Origin: Candidatus Woesearchaeota archaeon
GTDB taxonomy: Archaea > Nanobdellota > Nanobdellia > Woesearchaeales > UBA10216
Assembly: GCA_016185705.1 (NCBI GenBank)
Contig: JACPMZ010000010.1
Coordinates: 64,913 to 128,912, forward strand
Reading direction: 5' to 3'
Length of the DNA stretch: 64,000 bases
A program made the translations under genes and the position numbers. The notes beneath the pieces were generated by a model that saw nothing but the letters and a program-made list of their open reading frames with translations, was not told the origin of the DNA and did not search any database. This document shows, piece after piece, positions 1 through 64,000 of the stretch (positions within the stretch are counted from its first letter, which is position 1; the number at the start of each line of letters is the position of its first letter).

Positions 1-858
1 TAATTCTGCCCATTTCCCCTTCTTTTTTTGCAAGAGCCTTTTTTGCTTTTCCGTTGCTGCCAGAAAGTTGTCGCTGGAGACAACGCTTTTTCCGAGTTTT
101 TGCTCAATGTTTTTTCGCGTTGAGCCGGCAACGTCTCCGCCATCCTTTGCATCAATTTTCAGGGTTGGAAACTCTTTGGAGTTGCGTTCCCTTGTGAATC
201 GTGTGGTTGTCGCTTCGCCAAGCATCGTGAGAATGAGCTCTATGTCATCCATGTGGTCTCTGAGGTTCTGTTTCTGTAAGCCTTTGAATTTCTTGTATTC
301 GCTTGGCGTCATTCCGAACGTTGCTTCAGATATTTCTGCAGTAAGGATTGCATATTCTTTTTCTGTTTGCACTCCCCTTTTGCCCCATTCATCAGTAAGC
401 TCGTCCCGTATGGCTATGCCTCTGACTCTTTTCTCTACCCACTCATCTGAATATCCCTTGGACTTGAAGAGTTCTTTCATACGCTTTTGAGCCAATTCTG
501 GGTTTTCTATCTCCTGCACTCGATCGTAACCTGCTTTAGCAAGCCATCTCTTGAACGGCTCTGCTTTTTTTGAAGGGATTGACTGTATAATCCTAAACAT
601 AGACTCTGTATTCGCGCAATCTGTCTCGTACTGCTTGCCATCTGTTGAAGGTAATTTCAGTTGTCGGCAAAATGTCGATAACTCAACTCCTCCGGATTCG
701 ATTTCCCTCCTCTTTAGCCTATACCAGTAGTCTTTTGCATCAGCACTGTCTGTTAGAACCCGCACAACATCAATCACTGAAAAATACCATTGCTCGTCAT
801 GCCATGTTCTTCTGATTTTTTCCCCTTGAAACACAACTAAAGCGTTATTTGCGTCCAT
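1..858 (-). CDS. BRO-N / phage antirepressor-like protein (partial, runs off left edge)
   Basis: Minus-strand frame from ATG at 858 stays open to the window edge: MDANNALVVFQGEKIRRTWHDEQWYFSVIDVVRVLTDSADAKDYWYRLKRRE...; BRO-N-like N-terminus. TATA-like CTTTATAAGC at about 890-899. Confidence 0.75.
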   Translation of the reverse strand, partial: MDANNALVVFQGEKIRRTWHDEQWYFSVIDVVRVLTDSADAKDYWYRLKRREIESGGVELSTFCRQLKLPSTDGKQYETDCANTESMFRIIQSIPSKKAEPFKRWLAKAGYDRVQEIENPELAQKRMKELFKSKGYSDEWVEKRVRGIAIRDELTDEWGKRGVQTEKEYAILTAEISEATFGMTPSEYKKFKGLQKQNLRDHMDDIELILTMLGEATTTRFTRERNSKEFPTLKIDAKDGGDVAGSTRKNIEQKLGKSVVSSDNFLAATEKQKRLLQKKKGKWAEL

Positions 859-1126
859 TTTGCCCTGAAATCTTAAAATTGGCTTGTTGCTTATAAAGCT
901 TGCCCGCACATGTCCAGTGTCCAGTGGAAAAATAGCCTTACTGGTTTAAGCAGCATCCCTTACTTCTGTGATGGCTTTTTTACGTCTGCTTTTGTCAGTC
1001 CTGCCTGCTTTGCCGCCTCTTGCAGCGGCTTTGCTTTTTTTGACTTTGCACATTTTTTTCCATCCCTCTTAACCTCGTTTTGGGATGAAAAAATTAACTC
1101 GGCATTACTGGGGCTTTTTGCAACAC

Positions 1127-1744
1127 TCACCGCGCAGTCTTCAGCATCTTCAGCCGTGAGAAGTTGTCGCGTTCCATTTCTTCCAGCCGGAATCTTATGT
1201 AGGCGGCATCTCTGTTTAGCCGGGGTATGGTTATTTGTTCCAGCGCGTTAACTTTTCTTTTTGTTCTTTCAATTTCCTTTAGAAGCCGCTTGAGCGTGAT
1301 GTCTATTTCTGCTGCTGCGATAATTTTCTCAACTAAGCTTTCGTATGCTTCTGCTGCTTCATCTATTTTTGAGGTTGCTGACAGCAGTCCATAGCCGCGT
1401 TCAAAGATGCTTTTTTTTACCTCTCCTGACTTTATTGAGGGTATTTTGACTCCCATTATGTTTTTTGTTTCAAGCTCTACCAGTGGCTGCCGCTTTATTG
1501 ACATTGCCGCAGATTTTATTTGGATGTCGCTGTCTATTGCGCGCGCTATGTTTATTTTTCCCAAAGCGCTGCGGTGCTCCTCAATAAGCGCTGCCCTTAT
1601 GTTTCTGGCTTTTTTCAGGATGCTGAAGAATTCCAGAATAAGACCGTCGCGTTTTTTCCTCAGGAGCTTGTGCCCTGACACTGCCAATGTTATTTTTTTC
1701 TTGACAAGCAGAAGCTCACTTCTTGTCGGCTTTACGTCTGCCAT
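1127..1744 (-). CDS. atpD: A/V-type ATP synthase subunit D
   Basis: [30 protein letters not shown] subunit D signature; last gene of the atp operon. Confidence 0.93.
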
Positions 1745-4499
1745 AGTATTTTGACCTCATTTCAGGGCTTATTCTGCCCAGCTCGTTTTCAGGGATTTCA
1801 GAAAGCAAGCTCCATCCTATGTCGAGCGTTGATGTGATGCTGCGCTCTTCGTTTTTGCTTTGCTTGACAAATCGGTTTTCAAATTCTGCTGCAAATTTCA
1901 GCAGCCTCCTGTCTCTTTCTGAAAGCGATTCCTCTCCCACTATGGCTACCAGTCCGCGCAAGTCCCTGCCTTCTGCGTAGAATGCATACATCTGGTCTGA
2001 TGCCTGCTTGTGGTCTTCCCTGGTTTTCTCTGCTCCAATTCCGAGATTCATGAGCCGTGAAAGGGAAGGCAGCACGTCTACAGGCGGATACACGTTGCGC
2101 CTGTGCAGTTCCCTGCTTAGGACGATTTGGCCTTCGCAATTGGAAACTATTATGCCGTTTTCGACTATAAAATTATGTGTTTTTGGTACGGTAACATCAT
2201 AAACTGAAGGCTCTCCGTCGACATTCTTTATTGAAATTATTTCGTCAAGAATAAAATTATTTTTTATTTTTTCCGATGCGCCTATTGTTGGCGGCAGTGT
2301 TGGTGATTTATCGAAATGCGTTGCCTTGAATTTTTCTTTTTTGGACAATTCTTCCAACAGGATTTTTCTTTCTTGATGCCTAACGTAGGGCAATATTTTT
2401 TTGGAAAGTATTTTGGCATAATAACTTTGAACCGTAAGCTCGTTTAATCTGCTGCCAAAACTTGCTTTGCCTTGATTTAGCGGCCTTATTGTGCTGGGAA
2501 TTCCTAACCGTTTTAGCAGTTGCTGCAGTCTCTTCATGCGCTTAAAATCCATGTCATTTGTGAATTTTTTGCGATATCTTATTCTGTTAAATTTTATGTC
2601 GCAATTGCCGTCACCATCAAAATATCCGGCTATGAATGCCGAAATTAATCGCTTGTCAAGAGAAAACAGTCCTGCCCAGTCCTCTGTGAGTTTCAAAGAA
2701 TGGGCAATCTCTGTTATTAAACAACTCGTCGCGCTTAATTGCGTTACATCGTGCTGATTTTTATGCTCCCACAGAGCTGTTTGGGGGAATAGTGCCTTAA
2801 AGGTATTTTTGTATGCTTTGATTAAATCGCTATTTTTGTTATTAAAATGGACTTGATATGCTTTATCATTTAAACTGCCATCAGAAAAAACAAGCCCATA
2901 CAAATACATTAAATCCTCATTGATTTTTTTCCATCTTAGTGATGTTTTAGTGCCGTTTATGACGGACACTGCTTCGATGTTTTTCAGAATTTCTTTAATG
3001 CTAATATCGAAAGTATTTCTAATCTGCCCCAGTTCTTTTGCATACAGAATACAAAGAGGGTGTGTGATTCTTACATAGCTTATTCCTAATTCTCTGCAGC
3101 CGCTTTTTATGTCCTTGTAGCCTGTTGCCAGCTTTTTTCTTATTTTTAGAATAAACTCTTTTCTTAGCGTAAAAACAAAATTTTTCCTGGCATTTGCGCA
3201 AATTTCCAGTATATTTGGTCTCTTTTCTTTTACTACATCCAGCTTCTTTAATGAAAATGCTCTGTCATTTATCTTAATTTTTCTTGCTTCAATCATTTTT
3301 GGGCCTTGCGGGGAGTCTATCAGGAATCTGTGGTCTCCTGTTGCTTTTACTTTAACGCCAGACCTGAACGTAAGTTCTAAAAGTTTTGCTCGCGTACTTA
3401 TTTTTTGGGAATCTGAAACTGAATAATAGCCCGGGTTGCCATTAACAGAAAGTATAGAGCCTTTTTTAAAGTTCTCTACAAAAGATTTTATTGGTAATAG
3501 CTCGCCTTCATTTTTAATTATTTCAGTTTCTCCTGATAGGCAAATGTATCCGCTTAAGTCAGGTATTGGGTGCGTGATGTCATCTCCTATCATTGTGAGG
3601 ATTGGCAGCTGGGTTATTGAGCCTTTTTTGCCTTTTATCATGCCAGCTCTTTCGTAGATGTTTGCTAAGGCAGTATACATGTATCCCGGATATCCGCGCC
3701 TGCCGGGGATTTCTTCCCGCGCTGAGCCGATTTCACGCAAAGACTCCGCATAGTTTGTCATATCAGTCAGTATTACCAGCACATGCATGTCCTTTTCAAA
3801 TGCCAGGTATTCGGCAGCTGTCAGCGCAAGCTGCGGGGTAAGCAATCTCTCAACAGCCGGGTCGTTCGCCAGATTCAGGAATACTGCTGAGCGTTCAAGC
3901 GCTCCTGTTTCTTCAAAGTCTTTTATGAATCTCTGCGCTTCTTCGTTGGTTATGCCCATGGCAGCAAATACTATTGCGAAGCTGCTTTCTTTTCCGACTA
4001 CTTTTGCCTGCCTTGCTATCTGCAGCGCTATTTCGTTGTGCGGCAGCCCTGACGCTGAAAAGATGGGCAGTTTCTGGCCGCGAACCAGCGTGTTCATGGC
4101 ATCTATGGTGGATACGCCTGTTTGTATGAAGTCGCTTGGGTTTGCTCTTGAGTACGGATTTATTGCTGCTCCTGATATGTCAAGTTTTTTTTCAGGCACA
4201 AGTTCAGGGCCTCCATCAATTGGTTTGCCTGCTCCGGAGAATATTCTGCCGAGAAGCTCTTTGGACACTGACAGCCGTATGGGCTGGTTTAGGAATTTGA
4301 CGCGGCTGTTTAAGTCAATGCCTGATGTTCCTTCAAACACCTGCACTACCACCACGTCTTCGCTGGTGTCCAGCACTTGTGCATTTTTTTCTTCGCTCTG
4401 CATCAGTATTTTTACCATGTCGCCGTAAGCAACCGGCTCTGTTTTTTTTACAAACACCAGTGGCCCTGCTACTCTGCTGATTGTTTTGTATTCCTTCAT
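1716..4499 (-). CDS. atpB: A/V-type ATP synthase subunit B interrupted by an intein
   Basis: Extein with subunit B motifs ([41 protein letters not shown]); 927 aa against about 459 aa after removing the intein. Confidence 0.95.
2139..3542 (-). other. Intein (about 468 aa) with LAGLIDADG homing endonuclease domain
   Basis: Begins CLSGETEI after extein ...IPDLSGYI; contains TGDHRFL block B, two LAGLIDADG-like motifs ([23 protein letters not shown]); ends [13 protein letters not shown] followed by Cys+1 and extein [11 protein letters not shown]. Confidence 0.94.
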
Positions 4500-4726
4500 T
4501 TTTGTTCACCAAAAATTAAGCTACGAACGCAGTGAGTTTGCTTCATTTTTGTTCACCAAAAATTAAGCTACGAACGCAGTGAGTCTGCTTCATTTTTGTC
4601 CACCAAAAATTAAGCTACGAACGCAGTGAGTCTGCTTCATTTTTGTCCACCAAAAATTAAGCTTACAGCTTTGTTGTAAGCTATGAGCGAAGTGAATATG
4701 CTGCGAACACGGTGAGTCTGCTTCAT
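4496..4726 (-). repeat. Tandem 47-bp repeats (x3) plus an 86-bp variant between atpA and atpB; each unit is a mini-ORF chained by ATGA
   Basis: ATGs at 4726, 4640, 4593, 4546, then atpB at 4499. Encoded peptides: [77 protein letters not shown]. Each stop TGA overlaps the next ATG. Confidence 0.95.
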
Positions 4727-6432
4727 TTTAATTCTGCTTCCATTTGTTTGTTTAGCGAATCCAGCTGTTTTTGGTAGTCTTTTGCGAATTTCACTTCCGC
4801 AAGCCTGTCCTTTGACTTGGCTGCCGCTATTTCAGAAACTTTTTTTCCTGACTTCAGCGCGCTGTATGCCAAATCCCCGTATTTTAATATGGATTTCATG
4901 AAAGCGTACGTTTTCTTTGGCTCTGAGTATGTGTCTATGTCGTGGAACGCATTTTGCTGCAGCATGACTTCCCTTATCTGCCTGGCTATCTGCAGTGTTA
5001 CCTGTTCCCGCTCAGGCAGCGCGTCTGACCCTACCAGTTGCACTATTTCTAGGAGCTTTTCTTCTTCCTGCAGGATTGACATGATTTTCCTTATTGTTGC
5101 CTGCCAGTCCTCAGCTACGTTTTTTGCAAACCACGGCTCTAATGCGTCAAGGTACAGCGAGTATGATGTGAGCCAGTTAATTGCCGGGAAGTGCCTTCGC
5201 TGTGCCAGCTTAGCATCCAATGCCCAGAAGCATTTTACCACTCTCAGCGTGCCTTGCGTCACTGGCTCTGAGAAGTCTCCTCCGGGAGGCGAGACTGCTC
5301 CGATCACTGATATTGAGCCTTCTGAATCGTTCAGGTTCTTGTAGCGCCCTGCCCGTTCATAGAATTCAGCCAGCCGTGTTGAAAGGTAAGCCGGGTATCC
5401 TTCTTCTCCGGGCAGTTCTTCAAGCCGTGAGGATATTTCTCTCATCGCTTCTGCCCATCTTGATGTTGAGTCTGCCATCATCGCCACGTCATAGCCCATG
5501 TCCCGGTAGTATTCTGCAAGCGTTATTCCGCAGTATATGCTTGCTTCCCTTGCTGCTACCGGCATGTTGGAGGTGTTTGCAATTAAGATGGTCCTGTTCA
5601 GCAATGGTTTTCCTGTTTTTGGGTCTTTAAGCTCAGGAAACTCTGTTAATACTTCTGTCATTTCGTTTCCGCGCTCGCCGCAGCCGACGTATACTATTAT
5701 TTCTGCGTCGCTCCATTTGGCCAGTTGCTGCTGAGAAACGGTTTTTCCGCTTCCGAAAGGCCCGGGTATTCCTGCCACGCCGCCTTTCGCTAATGGAAAC
5801 AGCGCGTCGAAGATTCTTTGTCCTGTGATTAGCGGGGTGTCGGGTGTCAGCTTGTTCTTGGTTGGCCTGGCTTTTCTTACCGGCCATTTCTGCATCAGCT
5901 TTATTTCTCCTCGGTCAAGTTTGCATACAGTTTCGTCCACAGTAAAGGAGCCCTGCTTTATTTCTGTTATTTTTCCGCTGAGGTTTGGAGGCGCCATTAT
6001 TTTGTGCGCTATCTGCCCTTCCTGCACCTCTCCGATAATGTCGCCTGCTTTTACTTCATATCCTGTTTTTGCGGTTGGTTTGAATTCCCACTTTTTTCTT
6101 CTGTCAAGCCCCGGTGCTGTTGCTCCGCGCTTTATAAAGTCGCCCATCTGCTTTTGCAGCGCTTCAAGCGGCCTTTGTATGCCGTCGTAGATTGAGCTCA
6201 GGAGTCCCGGGCCAAGTTCTACTGTAAGCGGCTCTCCTGTGTTTATTACCGCAGCGCCAGGCTTGATGCCTGTTGTGTCCTCGTATACCTGGATTGTGCA
6301 TCTGCTTCCGTTTATCTGGATTACTTCTCCCAGCAGCTTTTCCTCGCCTACCAGCACTATGTCGTACATCCTTGCGTCCAGTTCTGCCACAGCCACCGGA
6401 CCTGCCACTCTGTAGACTTTGCCTGTTTTCAT
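4723..6432 (-). CDS. atpA: A/V-type ATP synthase subunit A
   Basis: [40 protein letters not shown]; catalytic subunit motifs. Confidence 0.97.
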
Positions 6433-6716
6433 AGCTCAACTCCTATTGATTTGCGGATCATTTTTTTCAGCGAGTCCTCTGTTGCTTTTTGCGAGAGGGC
6501 TATGAAGATGGGTTTTATGGAGTCTTCAATGGCTGCCCTGCTGTCCGCATCAAGCTCCTGATAAAGGTTCTCGTCCAGTATTACAATGCCTATGGACTCG
6601 TCTGCTTTCATTTCTGAGATTGCCTGCGCTGCATCTGTTGTTTCAGTTATTTTTTTGATGCCAGCCAGTCTGAATCCCAGGCAAAAGTCCTCTTTTCCTA
6701 TTACTGCGATTTCCAT
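6429..6716 (-). CDS. atpF: A/V-type ATP synthase subunit F
   Basis: [22 protein letters not shown]; position between C and A. Confidence 0.9.
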
Positions 6717-6717
6717 T

Positions 6718-7749
6718 TTATACGATTATTTGTTTTTCCGTGAATTGCTCGCTTAATGACAGTTGCCGCGCTTTCAGCATGAGCTTAAGATTCTTTACCT
6801 CTATTTCTTTGGCAAACATGTATCCGAGTATTACGTCTATTGTCAGCGGGTGCTGGTGGAGCAGCAGCTTTGTTTTTTTGAGCAGTGTCTTTCCCAAATC
6901 TGTCTCTATGCCAGCTATGCTGCCTGCAGCAAGGTAGTTTTTTGAGGCATCTTCCGATATGCCGTACGGCAGCAGCAGCTTTATGGTTTCTTCTTTGCTG
7001 TCTGTGTCAATTATTCTTTTTACAGTGGCTGATGCTTTTCCTATGACAAAGTTTGGAAGCTTGTGTTTGTCTGTTCCCGCTTTTTTTAGCCGCAGTGCGT
7101 TGATTATGTTGTTAGTGTCCATTTCAGCTTCCAGGAATTGCTTGAATAGTTTGCCATCACTTGGAATTGATTGGGAGAGCTCTATCATTCTGTTGTAGTG
7201 CTCTCTGTCAAGAAAGTTTTCGATTTCTATGATTGTGTTTTGCGTTTTTAGCGATTCGTATGCGTTGCTCAGTTTTTCGAATTTTATTCCCGCTGCTTCA
7301 AGCTTTTTAAGGAATTCTTCCATGCTCTGCGATTTTATCAGGGATTCAAATTCCCGGGTGAGCCTGCCTGTTTGCATGAGCATTGAAGCGATGGTTTCAG
7401 GGCTTGTTTTTGTATGCAGGCCGCGCAGTATCGTTTTTATGTTCCAGAGGTCGGCGCGAAGCAGGTAGGTGTCTATAAGGCCGTTTATTTCTTTTGGCGA
7501 GATTTTTCGCAGCTTATTCCACGTGTCTGTAAGGTTTTTGTTGAGCGCCATTTCCATCAGCTCAACTCCGGAATGCTTTACTCCCAATTCGTCTATTGAT
7601 CGCTTGTATTCCAGACTTTGAAGGAAGCTGATTATTTCGTTCAGGCTCATTTTCATGATTTTATCATAGTCCTCTTTATGCAGCAGGCTTGAGCGCATGA
7701 CGCTTACCCTGGCATAGGTGTATGGATATGTTCTTCTTTGAAGCTTCAT
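6718..7749 (-). CDS. atpC: A/V-type ATP synthase subunit C
   Basis: YARVSVMRSSLL N-terminus, helical subunit C/d-like, operon position. Confidence 0.9.
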   Translation of the reverse strand: MKLQRRTYPYTYARVSVMRSSLLHKEDYDKIMKMSLNEIISFLQSLEYKRSIDELGVKHSGVELMEMALNKNLTDTWNKLRKISPKEINGLIDTYLLRADLWNIKTILRGLHTKTSPETIASMLMQTGRLTREFESLIKSQSMEEFLKKLEAAGIKFEKLSNAYESLKTQNTIIEIENFLDREHYNRMIELSQSIPSDGKLFKQFLEAEMDTNNIINALRLKKAGTDKHKLPNFVIGKASATVKRIIDTDSKEETIKLLLPYGISEDASKNYLAAGSIAGIETDLGKTLLKKTKLLLHQHPLTIDVILGYMFAKEIEVKNLKLMLKARQLSLSEQFTEKQIIV

Positions 7750-7882
7750 TTTTGCCCACCAAAAATGAAGCTACGAACACAGTGAGTCTGCTTCATTTTT
7801 GCCCACCAAAAATTAAGCTTACGACATTGTTGTAAGCTATGAACGTAGTGAATATGCTGCGAACACCGTGAGTCTGCTTCAT
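7746..7882 (-). repeat. Second locus of the same 86-bp + 47-bp mini-ORF repeat, between atpE and atpC
   Basis: ATGs at 7882 and 7796, then atpC at 7749: MKQTHGVRSIFTTFIAYNNVVSLIFGGQK*, MKQTHCVRSFIFGGQK*. Perfect 13-bp inverted repeat AGCTTCATTTTTG-(GTGGG)-CAAAAATGAAGCT at 7742-7772 includes the atpC ATG. Confidence 0.95.
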
Positions 7883-8430
7883 TTTTGTGTGAATAATATT
7901 CTGTCCAGCTCTGGAAGCGTTGACTCCCTGAGCTGCGTCAGTAATGTTTCGTAGCTGTAGTCAACCCGCAGCATGCCGTCCGTTGATTCTGCAATTAGGC
8001 CGCCGAGTATGTTTGTTTCCGCAGTTTTATACTTGGCTGCGTGTTTCAGGTCTTTTTTGCTGCAATAAATGCGCGCTATGTCTATTTCACTGGATGCTTT
8101 TGTGAGCAGCGCTTTGATGTGCTTTGCCCTTTCCGCGTCAGGCAGTTTCTCCAGCTTCCCTGATGCTTCCTGAAAGATTGAGTCCACCAGCTGCTTCCTT
8201 GACTGGAGCTCGAGCTTTTTCATTTCCAGCTTTGTGGCAGCTTGCTCGCGTTTTTTGATGAGCTCAATATCCTGCTGCAGGCGCTCAATGTATTCTGCTT
8301 CCTTTTGCCTGGCCTGCTTTGCTGTTGCGCTCACTATTGCCTGGGCTTCCTCTCTCGCTGCCTGCACTCGGCTTCCTGCTTCAAGCTCTGCCTCCTGCTT
8401 CACTTTTTCCTTTACCTTTTCAAGTCCCAT
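7879..8430 (-). CDS. atpE: A/V-type ATP synthase subunit E
   Basis: MGLEKVKEKVKQEAELEAGSRVQAAREEAQAIV coiled-coil stalk subunit, operon position. Confidence 0.9.
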   Translation of the reverse strand: MGLEKVKEKVKQEAELEAGSRVQAAREEAQAIVSATAKQARQKEAEYIERLQQDIELIKKREQAATKLEMKKLELQSRKQLVDSIFQEASGKLEKLPDAERAKHIKALLTKASSEIDIARIYCSKKDLKHAAKYKTAETNILGGLIAESTDGMLRVDYSYETLLTQLRESTLPELDRILFTQK

Positions 8431-8431
8431 T

Positions 8432-8653
8432 CTACTCAGCTATGCCTATTATGAGGAATGCCATAACAAAGCCGAAGATTACGATTGTTTCCGGGATTAC
8501 TGTCAGTATTAATCCGCGGCCGAATGTTTCGCTCTTCTCAGCCATTGCGCCTACTGCTGCTGCGCCTATCTGCTGTTCAGCCATTCCTGCTGCAATTGCG
8601 CTTAGCCCTAATGCAAGGCCAGCGCCTATAGCCACTAATCCTGCCTCTGCCAT
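8432..8653 (-). CDS. atpK: A/V-type ATP synthase subunit K (proteolipid c)
   Basis: 73 aa, two TM helices, PETIVIFGFVMAFLI with conserved carboxylate. Confidence 0.93.
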   Translation of the reverse strand: MAEAGLVAIGAGLALGLSAIAAGMAEQQIGAAAVGAMAEKSETFGRGLILTVIPETIVIFGFVMAFLIIGIAE

Positions 8654-8699
8654 TTTGTTTTGCCTCCTGTTGTTCTATCTGGTACTGCTGGTTCCTGCC

Positions 8700-8785
8700 C
8701 GGCTCCCCGGCTGCGCAGCGCTCCATTTCCGCATCCCTTAGCTTTAAAGGGAGGTGAAATGCGGCTGGCTGCGAAAGGGGCTGGA
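8700..8785. repeat. Imperfect long hairpin between atpI and atpK
   Basis: gctgcgcagcgctCCATTTCcgcaTCCCTTagctttAAGGGAggtGAAATGcggctggctgcg pairs through most of its length with interior loops. Confidence 0.6.
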
Positions 8786-8825
8786 AGTGTGCAGTTAGTC
8801 AGTGATGCACTGAAATTTGCCTTTG

Positions 8826-10697
8826 TCATTGCGCTGCCTCATCCAGTTTTTTGCCGAAAGGGTAATAGGGAACAGCTCCCCCTTTAAAGAATTTTGTAAA
8901 AAATTCCACGTAATTAAGTCTGATGCTTTGCAGAAAGCCGCCGAGCAATCCAAGGGCTATGTTCAGTGCATGGCCGAATATTCCTATTGTTACTCCGGCT
9001 ACAGCCATAATTCCGCCTGCGTTGATGAAGTCTTCCATGAATGAGTTTACTACGACAGCAAGCCCTACTGAAGCAAGCCCTACTGCTGCGAGTCTGGTGT
9101 AGGATATGAGGTTGCTTATCAGTCCGGGTATTTCTATTATGCCTGTTATTGATTCGCCCATGTATATTAGTGCCGCAGAGATTATGGCTGCTGCTATGCT
9201 TGCATAAATCGGAAGCGCTATTTGCCCTGAAGCAGTAAGCCAGATGCCCAGTATGCTTATTTGAAGCAGCCACCAGCTGCCTTTTGCGAGGAGGGCTTTT
9301 CTTAATCCGTGCTCAAGTTCGTTCACGAAGCCAAGCAGCAGTCCAAGGTTGATGTGCAGCAGGCCTATGAATACTGAGAATGCGAGCATCTCCCTGACCT
9401 GGTGTATTCTGCTTAGCACGTGTGGTAGGTGGAACCCAAGCAGCTCTTCAAAGCCGAATATTTCTCCGAAAAGGAAGCCGAATATTACGGAGGATAGCGC
9501 TGCCGGCAGCATTATCTTGGCAATTGGCTTCATGCCCGGGTATTTTTTAGGCATATAAAATAATAATGCCAGTATTACTAAGCCATATCCTATGTCTCCG
9601 AGGATTATTCCAAAAAACAGCGGGAAAGTCAGGAACAAAAAAAGTGTTGGGTCGATTTCTGAATATTTTGGCAGCGCATACAGGTTCAGCAGGAATTCGT
9701 AGGGTTTTGACAGCTTTGCGTTGGCAAGTTTTACAGGAACGCTGTCATCATGCGAGGGTTTGCTGACTTCCATCTCAGCGTGGCCTTCGGTTATTTTTGC
9801 AATGGTTTCTGTCAATTTCCCTGTGTATTTTGTTGGCACCCACCCTGTGATTACAATTATGTTTTGCGATGCCGCAAACCTCAGCGGAGCTTCTGCTTTT
9901 TCGAGCTCCGCCGACAGGAATTTTTCTGACAGTATCAGGAAGTCGTGCCACTTGTTTCCAAGCGATTCTATGGCCTTTTTCGCTTCCCGCAGTGACTTTT
10001 CAGATTTCTCAAGCTCTGCAGCAAGTTTGCGGATTTGCTCAGCAGGCTCTCCTTTCAGTCCTGTTATGTGCGATAAGTCCATTTCTGAGAAATTGTGTTT
10101 GGCGAGCAATTCTTCTGCCCTCGCTTCATAGGGCCTCGCGACAAACAATGCCATAGTTTTTTCTGACTGGCGCAGCTCAAATTCGTCTGTTATCTGCTGC
10201 ATCCCCTTGGCAAGGGTTTGCGGCGCTTCGACGTCGCCTGCAAATACTGCCAGTGATTTGTAGGGGGAGCAGGCGTCCAGCGGCAGTCTTAGCGCTTCAA
10301 TTTTTTCCAGCAGGGAAATTGCCCGGGCGTTGCCGGATATTGCGTTCTCTGTCTGCCTTATTTTCTCAAGTTGCGTGTTTGTTTGCTCCTGAAGTTTTTT
10401 TACTGTTGAAGCTAAGTGCGCAAAATTCTTTACTCCTATTGCTCTGAATCCGTTCCTCAAGGCAACATCTCCCTCAAGGTTGAGGTTTGATATTATTGCG
10501 CGCACAGAAATCAGGGTTTCTGATATTGCAGAGGCGTTTGGCAGCGGATTGCCTATGTCCATTTCATCCTTCAGGTGGTTGAGGATGTGTATGGCCTTGA
10601 GGTTGTATAGCTCCTTTACGATTTTGCTTTGATAGCTCTTCGGAGAAATTATGACTGCTTTGCTCATGCGCTCTGATTTAAGCATGTTACTCACCAA
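8826..10697 (-). CDS. atpI: A/V-type ATP synthase subunit I
   Basis: 623 aa; soluble N-domain plus multi-TM C-domain (PTLFLFLTFPLFFGIILGDIGYGL, ISYTRLAAVGLASVGLA). Confidence 0.95.
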   Translation of the reverse strand: MVSNMLKSERMSKAVIISPKSYQSKIVKELYNLKAIHILNHLKDEMDIGNPLPNASAISETLISVRAIISNLNLEGDVALRNGFRAIGVKNFAHLASTVKKLQEQTNTQLEKIRQTENAISGNARAISLLEKIEALRLPLDACSPYKSLAVFAGDVEAPQTLAKGMQQITDEFELRQSEKTMALFVARPYEARAEELLAKHNFSEMDLSHITGLKGEPAEQIRKLAAELEKSEKSLREAKKAIESLGNKWHDFLILSEKFLSAELEKAEAPLRFAASQNIIVITGWVPTKYTGKLTETIAKITEGHAEMEVSKPSHDDSVPVKLANAKLSKPYEFLLNLYALPKYSEIDPTLFLFLTFPLFFGIILGDIGYGLVILALLFYMPKKYPGMKPIAKIMLPAALSSVIFGFLFGEIFGFEELLGFHLPHVLSRIHQVREMLAFSVFIGLLHINLGLLLGFVNELEHGLRKALLAKGSWWLLQISILGIWLTASGQIALPIYASIAAAIISAALIYMGESITGIIEIPGLISNLISYTRLAAVGLASVGLAVVVNSFMEDFINAGGIMAVAGVTIGIFGHALNIALGLLGGFLQSIRLNYVEFFTKFFKGGAVPYYPFGKKLDEAAQ

Positions 10698-11010
10698 TTA
10701 ACTTCGCAAGCTGGTCCAGCACCAGCTTCACCGCCTTATTCCGATTCCTGTCGGCTCTTGATTCAAGCTCTTCAAGTGCTTTGTTGTTAGCGAGCAGCTT
10801 TTTTTGCCTCTGCTTTGCAGTTTCCTCGAGCGCTTCCCTTATTCTGGCATCCCGCATTTGCTTTAGCTGCGGCTCTTTTTCAGAAAGCAATGCAATAGCT
10901 TTGCCATGCGCTTCCCTTACAATCTCGGCGCTCTGCTTATCAGCGTCAGAAATCAGGCGGGCTGCCTCATCTTCAATGCGGCGTATCTCTTGGAAGAGCT
11001 GTGTGGGCAT
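10687..11010 (-). CDS. atpH: A/V-type ATP synthase subunit H/G-like
   Basis: 107 aa coiled coil, first gene of atp operon, overlaps atpI. Confidence 0.75.
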   Translation of the reverse strand: MPTQLFQEIRRIEDEAARLISDADKQSAEIVREAHGKAIALLSEKEPQLKQMRDARIREALEETAKQRQKKLLANNKALEELESRADRNRNKAVKLVLDQLAKLIGE

Positions 11011-11154
11011 TTTCTTTCTCTGTATGTGCGCGCTGAGTGCTTTATATTAGCTTGCTGCCTTGCCGGACTTGATTTTTCAGCCCCTTAACTTCAAAGGGAG
11101 GGAAAAAGTAATCCGCAGCAAAGTTAAAATTTGTTACTGTGTTATTTTAAAAAT

Positions 11155-11449
11155 TTGTAGGGCAAAGATAAGCCACCTTCTGTCAAACCCCTTACCGGAT
11201 GGTTTGCCTTAACATTTGACTAAGCGCCATTGGCTTTCACCGACCGGGCAGCTGTCTCACCGTATCCCTTAGCAAGCGTCAATAGGTTAACTCTCAGCCA
11301 TTGCTGGCTGATTCGCCATATCATCCTTGGCTAAGGGCCGTGCTGTTTCTTCGCTGGAGCGCACCTCTCGGCACCTGCCTCTCGGCAGCGGTCCTTTGCG
11401 GTGGGTGGACTTTCCTGGGTTTCCCCGGCGTTAAGTACTTGCCCTACAA
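11155..11449 (-). ncRNA. rnpB: RNase P RNA (archaeal)
   Basis: Minus strand: TTGTAGGGCAAG...GGGGAAACCCAGGAAAGTCCACC...GGTGAGACAGCTGCCCGG...ACAGAAGGTGGCTTATCTTTGCCCTACAA; conserved GGAAAGTCC and ACAGAAGG-GGCTTA elements and a closing GTAGGGCAA/TTGCCCTAC stem. Confidence 0.95.
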
Positions 11450-11557
11450 TCAGAAGTGTTGTTAAGCGGTTTAAAAAGCTTTCGGCAGGTGGTTTTTTGT
11501 AGGGTTTTAAGGAGTTCAATCGGCTGTTCATGCGTCATAGATCACGTCATTCAATAT

Positions 11558-12277
11558 TCATATTTTTGATAACAATCCTTTCTGTTGAGTGTATGCTTTT
11601 TCAAATGTTTCCTTAATGTGTGTATCAATAAAATTTGTTAAAACGTCAACAAATATGGTGCTTGATTCCAAAAGTATAAACAGAACAGATTTTTCAATAT
11701 CCTCCTTGCTGGCAATATCTAGCCTATCGTTTTTCATCATTGACAAAAAAGATGGATGTGAAAATTTGCAGACTCTTTCGTAATACTCTTTAAAATCATC
11801 ACCTTGCAAGTCAGGATGGTCTCTGAAGGCCATATCTCGGATAAATGCCGGTGAAAAATTTCTTATCGAAAGATGATTGCTCTTATTCATCATAGCCACC
11901 GTCTCTGTACGCCCTCTATCAATTAAATACCACTTATACTCTTCGTATTTCTTAGGAACATTCTCTTTATCACTAAAAGGTAAATTGTTCCAATTGAGCC
12001 ACCTCTCACCTTCAAAAGGGAATTTTTGCAGATAGAGTATGAAAATAGCCGTCTCAAAAATGTTTCTTTGAATCATCTGAGCTTCCGCATATTTGTAATT
12101 GCGATTGAGAATTATTACAGATTCTGCCAAAGAAATAACCTTCCTGTGTAATTGTTCAACTACTTGATAAAAATAATTCTCTTTAAACTTTTTATTTTTT
12201 CTTGCATTTCCAATTATGTTGGCATGTACCTTCTTAAGCAAATCCAACAGGTTGATTATTTCGGTTTCCATGGGCAT
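11558..12277 (-). CDS. Helical protein, possibly DUF5677-like
   Basis: METEIINLLDLLKKVHANII...AQMIQRNIFETAIFILYLQKFP; start set to MPMETE because the longer ORF overlaps the neighbour. Confidence 0.6.
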   Translation of the reverse strand: MPMETEIINLLDLLKKVHANIIGNARKNKKFKENYFYQVVEQLHRKVISLAESVIILNRNYKYAEAQMIQRNIFETAIFILYLQKFPFEGERWLNWNNLPFSDKENVPKKYEEYKWYLIDRGRTETVAMMNKSNHLSIRNFSPAFIRDMAFRDHPDLQGDDFKEYYERVCKFSHPSFLSMMKNDRLDIASKEDIEKSVLFILLESSTIFVDVLTNFIDTHIKETFEKAYTQQKGLLSKI

Positions 12278-12302
12278 TAGTGAGGTAAACTCTCGATATA
12301 TT

Positions 12303-13646
12303 TTAACGCTTGCGAGTTTTATATAGCATAAACAGCAACAAAATAATAAATACCGCGACCAACCACCTCTTATCAAATGAACGTTGGACAGCTTGCTCCC
12401 TTTTGAGTTCCTCTTCCGCAGGAACTAGCAGTTCATTAACTTTCTCAAAAGCTGTTATTGCCGAATTATACCTGTATTCTTTCAAATAGTTGTTACCTTC
12501 TACAAGTATTTTCTCTGCTTGTGCTGTTAAAGTTTTAGCATTTGAAATATTGTAGTTTGGTTCATAGAACAGGTTTGTTAATTGAAGATTGAGAAAGGAT
12601 GGTGGCAGCTTCTTCACTCTTTGGTAGTTTTCATTTGAGGTTGTTAAACCAGCTTCAGTTATCCTCTGCTTTTCTTGTACTCTTTGTCTGTACTTGGCTA
12701 AGATGGTTGTTGTTTCAGGGTTATCAAGGTGTAAATCTTGTTGGTTTAACTGGCTCATGGCTTTCTGAGCCAGTTCGCATTCATTTTCAGCTATTCTTAA
12801 TTCGTTATCAGGAGAGTGAGGATTTTTGCCAATTGATTTTATGTAAGGTATTGCGCCGGTGACTGCGTTCCCAAATTTGTTTGCAGTGCATCGAATTTTA
12901 CTCACATCAGAGTCCACATATTCGGCTAAGATGTTTTTTGCTTCTGAATCACAGTTCCTCAAAATTTTCGCTTGGCCTGCGATAACTCTTCTATTTTTAA
13001 TATTGTGTAAATATCCGTTACATTCTGTTAGCTTTTCCATGGCTTGCTTAAGGCTATTTTGGTTGATGTAACATGTGGCGCTTACTACCAAGTCAGCAGG
13101 ATTCAGTTTTTTAATAATGCCAATTGATTTGGCTGCTGTTAGCGACTCTTTGACTATTTGGCTTTTTCTTGTGTTCAGTAGCGGTCTCACTTCTTGTGCT
13201 GCTTCGCCCCCTATGTTCAATGCCTCTTGCTGCAATTTATCGATTCCGAAAAATGAGCACACGTCAAATGCGCTATCAAGCAGATATGCTTCATCAGAGA
13301 TGGTTCCATTTTCAATTTTTTTGTGTATGTAATCCAAGTCAGTTACTTCGGCGACATGGTCGTCTGTAAGAAATTCCTGGTTTTGCAAGTCAAAGGTGAT
13401 ACTTGTACATTCTTTGTTTACATCACAACACAGATATATGACAGGCACTGCAAGCTTGTGATTGTCTGAATTGAATAAATTTGACTGAGGGGTCCAATAG
13501 TTGAAGTAGTTCGCCACCGCACATACTTCCTCAGAATTGTTGAATTCGTTTATGTATTCATTCGCCGAGAGACCATAGCTGACGCTTGATAGGGCGAGCC
13601 ATAATAAAATCAAAATTCCTAATATCGACACTTTCTCAATCTTCAT
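12303..13646 (-). CDS. Secreted, C-terminally membrane-anchored hypothetical protein
   Basis: Signal peptide (MKIEKVSILGILILLWLALSSVSYGLSA) and C-terminal TM plus basic tail (WLVAVFIILLLFMLYKTRKR). Confidence 0.75.
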   Translation of the reverse strand: MKIEKVSILGILILLWLALSSVSYGLSANEYINEFNNSEEVCAVANYFNYWTPQSNLFNSDNHKLAVPVIYLCCDVNKECTSITFDLQNQEFLTDDHVAEVTDLDYIHKKIENGTISDEAYLLDSAFDVCSFFGIDKLQQEALNIGGEAAQEVRPLLNTRKSQIVKESLTAAKSIGIIKKLNPADLVVSATCYINQNSLKQAMEKLTECNGYLHNIKNRRVIAGQAKILRNCDSEAKNILAEYVDSDVSKIRCTANKFGNAVTGAIPYIKSIGKNPHSPDNELRIAENECELAQKAMSQLNQQDLHLDNPETTTILAKYRQRVQEKQRITEAGLTTSNENYQRVKKLPPSFLNLQLTNLFYEPNYNISNAKTLTAQAEKILVEGNNYLKEYRYNSAITAFEKVNELLVPAEEELKREQAVQRSFDKRWLVAVFIILLLFMLYKTRKR

Positions 13647-13678
13647 AATCGGATGGAGAATCTACCAGTATATAAAGC

Positions 13679-16588
13679 CTAATACTCTTTTATCCCAGTA
13701 AAATCTCCTAGCGTTCCTTTAATTTTGGCTTTTGTTAATCGTGCATACTCCAAAATCTCTTCGGTAGTAGCCCCTTTTTCACTCATGCCATAAAAAGTTT
13801 TTTCCCCTAAAAGAACATAATTCCAAGTGCAGCCCATTCTGTCTTCTGGCTGCAATTCATTGACTTTATCTATCCAGTCAATAGTGGCCAGTCTTTTTTG
13901 CTTTACATTAATGTTGTTCAAATCTCTTTCTGCCTTGGTTTCAACAAGATAGATTTTATTGCCTATCCTGACAATAAAATCAGGAAAATAATGAGCAAGC
14001 AAGCCGTCTTCTCTAATGTAAATGATGTTGGCAAAGTCGTGATAATGCTCATTTATCTTCACAAATGCTGTTAGCTTTGCGTCTCCATCAATAAACTCCA
14101 TGAATGCTTTTTCAAATCCGCCCTTGTTTGATGGAAAAGCAAGTTTTTCATATATCGTTTTTGCGACGTTTATCGCGTAAGTTTCTCTAATGTTAATCTC
14201 GCTAATTTCTGAGAAGTATTTTTTAATGATTTTAGCATCAACAACGTCTAATTTATTCTGTAGGTCGTATATTGCTTGACTGACGTTTTTTACTATGTGT
14301 TGGATAATCCTCTCTTGAGTTAAGATTAATATTTTCCAATTGTTATTCTCTAGAGGGTCAAAATCTTTGCCGAAAAGTTTATGTCGGATATATTCATCAG
14401 TAAGTTTGGCTATTAAAGCTGAATTAATTTGCATTATGGGAAAATATTTCTGAGTTCTCTTACCTATTTTTACAGGAACGGCAGAAACAGCGTTTACAAT
14501 CTTTTGAATGAACGAGTTGTAGCTTTTAGCCGTAAAAATATCAGCTGTTACGGAGTATTCTCCATATCTTGTTTTTACTGTAAGCTCCTCTCCATAGAAT
14601 ACATCCCCTTCCCTTACCAATGGTTTTAACTGTTCCAATGGTATTGGAAACTGCTCTAACGTTTGTATAGTTAGCTCAGGAGAAGACAGATACTCTTCTT
14701 TTTCATGAATGATAATTGGCCAGAAAAAGTCATACTTTTGATAGTCTTCCTTCAAGCCAACTGTAATGATATCTCCAACAACTCTTTCTCTTTTTGGAAG
14801 TGTTTTTGTTTCTGCAATAACCCCACTTAATTCTTTTTCATAGAATTTAATAAATTCAGGATGCTCAATAATGCTCAAAATATCCATGTAATTATCAGGC
14901 TCTTCCTTTTTGACAAGAAGTTTTTCCCTTGTTTCTTTCTTACTTTCTTCGTATTGCGGCTCTCTCCACATCAGTCTTAAACCTCTTCCTATTGTCTGCT
15001 CAAGAAGAATATAAGACGTGCTTGACCTTAAAGGAACTATGACGCAAATATTGTTTACATCAAACCCTTCTCTCAACATAAGAACAGAGATTATCGCTTT
15101 TGGCTTATCGTGCCTGTCAATATCAAATAACCGTTGCTTTACATTTTCCCATTCATCATGACCAATTTCTCCTTGTCTGTTGGAGTGTATTTCCATTATG
15201 TCCTGCTCTGCAAAACCTTCTTGCATTAGAAATTGGTTTACAAGCGGAACGACGGTAGTGTCTTCACATATTATAAGCATTTTAGGATGCTTATTTTTGT
15301 CAATCTTTGCAAAACCTCCTTCCAAGATTTTTAATTTCGTAAGCCCTGCTCTTAACATTACTCTCTGCCCATCTGATAATGTTGTGGTTTTACCTCCTTT
15401 TTCAGCTTTAAACTCTAAAGGTAGCGCAGAAATCTCTTTTCGCTTATCAATCGCTACTGTTTTAACTAAGCCTTGCCTAATTGCTGTAGCAATCTCAAAA
15501 TTTACAATTACGTGTGGAAAAAAATGCCTTGTTCTTTTCTGGCCTGAGCCAGTAACTGTATAGGGAGTCGCTGAAAAATCTATTTGAACAAATTTATCAC
15601 CCTTCGCGCCCCTAATTTCCGTAAGTGCCTCCTGCCATTTTTTCTCAAAAGTTTCATCTGCCTTCTTCCACTCGCCCAAATGATGCGCTTCATCATTAAA
15701 AACCATCAAGTCTGCCAATTTAGATAAAAATTCAATCTCTTTACCCCTTAAATATTTGCTGTCAAGATGGTCTAATGAATGCCCTGCTGTTGTTCCAGGC
15801 GCTATTGGCAATAGTTCCTTAACAGTTTGAGAAGGATTATCCAAAGCTGTTCCTGTTTCCCCCTCATCATTTTCTCCTGCCAACAAATGCCAGTTGGTAA
15901 TAGCAATTAACCCCTCTCCTGTTACCTTTCTTGCAATTTCGTCCTTCTGTGAAACGCAGCTTTGAACAAACCAAAAGATTTCTTCCTTGTAGGCGGCAGG
16001 GCAGAAAAGGCTTTCAAACATTTTAAAATCTGACTTTTCAAAATCCCTAATCCTATCTTCTCTTCTTTTTCCCAAGTAAGCATCTAACAACCGTTCATAT
16101 ACTATAATGCCTGGCGCAACTAAAAGGAAGTTTTTTGTAAACAAACCAGAAGGTGTTTCCTCGTGTTTTGCATTTAGGAACTGCCAAACGAGCAGCGCAG
16201 ACAAAATCCATGTCTTGCCAGTTCCCGTAGCCATCTTTATACAATATTTTGGATGGCTGTATTTATCCTTCTTTAAGTCCAGTAAATCCATTTCAGTTAA
16301 CAATTCAGGATGTATGGCCATGTACAAATCATGCACGTTCTTAACTTTCAAAATTTCATGAGCATAAATGCTGTTTAGAATTGCCTGCCATTGTCCTTCG
16401 TGAAAATTGAAGTTTCTTAAATCTGCAAAACCCCCTTCAGGGTCCCAAAATCTTAACAAATCCTTAGTTATAGGCGAAACCTTTTCTATAAAACTACCCT
16501 CTTGCCACTCTTTATCCGCCATTTTAGAGATAAGGTCAGCTAATTTAAGAGGAATAGTTCCTGTTCCAATGTTTTTGCTCTGAACCAT
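13679..16588 (-). CDS. res: Type III restriction endonuclease subunit Res
   Basis: MATGTGKTWILSALL Walker A; VFNDEAHHLGEW DEAH; IGRGLRLMWR motif VI; C-terminal PDFIVRIGNKIYLVETKAE nuclease motif. Confidence 0.93.
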   Translation of the reverse strand: MVQSKNIGTGTIPLKLADLISKMADKEWQEGSFIEKVSPITKDLLRFWDPEGGFADLRNFNFHEGQWQAILNSIYAHEILKVKNVHDLYMAIHPELLTEMDLLDLKKDKYSHPKYCIKMATGTGKTWILSALLVWQFLNAKHEETPSGLFTKNFLLVAPGIIVYERLLDAYLGKRREDRIRDFEKSDFKMFESLFCPAAYKEEIFWFVQSCVSQKDEIARKVTGEGLIAITNWHLLAGENDEGETGTALDNPSQTVKELLPIAPGTTAGHSLDHLDSKYLRGKEIEFLSKLADLMVFNDEAHHLGEWKKADETFEKKWQEALTEIRGAKGDKFVQIDFSATPYTVTGSGQKRTRHFFPHVIVNFEIATAIRQGLVKTVAIDKRKEISALPLEFKAEKGGKTTTLSDGQRVMLRAGLTKLKILEGGFAKIDKNKHPKMLIICEDTTVVPLVNQFLMQEGFAEQDIMEIHSNRQGEIGHDEWENVKQRLFDIDRHDKPKAIISVLMLREGFDVNNICVIVPLRSSTSYILLEQTIGRGLRLMWREPQYEESKKETREKLLVKKEEPDNYMDILSIIEHPEFIKFYEKELSGVIAETKTLPKRERVVGDIITVGLKEDYQKYDFFWPIIIHEKEEYLSSPELTIQTLEQFPIPLEQLKPLVREGDVFYGEELTVKTRYGEYSVTADIFTAKSYNSFIQKIVNAVSAVPVKIGKRTQKYFPIMQINSALIAKLTDEYIRHKLFGKDFDPLENNNWKILILTQERIIQHIVKNVSQAIYDLQNKLDVVDAKIIKKYFSEISEINIRETYAINVAKTIYEKLAFPSNKGGFEKAFMEFIDGDAKLTAFVKINEHYHDFANIIYIREDGLLAHYFPDFIVRIGNKIYLVETKAERDLNNINVKQKRLATIDWIDKVNELQPEDRMGCTWNYVLLGEKTFYGMSEKGATTEEILEYARLTKAKIKGTLGDFTGIKEY

Positions 16589-18619
16589 TTACCTAGCCTC
16601 TTGAACAACAACGCTTTCAAAGCCAAAAACATCCACAGCCTTAACGCAGATTTTTCTTTTTCCTTCTACTTTTGGCAGCGTGAGTTTTGCCTTTCTTTTA
16701 ATCCTTAAATCCTCATTATTCTCCCTATACTCCTGCCATTTGCTCCTGAAAGTTTCACCATCATAATCCGGATCGATACTCCAATACTCAACCAAGCTTA
16801 AAGGATCTTTTTCAATTACCTTTTCTAATTTTTCCTTATTCTTTTCATCTAAAGGCAGCGCATCCGGAGAAAGCAGAACATAATTATCCAACTCTATCTC
16901 AATCTCATCTTCTTCTTTTCCCTTGCTTACTTTTATTGGCTTAATAGTCAGGTATTGAAGCGAGGAGAATCTTATCTGCCCAGATTTCAACAACTGATGA
17001 TAGCTTGCCTTTGATTTCAGTTTATCCAGCAAGTCTGGCGGGATTACCAGAACTTCCAATTTATCATCATTCAAGCTTTGTATTACAGTTCCTATATCTG
17101 TAACAAAATTCCAGCCAAGAACAACAACCTTATCCCAACCACCCATGAAAGAACCCCTCAATTCCTGTGCCTTCTTTAACGTTGCATAGCCAGTCATCTT
17201 TGAAGGGGAGTCAACAAATACTAACGTCTTTGACTGCTTTATGTAACCTAGGTTATTTGGCACTCCTTCTTGCATTGGAAAAGGCAATGCTCCATACAGA
17301 TTAACAATAACATGAGCCAAATCACCAATAGTCTTAAACTGCGATTTCTCAAACTGCTCTTTCTGATAATCGCCAATCGATTGGTATAAGAAAGGTTTTG
17401 CGTCTTGGTCAATTAGCCTTTTTCTAGCAATCATGCAAGCTGGTTTACCTAAATCCGACATGATCCATTTCTTGCCAAGTTTTTCAGCAATTGCGCCAGT
17501 AGTTCCAGAACCGGCGAAAAAATCTGCTACAATAGAACCTTGATCAGAGGAAGCTAAAATAACCCTTTCAATTAATTTTTCGGGTTTTTGAGTAGCATAA
17601 TCCAGATACTCCTTAGTTTTTGCAAGAACAGGTTTTATATCTGTCCATATTTCTTGAAGTGCTGCACCCTCAATATCATCCAAATAACGTTTAAGACGAG
17701 GTACTCCACTACCACTCCATTCTATTAAACTTTTTTTATCAAACTCTTCAAGTTTATCAATTGTATAAGCCCAACCACGACCTGTAGGAGGTCTAATTCC
17801 ACGCCAAACTGGGACATTTTTTGCAGGTTTTCCACTATGAAGCGGCGTTGTAACATACTTTCCTTTTTCGTCCTCTTTAAATGATTTAAGATAAGACTCT
17901 GATAATTCAGTAACCTGTTTATTCCAAATATAAGTTTTAGCTTTTATATAGAACAGGATTTTGTCACTATTATGACCATAACACAACCCATGAGATTTTT
18001 GAGGACCGCGTTTCCAGACTATTTCATTTCTAAAATTTTCTTTTCCGAATATATCGTCCATTACGACTTTAACATAATGCCCAATATGCCAATCAATGTG
18101 AACATAAATTGAGCCTTGTTCTGAAAGTAGCTCTTTCATCAATATAAGTCTCGGTATAATCATCTGTAGATACGAAGAAGTTCCATTTTTCCATGTGTCA
18201 GAATAAGCAAATTGCTCAATAACTGTCGGCTTAGACTCAATATCTGTATTGGGAAGATGGATTTTTGTCCTGTAATCTGCTTTTGAATCAAAAGGCGGGT
18301 CAATGTAAATCAAGTCAATTTTCCCTCTCATTGAAGGCAGTCCAGTTAAAGGGTCTCCAGCAAGAAGTGCCTGCATGGCAAGCAGATTGTCTCCATAAAT
18401 CATTCTGTTAAACCAGTCTTTCTTACCAAGCGTTTTAACGGATTGGCCTGTGAAGTCAAATAAGCCACCTTTTGCTTTGGTCGGCAAAACCAATTCATTA
18501 GTCTGCAAAGTAATCCTATTTCTTGTTGAAATGCTATCCAGTATTCTTTGCGCTTCCTTCTTTCCTTGCGCAATGATTTTTGGCAATTCTTCAATTAGTG
18601 ATTCTGGCATTTTAAACAC
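16589..18619 (-). CDS. mod: Type III DNA methyltransferase subunit Mod
   Basis: IDLIYIDPPFDSKADY (DPPF motif), VADFFAGSGTTGAIAEKLGKKWIMSDLGKPA (FxGxG SAM motif); abuts res. Confidence 0.93.
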   Translation of the reverse strand: MFKMPESLIEELPKIIAQGKKEAQRILDSISTRNRITLQTNELVLPTKAKGGLFDFTGQSVKTLGKKDWFNRMIYGDNLLAMQALLAGDPLTGLPSMRGKIDLIYIDPPFDSKADYRTKIHLPNTDIESKPTVIEQFAYSDTWKNGTSSYLQMIIPRLILMKELLSEQGSIYVHIDWHIGHYVKVVMDDIFGKENFRNEIVWKRGPQKSHGLCYGHNSDKILFYIKAKTYIWNKQVTELSESYLKSFKEDEKGKYVTTPLHSGKPAKNVPVWRGIRPPTGRGWAYTIDKLEEFDKKSLIEWSGSGVPRLKRYLDDIEGAALQEIWTDIKPVLAKTKEYLDYATQKPEKLIERVILASSDQGSIVADFFAGSGTTGAIAEKLGKKWIMSDLGKPACMIARKRLIDQDAKPFLYQSIGDYQKEQFEKSQFKTIGDLAHVIVNLYGALPFPMQEGVPNNLGYIKQSKTLVFVDSPSKMTGYATLKKAQELRGSFMGGWDKVVVLGWNFVTDIGTVIQSLNDDKLEVLVIPPDLLDKLKSKASYHQLLKSGQIRFSSLQYLTIKPIKVSKGKEEDEIEIELDNYVLLSPDALPLDEKNKEKLEKVIEKDPLSLVEYWSIDPDYDGETFRSKWQEYRENNEDLRIKRKAKLTLPKVEGKRKICVKAVDVFGFESVVVQEAR

Positions 18620-18668
18620 TAAATGGGCGCAGTATTTTAAAGTTTGCTATACGAGAAGTCACTCTTTT

Positions 18669-19052
18669 TTACCATAAGTTAAAAAAATTCTTTATCGCTT
18701 CAAAAAGATCAAATCTGCTTGGTTTTTGGCAGATTGGTTGATCCAAAAGATACTTTGGCTCGGAAGGAACAAGACCGTTTTCGCACGATTCAAATTCAAC
18801 ATAAACTTCTTCTCCCATTTTTCTTGGTGCAATGTCGATTACATTCTCCTGTCCGCAGCTACCATTGTAGAAGAGAGTTGCGTCACATCTAGTGGTGTTC
18901 TCAAAGACACAATCTGGACGGTTTTCTGAGTTTATTTCGATACTATGTCCCATGTGTTGGCAGTAAGCTATTGGCAATGGTTTTGCATCGACTGCATGAA
19001 CAATAGGCACGAAGAAGACTCCTACAACAAGCAAACATAGTATGAATCTCAT
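18669..19052 (-). CDS. Secreted hypothetical protein
   Basis: Signal peptide MRFILCLLVVGVFFVPIVHAVDA, six Cys in a 127 aa protein. Confidence 0.6.
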   Translation of the reverse strand: MRFILCLLVVGVFFVPIVHAVDAKPLPIAYCQHMGHSIEINSENRPDCVFENTTRCDATLFYNGSCGQENVIDIAPRKMGEEVYVEFESCENGLVPSEPKYLLDQPICQKPSRFDLFEAIKNFFNLW

Positions 19053-19112
19053 ACTTTCTGCTTAAATACATGCCCTTATAAGCGTTTCGAAATATTGTAA
19101 ATATAGAGAAAT

Positions 19113-19123
19113 ATTTATAAATA
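19113..19123 (+). promoter_or_regulatory. TATA box for the RHH gene
   Basis: atttataaata about 21-31 nt upstream of ATG at 19144. Confidence 0.6.
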
Positions 19124-19143
19124 CGAGGCATTATGGGCCTTTT

Positions 19144-19317
19144 ATGGGTAGCTCTGAACAAGAGGGGAATGGGCGTAAAGCTGTAACCTTCAAGATAAGA
19201 GAAGACTTGCTTGTTGAGTTTTCTCGACTCTGCGAGGAAAAGGGATTAATTATGTCTCGCCGCATTGAAAAATGCATAGAAGCGGACATTGAGAAAATAA
19301 AGGCGATGGACCATTAG
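19144..19317 (+). CDS. Ribbon-helix-helix (CopG/Arc-like) regulator, 57 aa
   Basis: MGSSEQEGNGRKAVTFKIREDLLVEFSRLCEEKGLIMSRRIEKCIEADIEKIKAMDH*; below the ORF-track length cut-off. Confidence 0.7.
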   Translation: MGSSEQEGNGRKAVTFKIREDLLVEFSRLCEEKGLIMSRRIEKCIEADIEKIKAMDH

Positions 19318-19335
19318 GCCCTGCTTCGTAGTCAT

Positions 19336-20118
19336 ATGTCAATCAAGAAGTGGCACTTATGTGCAGCTGTATTCGGTACAATCCTGATTTTAATAGTTGC
19401 TTTTTTCTTGTTTATTGAAGACGATGATGACCCGTTTCCAGCGTCTGTTAAAAAAGTAACGGCGTCCACTGTTGAACTTTGGGTAAAAGAAAGCAATGGT
19501 GCAGAACATTTTGTGGGAACTGGATTTATCGTTGACGAACGTGGCTACATTTTAACTGCAAAGCATAATTTTGAAACCCTAATTAATAGGTTTAATCTCG
19601 ATTACGATGCAGCAATAGCTACGATTTTTTATGTCAAACTGAAGGGATTTGGCGGAGTGGAATATAGCTTCAACGTGACGAGAGTACCTTCGCAGGATTT
19701 GGAAAGAAAAGATGTTCAAATGGTCAAAATAAATCCGACGCCTGACCAGTTGCTTCCATCTGTGGAGATTGCTGACAAAAATGAGATAATTCTGGGAGCG
19801 CAAGCTGGGTTTTTGGGCTATACTCCGCTCGAACAAGGCAAGAAACCGCACCTGTTCATCAACAAAGGTGTTTTATCTAATTTGGAGCTTGAACTTGAGG
19901 GGCAAACCGACGCTTTTTACACACTTAATAGTGTAGGTACGGAAGGCTATAGCGGCGGACCTGTATTTTTGAGTAACGGCGGAAATGTTTTTGGTGTAGT
20001 GAAAGGCGGGAATAATAAACCAGGGATACTGTTCGTGCCCCACATACATGAAATTCCAGAGCTGATTGAAGAATTTGAAGAACGATTCGTTAATGGCTTA
20101 ACTTCTATTAACGACTAA
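19336..20118 (+). CDS. Membrane-anchored trypsin-like serine protease
   Basis: N-terminal TM; GTGFIVDERGYILTAKHN (His), RKDVQMVKI (Asp), GTEGYSGGPVFLSNGGNVFGVV (Ser). Confidence 0.85.
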   Translation: MSIKKWHLCAAVFGTILILIVAFFLFIEDDDDPFPASVKKVTASTVELWVKESNGAEHFVGTGFIVDERGYILTAKHNFETLINRFNLDYDAAIATIFYVKLKGFGGVEYSFNVTRVPSQDLERKDVQMVKINPTPDQLLPSVEIADKNEIILGAQAGFLGYTPLEQGKKPHLFINKGVLSNLELELEGQTDAFYTLNSVGTEGYSGGPVFLSNGGNVFGVVKGGNNKPGILFVPHIHEIPELIEEFEERFVNGLTSIND

Positions 20119-20209
20119 TTTCTCTCCCCGAAGGTTAAGGGAGAGAACTTAGATAGAGTAATTCTCTTTTCGAAACATTTATAATGAATTTTAGCCTGCA
20201 ACCTCAAAA

Positions 20210-21214
20210 ATGGTCAACATACTAATCAACAATAAAAGATATGATCTGCTAGATTTTGAGTATGAGGAAGAATTTGAAAAAGCAGTTATTGAAAATAGCA
20301 AATACTTGTTTGGCAGTGAATGCATCTACATAGACGTTAAAAAACGGATAGGAAAGAACGGCTCTTACAATAAAGGAGTTCCTGATGGATACTTGATTGA
20401 CCTTACTAACAAAAAGCAACCGCAATTATATTTTATCGAAAATGAATTAGTTACTCACGATATTTATAATCACATTTCTGAACAAATAGTGCGATTTAGT
20501 GCAGCAATTAAAACTTCACAAAATCAAATCCGAAATAAATTGTTGGAGATTATCAAAGGAGACCCGCAGTTAAAAGAAGAATTGACAAAACATCTTAATG
20601 ACACACCTTTCACTAATATTGATGAGTTAATGAATTTCCTTGTAGACAAACGGATCAAGATTGTTTTGGTTGTTGATGAGGCCACTTCTGATTTAAATGA
20701 TGCTTTGGATGTTTTCAGAGATAGGCCAGATGTTGTTACGATGAAGAGGTTTGTCAACGACAATAATGTTTCGTATGTATATGAGCCAATGCGTGAAGAA
20801 CTACAAGATTTGGAGGCTAGAGGTGATCTAATAAGAAAAAATGTGGATTTAGAATTCGATACAATCGTATGCCCCGCATTTGAAGATGGGTTTAAGCATG
20901 CTTATTTGGATAACAACGCGTGGTGGGCGATTAGACTTTCTCAAAAAGCGAGAGAACACTTAAGATATTTGGCAATTTATGAAAAATCACCTATCGCAGC
21001 AGTACGTCATTATGCCGAGATAGAACGAATAGAACCGTACAAAGATTCTGGAAAGTATAAAGTTTATTTAAAAAATAAGAAAACGATAAGTTCGATTGAG
21101 TTAGATAAAGACAGTAGCGGCATTTCTCCAAAAGGTGTTGCGCCGCAAGGGCCGAGATTTACAAGCTTGTCTAAACTATTAAAGGCAAAAAGAGTAAGCG
21201 AACTTTGGGTGTAA
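20210..21214 (+). CDS. Hypothetical protein with PD-(D/E)XK-like N-terminal motif
   Basis: GVPDGYLIDLTNKKQPQLYFIENELVTHDIYNHISEQIVRF resembles a PD...ExE nuclease core. Confidence 0.5.
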   Translation: MVNILINNKRYDLLDFEYEEEFEKAVIENSKYLFGSECIYIDVKKRIGKNGSYNKGVPDGYLIDLTNKKQPQLYFIENELVTHDIYNHISEQIVRFSAAIKTSQNQIRNKLLEIIKGDPQLKEELTKHLNDTPFTNIDELMNFLVDKRIKIVLVVDEATSDLNDALDVFRDRPDVVTMKRFVNDNNVSYVYEPMREELQDLEARGDLIRKNVDLEFDTIVCPAFEDGFKHAYLDNNAWWAIRLSQKAREHLRYLAIYEKSPIAAVRHYAEIERIEPYKDSGKYKVYLKNKKTISSIELDKDSSGISPKGVAPQGPRFTSLSKLLKAKRVSELWV

Positions 21215-21657
21215 AAAAGACGTATTTTTGCTTCTTTAACTCAAAATCCATCAATCAACATCCCAAAGCTATTATTTCAACACCAACTACACCCTTAATC
21301 ACACCCACTCGTCATCAACTTTATTAACCTGTTTTGCTTTTAACGTCCCGTAAGCGTAGTTTGCTGAAATGGCTTTATTCGCATTGGGATGCCGGCGGAA
21401 ATCGCTGTTTTCTGACATGCGTAATGTGGGAAAGTGGCTTGAACTGGCGCTGAGCGCTGCAGGGTTTCCAATCAATCCAAAAATCTTTTGCCAAGTTTAA
21501 AAAGCGCCTGAAAGCAGGTCTTTTGGGCGATGGATGGCAAAATCGCCTTTAGTTTTTTGCCTATATCACGAATAAATTATGCCCGATTGGTTATTTTTGG
21601 CAAAAATAGAATTTTGTAGATTATAGGGTTGTAACAGGTTAGTGATCAGCAAACTGT

Positions 21658-23160
21658 TCAATAGCCAGAATAGCTTTTAGTTAAAACTAAATTTCCATTA
21701 GAATCTCTTAAAAATAAGGTGTCCCCTCCTTCGTTATTCCAAATTGCTGCATAATCTCCACTTGTTCTTCCCCAATATAATGCAAAATTCGTGTTTGTTC
21801 CCGTTCCAGTGTATAAAGTAAATGTTGCTCCGCTTTGAAATGTAAATGATGGAAATGTATAAATGTGAATGGAAGTTTCATCTTTAATTGCCCAATCAGT
21901 CATGTCAATTGGGTAAGAACATCTGTTTCTAAAAATTATGTATTCATCATTTAAGTTGTAATTGTCATTTCCAGCGGCATTGAAGTTAAAATTTGTTATG
22001 TAAATACACTGGTTTTGAATGTAATTTATCTCTTCTGATTCCCATAAGCAACCTTCATTTTGCTTGGCTTCATTTTCGGCTTGTTCAAATTTAATAGAAT
22101 ATTTTGTATTTGAATCATATTCGTATTTATGAGCAAAACCTAATTTTAACATCTCAAGATTGACAAATGTAGTGCCAACATAGACATATCTTAATAATCT
22201 TCCATACTGATCTTTATCATTAATATCCTGTTCTAATGTTATTTCTTTTCCGAGAATCAACTGTCTTAATTTACTTGTAGCTCCGGATGAGCAACTCTCT
22301 CCTTGTTCAGGAGCATTTATTCCAATCAATCTTATAGTTTCGCCATTGGATAACTGAATCGTGTCTCCATCTAAAACTTGTGAGACTGTTATTGTAATGT
22401 TTGCTGGCTCTGAGTTACATTTTCCATCTGAACAACCATAAGGGCACTCGTAATTAAGCATCCCTGTTCCTGATGCGGCACAATAATGTTCCCATACATA
22501 ATCCTTGTAGGCGCCTGTGCTACACTCATCGTACTCTTTGGTTCCACCAGTCAGAGTAGTGTATCCTTTTGTGTAATAATCTTTTCCGCCATCTGAATCA
22601 TAACATTCTTTGCAATTACCATTATCGCAACCATAAGCGCAATAGTAATTATGAACCCATGTAAAACTGCAATCAGAGTACTGGTATTTTTTCTGAATGT
22701 TGTTACCAGAACATTTGTATTCATTTAAATATCCCGATTGACACGATGGCAAAGCTTGCTGTCGAATTTCCTCTTCTTGTTGCGATTCCTGCTCCAATTG
22801 TTTTTGGTAATCTTGCTGGCGTCTTAGCTCCTCTTCATACTGCTCTTGCTCATATTGTCTTTGCTGTTCTTCTTGCATTTGTTGTTGATAATAATCATCT
22901 GATTGTTGCTGTCTTAACTGTTCTTCGTATTCTTGTCTCTGCTGTTCTCTCAACATCTTTCCATAATGTTCTTGTTCATATTGTCTTTGCTGTTCTTCTT
23001 GCTGTCTCTGCAATTCTTCATTATAATCATCAATCGTTCTTCCAGTTATATCATTATACATTGAATCACGAATCAGAGAATGGCGAATGGCACTTGTTAT
23101 AATCAACATAAAAATAATTATGAAAAACCAAGTCCACCAACTACTTCCTTTCCTGTTCAT
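21658..23160 (-). CDS. Membrane-anchored SNase-like nuclease with C-terminal lamin-tail domain
   Basis: N-terminal TM; Q/E-rich coil; SNase core VSQVLDGDTIQLSNGETIRLIGINAPEQGE...KDQYGRLLRYVYVGTTFVNLEMLKLGFAH; LTD-like IYITNFNFNAAGNDNYNLNDEYIIFRNRCSYPIDMTDWAIKDE. Confidence 0.88.
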   Translation of the reverse strand: MNRKGSSWWTWFFIIIFMLIITSAIRHSLIRDSMYNDITGRTIDDYNEELQRQQEEQQRQYEQEHYGKMLREQQRQEYEEQLRQQQSDDYYQQQMQEEQQRQYEQEQYEEELRRQQDYQKQLEQESQQEEEIRQQALPSCQSGYLNEYKCSGNNIQKKYQYSDCSFTWVHNYYCAYGCDNGNCKECYDSDGGKDYYTKGYTTLTGGTKEYDECSTGAYKDYVWEHYCAASGTGMLNYECPYGCSDGKCNSEPANITITVSQVLDGDTIQLSNGETIRLIGINAPEQGESCSSGATSKLRQLILGKEITLEQDINDKDQYGRLLRYVYVGTTFVNLEMLKLGFAHKYEYDSNTKYSIKFEQAENEAKQNEGCLWESEEINYIQNQCIYITNFNFNAAGNDNYNLNDEYIIFRNRCSYPIDMTDWAIKDETSIHIYTFPSFTFQSGATFTLYTGTGTNTNFALYWGRTSGDYAAIWNNEGGDTLFLRDSNGNLVLTKSYSGY

Positions 23161-23367
23161 TATAATTGAAGTAACTCTGTAAAAGTTATAAATATTGTGA
23201 TTGTGTCAAGTTTCTAACCACTACATCCTTGCTGGCTCTGCCCAAGCTATGCTCGGGTTCACTTCTCTCTCCCAGTTACCGTTGGAGAAGAAAAGACCCT
23301 AAGTGGAGCTTAGACGCAGCGATCCTCAAAGTGACGAAAACCGGACAGTGCCCTGCAAAAGAAAAAC

Positions 23368-23376
23368 CTTTATATA
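23368..23376 (+). promoter_or_regulatory. TATA box, probable leaderless promoter
   Basis: CTTTATATA about 23-31 nt upstream of ATG 23399; shows that the longer ORF start at 23303 is not used. Confidence 0.65.
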
Positions 23377-23398
23377 CAAAAATCCGCATTTTTCATCC

Positions 23399-24580
23399 AT
23401 GGACAGCAAAAAAGGCCAGCCTTCCGGGGGTGCTTCTGCAGCGCTGATTGTGGTTATAGCTTTTTTTATCCTTATTTTTCTTCTGCTGCTGCCGAGTGAG
23501 GAACGAGAAAAGATTCTTGAGGGCGATGACTCTGGCGGTGTTGGCTCTGAAGTGCGCGTTGTGGAAAGGGGTGTTTTGCTCAGGGAAAGCCCGGGGACTA
23601 TTACGAAGCTGAAGGAGCGTGAGTTTGAGCACAGCGTTCCTTCTCTGAATTTGTTTACTGAAAAGGAGGATGTTATCATTAAGAGGGTTGACTCGGTTTA
23701 TGTTGACAGCTCAGGCGTTAGTTCCAGGCAGTTTCCGGTTTTTGCTGGGGCTGAGAACAGCAAAGTGGGCTTTTCTGTTGCCGACCATGAAGGCATTCTC
23801 ACAGTTGATTTGAACGGCGAGCAGGTTTTTAGGGGTGATGCAGGCGTTGTTGAGCCGCTGTCTGTTGACCTGAGGGCGGAAAATATTTTGGAGTTCTCTG
23901 TTGACTCGCCTCCTGCATGGCAGTTCTGGAAAAAAAATTTTTATGATATCAGGAACGTTCAGGTTAGCACAACTGTTGAGCGCCTGGAAAATAAGGAAGC
24001 TGTGAATACGTTCTTTGTCAGCCAGGAGGAAGCAAATGTTGATAACCTTGAGGATGCGTATATTATTTATCTTGTTGACTGCAGCGTTGCTGATGTTGGC
24101 AGGCTGAGTGTTTACCTTAACAACAACCTTCTTTCTTCCAAGGTCCCTGACTGCGGCAGTCTTGAGAAAACGTTCATTGACCCTGCCGATTTTATTGGCG
24201 GCAAGAACGAATTGCGGTTTGTTGCTGAGAAGGGCCGCTATTTGGTGGATCAGATATTTGTCAAGACTAAGCTTAAGAAGCCCATTTTTCCAGTTTATTT
24301 TTTTGACATAAACAGCACCCAGTTTGCAAAGATTGATAACGGCACTATCAACGCTTCCATTGGCTTGAAGTTCATTGACGACGACGAACGCAAAACAGCG
24401 ACAATTGAGCTTAACAGCCACCGAATTTTTGTTGATACGCGTTCAGACGGCTTTTCCAAGAACATTGACCCGTTTGTAATTGAGGGCAGCAACTCCCTGC
24501 GCATAACCCCTGAACAGACCCTGCACCTTCTTGAACTCAAAGTTCAGCTGGATTGCAGGAATGCCAAGGATTGCGAGTAG
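23399..24580 (+). CDS. Single-pass membrane protein with large extracellular domain
   Basis: MDSKKGQPSGGASAALIVVIAFFILIFLLLLPSEE then an extracytoplasmic domain. Confidence 0.75.
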   Translation: MDSKKGQPSGGASAALIVVIAFFILIFLLLLPSEEREKILEGDDSGGVGSEVRVVERGVLLRESPGTITKLKEREFEHSVPSLNLFTEKEDVIIKRVDSVYVDSSGVSSRQFPVFAGAENSKVGFSVADHEGILTVDLNGEQVFRGDAGVVEPLSVDLRAENILEFSVDSPPAWQFWKKNFYDIRNVQVSTTVERLENKEAVNTFFVSQEEANVDNLEDAYIIYLVDCSVADVGRLSVYLNNNLLSSKVPDCGSLEKTFIDPADFIGGKNELRFVAEKGRYLVDQIFVKTKLKKPIFPVYFFDINSTQFAKIDNGTINASIGLKFIDDDERKTATIELNSHRIFVDTRSDGFSKNIDPFVIEGSNSLRITPEQTLHLLELKVQLDCRNAKDCE

Positions 24581-24745
24581 GCTTCTGCCATAATACGCTG
24601 CTTGCGCTTTTCTCCTCTATTAACGGCAGTATCTCCGCAGCTTTTTTCCTCCGCGCTTCATTTCCGCCTCCCTTAACTTTTGAATGGAGGTGGAAAGCGC
24701 AATGGCAGCTAAAATATACGGTTTGCGGAGATACCTGCGAGGGAG

Positions 24746-24889
24746 GGTAATTTCAAGTTAAGTGGCAAAACTGTCGCACACTGCTCTGATTTTTTTCTCC
24801 CCCCCTTAAAAAATAAGGGGGGGAGAAAAAAATCAGCCAAGCAGGCATCTGCAAGCTCAGGATTGCAGGGCACACAACTTGACATTACC
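24746..24889 (+). mobile_element. MITE-like hairpin element, copy 1 (144 bp)
   Basis: Ends GGTAATTTCAAGTTAAGTG / GTGTGCCC-type GGTAATGTCAAGTTGTGTG (inverted); central perfect stem CTGATTTTTTTCTCCCCCCCTTA/TAAGGGGGGGAGAAAAAAATCAG; flanked by GCGAGGGAG on both sides (9-bp TSD). Confidence 0.88.
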
Positions 24890-24954
24890 GCGAGGGAGGA
24901 TAAAATAAAAAGCGATTGGGAAAAAGCAATGGGTAATCAGGAAAACGCAAGTAA

Positions 24955-25362
24955 TTATTTCTTTGCAAACGATATGGCATGCGGCGCAAGAAAGCTCGCA
25001 ATGTAAACAATGCTTATGGTTAACGGCTCTGTGCTTGGCTTCAGCCCGAGTGCGTTTGCCAGGCCTGCTGTTGACGCTGATATGACAAACAGGTTTACTA
25101 CCGCTATTGCTGGAATGAAGCATACCGCAACAAGGTGGTGGTGCGGCTGCAGGTTTTCAATGTTGTTTATCAGCATGCTGAACACGTATCCGAATATTAG
25201 CCCGAGCAGCGCTATTAGCAGGTAAAACTGGTAGCTTTCCGCAAAAAGCATGAACGGGATTATCACTATTGCCATGAAGAAATTCGCTGTTATCAGAACG
25301 AGCAGTGTTGTCCAGTAAAGTATTAGGTCTGTTTCAGCTCCTGCTTTTTTAGTCTTTCTCAC
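24955..25362 (-). CDS. Multi-pass membrane protein (about 4 TM)
   Basis: 135 aa, hydrophobic segments, overlaps upstream ORF. Confidence 0.65.
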   Translation of the reverse strand: MRKTKKAGAETDLILYWTTLLVLITANFFMAIVIIPFMLFAESYQFYLLIALLGLIFGYVFSMLINNIENLQPHHHLVAVCFIPAIAVVNLFVISASTAGLANALGLKPSTEPLTISIVYIASFLAPHAISFAKK

Positions 25363-25822
25363 CTGTAATCAGCTTCTCAGCATGTTCTATGTAGTCCCTG
25401 GTTTTAAAATAGTATTCTTTTATCACATCTATATTAATGTTTACGATGCCCGTATCAGTGATTGCAGTCATCGTTACGTGCCTTCTGAATTCCCTGCTGC
25501 GCTTGTATTCTGCGCGGTTGATTTTCTTGAGCGTAAGCGCAAAGTCTATCATTTCGTTGATTGTTTCGTCTTTGAATGTTTTTTTGGCAAGCTCGCCTTT
25601 CAGCCCGAGGTTTTCCGGCTTTTCCCTGATTTTTTTCTTTTCAAGTGCGTATTCCAAAAGGTCGTCAGTTGTAGCGTCCAGGGCATTGATAAGTCTTTCC
25701 AGCAGGCTTTTCAGGACATCAACAGTTCGCGTATACTTTAAACTAACGTACAGCAGATGATCTGCCCTCTTCATTTCTTCTCGGGCTGCCTCTAATGCAT
25801 TGCTCATTTTGTATATGCCCAT
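25349..25822 (-). CDS. Helical hypothetical protein
   Basis: 157 aa charged helical ORF; overlaps 24955-25362 by a few bases. Confidence 0.65.
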   Translation of the reverse strand: MGIYKMSNALEAAREEMKRADHLLYVSLKYTRTVDVLKSLLERLINALDATTDDLLEYALEKKKIREKPENLGLKGELAKKTFKDETINEMIDFALTLKKINRAEYKRSREFRRHVTMTAITDTGIVNINIDVIKEYYFKTRDYIEHAEKLITGEKD

Positions 25823-25883
25823 AAAAGTAGCGTCAATAGCAGATAATACAGGGCTTTTGGATATTTAAATATTTGTAATTTTC

Positions 25884-26027
25884 GGTAATGTCAAGTTGTG
25901 TGTCCTGCAATCCTGAGCTTGCAGATGCCTGCTTGGCTGATTTTTTTCTCCCCCCCTTATTTTTTAAGGGGGGGAGAAAAAAATCAGAGCAGTGTGCGAC
26001 AGTTTTGCCACTTAACTTGAAATTACC
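25884..26027 (-). mobile_element. MITE-like hairpin element, copy 2 (inverted)
   Basis: Reverse complement matches copy 1 with about one difference by eye. Confidence 0.88.
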
Positions 26028-26165
26028 CATTCAGGATGGGGAAAATAAAGCGCTCGCTGGGTATCATTGGAAACTTTGCATAATAATTTTGAGGTGGAGT
26101 ATTAAGCGATGTGCAAAAATCTTTATAGCAAACTATTAAAAATGCTTGCTGCTTATCCTGCTTCT

Positions 26166-27185
26166 ATGAAACTCCTCAAAAAGGACTTGAAGCATGGCAG
26201 GCTTGTTGTCGCTGTGCAGAATCTTGATGACCTGTGGCACCTCTCGCAGGTTATTGAGCCAGGTGATTTGGTCAGCTCCAGGACTACGCGCAAGGTTAAG
26301 GTTACTGAGAAGGAGAAGGACAAGAAAACAGTTTTTCTGGAGCTTGCTGCTGAGGCCGTTGAATTCAAGGACCAGGCGCTGCGCGTTAACGGGAAAACCA
26401 CTGAGGAAAAGGAGGATATTCCTAAGGGCGCCTACCACACTATTTCCTTGGAAATTGGCAGTACAGCCGGAATAGCCAAAGACAGCTGGCCAAAGTATCA
26501 GCTGAAGTGCATTGACATGGCTGCCAGAAAACAGTCCAGGACCCTGATTCTTGTTCTCGACAGGGAAGAGGCAGTTTTTGCGTTGCTTAAAAGCAAGGGA
26601 TACGAAATACTGTCGCAGATTAAGGGAAAGGTTGCGAAGAAAGGCGTTGATTCGGTTACTGCAAATTTTTACAGGGATTTGACCACTAAACTCAGCGATT
26701 ACTTTAAGCGTTTCAGGACTGATTCAATTGTTGTTGCAAGCCCTGCTTTCTGGAAAGAAGATTTTATGAAAGAGCTTATTGACGAATCATTAAAAAAGCG
26801 GATTGTGCTTGCCACCTGCAGCAGCGTTTCCAGAAACGCGATTGAGGAGCTTCTTAAGCGTCCTGAGCTTGCCGCAGTTCTTAAGCAGCAGCGCGCAGCA
26901 GAGGAAAGCAGGTATGTTGAGCAGTTGATGGTTGAAATAGGCAAAGACGGTTTGGCAGCTTACGGAAAAAAGGAGATTGGCAATGCCGTAGCTGCTGGCA
27001 ATGTAAAAGTTTTGCTTATAACTGACGTGTTCATTTACAGGAACAGAAAAGATGCTGAGGAGCTTATGAAAATGGCTGAAGGCGTTAAAGCTGAAGTTGT
27101 TATTATTAACTCAGAGAATGAGGCAGGCGGGAAACTTGACTCGCTCGGCGGGGTAGCTGCTTTAACCAGGTATAAAGCATATTAG
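26166..27185 (+). CDS. pelA: mRNA surveillance protein Pelota
   Basis: MKLLKKDLKHGRLVVAVQNLDDLWHLSQVIEPGDLVSSRTTRKVK; full Pelota/eRF1-like layout. Confidence 0.95.
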   Translation: MKLLKKDLKHGRLVVAVQNLDDLWHLSQVIEPGDLVSSRTTRKVKVTEKEKDKKTVFLELAAEAVEFKDQALRVNGKTTEEKEDIPKGAYHTISLEIGSTAGIAKDSWPKYQLKCIDMAARKQSRTLILVLDREEAVFALLKSKGYEILSQIKGKVAKKGVDSVTANFYRDLTTKLSDYFKRFRTDSIVVASPAFWKEDFMKELIDESLKKRIVLATCSSVSRNAIEELLKRPELAAVLKQQRAAEESRYVEQLMVEIGKDGLAAYGKKEIGNAVAAGNVKVLLITDVFIYRNRKDAEELMKMAEGVKAEVVIINSENEAGGKLDSLGGVAALTRYKAY

Positions 27186-27466
27186 CGTTTTCTCGGAGCA
27201 AAGGATTTTGTGCAGAATATGTGCACAATTTTTCCGAAGACGTAGAAAATAACTCCGATGCCCGCCAGCGCATAGAAAACAGTGAAGACTTTCGATACGT
27301 CTGTTGTAGGAACTATATCGCCGTAGCCAAGCGTTGTCAGCGTTGCGCCGGCAAAATAGAATGCGTCTACAGCCGAAAGCCCTTCAGTTGCTGAGTAGAA
27401 TGCAGTCCCTGTTACCAGCAATGCAGCTGTTGCTGCCAGGCCACGCAGTATCGTCTTTGTTGGCAT
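27182..27466 (-). CDS. Minimal two-TM potassium channel-like protein
   Basis: AVDAFYFAGATLTTLGYGDIVPTTDVSKVFTVFYALAGIGVIFYVFGKI; TLGYGD selectivity filter. Confidence 0.88.
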   Translation of the reverse strand: MPTKTILRGLAATAALLVTGTAFYSATEGLSAVDAFYFAGATLTTLGYGDIVPTTDVSKVFTVFYALAGIGVIFYVFGKIVHIFCTKSFAPRKR

Positions 27467-27604
27467 GGGTTTTTCTTCTTTAAGCAGTTTATATAGTTTT
27501 GGGATTTTGTCGGAACTAAGGGACTTTCGCTATTCAGAAGTCCCGTAGAATATGCGGAGCCAAAAAAAGCAACGCTTAAATATTCCGGGATATCGTTGTA
27601 TTGT

Positions 27605-27868
27605 ATGGACTTGCTTGAGTACGTTGCGTTGCAGATGAAGCGCGGTAAGAGCCCGGCGCAGATTAGGCAGCTTCTTATTCAGAACGGCTATCCGGTTTAT
27701 GAAGTGGAGAATGCTTTGGCTGTTGCAGAGACAGATGAAAAAGCCGGGAAATCAGGGCATAAATTTTCTTTTAAGTTAAATGCTCCCGGCTACCTGCTCA
27801 TATTGGGCGTTTCGGTTGTTCTTATGATTACAGGGATTGCTACCCTGGTTATGTATTTTATTGATTAG
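27605..27868 (+). CDS. Small single-TM protein with UBA-like N-terminus
   Basis: MDLLEYVALQMKRGKSPAQIRQLLIQNGYPVYEVENAL plus C-terminal TM. Confidence 0.6.
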   Translation: MDLLEYVALQMKRGKSPAQIRQLLIQNGYPVYEVENALAVAETDEKAGKSGHKFSFKLNAPGYLLILGVSVVLMITGIATLVMYFID

Positions 27869-28683
27869 CTCTTCAGAATGTCTGACGCTGGCCGCATTGA
27901 CTTCCAGTGGTTGTCAAACATGTTCTCCAGTGCAGAGGCGAAGAACGGCGTGTTTACCCATATGCCTACGTCATAGGTTGGATGCACGTCTTTGTCGTTC
28001 AGCACCATGAACATAAGCTCTTTTCCGTCCACTATGCAGTATCTTGCCTTCATGTCAGAATGTCTGATATCTGCAATGCTTGCCACATCAGCCAGGGCGT
28101 CTTTGGCTTCCCTGGTTATTGGAGCTGCGATTCGTATTTTAACGCCGCGCTTCTTCGCTTTTTCCATTGCCGGCTTCAGTCCTTCTATTTTCCTCAGCAG
28201 CCCTTGTGATGTTGTTGCTATTGTTACTGATTTTTGCGCGCCTTTAATCATTAAGTCCAGATGGTTGTACAGATTGTGCCTCCCTTTAAGGCTGCCTGAC
28301 AAGTCTGTTGGCTCTACAAGCTCCAGCCCCTGTGAATGAAGGTTTTTCAGCTCGCCAATTATTTCTGTGTTTCTGATGTCTTCCAGCCGTTTTATTTTGC
28401 GCTCTGCCTCTCCTCTCATGTGCTTCTTAACGCGCTCAACAACTTCTGCTGGCTGCACAGCCACATATTTTATGGGCTTTCCAAGCTTCATCAGCAGAAA
28501 TCCTTTCTTTTCCAGGCTTTCCAGCACATCGTAGCTTCTTGAACGGGGAACGTTTGCAATGTCGCTCAGCTCTCCTGCTGTTGCTACGCCGCGGGAAAGC
28601 AACGCAGTCCATATCTTGACTTCATACAAATTCAAAGAAAAATATGTCCTTAATTTGCTCAGAAACTCTTCTTTTACTATCAT
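27865..28683 (-). CDS. TrmB-family transcriptional regulator
   Basis: LNLYEVKIWTALLSRGVATAGELSDIANVPRSRSYDVLESLEKKGFL wHTH plus PLD-like C-domain. Confidence 0.88.
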   Translation of the reverse strand: MIVKEEFLSKLRTYFSLNLYEVKIWTALLSRGVATAGELSDIANVPRSRSYDVLESLEKKGFLLMKLGKPIKYVAVQPAEVVERVKKHMRGEAERKIKRLEDIRNTEIIGELKNLHSQGLELVEPTDLSGSLKGRHNLYNHLDLMIKGAQKSVTIATTSQGLLRKIEGLKPAMEKAKKRGVKIRIAAPITREAKDALADVASIADIRHSDMKARYCIVDGKELMFMVLNDKDVHPTYDVGIWVNTPFFASALENMFDNHWKSMRPASDILKS

Positions 28684-28860
28684 TTTGCATCCCACCCCTT
28701 TTTTACTAAACTGCAATTAAATTAACTACCAAACGATACTAATATTTAAAGTTTATCATTGCACAGTTGTTATGTTGTGTTGCACTTTAGGGGCGTTACA
28801 TTAATAAAGAAACAAAGGTATAGGCATAACTTTATTAATAACGTCAGACTGCCATGTATC

Positions 28861-28905
28861 ATGGCTAAACATGCAGACTTTTTCGGATTCGCATTCTTTA
28901 ATTAG
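28861..28905 (+). CDS. Candidate Phe-rich leader peptide MAKHADFFGFAFFN*
   Basis: atg gct aaa cat gca gac ttt ttc gga ttc gca ttc ttt aat tag; 5 Phe of 14 residues, upstream of PDT/ACT gene; TATA-like ctttattaataa about 30 nt upstream. Confidence 0.5.
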   Translation: MAKHADFFGFAFFN

Positions 28906-29026
28906 TTTCATCTCCAAACTAAGCCCTTGACGTTCCCGGTCTGAAAAACCGTTGTTTTGGGATAAAGTTGGAGTTCTACAATGTTTTTTCACTAAGTCGG
29001 CAGGACTATAAGCTGCGGAGGACAAT

Positions 29027-29911
29027 ATGACAAGTTTAAGAATAGCTGATTTGGGGCCAAATACCTACAGCAGGTCTGCTGCCAAGGTGTTGACTCCGGA
29101 TGTTGAGCGTGTATGGGTGGTGGAGCAGGGCAGTGCAGGCATAGAGCAGGTGGTTGAGTATCTGCTTATGGGCGATGCTGATGTAGCAGTAGTCCCTGTA
29201 AGAACCCACCACTACGATATTCCTGAAACGCTGGGCTCAGTGCATGAAGCCATAACTAGGATGGAGGATAACGGCAGGCAGCTGCATATAGTAGGAGAGT
29301 ACAGAATGCCGGTTGATTACTATCTTGGTGTCAAACCGGGCACTGCTGTGGGGGAAGTTGAGGTTCTTGCCAGCAAGGATGAGCCGTTAAGAGCAGCCAG
29401 AAAGGAATTAAAGGCGATGCTTGGCAATGTAGAGTATGTGCGAACTCCTACAACTTCTGATGCTGCCATGATGGTGGCAGACAGCAAGGAGTACAGCATG
29501 GCAGCGCTGTGCAACGAGGAGGCCATCCAAGCATACGGCTTAGAAAAGCTTTTAGAGCAGCCAATCAGAAAGACTACAAGCTTTATCGCTTTAAGCCGTG
29601 CTCAGTCAGCAGGCAGGCAGGACGAGACTGCGCTCTTGGTTAGGTGTTACGAGGACAGCCCGGGGCAGCTTTATGGCATTTTGGGTGCTGTAATGCCGCA
29701 CAATATGAGTGCGTTGCTTCAAATGAGCAATATGGCTGACAGACATGGCACAGCAAGTAACGTGTATGTAATCAGGATAGAGGCAGACCTTGAAAGCGCC
29801 ATGTCGGCAGTCGGAAGAATCCGGGAAGAATTGGCGGCCAAAGAAAATGCTCGTGGCGTGGTGAATGGCTCAAGAGTGGATGTGCTCGGCAGCTATCCTG
29901 TCTATAAGTAA
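29027..29911 (+). CDS. Divergent prephenate dehydratase-like protein with ACT domain
   Basis: IADLGPNTYSRSAAKVL, KTTSFIALSR in the TRF region, ACT-like DSPGQLYGILGAVMPHNMSALLQMSNM. Confidence 0.75.
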   Translation: MTSLRIADLGPNTYSRSAAKVLTPDVERVWVVEQGSAGIEQVVEYLLMGDADVAVVPVRTHHYDIPETLGSVHEAITRMEDNGRQLHIVGEYRMPVDYYLGVKPGTAVGEVEVLASKDEPLRAARKELKAMLGNVEYVRTPTTSDAAMMVADSKEYSMAALCNEEAIQAYGLEKLLEQPIRKTTSFIALSRAQSAGRQDETALLVRCYEDSPGQLYGILGAVMPHNMSALLQMSNMADRHGTASNVYVIRIEADLESAMSAVGRIREELAAKENARGVVNGSRVDVLGSYPVYK

Positions 29912-29940
29912 GGGATGTAAATGGCTGATGTACAATCTGC

Positions 29941-29985
29941 CCTGATTTTTTCTCCTCCATCAGAGGTTGTAGGAGAAAAAGTCAT
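29941..29985. repeat. Intergenic hairpin
   Basis: tgattttttctcctccatcagaggttgtaggagaaaaagtca; arms TGA-TTTTTCTCCT and AGGAGAAAAAGTCA. Confidence 0.6.
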
Positions 29986-30057
29986 CTCGCGGCGCGCTCA
30001 AACTGAAATCGTAGCCGCTCAAAAACCTTTAAATATACCGCTGGGGCTGTAGTAAGC

Positions 30058-31554
30058 ATGGTAAGCATGGAGGATGTTATCGCCGGTTTGCACCGTCTTG
30101 AGCGCGCAGTGCTGCCTGCGCTGCTGAAGCATTCCTCTGTTTATGATATTGGCTCTGCTGCAGGGCTTAAGGAAGTTGAAGTTTTGCGCGGCATTCGCTG
30201 GCTTCGCGACAAGAAGCTTGCTGATGTGAAGGAAGCTGAGGTTGATTTTGTTGAGCTTGATGAGCTTGGCAGGGCTTATGCCAGGGAGGGTTTGCCTGAG
30301 GTAAGGTTTCTTGAAGCGCTGAAAGCAGGCAAGCTCGGCTTGGATAGTTTGATGCAGAAAGCAAAGCTTTCCCGTGATGAAGTAAATGCCAGCATCGGGC
30401 TCCTGAAAAGGAATGGGTGGATTAGCATTAACAAGGGTCTTGTTTTTGAAATAACCGTGCAGGGAAGGGATAAGCTTTCTAAGGGCTTTGACGAATACCA
30501 CTTGCTCAGGGGCAGATTTCCTTTAAAGGTTGAAGATGTTGCTGCTGCTTCGCTTGATAATCTGGTGTCTCGCAGGATTCTCAGGATAAGCAAAAAAAAG
30601 CTGGTTACAGCTGCCCTCACGGCTTTAGGCAGGAAAATTGCTTCCAGCTCTGCTCTTAAGGAGGATGCTGTTGACCGGCTTACTCCTGAGATGATTAAGT
30701 CTGGCAGCTGGAGTAAGCTGCGCTCGTACAACCTTGAAGCTCCTGTTCCGAAAGTTTTTCTTGGAAAAAAGCAGCCTTACCGCAGGTTTTTGGAGGAAGT
30801 AAGAAGCAGGCTGGTTGCCCTTGGCTTCAGGGAAATGTCCGGGCCTGTTGTTGAGAGCGAGTTCTGGAACATGGATGCGCTGTTCATGCCGCAGTTTCAT
30901 TCTGCGCGCGACATTCATGATGTTTATTATGTTAAGGAGCCGAAGTTCGCTGATAATCTGCCAAAAAAAATTGTTGAGAATGTCAGGCGTGCTCACGAAA
31001 GAGGCATTCCTGGCAGCAGGGGCTGGCGCTATAAGTTTGACTACAAAAAAACTGCCCGCCTGGTATTGAGAAGCCAGGACACCTCAATCTCTCCCCGAAC
31101 CTTAAGCTCGGAAGATTTGCAGATTCCCGGAAAGTATTTTCAGATAGCAAGATGCTTCCGCTATGACGTTATTGATGCCACTCATAACGCTGACTTTGAC
31201 CAGATTGGCGGATTTGTTGTTGGCGAGCAGCTTAATTTGCGCCATTTGTTTGGGTTGCTTCGTCTTTTTGCCAGAGAGTTTTGCGGAACTGACGAGGTTA
31301 AGGTTGTCCCTTCATACTTTCCGTTTACTGAGCCTTCCGCTGCTTTGTACGCGAAGCACCCTGCCCTGGGCTGGATTGAGCTTGCAGGCGCAGGGATTTT
31401 CAGGCCTGAGATGACTGTTCCGCTCGGGGTGGATAAGCCGGTGATTGCGTGGGGCATTGGCTTGGGAAGGGTTGCGATGTTCAAGCTTGGCTTGAAGGAC
31501 ATCCGCCAGTTGTACAGCCATGATTTGGAATATTTGAGGGCTGCTAAGGTATAA
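30058..31554 (+). CDS. pheS: Phenylalanyl-tRNA synthetase alpha subunit
   Basis: GFREMSGPVVESEFWNMDALFMPQFHSARDIHDVYYV; class II aaRS motifs. Confidence 0.96.
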   Translation: MVSMEDVIAGLHRLERAVLPALLKHSSVYDIGSAAGLKEVEVLRGIRWLRDKKLADVKEAEVDFVELDELGRAYAREGLPEVRFLEALKAGKLGLDSLMQKAKLSRDEVNASIGLLKRNGWISINKGLVFEITVQGRDKLSKGFDEYHLLRGRFPLKVEDVAAASLDNLVSRRILRISKKKLVTAALTALGRKIASSSALKEDAVDRLTPEMIKSGSWSKLRSYNLEAPVPKVFLGKKQPYRRFLEEVRSRLVALGFREMSGPVVESEFWNMDALFMPQFHSARDIHDVYYVKEPKFADNLPKKIVENVRRAHERGIPGSRGWRYKFDYKKTARLVLRSQDTSISPRTLSSEDLQIPGKYFQIARCFRYDVIDATHNADFDQIGGFVVGEQLNLRHLFGLLRLFAREFCGTDEVKVVPSYFPFTEPSAALYAKHPALGWIELAGAGIFRPEMTVPLGVDKPVIAWGIGLGRVAMFKLGLKDIRQLYSHDLEYLRAAKV

Positions 31555-31555
31555 A

Positions 31556-33202
31556 ATGCCAAATATCAGCTTTTCGTTCAGGGATTTCCAGCAGTTGCTT
31601 GGAAAGAAGCTTTCTATTGGTGAGTTCAAGGACTTGGTTGCTTTGTACGCCAAGGGCGAGGTTGAGGGCTTTGAGAATGATGAGGTAAAGGTTGCGTTGG
31701 ATGATACAAACATGCCTTATCTTTGGTGCGCTGAAGGCATGGCAAGGTTTTTCAGGGGTGTTCTGGGCAAAGAAAAGGGTTTGGCTGAAATTAAGGTGGG
31801 CAGGGGAAATTATGAGATTGTTGTTGACAAAAGCGTGAAAGCTATTAGGCCGCATATTGCCGCGTTTGTTGCAGAAGGTAGGGAGATTGATGAGTATTTG
31901 TTGAAGCAGCTGATTCAGCTGCAGGACAAGATGGATGAGGGCTATGGGAGAAAAAGGAAGCATTTGTCCATCGGAGTTTATTCGCACAGGAACATTGCTT
32001 TTCCTGTGCGTTACACGGCAGTTGATCCAAAAGGCATTTCTTTTGTTCCTCTGGAGATGGCGCAGAAGCTTACGCCTGCGCAAATCCTGAAGATGCATCC
32101 AAAAGGAAGGCAGTATGGCTGGATTCTCGGTAGTTTCAGCAGGTATCCGCTGCTGATTGACAGCAGAAGGGAAGTGCTCAGCCTGGTTCCCATAACCAAC
32201 TCAGATTTTACAGGCAAGCTCAGGGTTGGCGATAAGGAGTTGCTTTTCGAAGCAACTGGAATTGACAGTGAAGCTGTTAATCTGGCTGCGAACATTTTTG
32301 CCCAGAATCTTTTTGAGCGCGGATTTAAAATTACGGCTGTTAAAATAAAGGACAGCAAATCCTTCACTACGCCGGTTGATTTCAATGAAAAAATGCGCAT
32401 CTCTCGTGAGGATGTTGAGTCCAGAATCGGGATAAAGCTTAGCGCTTCGCGGCTAAGGCAGTTGCTTGAAAAGGCCCGCTATGGTGTCAGCGGAAACATT
32501 GTCACTGTCCCGAATTACAGGGCAGATATCCTGCATAAGTTTGACATAGTTGAGGACGTCGCCATTATGTACGGTTTTGACAGGATTGAGGGCATTCCGC
32601 TTACAAGCTACACTGCGGGCAGCCCTGCCGGGATGAGCGTGTTTGTTGACAAAATCAGGGAAATTGTTTGCGGCTTAGGGTTTCAGGAAATCCTTAGCCC
32701 TGTTTTGAGCAGCAGAAAAGTTTTGGAAGGGAATATGGGGATTAGCGGCTCTGGCGTTGTTGAGATAGATAACTTTATGTCTGAAACCTTTTCTGCTGTG
32801 AGAAACTGGCTTTCTCCCATCCTGATGGAAGTGCTTTCAAAGAACAAGCACAATGATTTTCCCCAGAAAATTTTTGAGCAGGGCACAGTTAACATTAGGA
32901 AAGGCAATGTTATTGAGGATAAGGAGCATATTGCGCTTGCCTCATCCCATACCAATTCTGGTTTTACTGAGGCAAAGCAGTATCTGGATGCCTTGTTTTC
33001 TTCGCTTAATCTGCGGTACAGCATACAGCCGCACGACTCTGCTGTTTTCATTAAGGGCAGGGGCGGCAGGGTTAAAGCTGGCGGCGTGGACATTGGCATC
33101 ATTGGAGAAGTTTCGCCAGAAGTGCTGCTGAACTGGGGGCTTGAACTGCCGGCTGTTTTGCTGGAGCTGGATTTGACTGCTTTGAATAATATTATTTCCT
33201 GA
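31556..33202 (+). CDS. pheT: Phenylalanyl-tRNA synthetase beta subunit
   Basis: 548 aa; VPNYRADILHKFDIVEDVAIMYGFDRI; directly follows pheS. Confidence 0.96.
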   Translation: MPNISFSFRDFQQLLGKKLSIGEFKDLVALYAKGEVEGFENDEVKVALDDTNMPYLWCAEGMARFFRGVLGKEKGLAEIKVGRGNYEIVVDKSVKAIRPHIAAFVAEGREIDEYLLKQLIQLQDKMDEGYGRKRKHLSIGVYSHRNIAFPVRYTAVDPKGISFVPLEMAQKLTPAQILKMHPKGRQYGWILGSFSRYPLLIDSRREVLSLVPITNSDFTGKLRVGDKELLFEATGIDSEAVNLAANIFAQNLFERGFKITAVKIKDSKSFTTPVDFNEKMRISREDVESRIGIKLSASRLRQLLEKARYGVSGNIVTVPNYRADILHKFDIVEDVAIMYGFDRIEGIPLTSYTAGSPAGMSVFVDKIREIVCGLGFQEILSPVLSSRKVLEGNMGISGSGVVEIDNFMSETFSAVRNWLSPILMEVLSKNKHNDFPQKIFEQGTVNIRKGNVIEDKEHIALASSHTNSGFTEAKQYLDALFSSLNLRYSIQPHDSAVFIKGRGGRVKAGGVDIGIIGEVSPEVLLNWGLELPAVLLELDLTALNNIIS

Positions 33203-34031
33203 CCTTATTCTTGTGGAAGTAAGAGTTGAACACGAACAGCGATATTATCAGGCCGCCGATGAAGGATGCAATCATTGCGAGCAGGTTGGACATCACATAA
33301 ACTATGGTCAGCGCTATGTTCGTTTCAAAGCCGAAGGATTCTGCCATGTCTATTAAAGTTGCGGGCAGCCCTATTATGCTGTAAATAATCATCGTCACTA
33401 CCCATATTGCCGCTACCATTGCTGCTGTTACCAGTGTATGTGTCAGGTTCTCTTTTCCGTAGCGGAAAGACTCAATTATTACCCTGAAGCCGTATATTTT
33501 TTTGCTTATCAGTATCGGCAGGTTAAACACTGTAAGAACTGAGAAAGCTATCAGGAACATTATGTATATCAGCGCAAAAAGCACTGTTACTGCTATGCCT
33601 GCTGGGACTGACAGGAGGTATATTGGCACTGCTAATATTCCCAGAACGAGCACTGGCAGCAGCAGTATGATGAATTTGGCTATTGTGAATGTCAGCAGCG
33701 GCATGAAGTATGTTTTGCCGTGGTCAAGCAGCTTGCTGAATGATGAGTTGCCTTTGTTTACTATGTCTGCCATCACCCCGTTCTGCGCTGCCCCGTAGTA
33801 AGTGCTTATTATAATGAGCAGCGCCACGTCCAATAGTATGAAAAATCCTGCATAAAGGATTAGCCCTGCAGACATGTCCGGCTCAAACAGCTGGTATCCC
33901 AGCGCGAACTGCGCCACTGCAAACAGCGCCAGCAGCGCAAAAAGCCCAAGTGCTATAAGGGTCGGGACTACTATTATCAGGTTATGCCTGAAGTCCTTCA
34001 GGCTCTTGACGATAAGCTGCAGCGGATCCAT
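33192..34031 (-). CDS. Multi-pass membrane protein (DUF4013/DUF7847-like)
   Basis: 279 aa, about six TM segments. Confidence 0.65.
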   Translation of the reverse strand: MDPLQLIVKSLKDFRHNLIIVVPTLIALGLFALLALFAVAQFALGYQLFEPDMSAGLILYAGFFILLDVALLIIISTYYGAAQNGVMADIVNKGNSSFSKLLDHGKTYFMPLLTFTIAKFIILLLPVLVLGILAVPIYLLSVPAGIAVTVLFALIYIMFLIAFSVLTVFNLPILISKKIYGFRVIIESFRYGKENLTHTLVTAAMVAAIWVVTMIIYSIIGLPATLIDMAESFGFETNIALTIVYVMSNLLAMIASFIGGLIISLFVFNSYFHKNKVRK

Positions 34032-34300
34032 TATGCTTTATCTTTTGCTTTCCTTCTTACTGCTTTTGGCTCTTTAAGAATCTTTAGTTTTTTGAACGCA
34101 GCAATCACGTCTGCGTGCGACGCCCCTTTTTGCAGCTCAATGGTTTCATCAAGCGGCTGAAGATGGGCTATGTTGCACTTCTTTCTCCTTACGTTGCCGT
34201 CTATGGTTACGTACAGGTTATCCAATACATCCACTATGACGCATTTCTGTCCTGCTTCCCTTCCCGCTGTTTTCACAGCCAGTCTGCCTACGTTAAGCAT
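34031..34300 (-). CDS. rpl14e: 50S ribosomal protein L14e
   Basis: VGRLAVKTAGREAGQKCVIVDVLDNLYVTIDGNVRRKKCNIAHLQPL. Confidence 0.93.
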   Translation of the reverse strand: MLNVGRLAVKTAGREAGQKCVIVDVLDNLYVTIDGNVRRKKCNIAHLQPLDETIELQKGASHADVIAAFKKLKILKEPKAVRRKAKDKA

Positions 34301-34541
34301 TTATTGCCTCCTTTATAGCTGCCCTGCTGCATCTGCTGCACAGCATTCCTGCATAAGGCCTTGAAGGGTTCTTTTTTGAAGCCGCTCCTGTGCCAATCCC
34401 GTGCAGCTGCCCTGAGCATCTGCTGCAAACAAGCTTTGCCTTTTTCCGCGGCCTGTAATGGATTGCAACTCTTCCGCCAGGCGTCTTTACTTTCACTCTG
34501 CGCTCTGAGTGAGAATGCTTCTGTATCATGGCATTTGGCAA
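34293..34541 (-). CDS. rpl34e: 50S ribosomal protein L34e
   Basis: VKTPGGRVAIHYRPRKKAKLVCSRCSGQLHGI...SRPYAGMLCSRC. Confidence 0.93.
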   Translation of the reverse strand: MPNAMIQKHSHSERRVKVKTPGGRVAIHYRPRKKAKLVCSRCSGQLHGIGTGAASKKNPSRPYAGMLCSRCSRAAIKEAINA

Positions 34542-34618
34542 CCTGCGGATGTTTAAAAAGATATCGGAAGGCAGTTAATTAATTTCGGGGATTTGCAGCA
34601 TCACGGCCATATTTATGG

Positions 34619-35395
34619 CTAATGCACCCTCAGCAGCTTTCTGAGGGGAAACGTCATCGCCAGCATGAACAGGAAGTAGGTTGCGAGCCATCCCGGCTGC
34701 CATCCGAACAGCTTCAGGCTGCCGAATGGGTGGACTGGCCGCAGGTCTATTGTTATTTTTTTTATGCCGCTGCCTTCTTTTATCGGGTTTTTGTCTCCGA
34801 TGTTGATTATTCCGAGGATTGAGCTTTTCTTTTCAAGCGTTGGGTCTGCGTATTCCCATTTGCCTGTTAGCAGCACTTCGCGCTTGTACCTTTCTTCTGC
34901 GTAGGTGTAGAATATTTCGTGCTTTCCCTCTGCGCCTTTCAGCGTCCATGCTGCTTTGTTGCCTGTTATCTGCTGTGTGCTGTTTGAAAGTATTTGAAGT
35001 GTTGGGGATTCTATTGCTGCGGCTCCGCCTGTTCCTTCATGGAATTGCATGGTGGTTGTGAATTCCTCATTTGGAGCTGCTTGCTCATAAGCGAGGTTGC
35101 TGTTCATCCAGCCGAATATCAGGAATATGGGGATGATTGTTATGAATGTTGATTTCATTGAGTGCATCATTTGCTGCATTGTTTTTTCCATGAGTTTTTT
35201 GTTCAGAATGCCTGCCTGAGCCGTGTCTTTGGTGTTTTTTATCTGCTGCCTTATGTCTTTCATCTCGCCCTGCAGCGCTTTCATGAATTTCTGGTTTGTG
35301 GTGTATTTGTAGACTACTGTTATTGCAAGGGAAATCGCGAAGGATATCAGGAATATCGCTGCTAATGGCGGCAGTGATTTTATTATGGTTATCAT
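34619..35395 (-). CDS. EMC3/TMCO1-type (DUF106) membrane protein
   Basis: Three TM with coiled coil (KALQGEMKDIRQQIKNTKDTAQAGILNKKLMEKTMQQM), next to secY. Confidence 0.85.
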   Translation of the reverse strand: MITIIKSLPPLAAIFLISFAISLAITVVYKYTTNQKFMKALQGEMKDIRQQIKNTKDTAQAGILNKKLMEKTMQQMMHSMKSTFITIIPIFLIFGWMNSNLAYEQAAPNEEFTTTMQFHEGTGGAAAIESPTLQILSNSTQQITGNKAAWTLKGAEGKHEIFYTYAEERYKREVLLTGKWEYADPTLEKKSSILGIINIGDKNPIKEGSGIKKITIDLRPVHPFGSLKLFGWQPGWLATYFLFMLAMTFPLRKLLRVH

Positions 35396-35502
35396 TTTTT
35401 GTTATGGCTCGTTTTTTCTCAGCTGCTCTCCAGTTTCTCCCTTAACCGGATGGGAAAGTGGAAAGCGTTGCAGTGTGATTTTGGTTGTTGCTTGCTGCTC
35501 TG

Positions 35503-35554
35503 CGCCTGTCTTTTGCCCTCCCCTTAAATTTTAGGGGAGGGAAAAAGACAGGCG
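35503..35554. repeat. Long intergenic hairpin
   Basis: CGCCTGTCTTTTgCCCTCCCCTTAAATTTTAGGGGAGGGAAAAAGACAGGCG; arms pair across about 24 bp. Confidence 0.8.
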
Positions 35555-35598
35555 GTGATAGTGTGTTTTGGCAGCGGGAATGTGTTTATCGGCGTGTT

Positions 35599-36981
35599 TT
35601 ATTTCTCCATGAATTTCCTTAGCATCGGGTTCATGTCCAGGGCGTGCTGCTGCGCTATTTCTTCGTACAGCCGGTATATTATCATTACTGCCAGGAGCAG
35701 TCCGGTTCCTGATGTGAGCGCTCCTGAAACGTCTGCCGCTGCCGCAAGGAATCCTACTGTCAGGCCGCCGAGTATTGTCAGTGCCGGTATGTAGCGGTTT
35801 AATAAGCTTTCCAATACTCTTTCATCTCGCCTGAAGCCGGGTATCTGCAGTCCGTACTGCATCATTTTGGCTGCCTGGCTTCTCGCATCCATTCCTGATG
35901 TTTTTACCCAGAACATTGAGAATATCATTGCGCCTATCATCAGGAATGCTGCATAAACCGCTGCTCTTGCAAAGTCTATTGGCTGTATTACGCCCCTTAC
36001 CAGGTTGCCTACTATGTTCGGGCTGCTCACCCATGCTGCCAGTCCTGATATTCCTATTCCTGAGCTGTCAAATGTTCCGAGAAAGGGTATGCCCCTGCTT
36101 TCCAGAAGCCGCGCCCATAATTGTATGTTTGCGAGCAATGCAGCTGTTAATATTACCGGTATGTTGCTTGTGTATATGAATGCAAGCGGCCATCTTATGC
36201 CGTGGCCTCTGATGCGTCCAAAAGACAATGGAACTTCAACTTTCATTGCCTGCGCATAAACTACAATTACAAATACCAGTGCAGTTGCCAGTATTGCTGT
36301 TAAATTGTATGCTACTTCTCTCAGGTCTCCTGCTGCGAGGAAATAGAACACTGACAGCAGTGCTCCTATGGGTGCTTCGCCTGATATGAACGCTAAGTTC
36401 CCGGATGTGCTTAATGGGCTTAGTAAGCGCACGATTATTTCTTTTGAGACGCCTGCTGCTATGAACAGGCTTACTCCCTGTCCAAAGCCCCATTTGCTTA
36501 CCACCTCATCCATCAGTATTATCATTATTCCGCCGAGTATGAGCTGGAATATTATGAGCATAGGGCCGTGCCCCGGTGCCGGAGCAAGTCCGCCTGCAAA
36601 AACATATACTGCTGCTTCAAACACTACAAACAGCAGTGCTAATCCTTTCTGTACGCCTTGGAACAGCCGTTTTCCTTCTGCGCTTTTGAGGTCAAACTTT
36701 ACTACTCCTGAGCCGTTTAGCAGCTGGAGCAGGATGCTTGCTGTTACTATTGGGCCTATGCCCAGTGATATTATTGAGCCGAATTCTGCTCCTAAGATGA
36801 GTGAAAGGAACTGGAACTGCGCTAATGAGTTTGCTCCGAGCCCGAATATCGGAACCAGGCCGAGGATGAAGAACAGGAGCAGCACTATTGCTGTCCATTT
36901 TAGCTTGGTGTTGAATGGCAGCCGCTTTTCTGTTGGCGCTGCTACTTCAGGCAGGTTTAGAAGTATGTTCCTTATTCCCAT
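35599..36981 (-). CDS. secY: Preprotein translocase subunit SecY
   Basis: 460 aa, 10-TM SecY; FILGLVPIFGLGANSLAQFQF, GFGQGVSLFIAAGVSKEI. Confidence 0.97.
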   Translation of the reverse strand: MGIRNILLNLPEVAAPTEKRLPFNTKLKWTAIVLLLFFILGLVPIFGLGANSLAQFQFLSLILGAEFGSIISLGIGPIVTASILLQLLNGSGVVKFDLKSAEGKRLFQGVQKGLALLFVVFEAAVYVFAGGLAPAPGHGPMLIIFQLILGGIMIILMDEVVSKWGFGQGVSLFIAAGVSKEIIVRLLSPLSTSGNLAFISGEAPIGALLSVFYFLAAGDLREVAYNLTAILATALVFVIVVYAQAMKVEVPLSFGRIRGHGIRWPLAFIYTSNIPVILTAALLANIQLWARLLESRGIPFLGTFDSSGIGISGLAAWVSSPNIVGNLVRGVIQPIDFARAAVYAAFLMIGAMIFSMFWVKTSGMDARSQAAKMMQYGLQIPGFRRDERVLESLLNRYIPALTILGGLTVGFLAAAADVSGALTSGTGLLLAVMIIYRLYEEIAQQHALDMNPMLRKFMEK

Positions 36982-37426
36982 TTTCCTCCTTTTGCAGGAT
37001 GATTTTTCCGCCTGCCTGTTCCACGTTTTGTTTTGCTCTTTGTGATGCGCTTTCGCATTCTATTATCCATTTTTTCTCTGTCTTGCCGCTCCCTAAAAGT
37101 TTGGTGTAGCCGAGCTTGTGCAGGTCTGCGGTCAGCGCTCCTGCTTCTTCCTTTATGAGCCCTTTTGCGATGTATTTTTTCAGGTGCTGTTCGAGGTGGC
37201 TGATGTTTACTGCGCTTATTCTGCGCTTTTTGCTTTTGAATCCGTGCTTTCCAAAGTAGTTTTCAAAGCTCCAGACGCTTGGCTTGTTGCTGTCTGCGCG
37301 CTTTCCGCTGCCTGCGTTGCCTGCCCCGCCTCTGTTTCCTGAGCCGCGGTGCTTTTTCATTGCGCCCCAGCCGTGCGTATGCGAGCCGTGCTGCCTTGAG
37401 CTCTTTTTGCGTTTGTTAACTGTCAT
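36947..37426 (-). CDS. rpl15: 50S ribosomal protein L15
   Basis: RKKSSRQHGSHTHGWGAMKKHRGSGNRGGAGNAGSGKRA. Confidence 0.95.
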   Translation of the reverse strand: MTVNKRKKSSRQHGSHTHGWGAMKKHRGSGNRGGAGNAGSGKRADSNKPSVWSFENYFGKHGFKSKKRRISAVNISHLEQHLKKYIAKGLIKEEAGALTADLHKLGYTKLLGSGKTEKKWIIECESASQRAKQNVEQAGGKIILQKEENGNKEHTSKPA

Positions 37427-37703
37427 GCTGCATCCTTTTGATTAGTTTGTTGATATCTGCTGTGTATCCTTTTCTTGGGCTGTTAAGGCGGAGGAATTTT
37501 TTTCCTCCGAGTGTTTGAAGCGTCTGCTCGTCTATTTCTCCGAATACAACATATTCTTTGACTTTCCTGAGCATGCCTTGGTTTGTTTTGTTGTCTTCAA
37601 GTATGGCGCAGCAGTTTTTTCTGTATAGGCGGAGCATGTTTAATGTGTCTTTATGCGGCTGTTTCAGGTTTACGCTTCCTTTTTTTCTTACTGCTGCTAT
37701 CAT
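37416..37703 (-). CDS. rpl30: 50S ribosomal protein L30 (uL30)
   Basis: LKQPHKDTLNMLRLYRKNCCAILEDNKTNQGMLRKVKEYVVFGEI. Confidence 0.93.
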   Translation of the reverse strand: MIAAVRKKGSVNLKQPHKDTLNMLRLYRKNCCAILEDNKTNQGMLRKVKEYVVFGEIDEQTLQTLGGKKFLRLNSPRKGYTADINKLIKRMQHDS

Positions 37704-37760
37704 TTTTTTGTCTCTGTTGTTTCGCTGTCTGCTTTTTTTCGCTGCTCCGCTAACCCTCCA

Positions 37761-38537
37761 TTAGTGGGCGGTTTGCAGCTCTGCTGTTTTGCTGCCTGCC
37801 ACTATTCCCAATCCCTCAGCGGTCTGCGGCTTTATTTTGGTTGTGTTGAGCTTTTTTAGTGCTGTGAAGCATGCTGTTACTAAATTTACTGTTGTGCGTG
37901 TGCTGCCGAGGGTTTTGCTCCAGACGTCTTTTATTCCTGCTGCTGCAAGCAGTTTGCTGCATTCTGATGCGGTTCTCAGCCCTGTTCCTTTTGGGGCTGG
38001 CATTAGTTTTATTATGGATGAGCCGCATTTTCCTTCTACCTTGAAGGGTATGCTGTGCTGCGTTTTGCAGTAGCACTGCCAGCTGCCGCATCCTCTCAGG
38101 ACTTTTGTGATGTTGAGTTTTGCTGTGCGTACTGCTTTTTCCCGTGCAGGAACGGTTTCCTTTGATTTGCCCCTGCCAAGCCCGAGGTATCCGTTGCTGT
38201 TTCCTATTACAACCAGGGTGCCGAAGCTTGGCTTGTTGCCTTCTGCTGTTTTTTTCTGGGTCTGCCTGAATGTTCTTCTTTGGCCTCCTCCGAATTTTCC
38301 TTTTGCCTGGCCTATCATGAGCAGTTCTGGCGTGAGGTCCGGGAGCAGGATGTCCACTATTTCCGGCTCCAGGATGCGGATGCCTGACCCGAGGATTTCA
38401 TCTATGCTTGTTATTTCCTTGTTTTTGACTTTTTTGCCTAATGCTGTTTTTGGCTTCCAGCTGTCTGCGTCGAAGGCTTGCGCTTTTCTTGCGTCGCGTT
38501 TCTCTTCAATCCTTTGTGCTTGTTGTTCCGGGCTCAT
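37761..38537 (-). CDS. rps5: 30S ribosomal protein S5
   Basis: FGTLVVIGNSNGYLGLGRGKSKETVPAREKAVRTAKLNI. Confidence 0.96.
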   Translation of the reverse strand: MSPEQQAQRIEEKRDARKAQAFDADSWKPKTALGKKVKNKEITSIDEILGSGIRILEPEIVDILLPDLTPELLMIGQAKGKFGGGQRRTFRQTQKKTAEGNKPSFGTLVVIGNSNGYLGLGRGKSKETVPAREKAVRTAKLNITKVLRGCGSWQCYCKTQHSIPFKVEGKCGSSIIKLMPAPKGTGLRTASECSKLLAAAGIKDVWSKTLGSTRTTVNLVTACFTALKKLNTTKIKPQTAEGLGIVAGSKTAELQTAH

Positions 38538-39073
38538 TTTTTGTCAAGTATTTTTGCTTTTGTGCTGCTGAATATTTTGCTGACATCGGAGTTTTTGTAT
38601 GTGGAGAATTGTGGGTGCTGTGCTGACTGCATGTACTTGGCTATGTGCTGGCCGCCGATTCGTTCTTCGCTTGGGAATATTTCCTGGCTGCACGGGACTT
38701 TAAGCCCTGCATCTGCTGTTCCTTTTAATGCAGCGTATATTCTTCCGTATTTCGCTGGTTTGTTGGCGCCTGCATCGAGCACTGCTTCTTTGATGCCTTT
38801 TTGGACGGCCAGTCTGCCTGCAAGCAGCCCTGTGAGGTATGCTGCGGGCAGGTTTTTTAAGCTTAAATTCCATCCGTACTTTTTGAGTTGGGCTGAGTTC
38901 GCGGATATTTTCACTAAGTCGCCTTTTTCATCGTACTTTGTCAGCTGGACTATGATTTGCCCTGATGTTTTCCTTACTACAAGTCTGTCCTTTCCGGACA
39001 TTAGCAGTTTTAGTCTGCTGCGGTAGTTTGTTTCCTGTTTTCTTTTCCTCGTGAATTGCATGGCAGTGATCAT
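38534..39073 (-). CDS. rpl18: 50S ribosomal protein L18
   Basis: RRKRKQETNYRSRLKLLMSGKDRLVVRKTSGQIIVQLTKYDEKGD-type N-terminus. Confidence 0.95.
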   Translation of the reverse strand: MITAMQFTRKRKQETNYRSRLKLLMSGKDRLVVRKTSGQIIVQLTKYDEKGDLVKISANSAQLKKYGWNLSLKNLPAAYLTGLLAGRLAVQKGIKEAVLDAGANKPAKYGRIYAALKGTADAGLKVPCSQEIFPSEERIGGQHIAKYMQSAQHPQFSTYKNSDVSKIFSSTKAKILDKK

Positions 39074-39510
39074 TTTTTCAGGCCCCGCTCTGTTATGTAA
39101 AGGTCAAGGTGCCTTCTGCTTCTGAAGAAGCCGCCTTTTGCCTTCATGTATAAGTTCCTGTAAACGTCATGCGTTATGGATTTTGATTCCCTGAGTTCTT
39201 TCAGGAATGCGCGCTGGTTTTTTATTTTGGCCACCCATTCGGTTTTTCTTGGCAGCCGTGCTGTAGCTCGCCCCTTCCTTGTTCCGTGGCCGCGCTGCCG
39301 CCCTTTTTTTCTTTGCATTGCCCGCATTCTGGCTCTCGATTTTGACTGCTGGTTGCTCCTTATTTTTTTGATTGTGCCGTCTGCAATCAGTGTTTTGACG
39401 TCTTGCTTGGTTATTGCCTCTTTTATCTCGCTGAGCTTCCCTGTATCGAACACGACTTTTTTCGGCGAGCACTTGAGTATGCTTGCTGCTATTCTTTTTT
39501 GGGGCATCAT
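39070..39510 (-). CDS. rpl19e: 50S ribosomal protein L19e
   Basis: QKRIAASILKCSPKKVVFDTGKLSEIKEAITKQDVKTLI. Confidence 0.95.
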   Translation of the reverse strand: MMPQKRIAASILKCSPKKVVFDTGKLSEIKEAITKQDVKTLIADGTIKKIRSNQQSKSRARMRAMQRKKGRQRGHGTRKGRATARLPRKTEWVAKIKNQRAFLKELRESKSITHDVYRNLYMKAKGGFFRSRRHLDLYITERGLKK

Positions 39511-39998
39511 TTTGGCTTTGTTATTATTTTTTCCATTTCCTTTTTGGATTCTTTTCTTTTGTCTTCCTCTGATTTTTTGGGCTCTTCGGTTTTTTTGGAG
39601 GGCTGCTCTGATTTTTTCTGCTGCCGGTGTTTTTTTCGCTGCTCAGCTGCTTCCCTTATTTTCTGCTCGTAATTTTCAGCTACGTTCAGCACCTTCAGTT
39701 TTTTTGCTGCCGCTTCTTTGAGCATCTGCAGTCTTTTTTTTATCCCTACTGTTGATGCGATTATGATTCCCTGTTTTGAAGCGTTCTGCACTTCAGCTGG
39801 GCTGTGTACAAGGGCTGTTTGTATTCCTGATGGGTGCATGTATCGTTCTTCTTCCGGGCGGCGGTATCCTTGCGAGGGCATCTTTGGGTTGCCCTTGATA
39901 TTGTGTCTCATTTTTGAGTGATGGCCTTTTGGGTGTCTCCATGTTCTTGGAAGCCGTTTTAGCTTCCATGAGTCCTGTGTTTGGAACTGCTTAGGCAT
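39507..39998 (-). CDS. rpl32e: 50S ribosomal protein L32e with Lys/Glu-rich C-terminal extension
   Basis: SWKLKRLPRTWRHPKGHHSKMRHNIKGNPKMPSQGYRRPEEERYMHPSG. Confidence 0.93.
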   Translation of the reverse strand: MPKQFQTQDSWKLKRLPRTWRHPKGHHSKMRHNIKGNPKMPSQGYRRPEEERYMHPSGIQTALVHSPAEVQNASKQGIIIASTVGIKKRLQMLKEAAAKKLKVLNVAENYEQKIREAAEQRKKHRQQKKSEQPSKKTEEPKKSEEDKRKESKKEMEKIITKPK

Positions 39999-40512
39999 TT
40001 GGGACCACCATTATTATGCCGTCCTGGAATCTTCTTCTGTCGAATGCTGTGCGTCTTGTTAGTTTTTCTATTGCGCCCATGGTTGCGCCTGCAAGCTCTT
40101 TGTCGCAGCTTTCTATGTCTATTTCGCTGCCGCTTGTTTTTACCTGCACTCCTTCGGGGATGGTAAATTTGCGTGGCAGTTTCTCGCCGAAATAGTTTGA
40201 TACTGTGAACTGCCTGCCTTCTGCCTTTACTGAGATGGGGAAGTGTCCTGAGAGTATTTTCATTTTGTATCTGTGGCCCTCAAGCGCTCCTTGTATCATG
40301 TTTTTTATGTGCGCTCTGTAGCTTCCTGCTATTTTGCGCTCCCTTTTGCTGTCTCTTTTTGATTTTAGCGTTATGCCTGATTCCTCCGCAGCTACATTCA
40401 CTGTTGCGCTTGTGAAGTTTCTGGTTACTTCTCCTTTTGGGCCGCGGACTGTCAGTTTTTGTCCGTCTGATGCTGCGGTTACTTTTTCCGGGATTTTTAT
40501 TGTTTCGTCCAT
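39991..40512 (-). CDS. rpl6: 50S ribosomal protein L6
   Basis: MDETIKIPEKVTAASDGQKLTVRGPKGEVTRNF; start at 40512, the upstream part of ORF 39991-41022 is out-of-frame S8/S14. Confidence 0.95.
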   Translation of the reverse strand: MDETIKIPEKVTAASDGQKLTVRGPKGEVTRNFTSATVNVAAEESGITLKSKRDSKRERKIAGSYRAHIKNMIQGALEGHRYKMKILSGHFPISVKAEGRQFTVSNYFGEKLPRKFTIPEGVQVKTSGSEIDIESCDKELAGATMGAIEKLTRRTAFDRRRFQDGIIMVVPNA

Positions 40513-40514
40513 TT

Positions 40515-40904
40515 TCAGTAAAAGTACGCCAGCAGCCGCCCTCCTATCATTTTTTGTTTGGCTTCTGTGTGCGTCATTATTCCCTGCGGTGTGCTTACTA
40601 TGATGAAGCCGAAGTCTTTTGCTGGCAGGTATTTTTTCTCGAATTTCTCGAATTCGTTGTTTTTTACTGCAAACCTTGGCTTGATGGCGCCGCACTTGTT
40701 TATTGCTCCAAGCAGCTCTACGCTGAGTTTTGTTCCCCTGGCTGTTTGCGTTTCTGTGAAGCTGCCTATGTAGCTTTGTTTGTTCATGATGTCCAGCACT
40801 TTTTTCAGCACTTTTGACGTCGTTGTTATGATGCAGTTTCTTTTGCTTCGCTGCTCTGCATTGAGCATGAGCGATAGTGCGTTTGCTACTGGGTCGTTTG
40901 ACAT
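40515..40904 (-). CDS. rps8: 30S ribosomal protein S8
   Basis: SNDPVANALSLMLNAEQRSKRNCIITTTSKVLKKVLDIM. Confidence 0.95.
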   Translation of the reverse strand: MSNDPVANALSLMLNAEQRSKRNCIITTTSKVLKKVLDIMNKQSYIGSFTETQTARGTKLSVELLGAINKCGAIKPRFAVKNNEFEKFEKKYLPAKDFGFIIVSTPQGIMTHTEAKQKMIGGRLLAYFY

Positions 40905-40910
40905 TTTTGG

Positions 40911-41141
40911 TCAGCTGTATTTTTTGAATCCGAGTTTTTCTGCGCTGTCCCGGAAGCAGCGCCTGCACATTTTTATTCCGTATTTGCTTATCAGGCCGCG
41001 TGTGTTTCCGCATTCCTCGCATTGCTTGGTTCCTTTTCCGAATTTTCTGGGCTTTGGCTTGTTGTGTTTGAGGTAGCGCTTGAGTATTTCCGGTTTGGCC
41101 TTGAGCTGTTTCAGCATTTTTGTATAGGATGAAACTGTCAT
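40911..41141 (-). CDS. rps14: 30S ribosomal protein S14 (Zn type)
   Basis: GTKQCEECGNTRGLISKYGIKMCRRCFRDSAEKLGFKKYS; start assigned at 41141. Confidence 0.92.
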   Translation of the reverse strand: MTVSSYTKMLKQLKAKPEILKRYLKHNKPKPRKFGKGTKQCEECGNTRGLISKYGIKMCRRCFRDSAEKLGFKKYS

Positions 41142-41644
41142 TGCACTGCCACCTTGTATTCGTTTGTCATGTAGCTGATTGCTTCTTCCTTGGTTATTAT
41201 GTGTTTTTTTGATATTGTGCTTTTCCTGTTGCGGCGTTTCTTTACCCTGTATCCTGCTCTTTCGAGCGTTACGCATACCTCAAGCCCCATTATTCCGATT
41301 TCCGGGTCGTATTTTGCGCCTGGGATGTCTATGTATTCGTGGATTCCGAAGGCGATGTTTCCGGCGCCATCAAATTGTTTCTGCGTCAGCTTGTTTTCCT
41401 TTGCCTGCAGCAGTCTGCTCAGCACTTCCTTTGCCGGTGTTTTTCTTAGCGTGAGTTTGCACCCCAGCGGAAGTCCTGGGCGCACGCCCCACGTCGGTAT
41501 TCTCTTTGTGGTGAATGTTTTGACGGGATTGCGCCCTGCTATGTGGCTTATAAGTTTCATGCCTTTGTCCAGCTTGGCTGTATTTGTGCCTGCTCCGATG
41601 TTGAGCGTTATCTTCGCTACCTTGATGTTTTTCATGATGTTCAT
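41138..41644 (-). CDS. rpl5: 50S ribosomal protein L5
   Basis: KVAKITLNIGAGTNTAKLDKGMKLISHIAGRNPVKTFTTKRIPTWGVRPGLPLGC. Confidence 0.95.
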   Translation of the reverse strand: MNIMKNIKVAKITLNIGAGTNTAKLDKGMKLISHIAGRNPVKTFTTKRIPTWGVRPGLPLGCKLTLRKTPAKEVLSRLLQAKENKLTQKQFDGAGNIAFGIHEYIDIPGAKYDPEIGIMGLEVCVTLERAGYRVKKRRNRKSTISKKHIITKEEAISYMTNEYKVAVQ

Positions 41645-42306
41645 TTTACGCTGATTGATGGTTTTTGTTTTCCTATTACGAATATGTTTTCCTTGCCTGT
41701 TGTTATTGTGTTCTCGCCTATTTTTAGCGTTACATTTTTGCTGATGTTTTCGACTGTTCCGGTGCTGCCTACGTTGCTTCCGCCTATGACGTATACTGCT
41801 GCGTTCTTTTCCAGCTTAAGGTGCTCGCTCACCTTGAAGTCCGGGATGTGGAACAGTATTGTGTCGCTTACGTTTACATCCTGCTCTGTTATCATTGTCC
41901 TGCCGTCGTGGAAGCCAAGCTGCTGTTTCCCTTTTTTTTGCGATTTTTTTGATACTACTTTGGCAGGCTTCAGGGCAGCTTCTTCCTTTGCCAGCTTTTT
42001 CAGGAACAGCTTGCCTTTGGCATTGAGCAGCACCCTGTACTGGGCATCCTGTACCGAGAGAACTGACATTATGCCTGCCGGCGCCTTGTCGTCTGTTACT
42101 GCCTTGCCATCCAGGGATATTTTCTTTGAGTTGATTATGCGCTTGTTTTCGTGCCTGTTTTTGGAGACTTTGAGTATTTCCCTCAGTATTACGCCTACCG
42201 GCAGCGCTGTGTATGTGTATCCGTAGGGCCTGATGATTAGCTTTGAGGTTTTTCTTGGCACGTTCCATGTTTCCGGGCTTGCCAGTCTTTTTAGGTGTCC
42301 GCTCAT
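41641..42306 (-). CDS. rps4e: 30S ribosomal protein S4e
   Basis: MSGHLKRLASPETWNVPRKTSKLIIRPYGYTYTALPVGVILRE. Confidence 0.95.
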   Translation of the reverse strand: MSGHLKRLASPETWNVPRKTSKLIIRPYGYTYTALPVGVILREILKVSKNRHENKRIINSKKISLDGKAVTDDKAPAGIMSVLSVQDAQYRVLLNAKGKLFLKKLAKEEAALKPAKVVSKKSQKKGKQQLGFHDGRTMITEQDVNVSDTILFHIPDFKVSEHLKLEKNAAVYVIGGSNVGSTGTVENISKNVTLKIGENTITTGKENIFVIGKQKPSISVK

Positions 42307-42653
42307 TTTCTTTCACTTAGCTCCATTATCATTAGGTTGGATGTTTTTATTGGCACGAATACTTTGGTGCCATCCCTCCGTGATGACTCTACTCCGTCGA
42401 TGTATGCTGCGAGTTTTTTTGTGCTTATTGCATTTACTTTGCCTGTTTTTCCCTTGAAGGAGCCGCGCATTACCTTTACCACATCGCTTTTTCTGAGCGG
42501 CATGCTCCGTTTTTTATGCCGGCTTCTGAGTTCGGATGACAGGTGTGCTGACAGCATCTTTTTTTTCAGGTGCGCAGGCAGGTTGTATCTGTATTTTCTC
42601 TGTTTCCTTGGCTGTACGCTTCTGTTCCAGTTTTTTGAAAATGCGTTTTTCAT
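42303..42653 (-). CDS. rpl24: 50S ribosomal protein L24
   Basis: MPLRKSDVVKVMRGSFKGKTGKVNAISTKKLAAYIDGVE; start at MKNAFSKNW. Confidence 0.93.
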   Translation of the reverse strand: MKNAFSKNWNRSVQPRKQRKYRYNLPAHLKKKMLSAHLSSELRSRHKKRSMPLRKSDVVKVMRGSFKGKTGKVNAISTKKLAAYIDGVESSRRDGTKVFVPIKTSNLMIMELSERK

Positions 42654-43051
42654 GCTATTATGCTCGCTATTTTTGCAATTGAAGGCCACCGCTGGCAGAC
42701 TTCTTTTGCGACTGGCCCTTTGATGAGTGTTCCTTTCGGGTTTCCTGCTTCGTCTTTCACTACGACGGCTGCATTGTCCTCAAACTTTATGCGCTCGCCT
42801 GTTTCCCTCCGGAATTCCTTCTTTTGCCTTACTACAACTGCAAACACCACCTGCTTTCTCATCTCAGGGCTGCCTTTTCTTACCGATGCCAGCACTAAAT
42901 CGCCTGTCATGGCTGCCGGTTTTCTTCCTTTGACTGTTTTGGCGCCTTTTATTGATACGATTTTGAGCAGCTTTGCGCCTGAGTTGTCGCATGCTTCAAT
43001 TAGCGATCCCTGGTTCAGTGTTCGGGTTATGGATGATGCTACTGCCTGCAT
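42650..43051 (-). CDS. rpl14: 50S ribosomal protein L14
   Basis: IEACDNSGAKLLKIVSIKGAKTVKGRKPAAMTGDLVLASVRKGSPEMRKQ. Confidence 0.95.
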   Translation of the reverse strand: MQAVASSITRTLNQGSLIEACDNSGAKLLKIVSIKGAKTVKGRKPAAMTGDLVLASVRKGSPEMRKQVVFAVVVRQKKEFRRETGERIKFEDNAAVVVKDEAGNPKGTLIKGPVAKEVCQRWPSIAKIASIIA

Positions 43052-43057
43052 TTTTGT

Positions 43058-43339
43058 TCACTTTTTTGCTGTTATCACAAAATGTTTTGATTTGCTCAGC
43101 GGTCTGCATTCGTTTATTGTTACTGTGTCGCCTTCTTTTGCTGCTATGCAGTCCGGGTTGTGCGCTTTTATTGCTGTGTAGCGCTTTGTGTATCTCTCGT
43201 ATTTTCTGAGCATGACTCGTGCTTCGCGTTTGACGCTTACTGTGCGCCGCATCTTTGCCGAGCTGACTACCCCTGTTATGCCGCGCTTTCTTACTGCTAA
43301 GCTGCCGTGGTGTGGGCAGTGTTTGTCTTCGCATTTCAT
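43058..43339 (-). CDS. rps17: 30S ribosomal protein S17
   Basis: GITGVVSSAKMRRTVSVKREARVMLRKYERYTKRYTAIKAHNP. Confidence 0.94.
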   Translation of the reverse strand: MKCEDKHCPHHGSLAVRKRGITGVVSSAKMRRTVSVKREARVMLRKYERYTKRYTAIKAHNPDCIAAKEGDTVTINECRPLSKSKHFVITAKK

Positions 43340-43351
43340 TTTTGTTTCACA

Positions 43352-43660
43352 TCATTTCACATCTATTGTTTCTGGCTGGAATCCTGCAGCGACCAGCGCT
43401 TCCCGCATCTTGGCGCGGTGGTCTCCCTGAAGCTCTATTTTCCCGTCTTTGACTGTTCCGCCGCATGCAAACTGCGATTTTAGCTTTTTTGCGATATCCT
43501 TCAGGTTTATTTCGCGGTTGTCAAGCCCTTCGATAATTGTGGATACTTTTTGGAACTTTTTGGTTACAGTATAGACTTTAATCCGCTGGCTCTCCTTGGC
43601 TATTGTTTCGCACACGCAGAGCTGTTTAGGTAGTCCACACTTGTTGCATATCTCATTCAT
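43352..43660 (-). CDS. Translation initiation factor aIF1/SUI1
   Basis: KVSTIIEGLDNREINLKDIAKKLKSQFACGGTVKDGKIELQGDHRAKMREALVAAGF. Confidence 0.93.
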   Translation of the reverse strand: MNEICNKCGLPKQLCVCETIAKESQRIKVYTVTKKFQKVSTIIEGLDNREINLKDIAKKLKSQFACGGTVKDGKIELQGDHRAKMREALVAAGFQPETIDVK

Positions 43661-43859
43661 TCCTTTGTGTTTTCCTCCTGGTATTTATTGTGTTGATTCG
43701 TGCTATGGTTTTTTTTATCAGTCTTATTTTGCCTGAGCTTTTCGGAATTGTTCCTGATGCCACTTGTGATCTGAGTTTCATAAGTTCCTTCTGGAGTTCC
43801 AGCAGCCTGCTTTCAAGCGCTTCACTTTTCAGGTTGCTTAATTCCTTCATTGCTTTCAT
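43653..43859 (-). CDS. rpl29: 50S ribosomal protein L29
   Basis: ELSNLKSEALESRLLELQKELMKLRSQVASGTIPKSSGKIRLIKKTIARINT. Confidence 0.92.
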   Translation of the reverse strand: MKAMKELSNLKSEALESRLLELQKELMKLRSQVASGTIPKSSGKIRLIKKTIARINTINTRRKTQRNE

Positions 43860-44607
43860 TTTTGGTTTCCTGCTCTTTTGTTTGAGTTTTCTCCGTTTTG
43901 CCTTCGTGAGCTTTGCTTTCCTGCTCTTTGCCTTCTATGATGCTGTCGCCGCTTTTCTCAGCTGTGCTTGCATCATCGCTTTTGCCGGCTGTGCTTGCGC
44001 CTGCTTCACCGGCCTCTATTATTCTTATGGCGTCCGGCATTATTATTCCTGGCGGCAGGATTCTTACCTGTATTCCGATGACTCCTGATTTTAGTTTAGC
44101 TGATACGATTGCTTTGCTGACGTTCATTATTGCGGCGTCTCCGCATTTTTTCAGGTATCCGCCGAATATGCGCCAGGACTTTGCCCTTGCTCCGGGGAGT
44201 TTTCCTGAAAGCCTTATTTCCACTCCTTTTGCGCCGGCTGCCAAAACATCGCTCATTGTTCTGTGCATTATTCCTTTGAATCGGTTTGAGCCGAATCTTT
44301 CCAGTGCGTATGCTATGCGCTCTGCCACGATTTGCGAATCAAGGTCCGGGTGTTCTACTTCGCTTATTTCAACTTGCGGATTTTCAAGGCTGAACCTTTT
44401 CCTTAGTGTTTCTGTCAGCTGGCTTATGTTCTGGCCTTTTCTGCCGACTATGAGCCCCGGCCTTGAGGTGTGGATTACTATTTTTTCGCCGAGAGGTGTT
44501 CGCTGCAGCTCAGTGTAGCTGTGCCCGACGTTCTTTAATGTGCTGGATATGAATTCCTTGACTTGGAATTCCCGCTTCTTTTGCTTTACGAATTCTCGTT
44601 CTATCAT
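43822..44607 (-). CDS. rps3: 30S ribosomal protein S3 with charged low-complexity C-terminal tail
   Basis: IVIHTSRPGLIVGRKGQNISQLTETL KH motif. Confidence 0.95.
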   Translation of the reverse strand: MIEREFVKQKKREFQVKEFISSTLKNVGHSYTELQRTPLGEKIVIHTSRPGLIVGRKGQNISQLTETLRKRFSLENPQVEISEVEHPDLDSQIVAERIAYALERFGSNRFKGIMHRTMSDVLAAGAKGVEIRLSGKLPGARAKSWRIFGGYLKKCGDAAIMNVSKAIVSAKLKSGVIGIQVRILPPGIIMPDAIRIIEAGEAGASTAGKSDDASTAEKSGDSIIEGKEQESKAHEGKTEKTQTKEQETKNESNEGIKQPEK

Positions 44608-45032
44608 TTTTTCTCGGCGACAACCACTTCTATGTGTGTCCTTTTTGCTATTCTGCCGCGCTTCCGTCCGTATTTGAACACGTTTGGGCCCTGCTTGGCG
44701 ACTATCGCTTTTATTGTGAGCTTGTTCATGTCAAGCCCTTTCTGGTTTGCGTTTGCATGCGCTGATTTGAGCAGCTTTAGGATGTATGCGCACGCTTTTA
44801 TCGGGTATCGCCCCGCTCCTATGCCCTTTTTGTGCCCTGTGCCGCCGCGGTTGAATCTTGTGTAAGGCACTGCCAGCTTTTTGTTGGTTACATCCTCCAG
44901 CATCCGTATTGCCTGGCTATATTTTCTGTTGCGGATGAATTTGCACACTTCCACTGATTGCTTTAATGAAATTGGCAGCGAGATTGCCTGCGCTTTTGCT
45001 GCTGCTGAATCTGCTGGAGTTGCGTATCTCAT
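44604..45032 (-). CDS. rpl22: 50S ribosomal protein L22
   Basis: RKYSQAIRMLEDVTNKKLAVPYTRFNRGGTGHKKGIGAGRYP. Confidence 0.94.
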   Translation of the reverse strand: MRYATPADSAAAKAQAISLPISLKQSVEVCKFIRNRKYSQAIRMLEDVTNKKLAVPYTRFNRGGTGHKKGIGAGRYPIKACAYILKLLKSAHANANQKGLDMNKLTIKAIVAKQGPNVFKYGRKRGRIAKRTHIEVVVAEKK

Positions 45033-45033
45033 T

Positions 45034-45414
45034 TTATTTCACCGAGAGGCTTGCGCTGCTTCTTGTTGCGCCTATTCCTGGAGCGTGGTGGGTTACTTTC
45101 TTTCTTGTTGCTACAAACTCTCCGAGGTAGTGGCCAAGCATTTCCGGAATGATGTTTATGCGCACAAATTCCTTTCCGTTGTGTACGCCTGCTATTTTGC
45201 TTACCATTTCAGGCAGTATTATCATGTCGCGGCAGTGCGTTTTGATGTTTTTGTCGTCATTCCTGAAATTTTTGAGCAGTATTGCCTGTTGGGGTGTCAG
45301 GCCTCGCGTGAGGCTTCTTTTTTGTCTGGAGTTCAGCAAAGCTGCGAATTCCTTTATATTCAGCGCTTTGAGTTCTTCCAGCGTTTTTCCCCGAAATGTG
45401 AATTCTTTTTTCAT
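45034..45414 (-). CDS. rps19: 30S ribosomal protein S19
   Basis: IKTHCRDMIILPEMVSKIAGVHNGKEFVRINIIPEMLGHYLGEF. Confidence 0.95.
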   Translation of the reverse strand: MKKEFTFRGKTLEELKALNIKEFAALLNSRQKRSLTRGLTPQQAILLKNFRNDDKNIKTHCRDMIILPEMVSKIAGVHNGKEFVRINIIPEMLGHYLGEFVATRKKVTHHAPGIGATRSSASLSVK

Positions 45415-46121
45415 TGCTTCCTTCCCTTTCCTCTTCCGGATTGTCTTGGCCTTATCATCCCTACTTTTGCTCCTGGCGGGGCGTGCTTTCTTGCTATGGT
45501 TGGCCTGCCTTTGTTGGTGCTGCTGCCTCCGAATGGGTGTGCTACCGCGTTCATTGACTGTGCGCTTGTGTGCGGATACAGCTTCCCCCGCGCAGCCCTC
45601 TTCTTTGACATTTCTCCTGCTTTCATAAACGGCTTTTCAGTTCTTCCGCCGCCTGCTATCACGCCAATCGTTGCGCGGCATTGCGGATGGAATGAGCGTT
45701 CCTTTTTTGACGGAAGCATGACCTTGACTTCCATGCGCTCTTTGCTGAGCACTCTTGCAAATCCCCCTGTTGTTCTGACGAATTTTCCGCCGTCGCCCGG
45801 CAGCGATTCTATATTGAATATCAGGGCTCCTTCCGGTATTTTGGAGAGTGGAAGCGTGTTCCCGTCCTTTAGCGGTGCGTTTTGTCCTGCGCTCACTTCA
45901 TCGCCAACGCGCATTCCGTAAGGCGCAATTCCGAGCAGGTGGTTTCCGTTGTAGTTGATTTTTGCTATTGGAGCTGAGTGGCCCTGGCTGTGCACTATGT
46001 CTGTTACTTTTCCTGTCATTTCTGCCAAAGCAGGATGCTTGACTTCTCCCACGTACCTGAAGCTTGGTGCCTTATAGATGCTTCCTTTTCCGCGCTTCTG
46101 GCTTGTGATGTTTTTTCCCAT
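45411..46121 (-). CDS. rpl2: 50S ribosomal protein L2
   Basis: MNAVAHPFGGSSTNKGRPTIARKHAPPGAKVGMIRPRQSGRGK. Confidence 0.97.
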   Translation of the reverse strand: MGKNITSQKRGKGSIYKAPSFRYVGEVKHPALAEMTGKVTDIVHSQGHSAPIAKINYNGNHLLGIAPYGMRVGDEVSAGQNAPLKDGNTLPLSKIPEGALIFNIESLPGDGGKFVRTTGGFARVLSKERMEVKVMLPSKKERSFHPQCRATIGVIAGGGRTEKPFMKAGEMSKKRAARGKLYPHTSAQSMNAVAHPFGGSSTNKGRPTIARKHAPPGAKVGMIRPRQSGRGKGRKQ

Positions 46122-46197
46122 TTTTTCTACGTCCGGATTTTTGTAGTTGCTCGCTTCTCACAGTTATTTTCTTTGTTGTTAACTGATATCCATGCCG

Positions 46198-46455
46198 CTA
46201 TATCAGACCGAGCTGTGTTGCCACGTTTATTGCCGGCGTTTCCTTGCTTATTTTTACGTACGCCTTTTTTTTGCCCTGGTTGATGAATGTGTTTACCGAT
46301 TCCACTCTGACTTTGAACATGGATTCCACTTCCTTTTTTATGTCTGCTTTTGTTGAGCTTGTATCCACTACAAATATCAGCTTGTTTTCTGTTTCCATCA
46401 GCTTTATCCCTTTTTCAGTTGAGACAGGATACCTTATTGTTTTCATTTTAGTCAC
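46198..46455 (-). CDS. rpl23: 50S ribosomal protein L23
   Basis: IRYPVSTEKGIKLMETENKLIFVVDTSSTKADIKKEVESMFKVRVESVNT. Confidence 0.95.
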   Translation of the reverse strand: MTKMKTIRYPVSTEKGIKLMETENKLIFVVDTSSTKADIKKEVESMFKVRVESVNTFINQGKKKAYVKISKETPAINVATQLGLI

Positions 46456-47258
46456 ATGAATAATTTTTCTGCCTGCATCTTTTTTAGTGATGACGCGGCA
46501 AACAGCGTTAGCCGGCCTGCCAGCGCTCCTGGCGCAAGCTGCTCTGCGTTCAGCTTGGCTACTTCTTCAACCTCTATTCCGGGGATGTTTGCAGCCGATT
46601 TTTGCAGGACGCAGTGTTCAGGCACTACAATGAGTAATCCGATTTTCCTCTTGTATTTTCTGCCTCGTGTCTTGCCTCTGCCTGCCCTGATTGTTTTTTT
46701 GCTTGTTCTGCTCAGTTCATGGCTGAATCCGAGTTTTTCAAGCGTCTGTTTTACTGATTTTGTTTTTTCTATTGACAGTATTGAGTCATTGACGGCAAAT
46801 GGGTACCCGTCCGGCAGCATGTGGCCCCGGCTGCTGACGTATTCTTTTTGCATGGTTGCTGCCAAGGCGCTTCGCATTGCCTTGTTGTTTTCTTTTTTGT
46901 TGATTTTTTTGGCGAGGATTTTGTGCGGTTTTGGCGGATGGGCCCGCCTTCCCTTTACTGTGCCTGGCGCAAACGCTCCCTGGAAGTTTATTTGCGTTCC
47001 TCTTCTTGACATTACTTTTCTTGGAACTCTTGAAATTCCTCTGCCGTATGAGCCGCGGTAGTCGCGCCTTCTTCTTGAAACCTGTGCTGAGCTTCTTGTT
47101 CCTGCCTGCAGGTTTGCGCCGTACGGCTGCCTGCTGCTCAGCTGCAGCGCGATGACGCTTCTCGCTATCAGCGTTTTGCTGACTGGCTCATCAAATTGCG
47201 CTGGAAGCTGCACTTTTCCTTCCGGATTCTTTTCCAGGCTGTATAGTTCGAGTTTCAT
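46452..47258 (-). CDS. rpl4: 50S ribosomal protein L4
   Basis: MKLELYSLEKNPEGKVQLPAQFDEPVSKTLIARSVIALQLSSRQPYGAN; start at 47258 rather than 47474. Confidence 0.94.
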   Translation of the reverse strand: MKLELYSLEKNPEGKVQLPAQFDEPVSKTLIARSVIALQLSSRQPYGANLQAGTRSSAQVSRRRRDYRGSYGRGISRVPRKVMSRRGTQINFQGAFAPGTVKGRRAHPPKPHKILAKKINKKENNKAMRSALAATMQKEYVSSRGHMLPDGYPFAVNDSILSIEKTKSVKQTLEKLGFSHELSRTSKKTIRAGRGKTRGRKYKRKIGLLIVVPEHCVLQKSAANIPGIEVEEVAKLNAEQLAPGALAGRLTLFAASSLKKMQAEKLFM

Positions 47259-48223
47259 CCTTGTGGTGAATGCTGGCTTATGTATTCTATTGAGGGCGCT
47301 TGTGCCGGTATTCTGTGGTTTGGGTGGAAAGCATTGACCATTCTTATGAGCCGTTTTGCTGGCCCGGGTATTGAGCCCTTGAGTATGACATATTGGTTTT
47401 TTATGTTCCCGTAATTTACGAATCCGCCTTTTACGTTTATTTCTTCCGGCTTCTCGCCTATTCTGAGAAGCCACTTGTTCTTGTCAAGCCGGTTGTGGAA
47501 GCCCATTCTGCCTGCATGCGCCACTGTCCATGACCTGTTGCCCATCCATGGGCCTACGTTTCCCGGCGCTCGCCTGCCTTTTTCTGATTTTGCCTTTTTT
47601 AATGAGATTCCGAATCTTTTGACTGGGCCTTGCGTTCCTTTTGCTTTGGTAACTGCGAATATGTCCAGCTGCTGCCCTTCCTTGAAAACTTCTTTAATGC
47701 TTATTTCTTTGTCAAGAATTGATTTTGCGAATGCCAGTTTTTCCGCTGCGTCCTTTCCGCCTATTGCCAGCTCAAATATTTCCGGCTTTTTTTTGTGCAT
47801 GCCTGCGAGCTGCGGCTGCGTGTAAACATTTATTCTGACATCGTCAAATTCTTTTTCCTCAGCGCTTTTTTCCTTTTTTGGCAGCATGATTTTCCTTGCC
47901 AGATTTTTGTCTTTTGAGGTAAAAATTTCAGAGGCAACTTTCCGTCCATAGTCAGTGGATTTGTAAAGCCGGATGCTTGCAACCTTGAGAGGCGGGCATT
48001 CGAGGATTGTTACTGGCAGGGTTACTGATTTGCCTTTGGTGAGGGAATGCTGCCTGTTGTCCGCGATAATGATGTGTGTCATGCCTGCTTTGTATCCTGC
48101 GAATCCTGCAAGCTTTTGTTCAGTCAGCTGAACATAATGCTTTATCCTGCTGTACGGCCTTTTGGCGTGCTTTCTGGGCCAGTATGCTAAGCTTCCTTTT
48201 CTTGGTCTTCTTACGGTTGGCAT
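47255..48223 (-). CDS. rpl3: 50S ribosomal protein L3
   Basis: RRPRKGSLAYWPRKHAKRPYSRIKHY...FAGYKAGMTHI. Confidence 0.96.
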   Translation of the reverse strand: MPTVRRPRKGSLAYWPRKHAKRPYSRIKHYVQLTEQKLAGFAGYKAGMTHIIIADNRQHSLTKGKSVTLPVTILECPPLKVASIRLYKSTDYGRKVASEIFTSKDKNLARKIMLPKKEKSAEEKEFDDVRINVYTQPQLAGMHKKKPEIFELAIGGKDAAEKLAFAKSILDKEISIKEVFKEGQQLDIFAVTKAKGTQGPVKRFGISLKKAKSEKGRRAPGNVGPWMGNRSWTVAHAGRMGFHNRLDKNKWLLRIGEKPEEINVKGGFVNYGNIKNQYVILKGSIPGPAKRLIRMVNAFHPNHRIPAQAPSIEYISQHSPQG

Positions 48224-48300
48224 TTCAAATCACTGCACTGCTGCTGGTAGCTACTGCTTCAAACAGCGCAAAAGCCTTTTATTGCATACCTTTAATAGAA

Positions 48301-48402
48301 CCAGAGCTGTGATGCTCAGTACTGAAAAGGCATGCTTTTCAGGCAATAACTGTCAGCACTTGCGTGCTTCTCATCCCGTGAAATTGGGGGTATTTATAAA
48401 GG
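48301..48402 (-). promoter_or_regulatory. TATA box and structured 5' leader of the ribosomal operon
   Basis: Minus-strand CCTTTATAAATA at 48391-48402; then hairpins AGCAC-gcaa-GTGCT, CTGAAAAG-catgc-CTTTTCAG and GAGC-atcaca-GCTC before L3. Confidence 0.55.
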
Positions 48403-48439
48403 TTGCTGTGCGGCGATTGAAAAGTTGTGCTCACTCTGC

Positions 48440-48535
48440 CATTTCCATGCCCTGCTTCCCGGCTTTCACACTCCCTTATCTTGATAGGGAGGGTGAAAGC
48501 TGGGAAGGGTGGTGTGCAACGGATAAAATCAGCGG
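48440..48535. repeat. Intergenic hairpin
   Basis: CTTCCCGGCTTTCACaCTCCCTTATCTTGATAGGGAGgGTGAAAGCtGGGAAG. Confidence 0.75.
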
Positions 48536-48537
48536 AC

Positions 48538-48652
48538 TTGTCAAGAACACCCCGGGCTAAAGCCCGGGGCGTGTTCTTGAGCATGCTCAGAAACGCTGGC
48601 AGCTTACCACCTGCTGAAGCAAATGGTTTGCGCTCCAGCGTTTCTGACATAT
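48538..48652. repeat. Two adjacent inverted repeats
   Basis: CAAGAACACCCCGGGCTaaAGCCCGGGGCGTGTTCTTG, then TCAGAAACGCTGG...CCAGCGTTTCTGA. Confidence 0.75.
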
Positions 48653-48698
48653 CAAGAAAACTCTCGCCCGCAGGGTGTAAGCCTGTCATGAAATCATG

Positions 48699-49418
48699 TT
48701 ATTTTTTCTTCATTTTTTTGGATAGAAAATAAACTGCTCCTGCTATTAAAATCCCCAAGACTGCAAAAATGGCTGTCGGCAGGCCTGTTTTTTCATCTGT
48801 GCAGTCAAAATCCTCTGCTCCGGTGCAGTCAGGGTCGCAGATTTGGTCGTATGCCCTGTCGCAGTAATTGTCTTCTGCCCCGGAAGCGCAGTCTGTTGAG
48901 CATGACAGGTAATTCTCGTTTTCATCGCAAACTCTGTTTCCGCACGTGCAATCATTTGGGCAGGTTTCCAGCGTTTCTGAGCCGTCGCATACGTTGTTTT
49001 CATTGCATGCTGAAAATCTGCTTAAGTCAGCTTCCAGCAGGACATCCTCATCCCGCAGTATTTGAAGTGTTTTCGCATTTGGGTGGTAGGGGAGCAGAAG
49101 GCTGATGGTTGTCTCGGTTGATTGGGCTGGAAGCTGGCTTGCAGTCTCTTTGCTTACAGGCAGCCCGTAAATGCTTTCCAGAATGATATTGAATTTTGTT
49201 TCAAAAAGGACTTTATTGCTGAATGACAGTATTCGCGCTGTGTATTCTCCGGAGGCAGAAGGCGGGGTAGGGGCTGCCTCTGCCAGTAAAACGTCGTTTA
49301 AAGCAAGCTCGCCGTTGTTGTAATTAATGCTTGCTGAATAAGAGAGTGATTCTGCCGATGCTGATTGCATAAGTATTAGCACAGCAGTGAATGCAAAAAC
49401 AAATTTTAATTTTTCCAT
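48699..49418 (-). CDS. Secreted Cys-rich protein with C-terminal TM anchor
   Basis: Signal peptide; CNENNVCDGSETLETCPNDCTCGNRVCDENENYLSCSTDC repeats; C-terminal TM and KKMKKK. Confidence 0.75.
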   Translation of the reverse strand: MEKLKFVFAFTAVLILMQSASAESLSYSASINYNNGELALNDVLLAEAAPTPPSASGEYTARILSFSNKVLFETKFNIILESIYGLPVSKETASQLPAQSTETTISLLLPYHPNAKTLQILRDEDVLLEADLSRFSACNENNVCDGSETLETCPNDCTCGNRVCDENENYLSCSTDCASGAEDNYCDRAYDQICDPDCTGAEDFDCTDEKTGLPTAIFAVLGILIAGAVYFLSKKMKKK

Positions 49419-49472
49419 CCCAATGCCCTCTGCTTTTTTTCTTTAAAGTTTGCCATTTTATTTAATAGTTTT

Positions 49473-50864
49473 CTACCATGCACGTCTCATGAAAAAGTGT
49501 CCTCTTCTCGCTCCCCACGAATCGTCCGGCTCTGAAGGGTACTTTTCCAGCTTGCGGCTTATCTCTCTCTCGTTGACAGGCCCGAAATCATTGTCAAACG
49601 TGTAGTGGTCCTGCATGATTGAGGTTATTGTGGGCCTTATGTTTTTGTAGGCGTAGGCGCAGCCGCCGTCACTCCAGTCATGCCCGTCCGGGAAGTATCC
49701 CAGCTCAGGGAAAGTTGGCTCAGGGTGCTTGTAGTATGTTGTGCCCGGCACATCCGGAATTCCGGTGACATAGTCTGTGCCCCGGATGCCTGCCAAATCT
49801 CCCCATTTCTCCTGTGCATTTTCAAGGTCTGGCGCGCAGTTTGGCATGTCAAACCTTTCTGTTCTGTCGCCTGAGTTGTATTCAACGTATTCGTCTGCCA
49901 GGCCGCCGATTGCGTGCCCCAGTTCGTGCAGCAGGGTTCTGCCGAGGTACTCTGGCCCTTCAAGTGGGTTTTGCAGTGATAAATATACAATGCCTCCGCT
50001 GGCGTCCTGCACAGGCCATTTTGCGTGCGACCTGAACAGCTGCGATGAGAGCACCACTACTGTGTCTCGCTCACACATCCTTACAAATCTCTCGTAGTCA
50101 TCTGCTTCCGGAACATTTAGCATAATGTCCCCGAAGCCGGAAGGAGTTTCATAGTGCCTGTAATCAGGGGCCATGACCATCCAGACGTTAAACTTGTCTT
50201 TATTCTCCTTGAACGGGCTTATGCTGAACACTCCAAGCTTGAGCTGCGACTTGCTGTCAAAATCCATGAAGAGGTTTACAGTCTGCTTCAGGTGCTCATA
50301 ATCCTGAAAGCCATGCCCCACAAATACTATGTCATGCTTGTTTGCAGGGTCTCCTTTGATTACAACTTCCCTGCACAGAGATTTTGCCACGCATCTGTGC
50401 ACGTTGAGGTTGCATGCCATGCCCTCGCCGCAATCATTATCAGAGCAGCACTCGTACTGCTGGCATGCGTTGTCTTTGGCAAACCCGCATCCGCATTCCA
50501 GCGGAACGCATACTGAGTTTTCGCATTTCTGCTCTGATGCGCATGCAGAATCATCTTTGCATCCTGGCACAAATTCTGCTGTTACTGTTTTTGAGCGCTC
50601 CATTGAAACCCTGCATACTTCACCGGTTCCTTGGCATGGGTCCTTCCACCCTGAAAATGTCCATCCGTCATCCGGAGTTGCCTTAAGCTCAATTTCTTCA
50701 TTGACCTCGTATTCGGCAGTGCACTGTGATGCACCGCCAGATGCGGCCATTCCTGTAAATTCAGTGCCGTACAGCAGCCCGAAAACCAGGATTAGCAATA
50801 GAACTGGCGTTGTGACATTCGCAATCCACTTTTCCATTTTGCCTGCCATTTTTTTAGTTACCAT
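49473..50864 (-). CDS. Secreted M64-like metallopeptidase
   Basis: TLLHELGHAIGGLADEYVEY (HExxHxxxGLADE); N-terminal TM and InlB B-repeat-like segment; start at MVTKKMAGK. Confidence 0.82.
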   Translation of the reverse strand: MVTKKMAGKMEKWIANVTTPVLLLILVFGLLYGTEFTGMAASGGASQCTAEYEVNEEIELKATPDDGWTFSGWKDPCQGTGEVCRVSMERSKTVTAEFVPGCKDDSACASEQKCENSVCVPLECGCGFAKDNACQQYECCSDNDCGEGMACNLNVHRCVAKSLCREVVIKGDPANKHDIVFVGHGFQDYEHLKQTVNLFMDFDSKSQLKLGVFSISPFKENKDKFNVWMVMAPDYRHYETPSGFGDIMLNVPEADDYERFVRMCERDTVVVLSSQLFRSHAKWPVQDASGGIVYLSLQNPLEGPEYLGRTLLHELGHAIGGLADEYVEYNSGDRTERFDMPNCAPDLENAQEKWGDLAGIRGTDYVTGIPDVPGTTYYKHPEPTFPELGYFPDGHDWSDGGCAYAYKNIRPTITSIMQDHYTFDNDFGPVNEREISRKLEKYPSEPDDSWGARRGHFFMRRAW

Positions 50865-52246
50865 GAGTGCCTCATGAAAAACCGTCCTCTTCTCGCCCCC
50901 CAAGAATCGTCATCAGGTCCGCAGATTATTCTGCCGTCGTCAGCAGTCACTTTTCCGGCTCCTATTACCTTTGTCGTGAGGTAGCTTGATGCAGATTCGT
51001 AGGGCCTGAATTTCAGCTGCAGCATCTGGGAAGTTTCCTGCGTTTCCTCAAATGTTACCCGTGAATTCACCCAGAAAAAGTCAACCTGGCCGCTTGACGC
51101 CTCTATGGGGCCGTCTGCAATGTTCCTGTGCTCCTCAATTTCATTTTCCCACCCTTCCAGAACCAGTTTCTTTTTCGGGCCATAATATTCAAGATCCCAC
51201 TTTTCCCAGTCTTTCCCCTCAATCGGAAGAATCTTCCATCTGCCTGAAGTTTTGCCGAATGCCCATGTGTTGTCAGCATTTAACTCCAGTATTGTGGTTG
51301 TGGCAAACTTAACCTCCCATTCGTAGGTCGCCAGACTTCCTTCCCGCCCTCCTTCCCGCCCCTTGAAAACAACGCCAGGAGCGTGGATTCCCCACTTCCC
51401 TACAAGGTTCAGCTCTGAGAATATTTCCTCTTCTTTTGGAGTGTAGGGGCCTGCTGCAAATCTCAGCCAGTCCTGTGCTGAATCCGGAGCTGCAGGGGGC
51501 TCTGCATCATAAACAGCCCATACGTAGTCCACATAATTTCTTGATTCCTCAACAGGACCGTCCACTGTTGTGTCAACACCTCCATAAGGCCAGCCGTGAA
51601 ACACTATTTTTTTCTCAAAATCAGCTCTTATGCCCCATTTCTCCCAGTCTGCATCAGATATTTGGCTGACTTCCCATGTGCCTTCATTTACGCCCCACGT
51701 CCATGTGCCATCGCTATGCAGGTTTAGCGCAAGATCAGTGGGAGTTGGCGCTGTTGTGTGCCCGCCTTTTTTGAAATAATGGGTAAGCTGGTAAGGCCTC
51801 CAGCCGCCAACATACTTCTCATCTATTGGCCCTTTTGGAAGTTTTCCCAGTTCAATCTTTTTTGGCTTGCCGGCTGGCTTGTCAGTTGTCTGGTTTGTAA
51901 CAATGAAATCATCTTCAGGCTCTCCCCCGGGGCTTACAAAACCCGGACCTGCTTCTGGCCTTACAAATCCGGGGCCTGTTGTGGGGCTTTCATAGCTTTC
52001 ATCGCTCTCTGGAGAATCCCAGCTTTCGTCTATCTTCGGAGCTATGTATCCTTCCCCCACAACAGGAGATTCGTAGCTGTCGTCAGATTTTGGAGAAACA
52101 TAGCTTTCATCCGATGCTGGCGATTTATAGCTGCCGTCGCTGGTAACAAATCCTTCCAGGTTTGGCTTAAAAACCAGAACAAGGGTTAAGATTGCTAAAG
52201 CAACCGCTGAACCTCTGATAATCCGCCTTTCGACTGAATTCGCCAT
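50858..52246 (-). CDS. Cell-surface protein: eight 9-aa repeats plus two copies of an unrecognised domain
   Basis: TM near MANSVERRIIRGSAVALAILTLVLVF; SDESYxSP-type repeats; two GTW...DWxKW...KKIVxxGW...DGPxE...VDFxWV segments; tail DDSWGARRGRFFMRHSW. Confidence 0.75.
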   Translation of the reverse strand: MANSVERRIIRGSAVALAILTLVLVFKPNLEGFVTSDGSYKSPASDESYVSPKSDDSYESPVVGEGYIAPKIDESWDSPESDESYESPTTGPGFVRPEAGPGFVSPGGEPEDDFIVTNQTTDKPAGKPKKIELGKLPKGPIDEKYVGGWRPYQLTHYFKKGGHTTAPTPTDLALNLHSDGTWTWGVNEGTWEVSQISDADWEKWGIRADFEKKIVFHGWPYGGVDTTVDGPVEESRNYVDYVWAVYDAEPPAAPDSAQDWLRFAAGPYTPKEEEIFSELNLVGKWGIHAPGVVFKGREGGREGSLATYEWEVKFATTTILELNADNTWAFGKTSGRWKILPIEGKDWEKWDLEYYGPKKKLVLEGWENEIEEHRNIADGPIEASSGQVDFFWVNSRVTFEETQETSQMLQLKFRPYESASSYLTTKVIGAGKVTADDGRIICGPDDDSWGARRGRFFMRHSW

Positions 52247-52281
52247 TCTCTTTTTTCCAGTTAATTTGATTATCAGGCATT

Positions 52282-53337
52282 TCAGCTGTGCCCGAATTTC
52301 AGCCATATGGTGCCGGGATTCTGCACCAGTGGCGGCTCAACATGGTAGATGACCCAGATAAAATCAATATAAGCGCTTCCCTCAACAGGCCCGTCAGCAA
52401 CAGCATTATTCCAGTTGTCCAGCACTATTTTCCGCGTTGGGCCGTAGGCATTCACATCCCACCTGACCCAGTCGTCACTGGTAATCTCAGTCACGGTCCA
52501 TGTTCCCTGCGAATCTCCGAAGCTCCACGTCCCATCCTTAAAAAGCTCTAAATTTCTGGTTACTGGCACTGCTGCAGCGCCGGCGCCTCCGATGTCATAA
52601 AATATCCTTTCAGAGAATATTCTCCAGCTTCCAACAAATGCAGGGTCAGCGTCAGCTACTGAAGGCGCTGCGCCTTCTCCAATCGGCACAGCTTCGTCCT
52701 CTGTTTCCCTGATGTTTCTTGTTATCTCAAATGAGTCAAGCATTTTCTGGACAGTCCCGAGATAATCAGAAAATGCGTTTTCTGTTGAAGCAAAAGTCCA
52801 TACATAAGCAAGCTCATTTTTGATAGTCCATACCTGCATGAATTTCAGGTTTGAGGACGTAAATACCACTTTATGAGCAGGCATGCCTGACAGTACTGTA
52901 GAGCCGGATTCTATGATTTTTATGTCGGGAAAGACTTGCTTCAGCTGCGCTATGGCAATTTCGTTGTACCCTGGCAATGCCAGCCCCTCGCCGGCCAAGT
53001 CATTCATTGTCAGGCCGAGGTTTTCCTGAAGTGTGTCGGATTCGCCTGTTTTTTGGGAGACAAATGCAGTAATTACCTCCTCTGTCTCTCTTTGCTCCCA
53101 CTCAGGAGGATACCCGATCTTAATGCCATAATCATCATTTTCGTAAACCAGAAAATTGCTTGGAGTTGCTTCTTTCTCCGATGCAGGCGTTATTTTTGCA
53201 GGCAAAGATGTTTTCTCCGGAGTCTGGGAACTGCAGCCAATCGCAAAAAGCAGGAGAATGAATACAGTGCATAAGAATATTATCCTTTTCACGCAATCCC
53301 TCTTTCCGGTTGTTTTGACATATCTTGAAATACTCAT
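52282..53337 (-). CDS. Lipoprotein with PsbP-like N-half and one copy of the GTW/DGPxE domain
   Basis: Lipobox LLLFAIGCSSQ; YENDDYGIKIGYPPEWEQRE; GTWTVTEITSDDWVRWDVNAYGPTRKIVLDNWNNAVADGPVEGSAYIDFIWVIY. Confidence 0.75.
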   Translation of the reverse strand: MSISRYVKTTGKRDCVKRIIFLCTVFILLLFAIGCSSQTPEKTSLPAKITPASEKEATPSNFLVYENDDYGIKIGYPPEWEQRETEEVITAFVSQKTGESDTLQENLGLTMNDLAGEGLALPGYNEIAIAQLKQVFPDIKIIESGSTVLSGMPAHKVVFTSSNLKFMQVWTIKNELAYVWTFASTENAFSDYLGTVQKMLDSFEITRNIRETEDEAVPIGEGAAPSVADADPAFVGSWRIFSERIFYDIGGAGAAAVPVTRNLELFKDGTWSFGDSQGTWTVTEITSDDWVRWDVNAYGPTRKIVLDNWNNAVADGPVEGSAYIDFIWVIYHVEPPLVQNPGTIWLKFGHS

Positions 53338-53357
53338 ATAAATAGATTTCTAAAAAG

Positions 53358-53499
53358 GGTGAAGTCAAGTTAAGTGGCAAAACCGTCGCACACTACTCTG
53401 ATTTTTTTCCTCCCCCTTAAAAAATAAGGGGGGAGAAAAAAATCAGCCAGGCAGGCATCGGCAAGCTCAGGATTGCAGGGCACACAACTTGACATTACC
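53358..53499 (+). mobile_element. MITE-like hairpin element, copy 3
   Basis: GGTGAAGTCAAGTTAAGTGGCAAAACCGTCGCACACT...GGCACACAACTTGACATTACC with the same central hairpin. Confidence 0.85.
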
Positions 53500-53537
53500 A
53501 ATTCTTAGAAAGTTTTTTAACCCCGTTCCGGAATTGA

Positions 53538-53960
53538 TTGGGCATGCTTATCGGGTACAGAATCATTGAAGGGGCTTTGAACATAATCAGGCCTGAGAAT
53601 GAGAGGAAGTTTCTGGAAAAGGCAGCGAGGTATGAAAAGCTTGCCTACAACGCATTGTGGAGGGCATTCTGGATTTCAATTGTTGCAGCAGCCATTTTGA
53701 TTTCTCTTAAAGTTGCTTACGGGACAGCGCCTCTTGCTATTGCTTTTACAATTGCTGTAATTCGGCAGTCGCTGCGCAGCTATATGAAAGTTAAGTATAA
53801 CATAACAGCTGTTTTTGTAAGAAAAATTCTTAGGGCTTTATTGGGAAGGGATGTGAGCAAAAAAGTTGTTTATGTTGTTATAACAGTAAATGCTGCCATA
53901 ACAATAGGTGTTGTGCTGTTTGGCTATATTGCTGTTTTAGGCGTGTTGGGTTCTGGCTGA
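53538..53960 (+). CDS. Membrane protein, hypothetical
   Basis: 140 aa, about three TM segments. Confidence 0.6.
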   Translation: MGMLIGYRIIEGALNIIRPENERKFLEKAARYEKLAYNALWRAFWISIVAAAILISLKVAYGTAPLAIAFTIAVIRQSLRSYMKVKYNITAVFVRKILRALLGRDVSKKVVYVVITVNAAITIGVVLFGYIAVLGVLGSG

Positions 53961-55220
53961 TTTGCGCCTTGCATACCCCGCAGGGTTTTTGAATCTGCTG
54001 CAGATTTCTTCCGGGCACTTCACCCTCAGGTCTGCGTAGTAGGCAGGGTTGTGGCAGTTTGGAGGCAGTATTTTTTTGCGGTGCTGCTTGTGGTATCTTA
54101 ATTGCCCAAGAAAGTAGGTTTCGTGCAGCGGCTCTTTGTTGCGCTTGTTCCACGCACGCAGCTCCGCTTCAATTGCTTCGTGGCTCCATCCGCAGCTTGT
54201 AAGGAAATTTGTGAGGATGAACAGCGCTCTTTTTCTTCCGTCTTCCACGCCAAGCAGCAGCTTTTTTATGCACGGCGGGAAAAACTTTTCAGGTATTGCT
54301 TCTGCCGGGATTTCGTATTCTTTTTCTTCCTTAATTTGCGGTGGTTTTGCAGTTGCGTCAAACGCAGCAGTGAAGAACTGCAGCGCTTCTTCCGGCAGCG
54401 CCTTTCTTTGCAAAAACTCAAGTTCTGTTTTAACGTTTTCCGGCATCGCCTGTTCTTTGCTGAAATTCAGTATTTTTTCAGGATTTATTGGGATTGAGAC
54501 TAAGCCTGATTTTTCGTGCAGCGAGTAGGGCATTCTGTACATGTGGCGGGAGGATATCAGCAGGGTGTCTATTGCAAGGAACGGCTCAGCGTTCAGCGAT
54601 GCTTTGTTTCCTTCTGTAGCAGCAATGTCCTTGATGCTCAATCCGGTCTTTGCTGCCACTTTCTGGAAGCTGCCTTCCAGCTTTAGTATGCGCTGTCCGA
54701 GCAGCGTTGATATTTTTTCCTTGACATACAGTGCTGCGCGCTTTGCTGCCTCAGGGAACAGCAGCTTTATGTCAGCGCCGTTTATCTGCTTGGGCAATGC
54801 CTCATATGGCACGCCGATGTGGAATCCTTTGTTGCCGCTGAATTTGACTGAGTAGCTTGTAATGCTGTGGTGCTTTAATGCCTGAACTATGAGGTCTGCT
54901 GCTATTTTTGAATATTCCAGAAATTTGCAGTCTATGTCCAGCACCAGGTCCCATCCTGTGCGCAGCTCATCCAGCTCTTTCCTGCTCATTAATGGCTTCA
55001 GCTGCAGCGGGTTGCTCCACAGCTCTTCTGAGCAGTGGAATGATGTTGCGCCCTTCTTTGCAAAGTCCATTACATCGTTTGGGTACTGCAGGACATCAGG
55101 CCTTTTTCCGAATTTGTCGTTAAACCTTGCCGCAACTTCCTTTCCTGATGCATGCTGCGCTATGGCTTCCTGCACGTCTGGCCGTTTGTAGTAGTTAAGG
55201 GAAGCGCTGAGGTGAATCAT
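53937..55220 (-). CDS. Fused archaeal DNA primase PriS-PriL(CTD)
   Basis: PriS motifs (GWDLVLDIDCKF, YSVKFSGNKGFHIGVP) followed by PriL Fe-S CTD-like FPPCIKKLLLGVEDGRKRALFILTNFL...ILPPNCHNPAYYADLRVKCPEEICSRFKNPAGY. Confidence 0.88.
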   Translation of the reverse strand: MIHLSASLNYYKRPDVQEAIAQHASGKEVAARFNDKFGKRPDVLQYPNDVMDFAKKGATSFHCSEELWSNPLQLKPLMSRKELDELRTGWDLVLDIDCKFLEYSKIAADLIVQALKHHSITSYSVKFSGNKGFHIGVPYEALPKQINGADIKLLFPEAAKRAALYVKEKISTLLGQRILKLEGSFQKVAAKTGLSIKDIAATEGNKASLNAEPFLAIDTLLISSRHMYRMPYSLHEKSGLVSIPINPEKILNFSKEQAMPENVKTELEFLQRKALPEEALQFFTAAFDATAKPPQIKEEKEYEIPAEAIPEKFFPPCIKKLLLGVEDGRKRALFILTNFLTSCGWSHEAIEAELRAWNKRNKEPLHETYFLGQLRYHKQHRKKILPPNCHNPAYYADLRVKCPEEICSRFKNPAGYARRKSARTQHA

Positions 55221-55297
55221 GGTTTAAGGAATTTGGAGAATATTATATAGTTTGCGCCGCATAGGTTATAGCAAATTTTATTAAATCGCTATGACAA

Positions 55298-55666
55298 TTG
55301 CTGCTTATGAAGGATATTGGGCTGGCTGAATTTTTGGATAAGTTGGCACGGACAGATAAATTGGTCATTGTGGAAGGCGCTAAGGATAAGAAAGCGCTGG
55401 AATCTTTGGGCGTTAGCAATATCCGCTGCCTTAACGACAGGCCGTTGTATAAGATAGCAGAGGACATCGCAGCAAAGCATAAAAAAGTGGTGATATTGAC
55501 TGATTTGGACAGGGAAGGCAAACGCTTATACGGCAGGTTAAAAACGCAGCTGCAGTTCCTCGGCGTTGAGGTTGACAATTATTTCAGGGAGTTTTTGTTC
55601 AGGACAAGGATTAGGCAGGTTGAGGGCATTAAAAGGCTGGACCAGCAAATTCTTGCGCAAGAATAA
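55298..55666 (+). CDS. Small Toprim-domain protein
   Basis: LVIVEGAKDKKALESLGVSNI...VVILTDLDREGKRL; VEG and DxD Toprim motifs. Confidence 0.85.
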   Translation: MLLMKDIGLAEFLDKLARTDKLVIVEGAKDKKALESLGVSNIRCLNDRPLYKIAEDIAAKHKKVVILTDLDREGKRLYGRLKTQLQFLGVEVDNYFREFLFRTRIRQVEGIKRLDQQILAQE

Positions 55667-55723
55667 GGAAGTGCTGAAAACTTTGCAGCGGTTACGTTAC
55701 AATGGACGAAGCTGGCGAAGCCT

Positions 55724-55828
55724 TTAGATTGCCCACGCTATCCACGTTTTGCAGCTGCTGCAGAATGCTTTGTTTTTGCTGATTTTCAGGACTGTCAATA
55801 AGCGGCTGCACTTGTCGCATTTAAGCAT
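55724..55828 (-). CDS. 34-aa zinc-ribbon microprotein
   Basis: MLKCDKCSRLLTVLKISKNKAFCSSCKTWIAWAI*; CxxC...CxxC. Confidence 0.55.
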   Translation of the reverse strand: MLKCDKCSRLLTVLKISKNKAFCSSCKTWIAWAI

Positions 55829-55839
55829 GTGCTTTCCTC

Positions 55840-56406
55840 TTAGGCAACTGCCTCTATTTCCCTTATTTTTTCCTTTAAGAAAATGATTGTTTTTGTGTTG
55901 TCCTGCTGCTGCATTAGGCTGCCGCATTCAGGGCATCTGAAGCTGTAAGCTGTTGCGTTATGGAAGTCCATTCTCGTACATGTTTTGGGGCACATGAAAA
56001 ACGAGTTTAAATTATTGCTTTCAACCTGCAGCCTTTCCCGGAATTTCTCAAGCTTGGCAGTGTTGATTTTCTGGGCAAGCTCTTTTACCCTGCTTTTGTT
56101 GAACGTCCAGTAGCTGATATACCATCCCTTCTTGTTGTCTTTCCTGCGCTTATAAAGTACAAGGTTGTTGTTGTGGAGCCTGTAAAGTATGTTCCTGACT
56201 TCCTGTATGTCCATCTTGAGGTCTGATGACATCTTGAATTCCGAAACATCCCTTTTTCCCTTCAGAAATCTGACTATTCTGATGACGTCTTCGCCAATGG
56301 CTTCCCTTACAATGTCCTCAACTCTTTTGTCTGTGAGCTTCATTTTTTTGAAAATTTTGAGCCAAAACAAGCTAAAAAGCTCTGAAATTCCCCCAATTTC
56401 TGCCAT
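55840..56406 (-). CDS. tfe: Transcription factor TFE (TFIIE alpha)
   Basis: Extended wHTH plus zinc ribbon (FFMCPKTCTRMDFHNATAYSFRCPECGSLMQQQDN). Confidence 0.92.
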   Translation of the reverse strand: MAEIGGISELFSLFWLKIFKKMKLTDKRVEDIVREAIGEDVIRIVRFLKGKRDVSEFKMSSDLKMDIQEVRNILYRLHNNNLVLYKRRKDNKKGWYISYWTFNKSRVKELAQKINTAKLEKFRERLQVESNNLNSFFMCPKTCTRMDFHNATAYSFRCPECGSLMQQQDNTKTIIFLKEKIREIEAVA

Positions 56407-56539
56407 ACTTTATATAATTTATATATAAATACTTTGTGGTTTTGCAGCATAATAATGCTTAAAAAGAGTCAGAAAAAAGTTCGGATAATATTTTTGTTAA
56501 TATTGCAGGTTATTAGGAAAATTTTTGGGGGGCAAATAG

Positions 56540-56681
56540 GGTAATTTCAAGTTAAGTGGCAAAACCGTCGCATCCTTCCCTGATTTTTTTCTCCCCCCCT
56601 TAAAAATCAGGGGGGAGAAAAAAATCAGCCAAGCAGGCATCGGCAGGCTCAGGATTGCAGGACACACAACTTGACATTACC
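56540..56681 (+). mobile_element. MITE-like hairpin element, copy 4
   Basis: GGTAATTTCAAGTTAAGTGGCAAAACCGTCGCATCC...GACACACAACTTGACATTACC with central hairpin. Confidence 0.85.
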
Positions 56682-56713
56682 CTCAAACAGAAACGTTTTT
56701 TAACATCTGTTCA

Positions 56714-57574
56714 TTGCGTTTTGCTATGTCAATGATTAACCATTTCAAAACAGCCATACTGCTTGCTGCCCTCACCGGCTTGATGCTTGGCATCGGCCAG
56801 CTTTTTGGAGGCCGCACTGGGTTGACTATAGCCATCATATTTGCGCTTATCATGAATTTTGGTAGCTTCTGGTTTTCTCACAAAATAGTTTTGGCTATGT
56901 ACCGTGCAAAGAAGGCTGATGAGCACGAATATTCTGAGCTGCATCAGATTGTGAGTGAGGTTGCGCAGCAGGCAGGCATTCCTAAGCCGCAGGTTTACAT
57001 TATTCCTGCTGAGAACGCTAATGCCTTCGCTACGGGACGCTCGCATAAGAACGCTGTGGTTGCCTGCACTGTCGGAATCATGAATCTTCTCAGCAAGGAA
57101 GAGCTGAAAGGCGTAATAGCGCATGAAATCAGCCACGTTAAGAACAGGGACATGCTCGTTACTACGATTGCTGCTACTATTGCTGGCGTTATTTCTTATT
57201 TGGCTATGATGGCTCAGTTTGCTGCCATTTTTGGCGGCAGCCGTGATGACAGGAACGGCAGCAACATGATTGGGCTGCTGGCTATGGCTATTGTTACTCC
57301 GATTGTTGCTGCCATTCTGCAGCTTGCTATTTCCAGAAGCCGCGAATATCTTGCAGACAGCTCAGGCGCTAAGCTGTTAAAGAATGGCGAGCCCCTTGCT
57401 AAGGCGTTGGAAAAGCTTGAGAACAGCGCTTCCAGGAATCCAATGCGCATGGGCAATCAGGCGACTGCGAGCCTGTTCATCGTCAATCCGTTCAGGGGCG
57501 GGATGTCCGGGCTTTTCTCAACGCACCCGCCGCTTGCTCAGCGCGCAAAGAGATTGAGGGAGATGAGGTTTTAG
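56714..57574 (+). CDS. htpX: Protease HtpX homolog (M48)
   Basis: LKGVIAHEISHVKNRDMLVTTIAATIAGVISYLA; HExxH and TM layout. Confidence 0.94.
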   Translation: MRFAMSMINHFKTAILLAALTGLMLGIGQLFGGRTGLTIAIIFALIMNFGSFWFSHKIVLAMYRAKKADEHEYSELHQIVSEVAQQAGIPKPQVYIIPAENANAFATGRSHKNAVVACTVGIMNLLSKEELKGVIAHEISHVKNRDMLVTTIAATIAGVISYLAMMAQFAAIFGGSRDDRNGSNMIGLLAMAIVTPIVAAILQLAISRSREYLADSSGAKLLKNGEPLAKALEKLENSASRNPMRMGNQATASLFIVNPFRGGMSGLFSTHPPLAQRAKRLREMRF

Positions 57575-59655
57575 GCGGATATTGCGTCTTCCACGGCTTG
57601 CACTTCTCCCATCAGGTTTTCATAGGCAGTTCTATTATAACCAAAGTGTTGTATGTTCTCATCTTTAATTCGACGGTGGACTTCTCTGTATCTATCAATT
57701 AGACCCTGCCGCTTCTCCCGCATATGCTGCATTTCCCCAGTGCTCCAGACAAACATTGCATAAATTGATTGCAGTATCATTTCGTCAAGGTCGAGTTTTC
57801 TGAATTCTCCAGGATTCTGAAATCCATTTTCTGCGCTCAGTTCATCTGCCCTCGTCCTAAGCATTGAAAATTGCTGTTCAGTATAGCGCAGGTCAGGATA
57901 TATCATGAATTTGGCAAAATCGGTAGGAAGTCTTACCTGGCCTTTATCTTCCCAGTCAAAAGCAACAACAAATTCCCCCGCGGGATTTTTGCCAAATCTG
58001 AGTTTTGGTGGGAAAAAATCCGTTGCAAAAACATATGGGGAATGTTCTCTTGCATTAAGAATGAAATGCAAATTTTTTGCTATTTTGGATTTGCGATGCT
58101 CAGATAATTGGATGTCTGCCTTTTCCATTGCCGCTTCCAACTTTTTCCCCATATCTACGGCTCCTTTCCTGCTTAATTCAGGAAGCATATTGTGTTGAAT
58201 CCAGGCAAGGTATTCTATTGAAGCTGTTAAATGTCTGTCTTCAAGCAGGCCGTTTTTCAGAAGTTGCATGAGCGAATAACCTTCAACATACCTTAACACA
58301 AGTCCGTAATCAGCATTCCATTTAACTCCCCATTTGTCCTCTGGGACTAAGCCAGTGTGAAGTTCAGGAGCCCGGTAATATGATGCTCGGGATTGCGTTA
58401 ATCTAGCAGCTAATTCAAGAGTTGCGGCTTCTTCAAAGCGGTCTGAACCCTCTTCTTTTATAACTATATCTGAACTGTATGGTGTTGGCCCGAATCTCCA
58501 TATTCTGTGGGCACCGGGCTCTCTGAATGGCAGCTGTGTTAAAGTCGGGTCATGCATGATTTTTCTTGCTGCCACCTTCCAATGGGTTTTTGCAATATCC
58601 ATTTCTTCTACTTTCTCCAGCAATAGCGCTGAGATTATGTTCCTGGCAAGTTCTGGGTCTGTTTTGGCGTCGTGCTGCTGCACTACGGCAACGATATTTC
58701 TGGAAAGATCCTGTACAGCTAGCAGCATTCTATCCCTTTCACCAATCTCTTTGTATGCATTAACTAAATTGGTATAATCGCTTGGTACAGCTTGCCCTTT
58801 TTCTATTCTCCTTAGTGAATAGCCGGCTCTCAGCAAATGTTTGTATCCTGACACCAGTTCGTCCACTCCCAAGAAGTCTGTTCCTTCCTCAAAAGATTCC
58901 TTTATTTTTAGTAATCCTTCATCTATATGACCTGCGTCCAAGTGAAGCCCAGATAACATTAATTTGTTGGTAAAGGATGGCATGATGTGCTCAGCGAGTT
59001 CTGCATTCTGGATTGCTTCATCCTTAAATCTCTTAATTCTTAAGTGGTGCCCTAAGAGGTCGAAAAGTTCTGCTTGGGTAACATATTTCTGATAATCAGA
59101 TACAGACTTATGAAGTATAGTTCTTCCTCCAAAAAGCATTGCGCGAAGGCCTAAATAAAGCCCTGCAAAGAGAACATTTGCTGCTCCAGCGTCTATTGGG
59201 CTGCCCGTATTAAAGATGTACACATAAGATGCGAGTGCCGTAGTCCCTGCTGCTGCCGTGCTTCTTGGATGAGTAGTCAAAAAATCTCTGATTCTCAACC
59301 ATCCTAATCCTGAGTATTCAGCCGGAATGCGGGAAGCCATTTTCTGTTGATCAAGTTCAAAAAATCTGTTTGGATCAATACCCTGTTTTTTCACTGGGTG
59401 TATCAAGCTGTTTATGTAATAGGAAACAAAACCCAGCCCAGCTCCAATGGCAGACCCGATAGCAGTTAAATAGATGTAATCAGCTAATCCCGCAGACGAT
59501 AAAATCATTCCTGCTGCAACTGCCGTGCCGGTAACTGTTGCGCCAAGCTTCGGATAATCTGCGGCAAAGCCAGGCCTCCAGAAACTGTTGATAAGTTTAT
59601 CTTCTGCCCTTGTTATTTTGTTAAAAATATCAGAAACCAAATCGTCCAGCCCCAT
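57571..59655 (-). CDS. Membrane protein with helical repeats and APH/kinase-like C-domain
   Basis: Two TM near N-terminus; DIVIKEEGSDRFEEAATLELAARL, YVFATDFFPPKLRFGKNPAGEFVVAFDWEDKG; start MGLDDLVSD at 59655. Confidence 0.65.
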   Translation of the reverse strand: MGLDDLVSDIFNKITRAEDKLINSFWRPGFAADYPKLGATVTGTAVAAGMILSSAGLADYIYLTAIGSAIGAGLGFVSYYINSLIHPVKKQGIDPNRFFELDQQKMASRIPAEYSGLGWLRIRDFLTTHPRSTAAAGTTALASYVYIFNTGSPIDAGAANVLFAGLYLGLRAMLFGGRTILHKSVSDYQKYVTQAELFDLLGHHLRIKRFKDEAIQNAELAEHIMPSFTNKLMLSGLHLDAGHIDEGLLKIKESFEEGTDFLGVDELVSGYKHLLRAGYSLRRIEKGQAVPSDYTNLVNAYKEIGERDRMLLAVQDLSRNIVAVVQQHDAKTDPELARNIISALLLEKVEEMDIAKTHWKVAARKIMHDPTLTQLPFREPGAHRIWRFGPTPYSSDIVIKEEGSDRFEEAATLELAARLTQSRASYYRAPELHTGLVPEDKWGVKWNADYGLVLRYVEGYSLMQLLKNGLLEDRHLTASIEYLAWIQHNMLPELSRKGAVDMGKKLEAAMEKADIQLSEHRKSKIAKNLHFILNAREHSPYVFATDFFPPKLRFGKNPAGEFVVAFDWEDKGQVRLPTDFAKFMIYPDLRYTEQQFSMLRTRADELSAENGFQNPGEFRKLDLDEMILQSIYAMFVWSTGEMQHMREKRQGLIDRYREVHRRIKDENIQHFGYNRTAYENLMGEVQAVEDAISA

Positions 59656-59731
59656 AGTGTTTGGGAGAAAGGTCTTCTTTTTATTTCTTCCCACCACAAA
59701 CCTTTTATACCTTTTTCGGCATTTTGGGGGT

Positions 59732-59842
59732 ATGGATAAGAGGGCTGCTTTTTCAGAGCTGAATGTGCTTGTTATGGTGCTGATTGCGGTTGCTGTTGTT
59801 GTGCTGATTGTTGTTGTTTCAGGGATTTTGGGGAGGAGCTGA
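59732..59842 (+). CDS. 36-aa pilin-like single-TM peptide
   Basis: MDKRAAFSELNVLVMVLIAVAVVVLIVVVSGILGRS; TATA ttttatac about 28 nt upstream; TGATG overlap with next gene. Confidence 0.65.
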   Translation: MDKRAAFSELNVLVMVLIAVAVVVLIVVVSGILGRS

Positions 59843-60831
59843 TGACATTCACTCAGGATAACGCAGTAGGGGCAGTTTTGGTATTGATTACTGTTGTGCT
59901 GCTGTTTAGCTTTGCACCCCAGCTTCTTAATATTGCTGAGGCGTCTGCTGGTGTTGAAAAGTGCCGGTTGGAAACAATTTTGGCTACCACCCAGATTGGC
60001 AGGGGCGTTCATCTGTGGGACATGCAGGTTTTCCGTTTGGATGTGCCTAATCCGTTCATAGTTGATTGCCCTAAGCGCTACGGTTATTTGCGCGAGGAAA
60101 GTTTTCAGGTGGACAAAGTGTCAACTGATTTTTCCAAAGACGGCGGGGAAAGGCGCAGGCAGATTAATGATTTTATTTTGGGCGAATTGTCCAGGTGCTG
60201 GCGCAGTTACGGCGATGCGAGCGACAAGGTTTATACTGCATCGCCGGAAACAGGGGCTGGCGATATTGACACTGAGGAAACTGCCTGCTTTGCCTGCTCT
60301 GAAATTTTCGTTGAAAGCGGTTTTGAGCGCACTGAGATTAAGCTGGAAGATTTTTACGGCCACGCCGATTCGCAAACGCGCATTGACGGCAGGAGCTATG
60401 TTGAGTTTCTGACCAAAGCTGAAAGCCCGAAGAAGTTGCCGGACTTTGGTGAGAACGAGATGATTGTGCTGGAAGAAGGCCAGCAGTGGACCACTGTATT
60501 TACGATTAAGAAGGTTTTGACTGGCTTTTGGGATACAGCAGACAACTGGATTCCTTTTGAGACAGATGAGTTTATTCCTCCGGCTAATGCTGCAATAATT
60601 GGCTGCTTTGTTTTGGATGAGCAGGGCAGTCCTGTGAATTTGGATGAGCGCATGGAAATTGCTCTTGGCTGCAAGGACCATGAGGTTGGCGGCTTCAGCT
60701 TTGGCAAGGTTGCAGAGGGCTTTACCACCTTGAATCTTGTGGACATTGACAAAGAAACTCATCGCTTTCCTATGACTGTCCGCTTTATGCCTACTAAAGA
60801 CATAATAAAAGAATGCAAAAGGTTGTACTGA
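59842..60831 (+). CDS. N-terminal TM, Cys-containing extracytoplasmic protein (pilin-like cluster)
   Basis: MTFTQDNAVGAVLVLITVVLLFSFAPQLL; C...DCP...CW...CxxC pattern shared with 60831-61775. Confidence 0.75.
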   Translation: MTFTQDNAVGAVLVLITVVLLFSFAPQLLNIAEASAGVEKCRLETILATTQIGRGVHLWDMQVFRLDVPNPFIVDCPKRYGYLREESFQVDKVSTDFSKDGGERRRQINDFILGELSRCWRSYGDASDKVYTASPETGAGDIDTEETACFACSEIFVESGFERTEIKLEDFYGHADSQTRIDGRSYVEFLTKAESPKKLPDFGENEMIVLEEGQQWTTVFTIKKVLTGFWDTADNWIPFETDEFIPPANAAIIGCFVLDEQGSPVNLDERMEIALGCKDHEVGGFSFGKVAEGFTTLNLVDIDKETHRFPMTVRFMPTKDIIKECKRLY

Positions 60832-61775
60832 TGGATAAAAAAGGTCTGGTTCAATCAAAGACCGCAGGATTTGTTCTTGTGCTTATTGCTTTGGTTCTGT
60901 GGCTGGCGTGGACAGGCAAGTTCAGCATGGTTGCTGAGGATTTGTCGGTTACTGAACAGTGCAGGGCAAGCGTTATCAGGAATGCCCGCTATCATGTTGC
61001 CGGGCTTGACTTGGGCGGTGAGATTGACTGCCCAGAAAGGAGCATTGATTTGAAGGGAAAATCTCAACAGGATGCAAAGCAGATTGTAGCTGATGCGATG
61101 TACACGTGCGCGAAGCAGTTTGGGCGCGGGCAGCTTAATTTGTTTAAGGAAGAGGGTGTTTACTGCAATGTTTGCTATGTGATTGACGTTAATACTGAGA
61201 AGCCAATTGAGAATTTTGGCGATTACCTGATGACAACTCCCAGCCCTGCTGAAAACCTGTACTATCAGGACTATCTTGCCGGTTTTAAGACGGATGCTGT
61301 TTCAGACGACAGCGTTGTTAACAAGTTTCAGAAATTTTTTAACAGGGATTTGCAGGTTGTTGACGAACTGGAGCTGCAAACTGTGAAATCTGCTGACATT
61401 AAGAACAATGAAAAGTATGCTGTGATATTTGTTTATGCCAAAGGAGGCAATTACATTAAAAAAATGGTCAGGCAGCTTGCCTTTCAGGGCGCTGCAGGCC
61501 GCACTGTTACTACAATTTCAATTGGCTCTGCAGCCGCTGCAGGTACAAGTGTTGGATTAGCTTTGGTTGCTACTCCTGCAGTACCTGTTGTTATAGTAGC
61601 TGGCGCTGCTGTTGCAGCCGGCGCTGCTGTATTTACAGCCACTGAATTCGTAGGCAGCTTGTTCAGCCCTGACAGCCCGCCTGACTGGGCTGCTTTTACT
61701 GTTCTGCGGCCCTGGAATGTGGACGAAACTCCTGATATATTGACAAATGAACTCGGCTGCACGCGCATAGTGTAA
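60831..61775 (+). CDS. N-terminal TM, Cys-containing extracytoplasmic protein (paralog-like)
   Basis: MDKKGLVQSKTAGFVLVLIALVLWLAW; TGATG overlap with previous gene. Confidence 0.75.
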   Translation: MDKKGLVQSKTAGFVLVLIALVLWLAWTGKFSMVAEDLSVTEQCRASVIRNARYHVAGLDLGGEIDCPERSIDLKGKSQQDAKQIVADAMYTCAKQFGRGQLNLFKEEGVYCNVCYVIDVNTEKPIENFGDYLMTTPSPAENLYYQDYLAGFKTDAVSDDSVVNKFQKFFNRDLQVVDELELQTVKSADIKNNEKYAVIFVYAKGGNYIKKMVRQLAFQGAAGRTVTTISIGSAAAAGTSVGLALVATPAVPVVIVAGAAVAAGAAVFTATEFVGSLFSPDSPPDWAAFTVLRPWNVDETPDILTNELGCTRIV

Positions 61776-61813
61776 GCGCAAACTAATTAAATACAAAAAT
61801 CAGCGTGATAAGG

Positions 61814-61960
61814 ATGCTTAACAAAAAGGCTTATGGAGGCATTTGGCCTGAGCTTGGCGGCTGGGTGCTGATACTTGTTATCCTTCTGGTTGTTGTCATC
61901 GTCATTTACAGCGGCTATAAGCTTCTGGACTGGGATTTTGTAAAAATTTTGGGTGGGTAA
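61814..61960 (+). CDS. 48-aa single-TM peptide
   Basis: MLNKKAYGGIWPELGGWVLILVILLVVVIVIYSGYKLLDWDFVKILGG*; abuts the next ATG. Confidence 0.65.
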   Translation: MLNKKAYGGIWPELGGWVLILVILLVVVIVIYSGYKLLDWDFVKILGG

Positions 61961-62926
61961 ATGTTCGCATTAGACATAAAAATGATTTTAACGGTCGTTG
62001 GTGTTGGCGTGGTTATTCTGTTCGCTTCCAGCATAATTGCTGATTCAGGCGGCATAGCAGAAGCCGCTGTTAAGGAATTAAAAAGCCGCTTTGGAGCTGC
62101 TCCGCCTTATTTGAAGGAATTTATTGTGTTTAAGGACGGCGAGGATGCTGCCGGAGCTGCTTATGTTCTTGTTGGAAATTTTGACATGATTCGCGAGGTT
62201 AAGGTTACAGATGTTGCCAGCAAAATGGCAGATGACATCCCGTCAGGAGCAGGAACAGCAGTTGATCAGTTTAGTCTTGCCAATGACAAAGACGCAGCCG
62301 GCATTCTCAGGGAAAATTCCGGCTCAATAAGATTTGAGAGTCTTAAGAATCCTGTAAAGCCCTCGCCAGGGCTTCACCGCTATACCATTGAGGTTTTTCT
62401 GAAGAACAGCGATGTTATATTTGACGATTACGTTGTTGGTTTTTACGATGAGGGCTACGTTGAACTTTACGAGAATGCAGTTGATGGCTGTCCTGGTCCT
62501 GATAAATGCAAAGTTACTGAGTGCAAGAAGCAGCTTATTGCAAATGACGCAAAGAAACGGCTGTCCGACCTTGGCATTATGAAAGAAATAGCAGACAGTA
62601 GTTGCGCTGATTTATCCAGTGAGGGTGTTTTTGATGTATCATCATGCAACTCAATTGGAATCGACAGAATAAACAGGGATTTTGCCGGGCTCAGGCTGCT
62701 GCGGCTTGCCCGGGAAGACAAGTCAAAGTCGGTTGATACTGAGCTGGATTATTCGCAATTCAGTTGCGATGAGTTTGCTGATCTTAAGGATAAGGCAGTT
62801 AAGGAGACTTTCAGCTGCGGTGATAATTTGAAAACATTCCTTAAGAGCAGGGGGTGGCTTGAATTAGGCAGCTTTGTACAGGAAAGCGAAATTAATAAAA
62901 AGCTTGACTTGCCGGGGTGTTCATAA
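61961..62926 (+). CDS. N-terminal TM extracytoplasmic protein
   Basis: MFALDIKMILTVVGVGVVILFASSIIADSGG; C-rich second half. Confidence 0.7.
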   Translation: MFALDIKMILTVVGVGVVILFASSIIADSGGIAEAAVKELKSRFGAAPPYLKEFIVFKDGEDAAGAAYVLVGNFDMIREVKVTDVASKMADDIPSGAGTAVDQFSLANDKDAAGILRENSGSIRFESLKNPVKPSPGLHRYTIEVFLKNSDVIFDDYVVGFYDEGYVELYENAVDGCPGPDKCKVTECKKQLIANDAKKRLSDLGIMKEIADSSCADLSSEGVFDVSSCNSIGIDRINRDFAGLRLLRLAREDKSKSVDTELDYSQFSCDEFADLKDKAVKETFSCGDNLKTFLKSRGWLELGSFVQESEINKKLDLPGCS

Positions 62927-62929
62927 AAA

Positions 62930-63193
62930 ATGAAAAAAGCTGAAAGCTTAACCTTGAATACGATGGCGATTGCAGCCATTGTTCTGGTGGTTATTGCCAT
63001 CACAGTAGCCATATTTACGGGTGTTGTTGGCGATGTAGCACCTTTTTTCAAGGAGCGCACTGAATGCCAGTCGCAGCCGGCGAAGGAGACTCCTGAATGC
63101 ACGACTATTGATGAATGTGATGAAAAAGGCGGCTCAGCAGTTTACGGGCTTGGGTGCAAAGACACGACTCCTTACTGCTGCATCAGGAACTGA
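62930..63193 (+). CDS. Small N-TM Cys-rich protein
   Basis: MKKAESLTLNTMAIAAIVLVVIAITVAIFTGVV...ECTTIDECDEKGGSAVYGLGCKDTTPYCCIRN. Confidence 0.7.
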   Translation: MKKAESLTLNTMAIAAIVLVVIAITVAIFTGVVGDVAPFFKERTECQSQPAKETPECTTIDECDEKGGSAVYGLGCKDTTPYCCIRN

Positions 63194-63195
63194 AA

Positions 63196-63756
63196 ATGAT
63201 TGATAAGAAAGGTGCGATAGAGTTTAATGTGATTACAGTAACCGAAGCAGTTATAGGTGCTTTGGCGGTCATAGTGGTTGTTGCGCTTATGCTTAAGGTT
63301 CCCGGTCTCTCAGGCACTGCCGAGGCATCTACCAAAAAGGCGTTTGACGACATTATTTTCAAGGTTAGCGAATTGGAAGAAGGCAAAACGCGAATTGCAA
63401 ACGGATACATTGATGCTGGCACGCTTATTGCCGGCTTTAGTCCTGACCAGCGCGAGATTCTTGACACAGACTTGTTCAGGCCAAGAGACTGCGCCTCTCC
63501 GGTTTTTGAGAATGCTGACTGCAACGCCAGATTGTTAAGGCCGCAGGTTTCAAGCTGCGCCTTGTCGGGCGCCTGCATTTGCGCCTGCAGGGATTTCTGC
63601 AGCGTGGCTTTGGTGTGCAAGGATTTTCCCAGAAGCAGGATTTCGCATATTAAAACTGCTGGCGGCTCTGAGTTCGTAGTGATGGGCGAAAAATCTTTTT
63701 CTGCCGAGTTCAAGCTTGAGGGCAGCGTTTTAACTGTTGAGGAGTTTGACCAGTAA
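63196..63756 (+). CDS. Pilin-like N-TM Cys-rich protein
   Basis: MIDKKGAIEFNVITVTEAVIGALAVIVVVALMLK; CICACRDFCSVALVC. Confidence 0.7.
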   Translation: MIDKKGAIEFNVITVTEAVIGALAVIVVVALMLKVPGLSGTAEASTKKAFDDIIFKVSELEEGKTRIANGYIDAGTLIAGFSPDQREILDTDLFRPRDCASPVFENADCNARLLRPQVSSCALSGACICACRDFCSVALVCKDFPRSRISHIKTAGGSEFVVMGEKSFSAEFKLEGSVLTVEEFDQ

Positions 63757-63765
63757 TTTATAGGA

Positions 63766-63890
63766 ATAATTTATAGGAAATAACCTTGATTTTCGTATGT
63801 TTTGAAATGATTGTAAGGTTATTTCCTAATAAGAAAATCACTTATTCGTTAGGAACAAAATTCCGATTATTAAAGTGATTTGCTATAACA
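63766..63890. repeat. Nested inverted repeats downstream of the pilin-like cluster
   Basis: TAGGAAATAACCTT...AAGGTTATTTCCTA, GATTTTC...GAAAATC, AAATCACTT...AAGTGATTT. Confidence 0.65.
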
Positions 63891-64000
63891 TACTTTATTC
63901 GTGCACATGCCGGCTTCTTTATGCTTTGCCCTTCCTGACAATTTAAGGGTAAAAGCAGCAAGGGCAGCGGGCTGGCAGCAGTAAGCGAGTGGCTTTCAGC

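Follow-up and report, generated by a model that had tools for sequence, protein, structure and literature searches.

At the atpE/atpC junction of a woesearchaeal A-type ATPase operon, as at other gene starts of the same genome, we find a short repeat with an open reading frame that we read, with a probability of about 0.72, as a short, dispersed mobile element of the Woesearchaeales that targets start codons and is tolerated because termination-reinitiation is preserved, the encoded peptides being by-products. The window, that is, the whole stretch of 64,000 nucleotides that was analysed (positions 64,913 to 128,912 of contig JACPMZ010000010.1, Candidatus Woesearchaeota archaeon), belongs to a genome of 1.23 Mb in 14 contigs (G000) and holds the operon on its minus strand, where Pfam confirms subunits E (vATP-synt_E), C/AC39 (vATP-synt_AC39), A and B. 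In the order of transcription, the features of the operon and of its two repeat-bearing junctions are the following.

7879-8430, minus strand: atpE (A-type ATPase subunit E; PF01991), whose stop overlaps the start of mini-ORF 1 by ATGA
7793-7882, minus strand: mini-ORF 1 of atpE/atpC, the 86-nt unit, with two core copies and hairpins; peptide MKQTHGVRSIFTTFIAYNNVVSLIFGGQK, then stop
7746-7796, minus strand: mini-ORF 2 of atpE/atpC, the 47-nt unit; peptide MKQTHCVRSFIFGGQK, then stop
7771-7790, minus strand: conserved 20-nt core CAGACTCACTGTGTTCGTAG in unit 2 of atpE/atpC
7744-7770, minus strand: hairpin CTTCATTTTT-GGTGGGC-AAAAATGAAG, read from the sequence, with the Shine-Dalgarno-like GGTG in its loop and the atpC start codon in its 3' arm
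6718-7749, minus strand: atpC (subunit C/AC39; PF01992)
4723-6432, minus strand: atpA (Pfam)
4637-4726, minus strand: mini-ORF 1 of atpA/atpB (86-nt unit)
4590-4640, minus strand: mini-ORF 2 of atpA/atpB (47-nt unit)
4543-4593, minus strand: mini-ORF 3 of atpA/atpB (47-nt unit)
4496-4546, minus strand: mini-ORF 4 of atpA/atpB (47-nt unit), ATGA-linked to atpB
1716-4499, minus strand: atpB with an intein (LAGLIDADG domain; Pfam)

The first-pass annotation had described the atpE/atpC junction as one 86-nt and one 47-nt unit with ATGA at both ends, and direct reading confirms this. Mini-ORF 1 (29 residues, 90 nt with its stop) starts 4 nt before the end of atpE, within an ATGA, and mini-ORF 2 (16 residues, 51 nt) shares an ATGA overlap both with mini-ORF 1 and with atpC. 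The atpA/atpB junction (4496-4726) contains four ATGA-linked mini-ORFs in units of 86, 47, 47 and 47 nt (90, 51, 51 and 51 nt with stop). The two junctions share a block of 143 nt at 93% identity, detected with a repeat finder, its copies lying 3156 nt apart.

When 31 copies drawn from many genomes are aligned, they yield a core consensus of about 20 nt, CAnACTCACT-n(1-3)-CGTTCGTAG, followed in turn by an arm complementary to a gene start, a spacer and a copy of the same start. Unit 2 of atpE/atpC reads CAGACTCACTGTGTTCGTAG / CTTCATTTTT / GGTGGGC / AAAAATGAAG, where the final block is the start of atpC, and the 86-nt unit is composed of two successive cores and then two hairpin modules. The arms usually follow the gene start where this is ATGAGG or ATGCAAG (L189, L166); at L178, the right arm has kept the common form. 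Across the 41 gene-start loci considered, the right arm is complementary to the start of its own gene over 9.9 nt, versus 7.9 nt for the starts of other genes (0/500 permutations), ATGAGG and ATGCAAG starts being among those counted, and a Shine-Dalgarno-like 4-mer precedes the new ATG in 27 of them, compared with 14.5 in shuffles. No Rfam family scored above its gathering threshold for the element.

Chains of ATGA-linked mini-ORFs occur at a minimum of five junctions in the window's genome: atpE/atpC, atpA/atpB, cobalamin adenosyltransferase/nrdR, purA/purH and purF/purD. Searches of its 1.23 Mb with a 24-mer core (≤3 mismatches) gave matches only at the three junctions with 47-nt units, the third pair lying between the cobalamin adenosyltransferase gene and an nrdR-like gene, and 0 control matches; across the order, the core pattern gave 41 exact matches and the reversed control pattern 0, so the repeat is not a product of chance. 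The core is present in 79 of the 353 genomes of the order. Using a core profile search, we also detected a second sub-family with units of about 80 nt, located at purA/purH and purF/purD (L174, L175; G000:C4:46200-47700 and 39900-41200), where the pur gene names are read from translations with no database match behind them. Three mini-ORFs lie between purA and purH, all of them ATGA-linked and the first on the purA stop, and three ATGA-linked units after purF precede a short ORF upstream of purD. A decayed unit was found upstream of one further gene start in this genome.

With five junctions in one genome and approximately 41 gene starts in the order, the earlier proposal of a recurring device, as opposed to a chance local tandem duplication, is borne out. 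Its assumption that the two atp junctions are independent does not hold: a single shared element has been copied, and, as the copies are related by descent, the junctions are not independent inventions. Both relatives from the same genus have a plain ATGA overlap at atpE/atpC, without a unit (AAAAATGAAACAA; AAAAATGAAACAATTAAC), and both also lack the unit at the start of nrdR; given these empty sites, the atpC and nrdR copies are recent in this lineage. At atpA/atpB, all three members of the window's genus carry units, and G004, which belongs to a more distant, related genus, has a plain ATGA overlap.

We propose that the element, presumably moved by an enzyme, would land at or just 3' of the start codon of a gene, bringing with it the 20-nt core, an arm of the CTTTCATTTTG type, a spacer that often includes a Shine-Dalgarno-like motif and a start-region copy of the CAAAATGAAAG type. 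The old start codon would then open a mini-ORF extending across the core and terminating at the TGA of the new ATGA, the ATG of which would serve as the new start of the gene. Ribosomes finishing the upstream gene or the preceding unit would reinitiate on the mini-ORF and subsequently on the gene, and in this way coupling would survive; insertions that break the frame would be selected against and only those that keep it open retained, irrespective of the peptide. In Haloferax, an inserted intergenic gap of around 20 nt nearly abolishes reinitiation, and in Escherichia coli 15 nt at the 3' end of the upstream ORF are enough for it (PMC10666635). On the basis of these data, an untranslated insert of 133 nt at atpE/atpC should uncouple the two genes, and an ATGA-linked chain of mini-ORFs should not.

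The chained mini-ORFs and the hairpins could also have been co-opted together as a translational attenuator setting subunit ratios, for example AtpC below AtpE, a reading that we consider unlikely. One arm is common to the core hairpin and the start-codon hairpin, which could be mutually exclusive, and the junction RNA folds better than shuffles at both atpE/atpC (z -3.9) and atpA/atpB (z -2.1). In the global minimum free energy structure of the whole atpE/atpC junction, the arm of the 7744-7770 hairpin pairs with an upstream copy instead of forming the local start hairpin. A structural switch is conceivable. The atpA/atpB start has been struck in several lineages (G000, G001, G002, L061, L070, L099, L156 and L210). 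However, the target genes are unrelated (atp, nrdR, purH, purD and many others), the number of units is variable, presence is patchy between close relatives, and the same core also occurs in tRNA T-loops and intergenic DNA, all of which argues against a co-opted regulator.

The reading frame bears on whether the insertions are tolerated through coupling, as in the mobile-element reading, or are passive DNA repeats whose ATGA links arise only from the targeting of ATGA-containing starts, with the frame unselected. Since the ATGA comes with the target itself, coupling would seem to be present in one-third of insertions made at random. Between the upstream ATG and the ATG of the gene, the distance was nevertheless 2 mod 3 in 31 of 41 distinct gene starts, with 14 expected (1 mod 3 in five, 0 mod 3 in five; binomial p 4e-8), many of these copies being 68 nt long and related and thus not all independent; when each length was counted once, 12 of 19 were at 2 mod 3 (p 0.007). 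The TAG of the core is in frame at only one of the 41 loci, because n, the length of the loop, covaries with the spacing between ATG and core. Given these figures, passive repeats are a very improbable explanation. The frame test started from 47 rows, from which six mis-assigned or doubtful ones were removed by hand, and control frames +1 and +2 were computed, the mod-3 test being preferred because frame +1 begins on TGA. The mini-ORF stops exactly on the ATGA of the gene in 26 of the 41 cases and within -5 to +14 nt of its start in 32, and in 13 the stop of the upstream gene coincides with the ATGA of the mini-ORF. Against the mobile-element reading, approximately one-third of the gene-start copies have no ATGA ending, and at some a stop occurs far ahead of the gene (L157, L166, L184). 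At L103, a nucleotidyltransferase-like protein carries a unit as an in-frame N-terminal fusion.

The coding constraint claimed in the first-pass annotation is supported as far as the frame is concerned, the open ATGA-to-ATGA frame being retained far above chance, and is not supported for the peptide. The codon-position check that had been named beforehand gave 7/8/11 polymorphic sites at positions 1/2/3 among copies within the genome (3/1/3 in the 86-mers, 0/1/5 in the 47-mers and 4/6/3 in the 80-mers), and, with no bias among positions, the peptides give no indication of being under selection. Functional micropeptides, which the open frames and the related peptides at the two junctions might suggest, are thus scarcely credible: changes are mostly non-synonymous (five of the six codons that differ between the two atp 86-mers), and different copies use two reading frames of the core (MKQTHxVRS and MKAxSLxFVAFIL). 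To judge from the sequences, the frame, the length and the absence of stops look constrained, and only these.

The same core was detected in the T-loop of 13 tRNA genes of the order, between positions 59 and 60, and further copies lie in intergenic DNA. ARAGORN found none of the 13 tRNA genes with the insert in place and, after its removal, five clearly and one doubtfully. The flanks of the insert, GTTCAA and TTGAA, can pair as a bulge-helix-bulge (BHB) intron requires, and inspection revealed the UUCAA/UUGAA pairing in nearly all copies. The window's genome has one such gene, a tRNA-Glu(CTC) with a 47-nt core-containing insert in the T-loop (L177, G000:C5:76576-76611), which ARAGORN detects only after removal. 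Other copies of the core lie beside the 3' ends of FtsX-like permease genes, in antisense and with target-like hairpins (L066, L068, L078, L079 and L080), and in G042, from another family, the core is located within a MITE-like element bounded by inverted repeats of the GGCTCTGTCCTAA type (L034, L044, L052 and L054). Viral contigs gave 0 exact matches to the extended core.

That the mRNA insertions are themselves BHB introns and are spliced out, as the related T-loop insertions presumably are, is the least plausible reading of all: the core is the same, the boundaries are similar in tRNA and mRNA (CAnACTCACT...GAAAG) and excision would restore the ancestral junction, but inspection of the flanks shows that, in the tRNAs, UUCAA at the end of the exon is paired with UUGAA at the end of the insert, whereas the mRNA ends are identical (AUGAAG...AUGAAG) and cannot form such a helix, and splicing would need no open frame. 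An extension of the mobile-element reading, to which we give somewhat less than even odds, is that a single mobile family appears in two disguises, as an excisable BHB intron in tRNA T-loops and as a ribosome-relaying mini-ORF with its own Shine-Dalgarno motif and ATG at operon start codons, its arms being adapted to the individual target either through guide-like pairing or through copying of the target on insertion.

Regarding the mover, the Y1 transposase profile (PF01797) gave 0 matches in the window's genome, and no transposase or other mover was identified, a point against the mobile-element reading. A Y1/RAYT transposase is unconvincing as a candidate, being present in 40 of the 79 genomes with the core (counted by hand) versus 125 of 353 overall, and absent from the window's genome. 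In G004, a tRNA-Arg with a core insert has a Y1 transposase gene (13306-13659) about 0.7 kb away (L040, G004:C54:12837-15862).

We found no description of such an element in archaea in the literature, as covered by open-licence papers, and several known systems share parts of its organization. Among archaeal introns, the BHB tRNA introns of Thermoproteales have sequence in common, and intron transposition has been described for them (review, PMC4090602). In both cases, one sequence family is found in several tRNA genes, here as 13 T-loop insertions with a common core, but the woesearchaeal mRNA copies lack the exon-intron complementarity needed for a BHB and are read as ORFs. Through the core that they share with the T-loop insertions, mRNA start sites are connected with mobile tRNA introns, and this connection may show by what means such short elements move.

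REP/BIME sequences are short dispersed elements with a GTAG beside a hairpin, a layout that the woesearchaeal element resembles. It differs from the REP/RAYT system in that the window's genome has no Y1 transposase and the hairpin arms follow the target instead of being conserved. The palindromic elements of Rickettsia are mobile palindromes with coding content that lie within ORFs and lengthen the encoded proteins. PARCEL repeats are likewise palindromic, mobile and endowed with coding content, and lie inside ORFs, where they add residues to proteins (PMC2996958). The woesearchaeal element is also a palindromic mobile repeat with coding content, but, with the one in-frame fusion as exception, its units lie between genes as separate mini-ORFs.

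The closest likeness is to the mycobacterial interspersed repetitive units (MIRUs), short and apparently mobile repeats whose insertion at a start codon leaves an internal ORF coupled to the gene at -4 nt (ATGA), with little expected effect on expression (PMC12548453, a 2025 review). The woesearchaeal repeat similarly carries an ORF with a -4 nt overlap to the downstream gene, where the overlap is seen and coupling would follow from it, and its units are dispersed over several loci, at start codons or stop/start overlaps that are empty in relatives. Tandem copies and upstream overlaps, reportedly part of the original 1997 description of MIRUs, are also found here. The differences are the archaeal host, palindromic arms matched to the start that is targeted, the presence of the core in tRNA T-loops and an unrelated core sequence, the last judged from a scan of GTDB species genomes with the woesearchaeal core. 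That scan for the gene-start core returned 16 woesearchaeal or other archaeal stretches, no mycobacterial match and three bacterial matches, which were rejected as true copies because of an immediate in-frame TAG and appear chance-like. The MIRU-like arrangement, already known in mycobacteria, is thus found here in archaea with an unrelated sequence, and the tRNA link appears to be the most novel part. Within the genus, one and the same junction may be filled or empty, and these natural variants make it possible to test whether archaeal coupling requires the overlap. The apparent use in a second domain of life of the MIRU strategy, in which a coupled mini-ORF conceals an insertion at a stop/start overlap, points to convergence, with termination-reinitiation as the driving force.

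Follow-up and report, generated by a model that had tools for sequence, protein, structure and literature searches.

What does a perfect hairpin do at the start of an archaeal ATP synthase gene? In the stretch of 64,000 nucleotides from a woesearchaeotal archaeon analysed here (the window; contig JACPMZ010000010.1), the start codon of atpC is buried in such a structure, with an SD-like sequence at its loop. The first-pass annotation, made from the letters alone, concluded that a ribosome finishing an upstream mini-ORF would melt the stem and that translation of atpC would thereby be obligately coupled to the mini-ORF.

The hairpin at atpC and the tandem arrays

On the minus strand, positions 7772-7742 read AGCTTCATTTTTG-GTGGG-CAAAAATGAAGCT, a perfect inverted repeat of 13 bp that consists of an anti-start arm (7760-7772), the loop GTGGG (7755-7759) and a start-codon arm (7742-7754) containing the atpC ATG (7747-7749), while the SD-like GGTG (7757-7760) lies at the loop. 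Read directly from the strand, the hairpin described earlier is exact to the base. Perfect inverted repeats with arms of at least 11 bp and a loop of 3-10 occur three times in the window, the other two being a 23-bp pair elsewhere, and dinucleotide shuffles (n = 60) held on average 0.15 repeats of at least 11 bp and none (0/60) of at least 13 bp. The window also carries inverted repeats of ∼140 bp (24745-24890 and 25893-26030), in each of which a perfect hairpin of 23 bp is embedded (24786-24836 and 25937-25987). They flank a segment of ∼1 kb that could be invertible or could be an insertion-sequence-like element.

The gene belongs to an A-type ATPase operon on the minus strand, for which Pfam supports the E, C, A and B subunits: atpE (7879..8430; PF01991, E 2.4e-15), atpC (6718..7749; PF01992, E 1.8e-58), atpA (4723..6432; PF00006, E 2.5e-73) and atpB (1716..4499; PF00006, together with PF02874 on the first 266 residues). 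The atpB ORF has 927 aa and includes an internal stretch that by eye looks intein-like, with a homing-endonuclease-like part, and is a probable intein.

Between atpE and atpC lies a tandem array of 86+47 bp, and the atpC hairpin forms its final unit. Another array (86+3x47) separates atpA from atpB, and a third precedes nrdR on contig C7 at ∼184,010, where the upstream reading frame stops at a TAG within the first cap, the conserved word of the repeat. The source genome thus has arrays of 2, 4 and 2 units of 47 or 86 bp; its congeners have one or two units. Every unit reads as an open mini-ORF that ends in an ATGA, where its TGA and the following ATG overlap, an arrangement present on the downstream side in 8/8 units of the source genome, and the chain runs from atpE through two mini-ORFs to atpC and from atpA through four to atpB. 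In the first array, the long mini-ORF 1 (7793..7882, minus strand; translation MKQTHGVRSIFTTFIAYNNVVSLIFGGQK, then stop) overlaps the atpE stop with its ATG, and mini-ORF 2 (7746..7796, minus strand; MKQTHCVRSFIFGGQK, then stop) overlaps the atpC ATG with its TGA. The upstream mini-ORF proposed in the first pass therefore exists, and its layout recurs in 27 copies from 17 genomes. In the second array, also on the minus strand, the ATG of the long mini-ORF 1 (4637..4726) overlaps the atpA stop; it is followed by mini-ORF 2 (4590..4640, cap 4615-4630), mini-ORF 3 (4543..4593, cap 4568-4583) and mini-ORF 4 (4496..4546, cap 4521-4536), the TGA of which overlaps the atpB ATG.

Only the last atpC unit has the perfect form. 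The other 7/8 units of the genome, namely the first of the atpC array, the four before atpB and the two before nrdR, show the imperfect version GCTTaATTTTTG-GTGRR-CAAAAATGAAG, with an A opposite the G of AUG. Both wider regions fold better than shuffled sequences, with z = -2.5 (5/200 shuffles as good) and z = -2.6 (0/200). A scan of the window against Rfam gave archaeal RNase P as the sole match at gathering score and none at the arrays; the RNase P RNA gene lies at 11158-11446 on the minus strand.

A repeat family at gene starts

The hairpin is one copy of a family of short repeats, carried by woesearchaeotal archaea at exact gene starts. The family is apparently undescribed, and our literature search returned no account of such repeats in Woesearchaeota. 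Genome-wide counts come from pattern searches with the cap plus CATTT. Copies were found in 18/352 genomes of the window's order, Woesearchaeota being among the named records with matches, while the reversed pattern had 0 matches and the phylum sample gave no match to the pattern in genomes outside the order. After curation the gene-start set comprises 27 copies, drawn from 17 genomes in six families.

A copy consists of a left arm with ATG, which repeats the start of the gene, then the cap ACTCACTnnCGTTCGTA, followed by the anti-start arm, a linker that in most copies has an SD-like sequence, and the real start. In the last atpC unit the conserved cap word is CTCACTGTGTTCGTAG (7771..7786, minus strand; the reversed control pattern had 0 matches). 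The arms differ between host genes: L119 has ATGCAAGC/GCTTGCAT before the gene start ATGCAAGAA, L138 has ATGAGGC/GCCTCAT before ATGAGGC, CTTTCATTTCGA stands upstream of TCGAAATGAAA in L123, and CCAATTTGA stands upstream of TCAAATTG in L184, which has a TTG start. The cap has two or three central bases, and in typical copies with the shorter cap the arms, too, lack one base on either side, so that the frame of the mini-ORF is kept. Upstream of atpB, both congeners (G001 and G002) carry the repeat in diverged form; the arms of G001 have changed jointly (ATGAAAGC/GCTTTCAT, gene start ATGAAAG), and the mini-ORF encodes a different peptide with the ATGA ending retained. In a related genome (G042; L139, L142 and L144) we noted a multi-hairpin repeat of ∼250 bp with several cap-like words, present in at least five places.

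The genes downstream of the copies are diverse and housekeeping. Since they are unrelated to each other, a metabolic regulon was dropped as an explanation. An origin from viruses was likewise set aside, as no match in IMG/VR was obtained.

Occupied and empty sites point to an element that probably moves. The atpE-atpC junction is a bare ATGA in both congeners, and the element is missing from atpB in most members of the window's family as well as in most of f10, the family with the largest number of copies, so that ancestral conservation at atpB is rejected. The sister genomes G237 and G238, whose atpB N-termini are identical in 108/120 residues, represent an empty and a filled site; in the filled site of G238, 33 bp of host sequence are duplicated around the cap and an inverted arm. 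An empty and a filled orthologous site together with a host duplication are features of a mobile element.

Arm matching, coupling and competing explanations

The covariation in homologous copies whose absence would have spoken against the hairpin is present. In the 27 gene-start copies the pairing of the anti-arm with the start of its own gene extends over 10.2 bases on average vs 8.0 for other genes (0/20,000 permutations), the covariation score is 0.242 vs 0.092 +/- 0.015 in shuffled and ≤0.10 in slid controls, and 9/13 helix pairs have changed on both sides, statistics that have to be read with the shared ancestry of the copies in mind. Since the search imposed CATTT on most copies, some of the helix follows from the search itself and only the pairs outside this word are free evidence; most covarying pairs lie outside it.

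The reading frame is conserved as well. The stop of the mini-ORF overlaps the gene start (ATGA or TTGA) in 17/27 copies, and the spacing between the two ATGs is 2 mod 3 in 19/27 (p ∼9e-5). For genes that begin with ATGA a stop is always available, and therefore the frame and its openness are the informative part. Five gene starts were set by hand (L125, L164, L184, L127 and L128), and that of L007 is a GTG. Uncoupled copies include L119 with an early stop, L135 with an in-frame fusion and L134 with a stop 31 nt short.

In the predicted folds of the 27 copies the gene AUG is paired with a mean probability of 0.82. A second hairpin, formed by the left arm and the anti-arm, competes and would leave the gene start free; it is the more stable one in 9/27 copies. 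When the whole leader between atpE and atpC is folded, long-range pairings compete and lower the predicted pairing of the atpC AUG to only 0.28-0.57, about half. Coupling, as suggested in the first pass, is made plausible by the mini-ORF overlap, the covariation and the AUG pairing, and is now better supported than on first reading. Its obligate character, however, does not follow, given the mismatch at the AUG in 7/8 units, the half-paired atpC AUG and the competing hairpin.

We propose, with a probability of about 0.6, that these copies are a dispersed, apparently mobile hairpin repeat at gene starts that stays compatible with expression through translational coupling. A ribosome leaving the upstream gene, or initiating at the leader, would translate the mini-ORF in frame through the anti-arm and would thereby open the hairpin of anti-arm and start. 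It would stop at the TGA of the ATGA, where the same ribosome or a newly bound subunit could start the gene. Without ribosome traffic the start codon would be held in the hairpin, with the SD in the loop. The family, its anatomy, the open mini-ORFs with their overlaps, the covariation of arms and genes and the empty and filled sites are observed; on this proposal the mini-ORF would be translated, the hairpin would lower uncoupled initiation and the element would move. For archaea, coupling driven by translation at ATGA overlaps is established (PMC6728339). Coupling of the unfolding type is established too (PMC6728339, PMC12548453), and both may act at the woesearchaeotal copies.

The same arms could also arise at the DNA level, from a selfish or mutational hairpin repeat that duplicates the host site and adds to it a fixed cap and an inverted copy, in the order copy, cap, inverted copy, copy, while the RNA hairpin regulates nothing. 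At gene starts, in-frame versions alone would survive, as the rest would disrupt translation. The duplication of 33 bp of host sequence in G238, the mismatched arms tolerated by the source genome and the identical cap at many non-coding places agree with such an origin, and so do copies near tRNA genes. In G000 and G001 the cap lies between direct and inverted copies of a sequence resembling a tRNA 3' end (L195-L198 and L200). One of these loci, L197, adjoins a tRNA-Ser predicted by ARAGORN, and host matches at L196-L198 and L200 are 12-bp inverted and 10-17-bp direct. These host-matched arms stand beside tRNA 3' ends without a start codon, and arm matching alone is therefore no proof of translational control; it may be made at the DNA level. 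By itself, however, this origin does not explain why pairs outside the fixed word match in most gene-start copies, and it leaves the SD in the loop unexplained. As a full account of the gene-start copies we consider it rather unlikely.

A further alternative takes the two hairpins as exclusive states of an RNA switch, left arm with anti-arm as ON and anti-arm with gene start as OFF, and has the cap bind a protein or ligand. Both hairpins can form in most copies (mean -9.3 and -11.2 kcal/mol), and a conserved cap between variable arms would suit a binding site. The downstream genes share no pathway, however, intergenic repeats and tRNA introns carry the cap too, RNase P is the only Rfam match in the window, and the pairing of the left arm with the anti-arm is shorter and less well matched than that with the gene. 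We give this alternative little credence.

The cap is also found in inserts between tRNA positions 59/60 in G002 and G028, and in G028 additionally in a 39-nt tRNA-Phe intron (L035, L192, L193, L194 and L191 are the cap-bearing inserts of the two genomes). ARAGORN reported no tRNA at most tRNA-like loci, but three after removal of the insert and one with its intron option. That gene-start copies could be archaeal BHB introns, which the tRNA splicing endonuclease would excise from the mRNA to restore the bare junction, is very unlikely and was rejected: the 59/60 inserts, serving as positive controls, have the strict BHB motif in 4/4 cases and in 3/4 their removal yields a recognised tRNA (tRNA-Arg, tRNA-Glu and tRNA-Arg), whereas the motif occurs in 3/27 gene-start copies vs 3.7 expected from shuffles, none of these excises exactly one copy, and the conserved mini-ORF frame would lack an explanation.

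Comparable elements and meaning of the repeat

Among known kinds of element, the mycobacterial MIRUs are closest to the coupled repeat proposed here, which appears to work like a MIRU. MIRUs (40-100 bp) enter host genes at the start codon, and the ORF they bring along is coupled to that gene with a spacing of -4 nt (PMC12548453, PMC2734929). Both are short, apparently mobile tandem repeats at start codons with a coupled ORF and have nearly empty orthologous sites in relatives; the woesearchaeotal repeats, too, have units of 40-100 bp at several intergenic sites in variable tandem number, and an internal ORF with overlapping stop and start in the 17/27 copies given above. They differ in sequence and domain of life, a distinction drawn by description and not by alignment, in a cap that is common to tRNA introns, and in arms matched to each host gene, which are not mentioned for MIRUs (PMC12548453, PMC2734929).

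In translational coupling of the hairpin type, the downstream start likewise pairs within the upstream ORF and stop and start overlap (PMC6728339, PMC12548453). Covariation and predicted folding indicate the same pairing of the start region here, but the role of the upstream ORF falls to a mini-ORF carried by the repeat, which stands before unrelated genes and can be present four times in tandem. The transposed tRNA introns of Thermoproteales are similar short inserts in several tRNA genes (PMC4033280). The woesearchaeotal tRNA copies resemble them and have BHB motifs, whereas the gene-start copies show such motifs no more often than chance and retain an open reading frame. The palindromic elements of Rickettsia are short palindromic repeats tolerated in a coding context because they are in frame. 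The woesearchaeotal copies are also short, palindromic and in frame; the Rickettsia elements, however, lie inside ORFs, while the copies described here occupy the exact junction of stop and start, with arms that match the site.

A broader proposal, which we put forward tentatively and with the odds against it, is that DPANN archaea have a new class of mobile DNA, in which a fixed hairpin cap would enter tRNAs, in their loops and at their 3' ends, as well as gene starts, and have its arms built from the host site as copy, cap, inverted copy and copy; at gene starts the element would make its own gene-matched translational switch with a coupled mini-ORF. The repeat would bring a MIRU-like insertion at start codons to an archaeal lineage, including core genes such as those of the ATP synthase, and would add a property beyond this likeness, the matching of arms to each host gene. 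One repeated cap sequence links tRNA introns with mRNA leaders, and the copies may serve as a natural set of constructs for coupling by unfolding vs reinitiation.

Follow-up and report, generated by a model that had tools for sequence, protein, structure and literature searches.

A candidate phenylalanine-sensing leader peptide with a conserved RNA arm in Woesearchaeota

A short, phenylalanine-rich leader ORF in a Woesearchaeota archaeon belongs to a cassette, made up of the leader, a conserved RNA arm and a gene behind them, that we find in at least 24 of the 352 genomes of its order, spread over 11 families. We consider it likely that this cassette is a cis-acting leader-peptide switch that senses phenylalanine by translation and turns genes on when charged tRNA-Phe is scarce. 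We favor this reading because of the conservation of Phe codons amid varying flanks, the covariation of the arm, the placement of the promoter, the Phe depletion of the genes behind the leader, and the presence of DAHP synthase in four genomes. A preliminary description of this DNA had already read the ORF as a Phe-sensing leader peptide, and comparison among genomes supports that reading. Sensing of Phe by a ribosome on the leader appears well supported, and we infer the direction of the switch (on at Phe scarcity) from gene content and Phe depletion.

Results

Promoter, leader and neighboring genes

The window, by which we mean the whole stretch of 64,000 nucleotides analyzed here, carries in order a TrmB-like regulator gene on the minus strand, the leader, a prephenate dehydratase-like (PDT-like) gene, pheS and pheT (Table 1). 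The preliminary description had reported an ORF with five Phe in 14 codons, a TATA-like element about 30 nt before it and a possible leaderless start. The translation is exact, all five Phe codons can be placed, and the TATA-like octamer lies where it was described. At most of the 24 loci the best TATA match falls between about -28 and -32 relative to the leader ATG, and from the position of its TATA box the window transcript likely starts at or near the leader ATG, i.e. it would be leaderless. The same description placed a Phe-pathway-like gene about 120 nt downstream, next to pheST. Starting 121 nt past the leader stop, the PDT-like gene does match Pfam PDT (E 4.8e-22), but the catalytic and regulatory motifs are absent. 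The link to pheST likewise stands in part: pheS and pheT follow the PDT-like gene, but pheS has its own TATA box, from which pheST appears to have its own promoter and so need not be under the leader, and members outside the window's family were found without pheST.

Table 1. Positions of the leader, its RNA arm and surrounding features in the window.
Feature	Position	Strand	Remarks
Pelota (ribosome-rescue factor) gene	26109-27182	+	TIGR00111 match above cut-off
TrmB-like regulator gene	27865-28695	-	upstream flank of leader
TATA-like octamer TTTATTAA	28831-28838	+	first base 30 nt 5' of leader ATG
Leader ORF MAKHADFFGFAFFN, then stop	28861-28905	+	Phe codons at 28879, 28882, 28888, 28894, 28897
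P1	28913-28918/28967-28972	+	arm spans 28913-28972
Internal loop CUAA/UAAA	28919-28922/28963-28966	+	window version of consensus AUAA/GAAA
P2	28923-28926/28959-28962	+	
P3	28938-28940/28948-28950	+	loop CUGAAAA at 28941-28947
UUCU directly 3' of P1	28974-28977	+	pyrimidine-rich stretch present in most members
Shine-Dalgarno GGAGG of PDT-like gene	29017-29021	+	adjoins local hairpin GGCAG/CUGC common to G004
PDT-like gene, first gene behind leader	29027-29911	+	294 aa, 1 Phe; without catalytic motifs
pheS TATA box TTTAAATATA	30028-30037		

Several other features surround the leader. An inverted repeat with arms 20 nt apart, ATTAATAAAG (28800-28809) and CTTTATTAAT (28830-28839), includes the leader TATA box in its right arm and may serve as an operator or represent two divergent TATA boxes. 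In most of the family (L069-L088), pheST has as its neighbor a regulator of the TrmB family that is closest to TrmBL2, and the unusual conservation of this regulator (72-87% identity) suggests that it controls pheST or itself. Most named relatives reached through the TrmB protein carry the label Woesearchaeota, among them every close one except one. Many family members have the pelota gene close to TrmB and pheST whether or not the leader is there, so that its presence does not imply a link to ribosome stalling.

Relatives of the cassette

The PDT-like gene has no close homolog in the genome-contig collection, and among 59 relatives the best reached only about 28% identity; we therefore used the synteny of TrmB and pheS to reach relatives. 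Seven of the 19 genomes of the window's family have a short Phe-rich ORF between these two genes: MAKHADFFGFAFFN in the window, and MKGKIAFFGFEFSFC, MNKAVAAKSEKSAGSFSFFFFGFAFN, MTAQIAIGFSFFFA, MTATSMFAFAFSFA, MQTANAAERGNKQGSFGFFFEFFFAFN and MKAGTANFGFAFSFN in the others. A gene is present behind the leader at all seven loci, but it differs from genome to genome. In G014 (L082, about 9889-9936) the leader MKAGTANFGFAFSFN is retained with its stop, no arm was found, and the ORF after the leader looks truncated; this locus is possibly a decaying copy. Loss of the ORF or its Phe codons in close relatives had been put forward as grounds for doubting the leader. Both of the window's same-genus genomes do lack the ORF, with TrmB directly adjoining pheS, but there the whole cassette (leader, arm and PDT-like gene) is gone, and more distant members of the family retain all of it.

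A covariance model built from the arm only, with the leader left out, was run over the 352 genomes of the window's order (Woesearchaeota) and rebuilt in two rounds, after which order, class and phylum were searched. All members lie within the order, and their number is a lower bound, as E-values are rough and the strict filters of large searches drop weak matches. True loci in other families can be told apart by a Phe-rich ORF, present at each of them 30-41 nt ahead of the hairpin. We accepted a match in G106 at E = 0.27, where the leader is present and a PDT-like gene lies downstream; within the order, G333 gave a match at E < 0.01 without a leader. Matches from the class and phylum outside the order (e.g. 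G381, G425, G437, G475, G503, G550 and G582) have no such leader in place and were taken as chance.

Conservation of the leader peptide

A leader ORF with at least three Phe in its last ten codons is present at 24 of 24 arm loci, and one with at least four at 21 of 24, as against 0.86% and 0.28% of random positions in related DNA, where the ORF had to reach the same Phe count with its stop 20-45 nt upstream and where rates were drawn from loci of related genomes, not from one whole genome. Judged by these counts, the Phe-rich leader ORF is not a product of chance. Phe makes up 45% of the last ten codons across the 24 leaders, concentrated in the last nine, and UUU accounts for 76 of the 108 Phe codons within these ten positions. 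Conservation of the Phe codons in relatives had been proposed as a check on the leader; beyond the Phe-rich ORF at every arm locus, close pairs retain most of their Phe codons while neighboring codons differ, with several synonymous changes. One such pair, G172/G173, preserves a common MRANSFFGF despite four synonymous changes. The N-terminal halves of the leaders are unrelated between families, and leader lengths differ.

A covarying RNA arm

RNAalifold, run unaided on six sequences after the leader stop, proposed an arm consisting of P1 (6 bp), a 4x4 internal loop, P2 (4 bp), P3 (3 bp) and a 7-nt loop. Double changes occur at 9 of 13 pairs in the six-sequence alignment and at 12 of 13 in the 24-sequence alignment, in which 93.6% of cells are paired, 94 cells hold double changes, and the covariation score is 0.825; shuffling lowers it to 0.319, and sliding to 0.173 or less. 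Of the alignments, A6-A8 are biased in favor of the model because they had been fitted to it, which A3 had not. Little or no variation is seen in the AA of the internal loop, which is of the UAA/GAN type (consensus AUAA/GAAA), or in the GAAA of the tip, where GAA is found in 24 of 24. Positions outside both loops mostly vary freely, and the arm has no junction or evident pocket. The window (G000) has mismatches at P1 pair six (A-G) and P2 pair one (G-A), and thermodynamic folding of the window leader alone gave no excess stability (z 0.16 and 0.09). Rfam covariance models, including the one for the bacterial Phe leader, gave no match up to E = 1 in 28600-29200.

Spacing between leader and arm

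Across the 24 loci, about 16 nt separate the last Phe codon from the start of P1 (15-18 nt, with one exception at 12; SD 1.37 nt), which lies 9-15 nt from the first base of the leader stop codon (SD 2.30 nt) and 24-42 nt beyond the first Phe codon. In 20,000 permutations the spacing to the last Phe codon never came out as tight as that observed, and leaders ending in Phe have a longer stop-to-arm spacing than leaders with Phe in second-last place (p = 0.0002), with the caveat that the loci are related (11 families), so permutation and rank tests overstate independence. By these measures it is the last Phe codon, rather than the stop codon, that fixes the distance to P1. The leading edge of the bacterial ribosome lies about 12 nt beyond the A-site codon, a value that may differ in these archaea. 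With an edge of this reach, a ribosome on any Phe codon would leave P1 free, and one on the stop codon would overlap or abut P1.

Genes behind the leader

DAHP synthase is the first gene at four of the 24 loci (G169, G173, G176 and G181, all above the TIGR00034 cut-off). It is followed by a PEP-synthase-like gene, recognized by Pfam PPDK_N in G173 and by sequence resemblance in the other three; PEP is a substrate of DAHP synthase. A PDT-like gene comes first at seven loci (G000, G052, G106, G237, G238, G289, and as a fragment in G004 that has no Pfam match and was assigned by alignment only), and the first genes at the other 13 fall into several small groups without assigned function. The PDT-like protein of the window lacks the N-x-T-R-F, ENS and ESRP motifs (with T-T-S-F instead), which true PDTs of the order retain, and this makes an enzyme role for it doubtful. 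The T-R-F motif is absent from all seven PDT-like proteins, the Arg being replaced by Asp, Ile, Val or Ser; going by their motifs, the leader-linked PDT-like proteins are probably not prephenate dehydratases.

Phe depletion played no part in the discovery of the loci. First genes contain 1.85% Phe as against 4.84% in neighboring ORFs of at least 200 aa (ratio 0.38, p = 2.8e-11), the absolute background value being approximate since these ORFs were called mechanically, and at 23 of 24 loci the first gene is below its own neighbors. Phe stands out as the most strongly depleted residue, and Tyr is raised 1.39-fold. Leader-linked PDT-like proteins contain 0.3-3.6% Phe, compared with 3.7-5.9% in 15 true PDTs (p = 0.0002). 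Proteins needed in starvation for an amino acid are known to hold little of that residue, a pattern called low cognate bias (PMC4209129). The Phe depletion of the first genes is what low cognate bias predicts, and resembles that of biosynthetic enzymes made in starvation and poor in the amino acid concerned; unlike in those enzymes, the depletion here marks the first gene behind the leader, including genes without assigned function (PMC4209129).

Three further observations concern the DNA behind the leader. One protein family of 168-189 aa, low in Phe and without a Pfam match, is found there in three families (L109, L107, L114 and L115; G013, G015, G171 and G261), as is a small protein of roughly 105 aa whose N terminus carries a hydrophobic segment (L116, L131 and L175; G058, G064 and G140). 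In G012, G013, G015 and G018 (L080, L081, L083 and L086), a strong GGGAG is followed by a TTG-started ORF of five or six codons, whose stop overlaps or abuts the next Shine-Dalgarno; this is possibly a second micro-ORF or a remnant of an older start.

Candidate output structures

No bacterial-type terminator or antiterminator was found at the 24 loci, and oligo-T runs (at least 5 T) between the arm and the gene start occur at only 5 of 24, so that oligo-U termination is not conserved. An anti-Shine-Dalgarno role for the P1 3' strand or UUCU was not supported, as cognate pairs do no better than shuffled pairs; single loci do look persuasive for such pairing (G137, with CCUCCG/CGGAGG, and G187). 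Computed Shine-Dalgarno accessibility showed no consistent change when P1 was blocked. Pairing of the arm loop with the leader Phe codons gave no cognate signal, as expected with both sides invariant.

Discussion

How might the leader and the arm work together? Transcription would start at or next to the leader ATG, such that the Phe-rich ORF is translated first. When charged tRNA-Phe is scarce, the ribosome would wait on one of the leader Phe codons, the arm would be just clear of it and could fold, and the downstream gene would be expressed. When Phe is plentiful, the ribosome would reach the stop codon, where it would overlap or abut the 5' strand of P1, and expression of the downstream gene would be low. 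The downstream protein may have evolved a low need for Phe, as fits a product made during Phe starvation. The ribosome model alone does not explain the invariant GAAA loop.

That loop raises the question of whether PheRS binds the P3 hairpin as a mimic of the tRNA-Phe anticodon arm, with the leader peptide secondary. There is precedent in the E. coli thrS operator, a tRNA anticodon-arm mimic bound by its synthetase. In these genomes the anticodon loop of tRNA-Phe reads CUGAAGC or CUGAAGA and so has CUGAA in common with the arm loop CUGAAAA, whose GAA does not vary, and in the window's family the element adjoins pheST, i.e. a hairpin with an anticodon-like loop lies upstream of a synthetase operon as in thrS. 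However, loop position 37 is A in all 24 compared with G in the tRNAs found, position 33 is C in three (G015, G176 and G187) compared with U33, and the closing stems are unlike those of tRNA. No copy of the element was found at synthetase genes beyond the window's family, and mimicry leaves unexplained the universal Phe-rich leaders, their last-Phe-codon spacing and the loci found without pheST. We regard such autoregulation as unlikely. Another use for conserved loops would be a riboswitch-like receptor for Phe or another small molecule, with the leader ORF merely a second input. The conserved internal loop and invariant GAAA would suit a receptor, but the variability of the rest of the arm, the missing junction or pocket, the lack of an Rfam match and the unexplained spacing to the last Phe codon make this very unlikely.

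It is also conceivable that the leader encodes a functional micropeptide acting in trans, given a short coding frame conserved through synonymous changes in close pairs. Yet it is mainly the Phe positions that are retained, the N-terminal half and the length differ between families, and the placement of the arm, 16 nt beyond the last Phe codon, suggests that the leader works in cis; we give this idea scant credence. Chance production of the ORF by AT-rich intergenic DNA, in which TTT readily yields Phe codons and of which the two same-genus genomes without the ORF might seem a sign, can be dismissed, since a leader-blind model found the Phe-rich ORF at every locus against a rate below one percent at random positions and those two genomes lack the entire cassette, not Phe codons alone.

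Returning to a Phe-sensing leader, the closest known systems are bacterial. Leader-peptide attenuation is a textbook bacterial mechanism, and the preliminary description saw in the window the layout of bacterial pheA/pheS attenuators. The Phe-rich leader, the downstream arm and DAHP synthase in four genomes agree with that comparison, but a terminator or antiterminator does not appear. Like the bacterial pheA/pheST leaders, which in Rfam are presumably those of Phe_leader (RF01859), the element has a short Phe-rich ORF at the transcript start, then a folded RNA, then aromatic-metabolism genes, with the RNA placed so that ribosome position would decide its folding. Unlike them, it is archaeal and probably leaderless, and its single conserved arm combines a GAAA tip with an internal loop of the form AUAA/GAAA. 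The arm is placed much as the switching segment is in bacterial attenuators. We do not claim membership in the bacterial attenuator class, because the alternative structure that defines it was looked for and not found.

In E. coli trp and his attenuation, a stall at cognate codons permits one structure and a ribosome at the stop codon disfavors it (PMC1183508). The stall versus stop logic that we propose is like this, whereas nothing conserved at our loci corresponds to the terminator formed by segments III and IV. As in ermC-type translational attenuation (mentioned in PMC2965389), a leader ORF precedes a gene whose Shine-Dalgarno is strong, an arrangement that would fit translational control; unlike in the ermC type, sensing appears to be amino-acid specific and masking of the Shine-Dalgarno is not supported. 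A 2010 paper that extended leader-peptide attenuation to Firmicutes described it as undemonstrated beyond Proteobacteria and Actinobacteria until then (PMC2965389). The preliminary description called the mechanism not well established in archaea, in keeping with our search of 5.4 million open-access papers, a set that takes in few subscription journals and preprints, where we found no report of archaeal leader-peptide attenuation.

We speculate, at somewhat less than even confidence, that the cassette represents an archaeal attenuator class that evolved apart from the bacterial ones. In this view the arm, with its invariant GAAA tip, would supply one half neither of a terminator nor of a masked ribosome-binding site but would itself be the active form; either the stalled ribosome would read it, or a factor acting in trans would, for instance PheRS or a termination factor. 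The arm would control nearly Phe-free starvation proteins, some without assigned function.

Conserved leader-peptide control in archaea would mean that gene expression there is subject to amino-acid-specific feedback from ribosome position, and an archaeal Phe leader would offer a ready system for testing such feedback. Among the genes behind the leader, those for Phe-poor proteins without assigned function are ones that these small-genome archaea appear to need once phenylalanine runs out.
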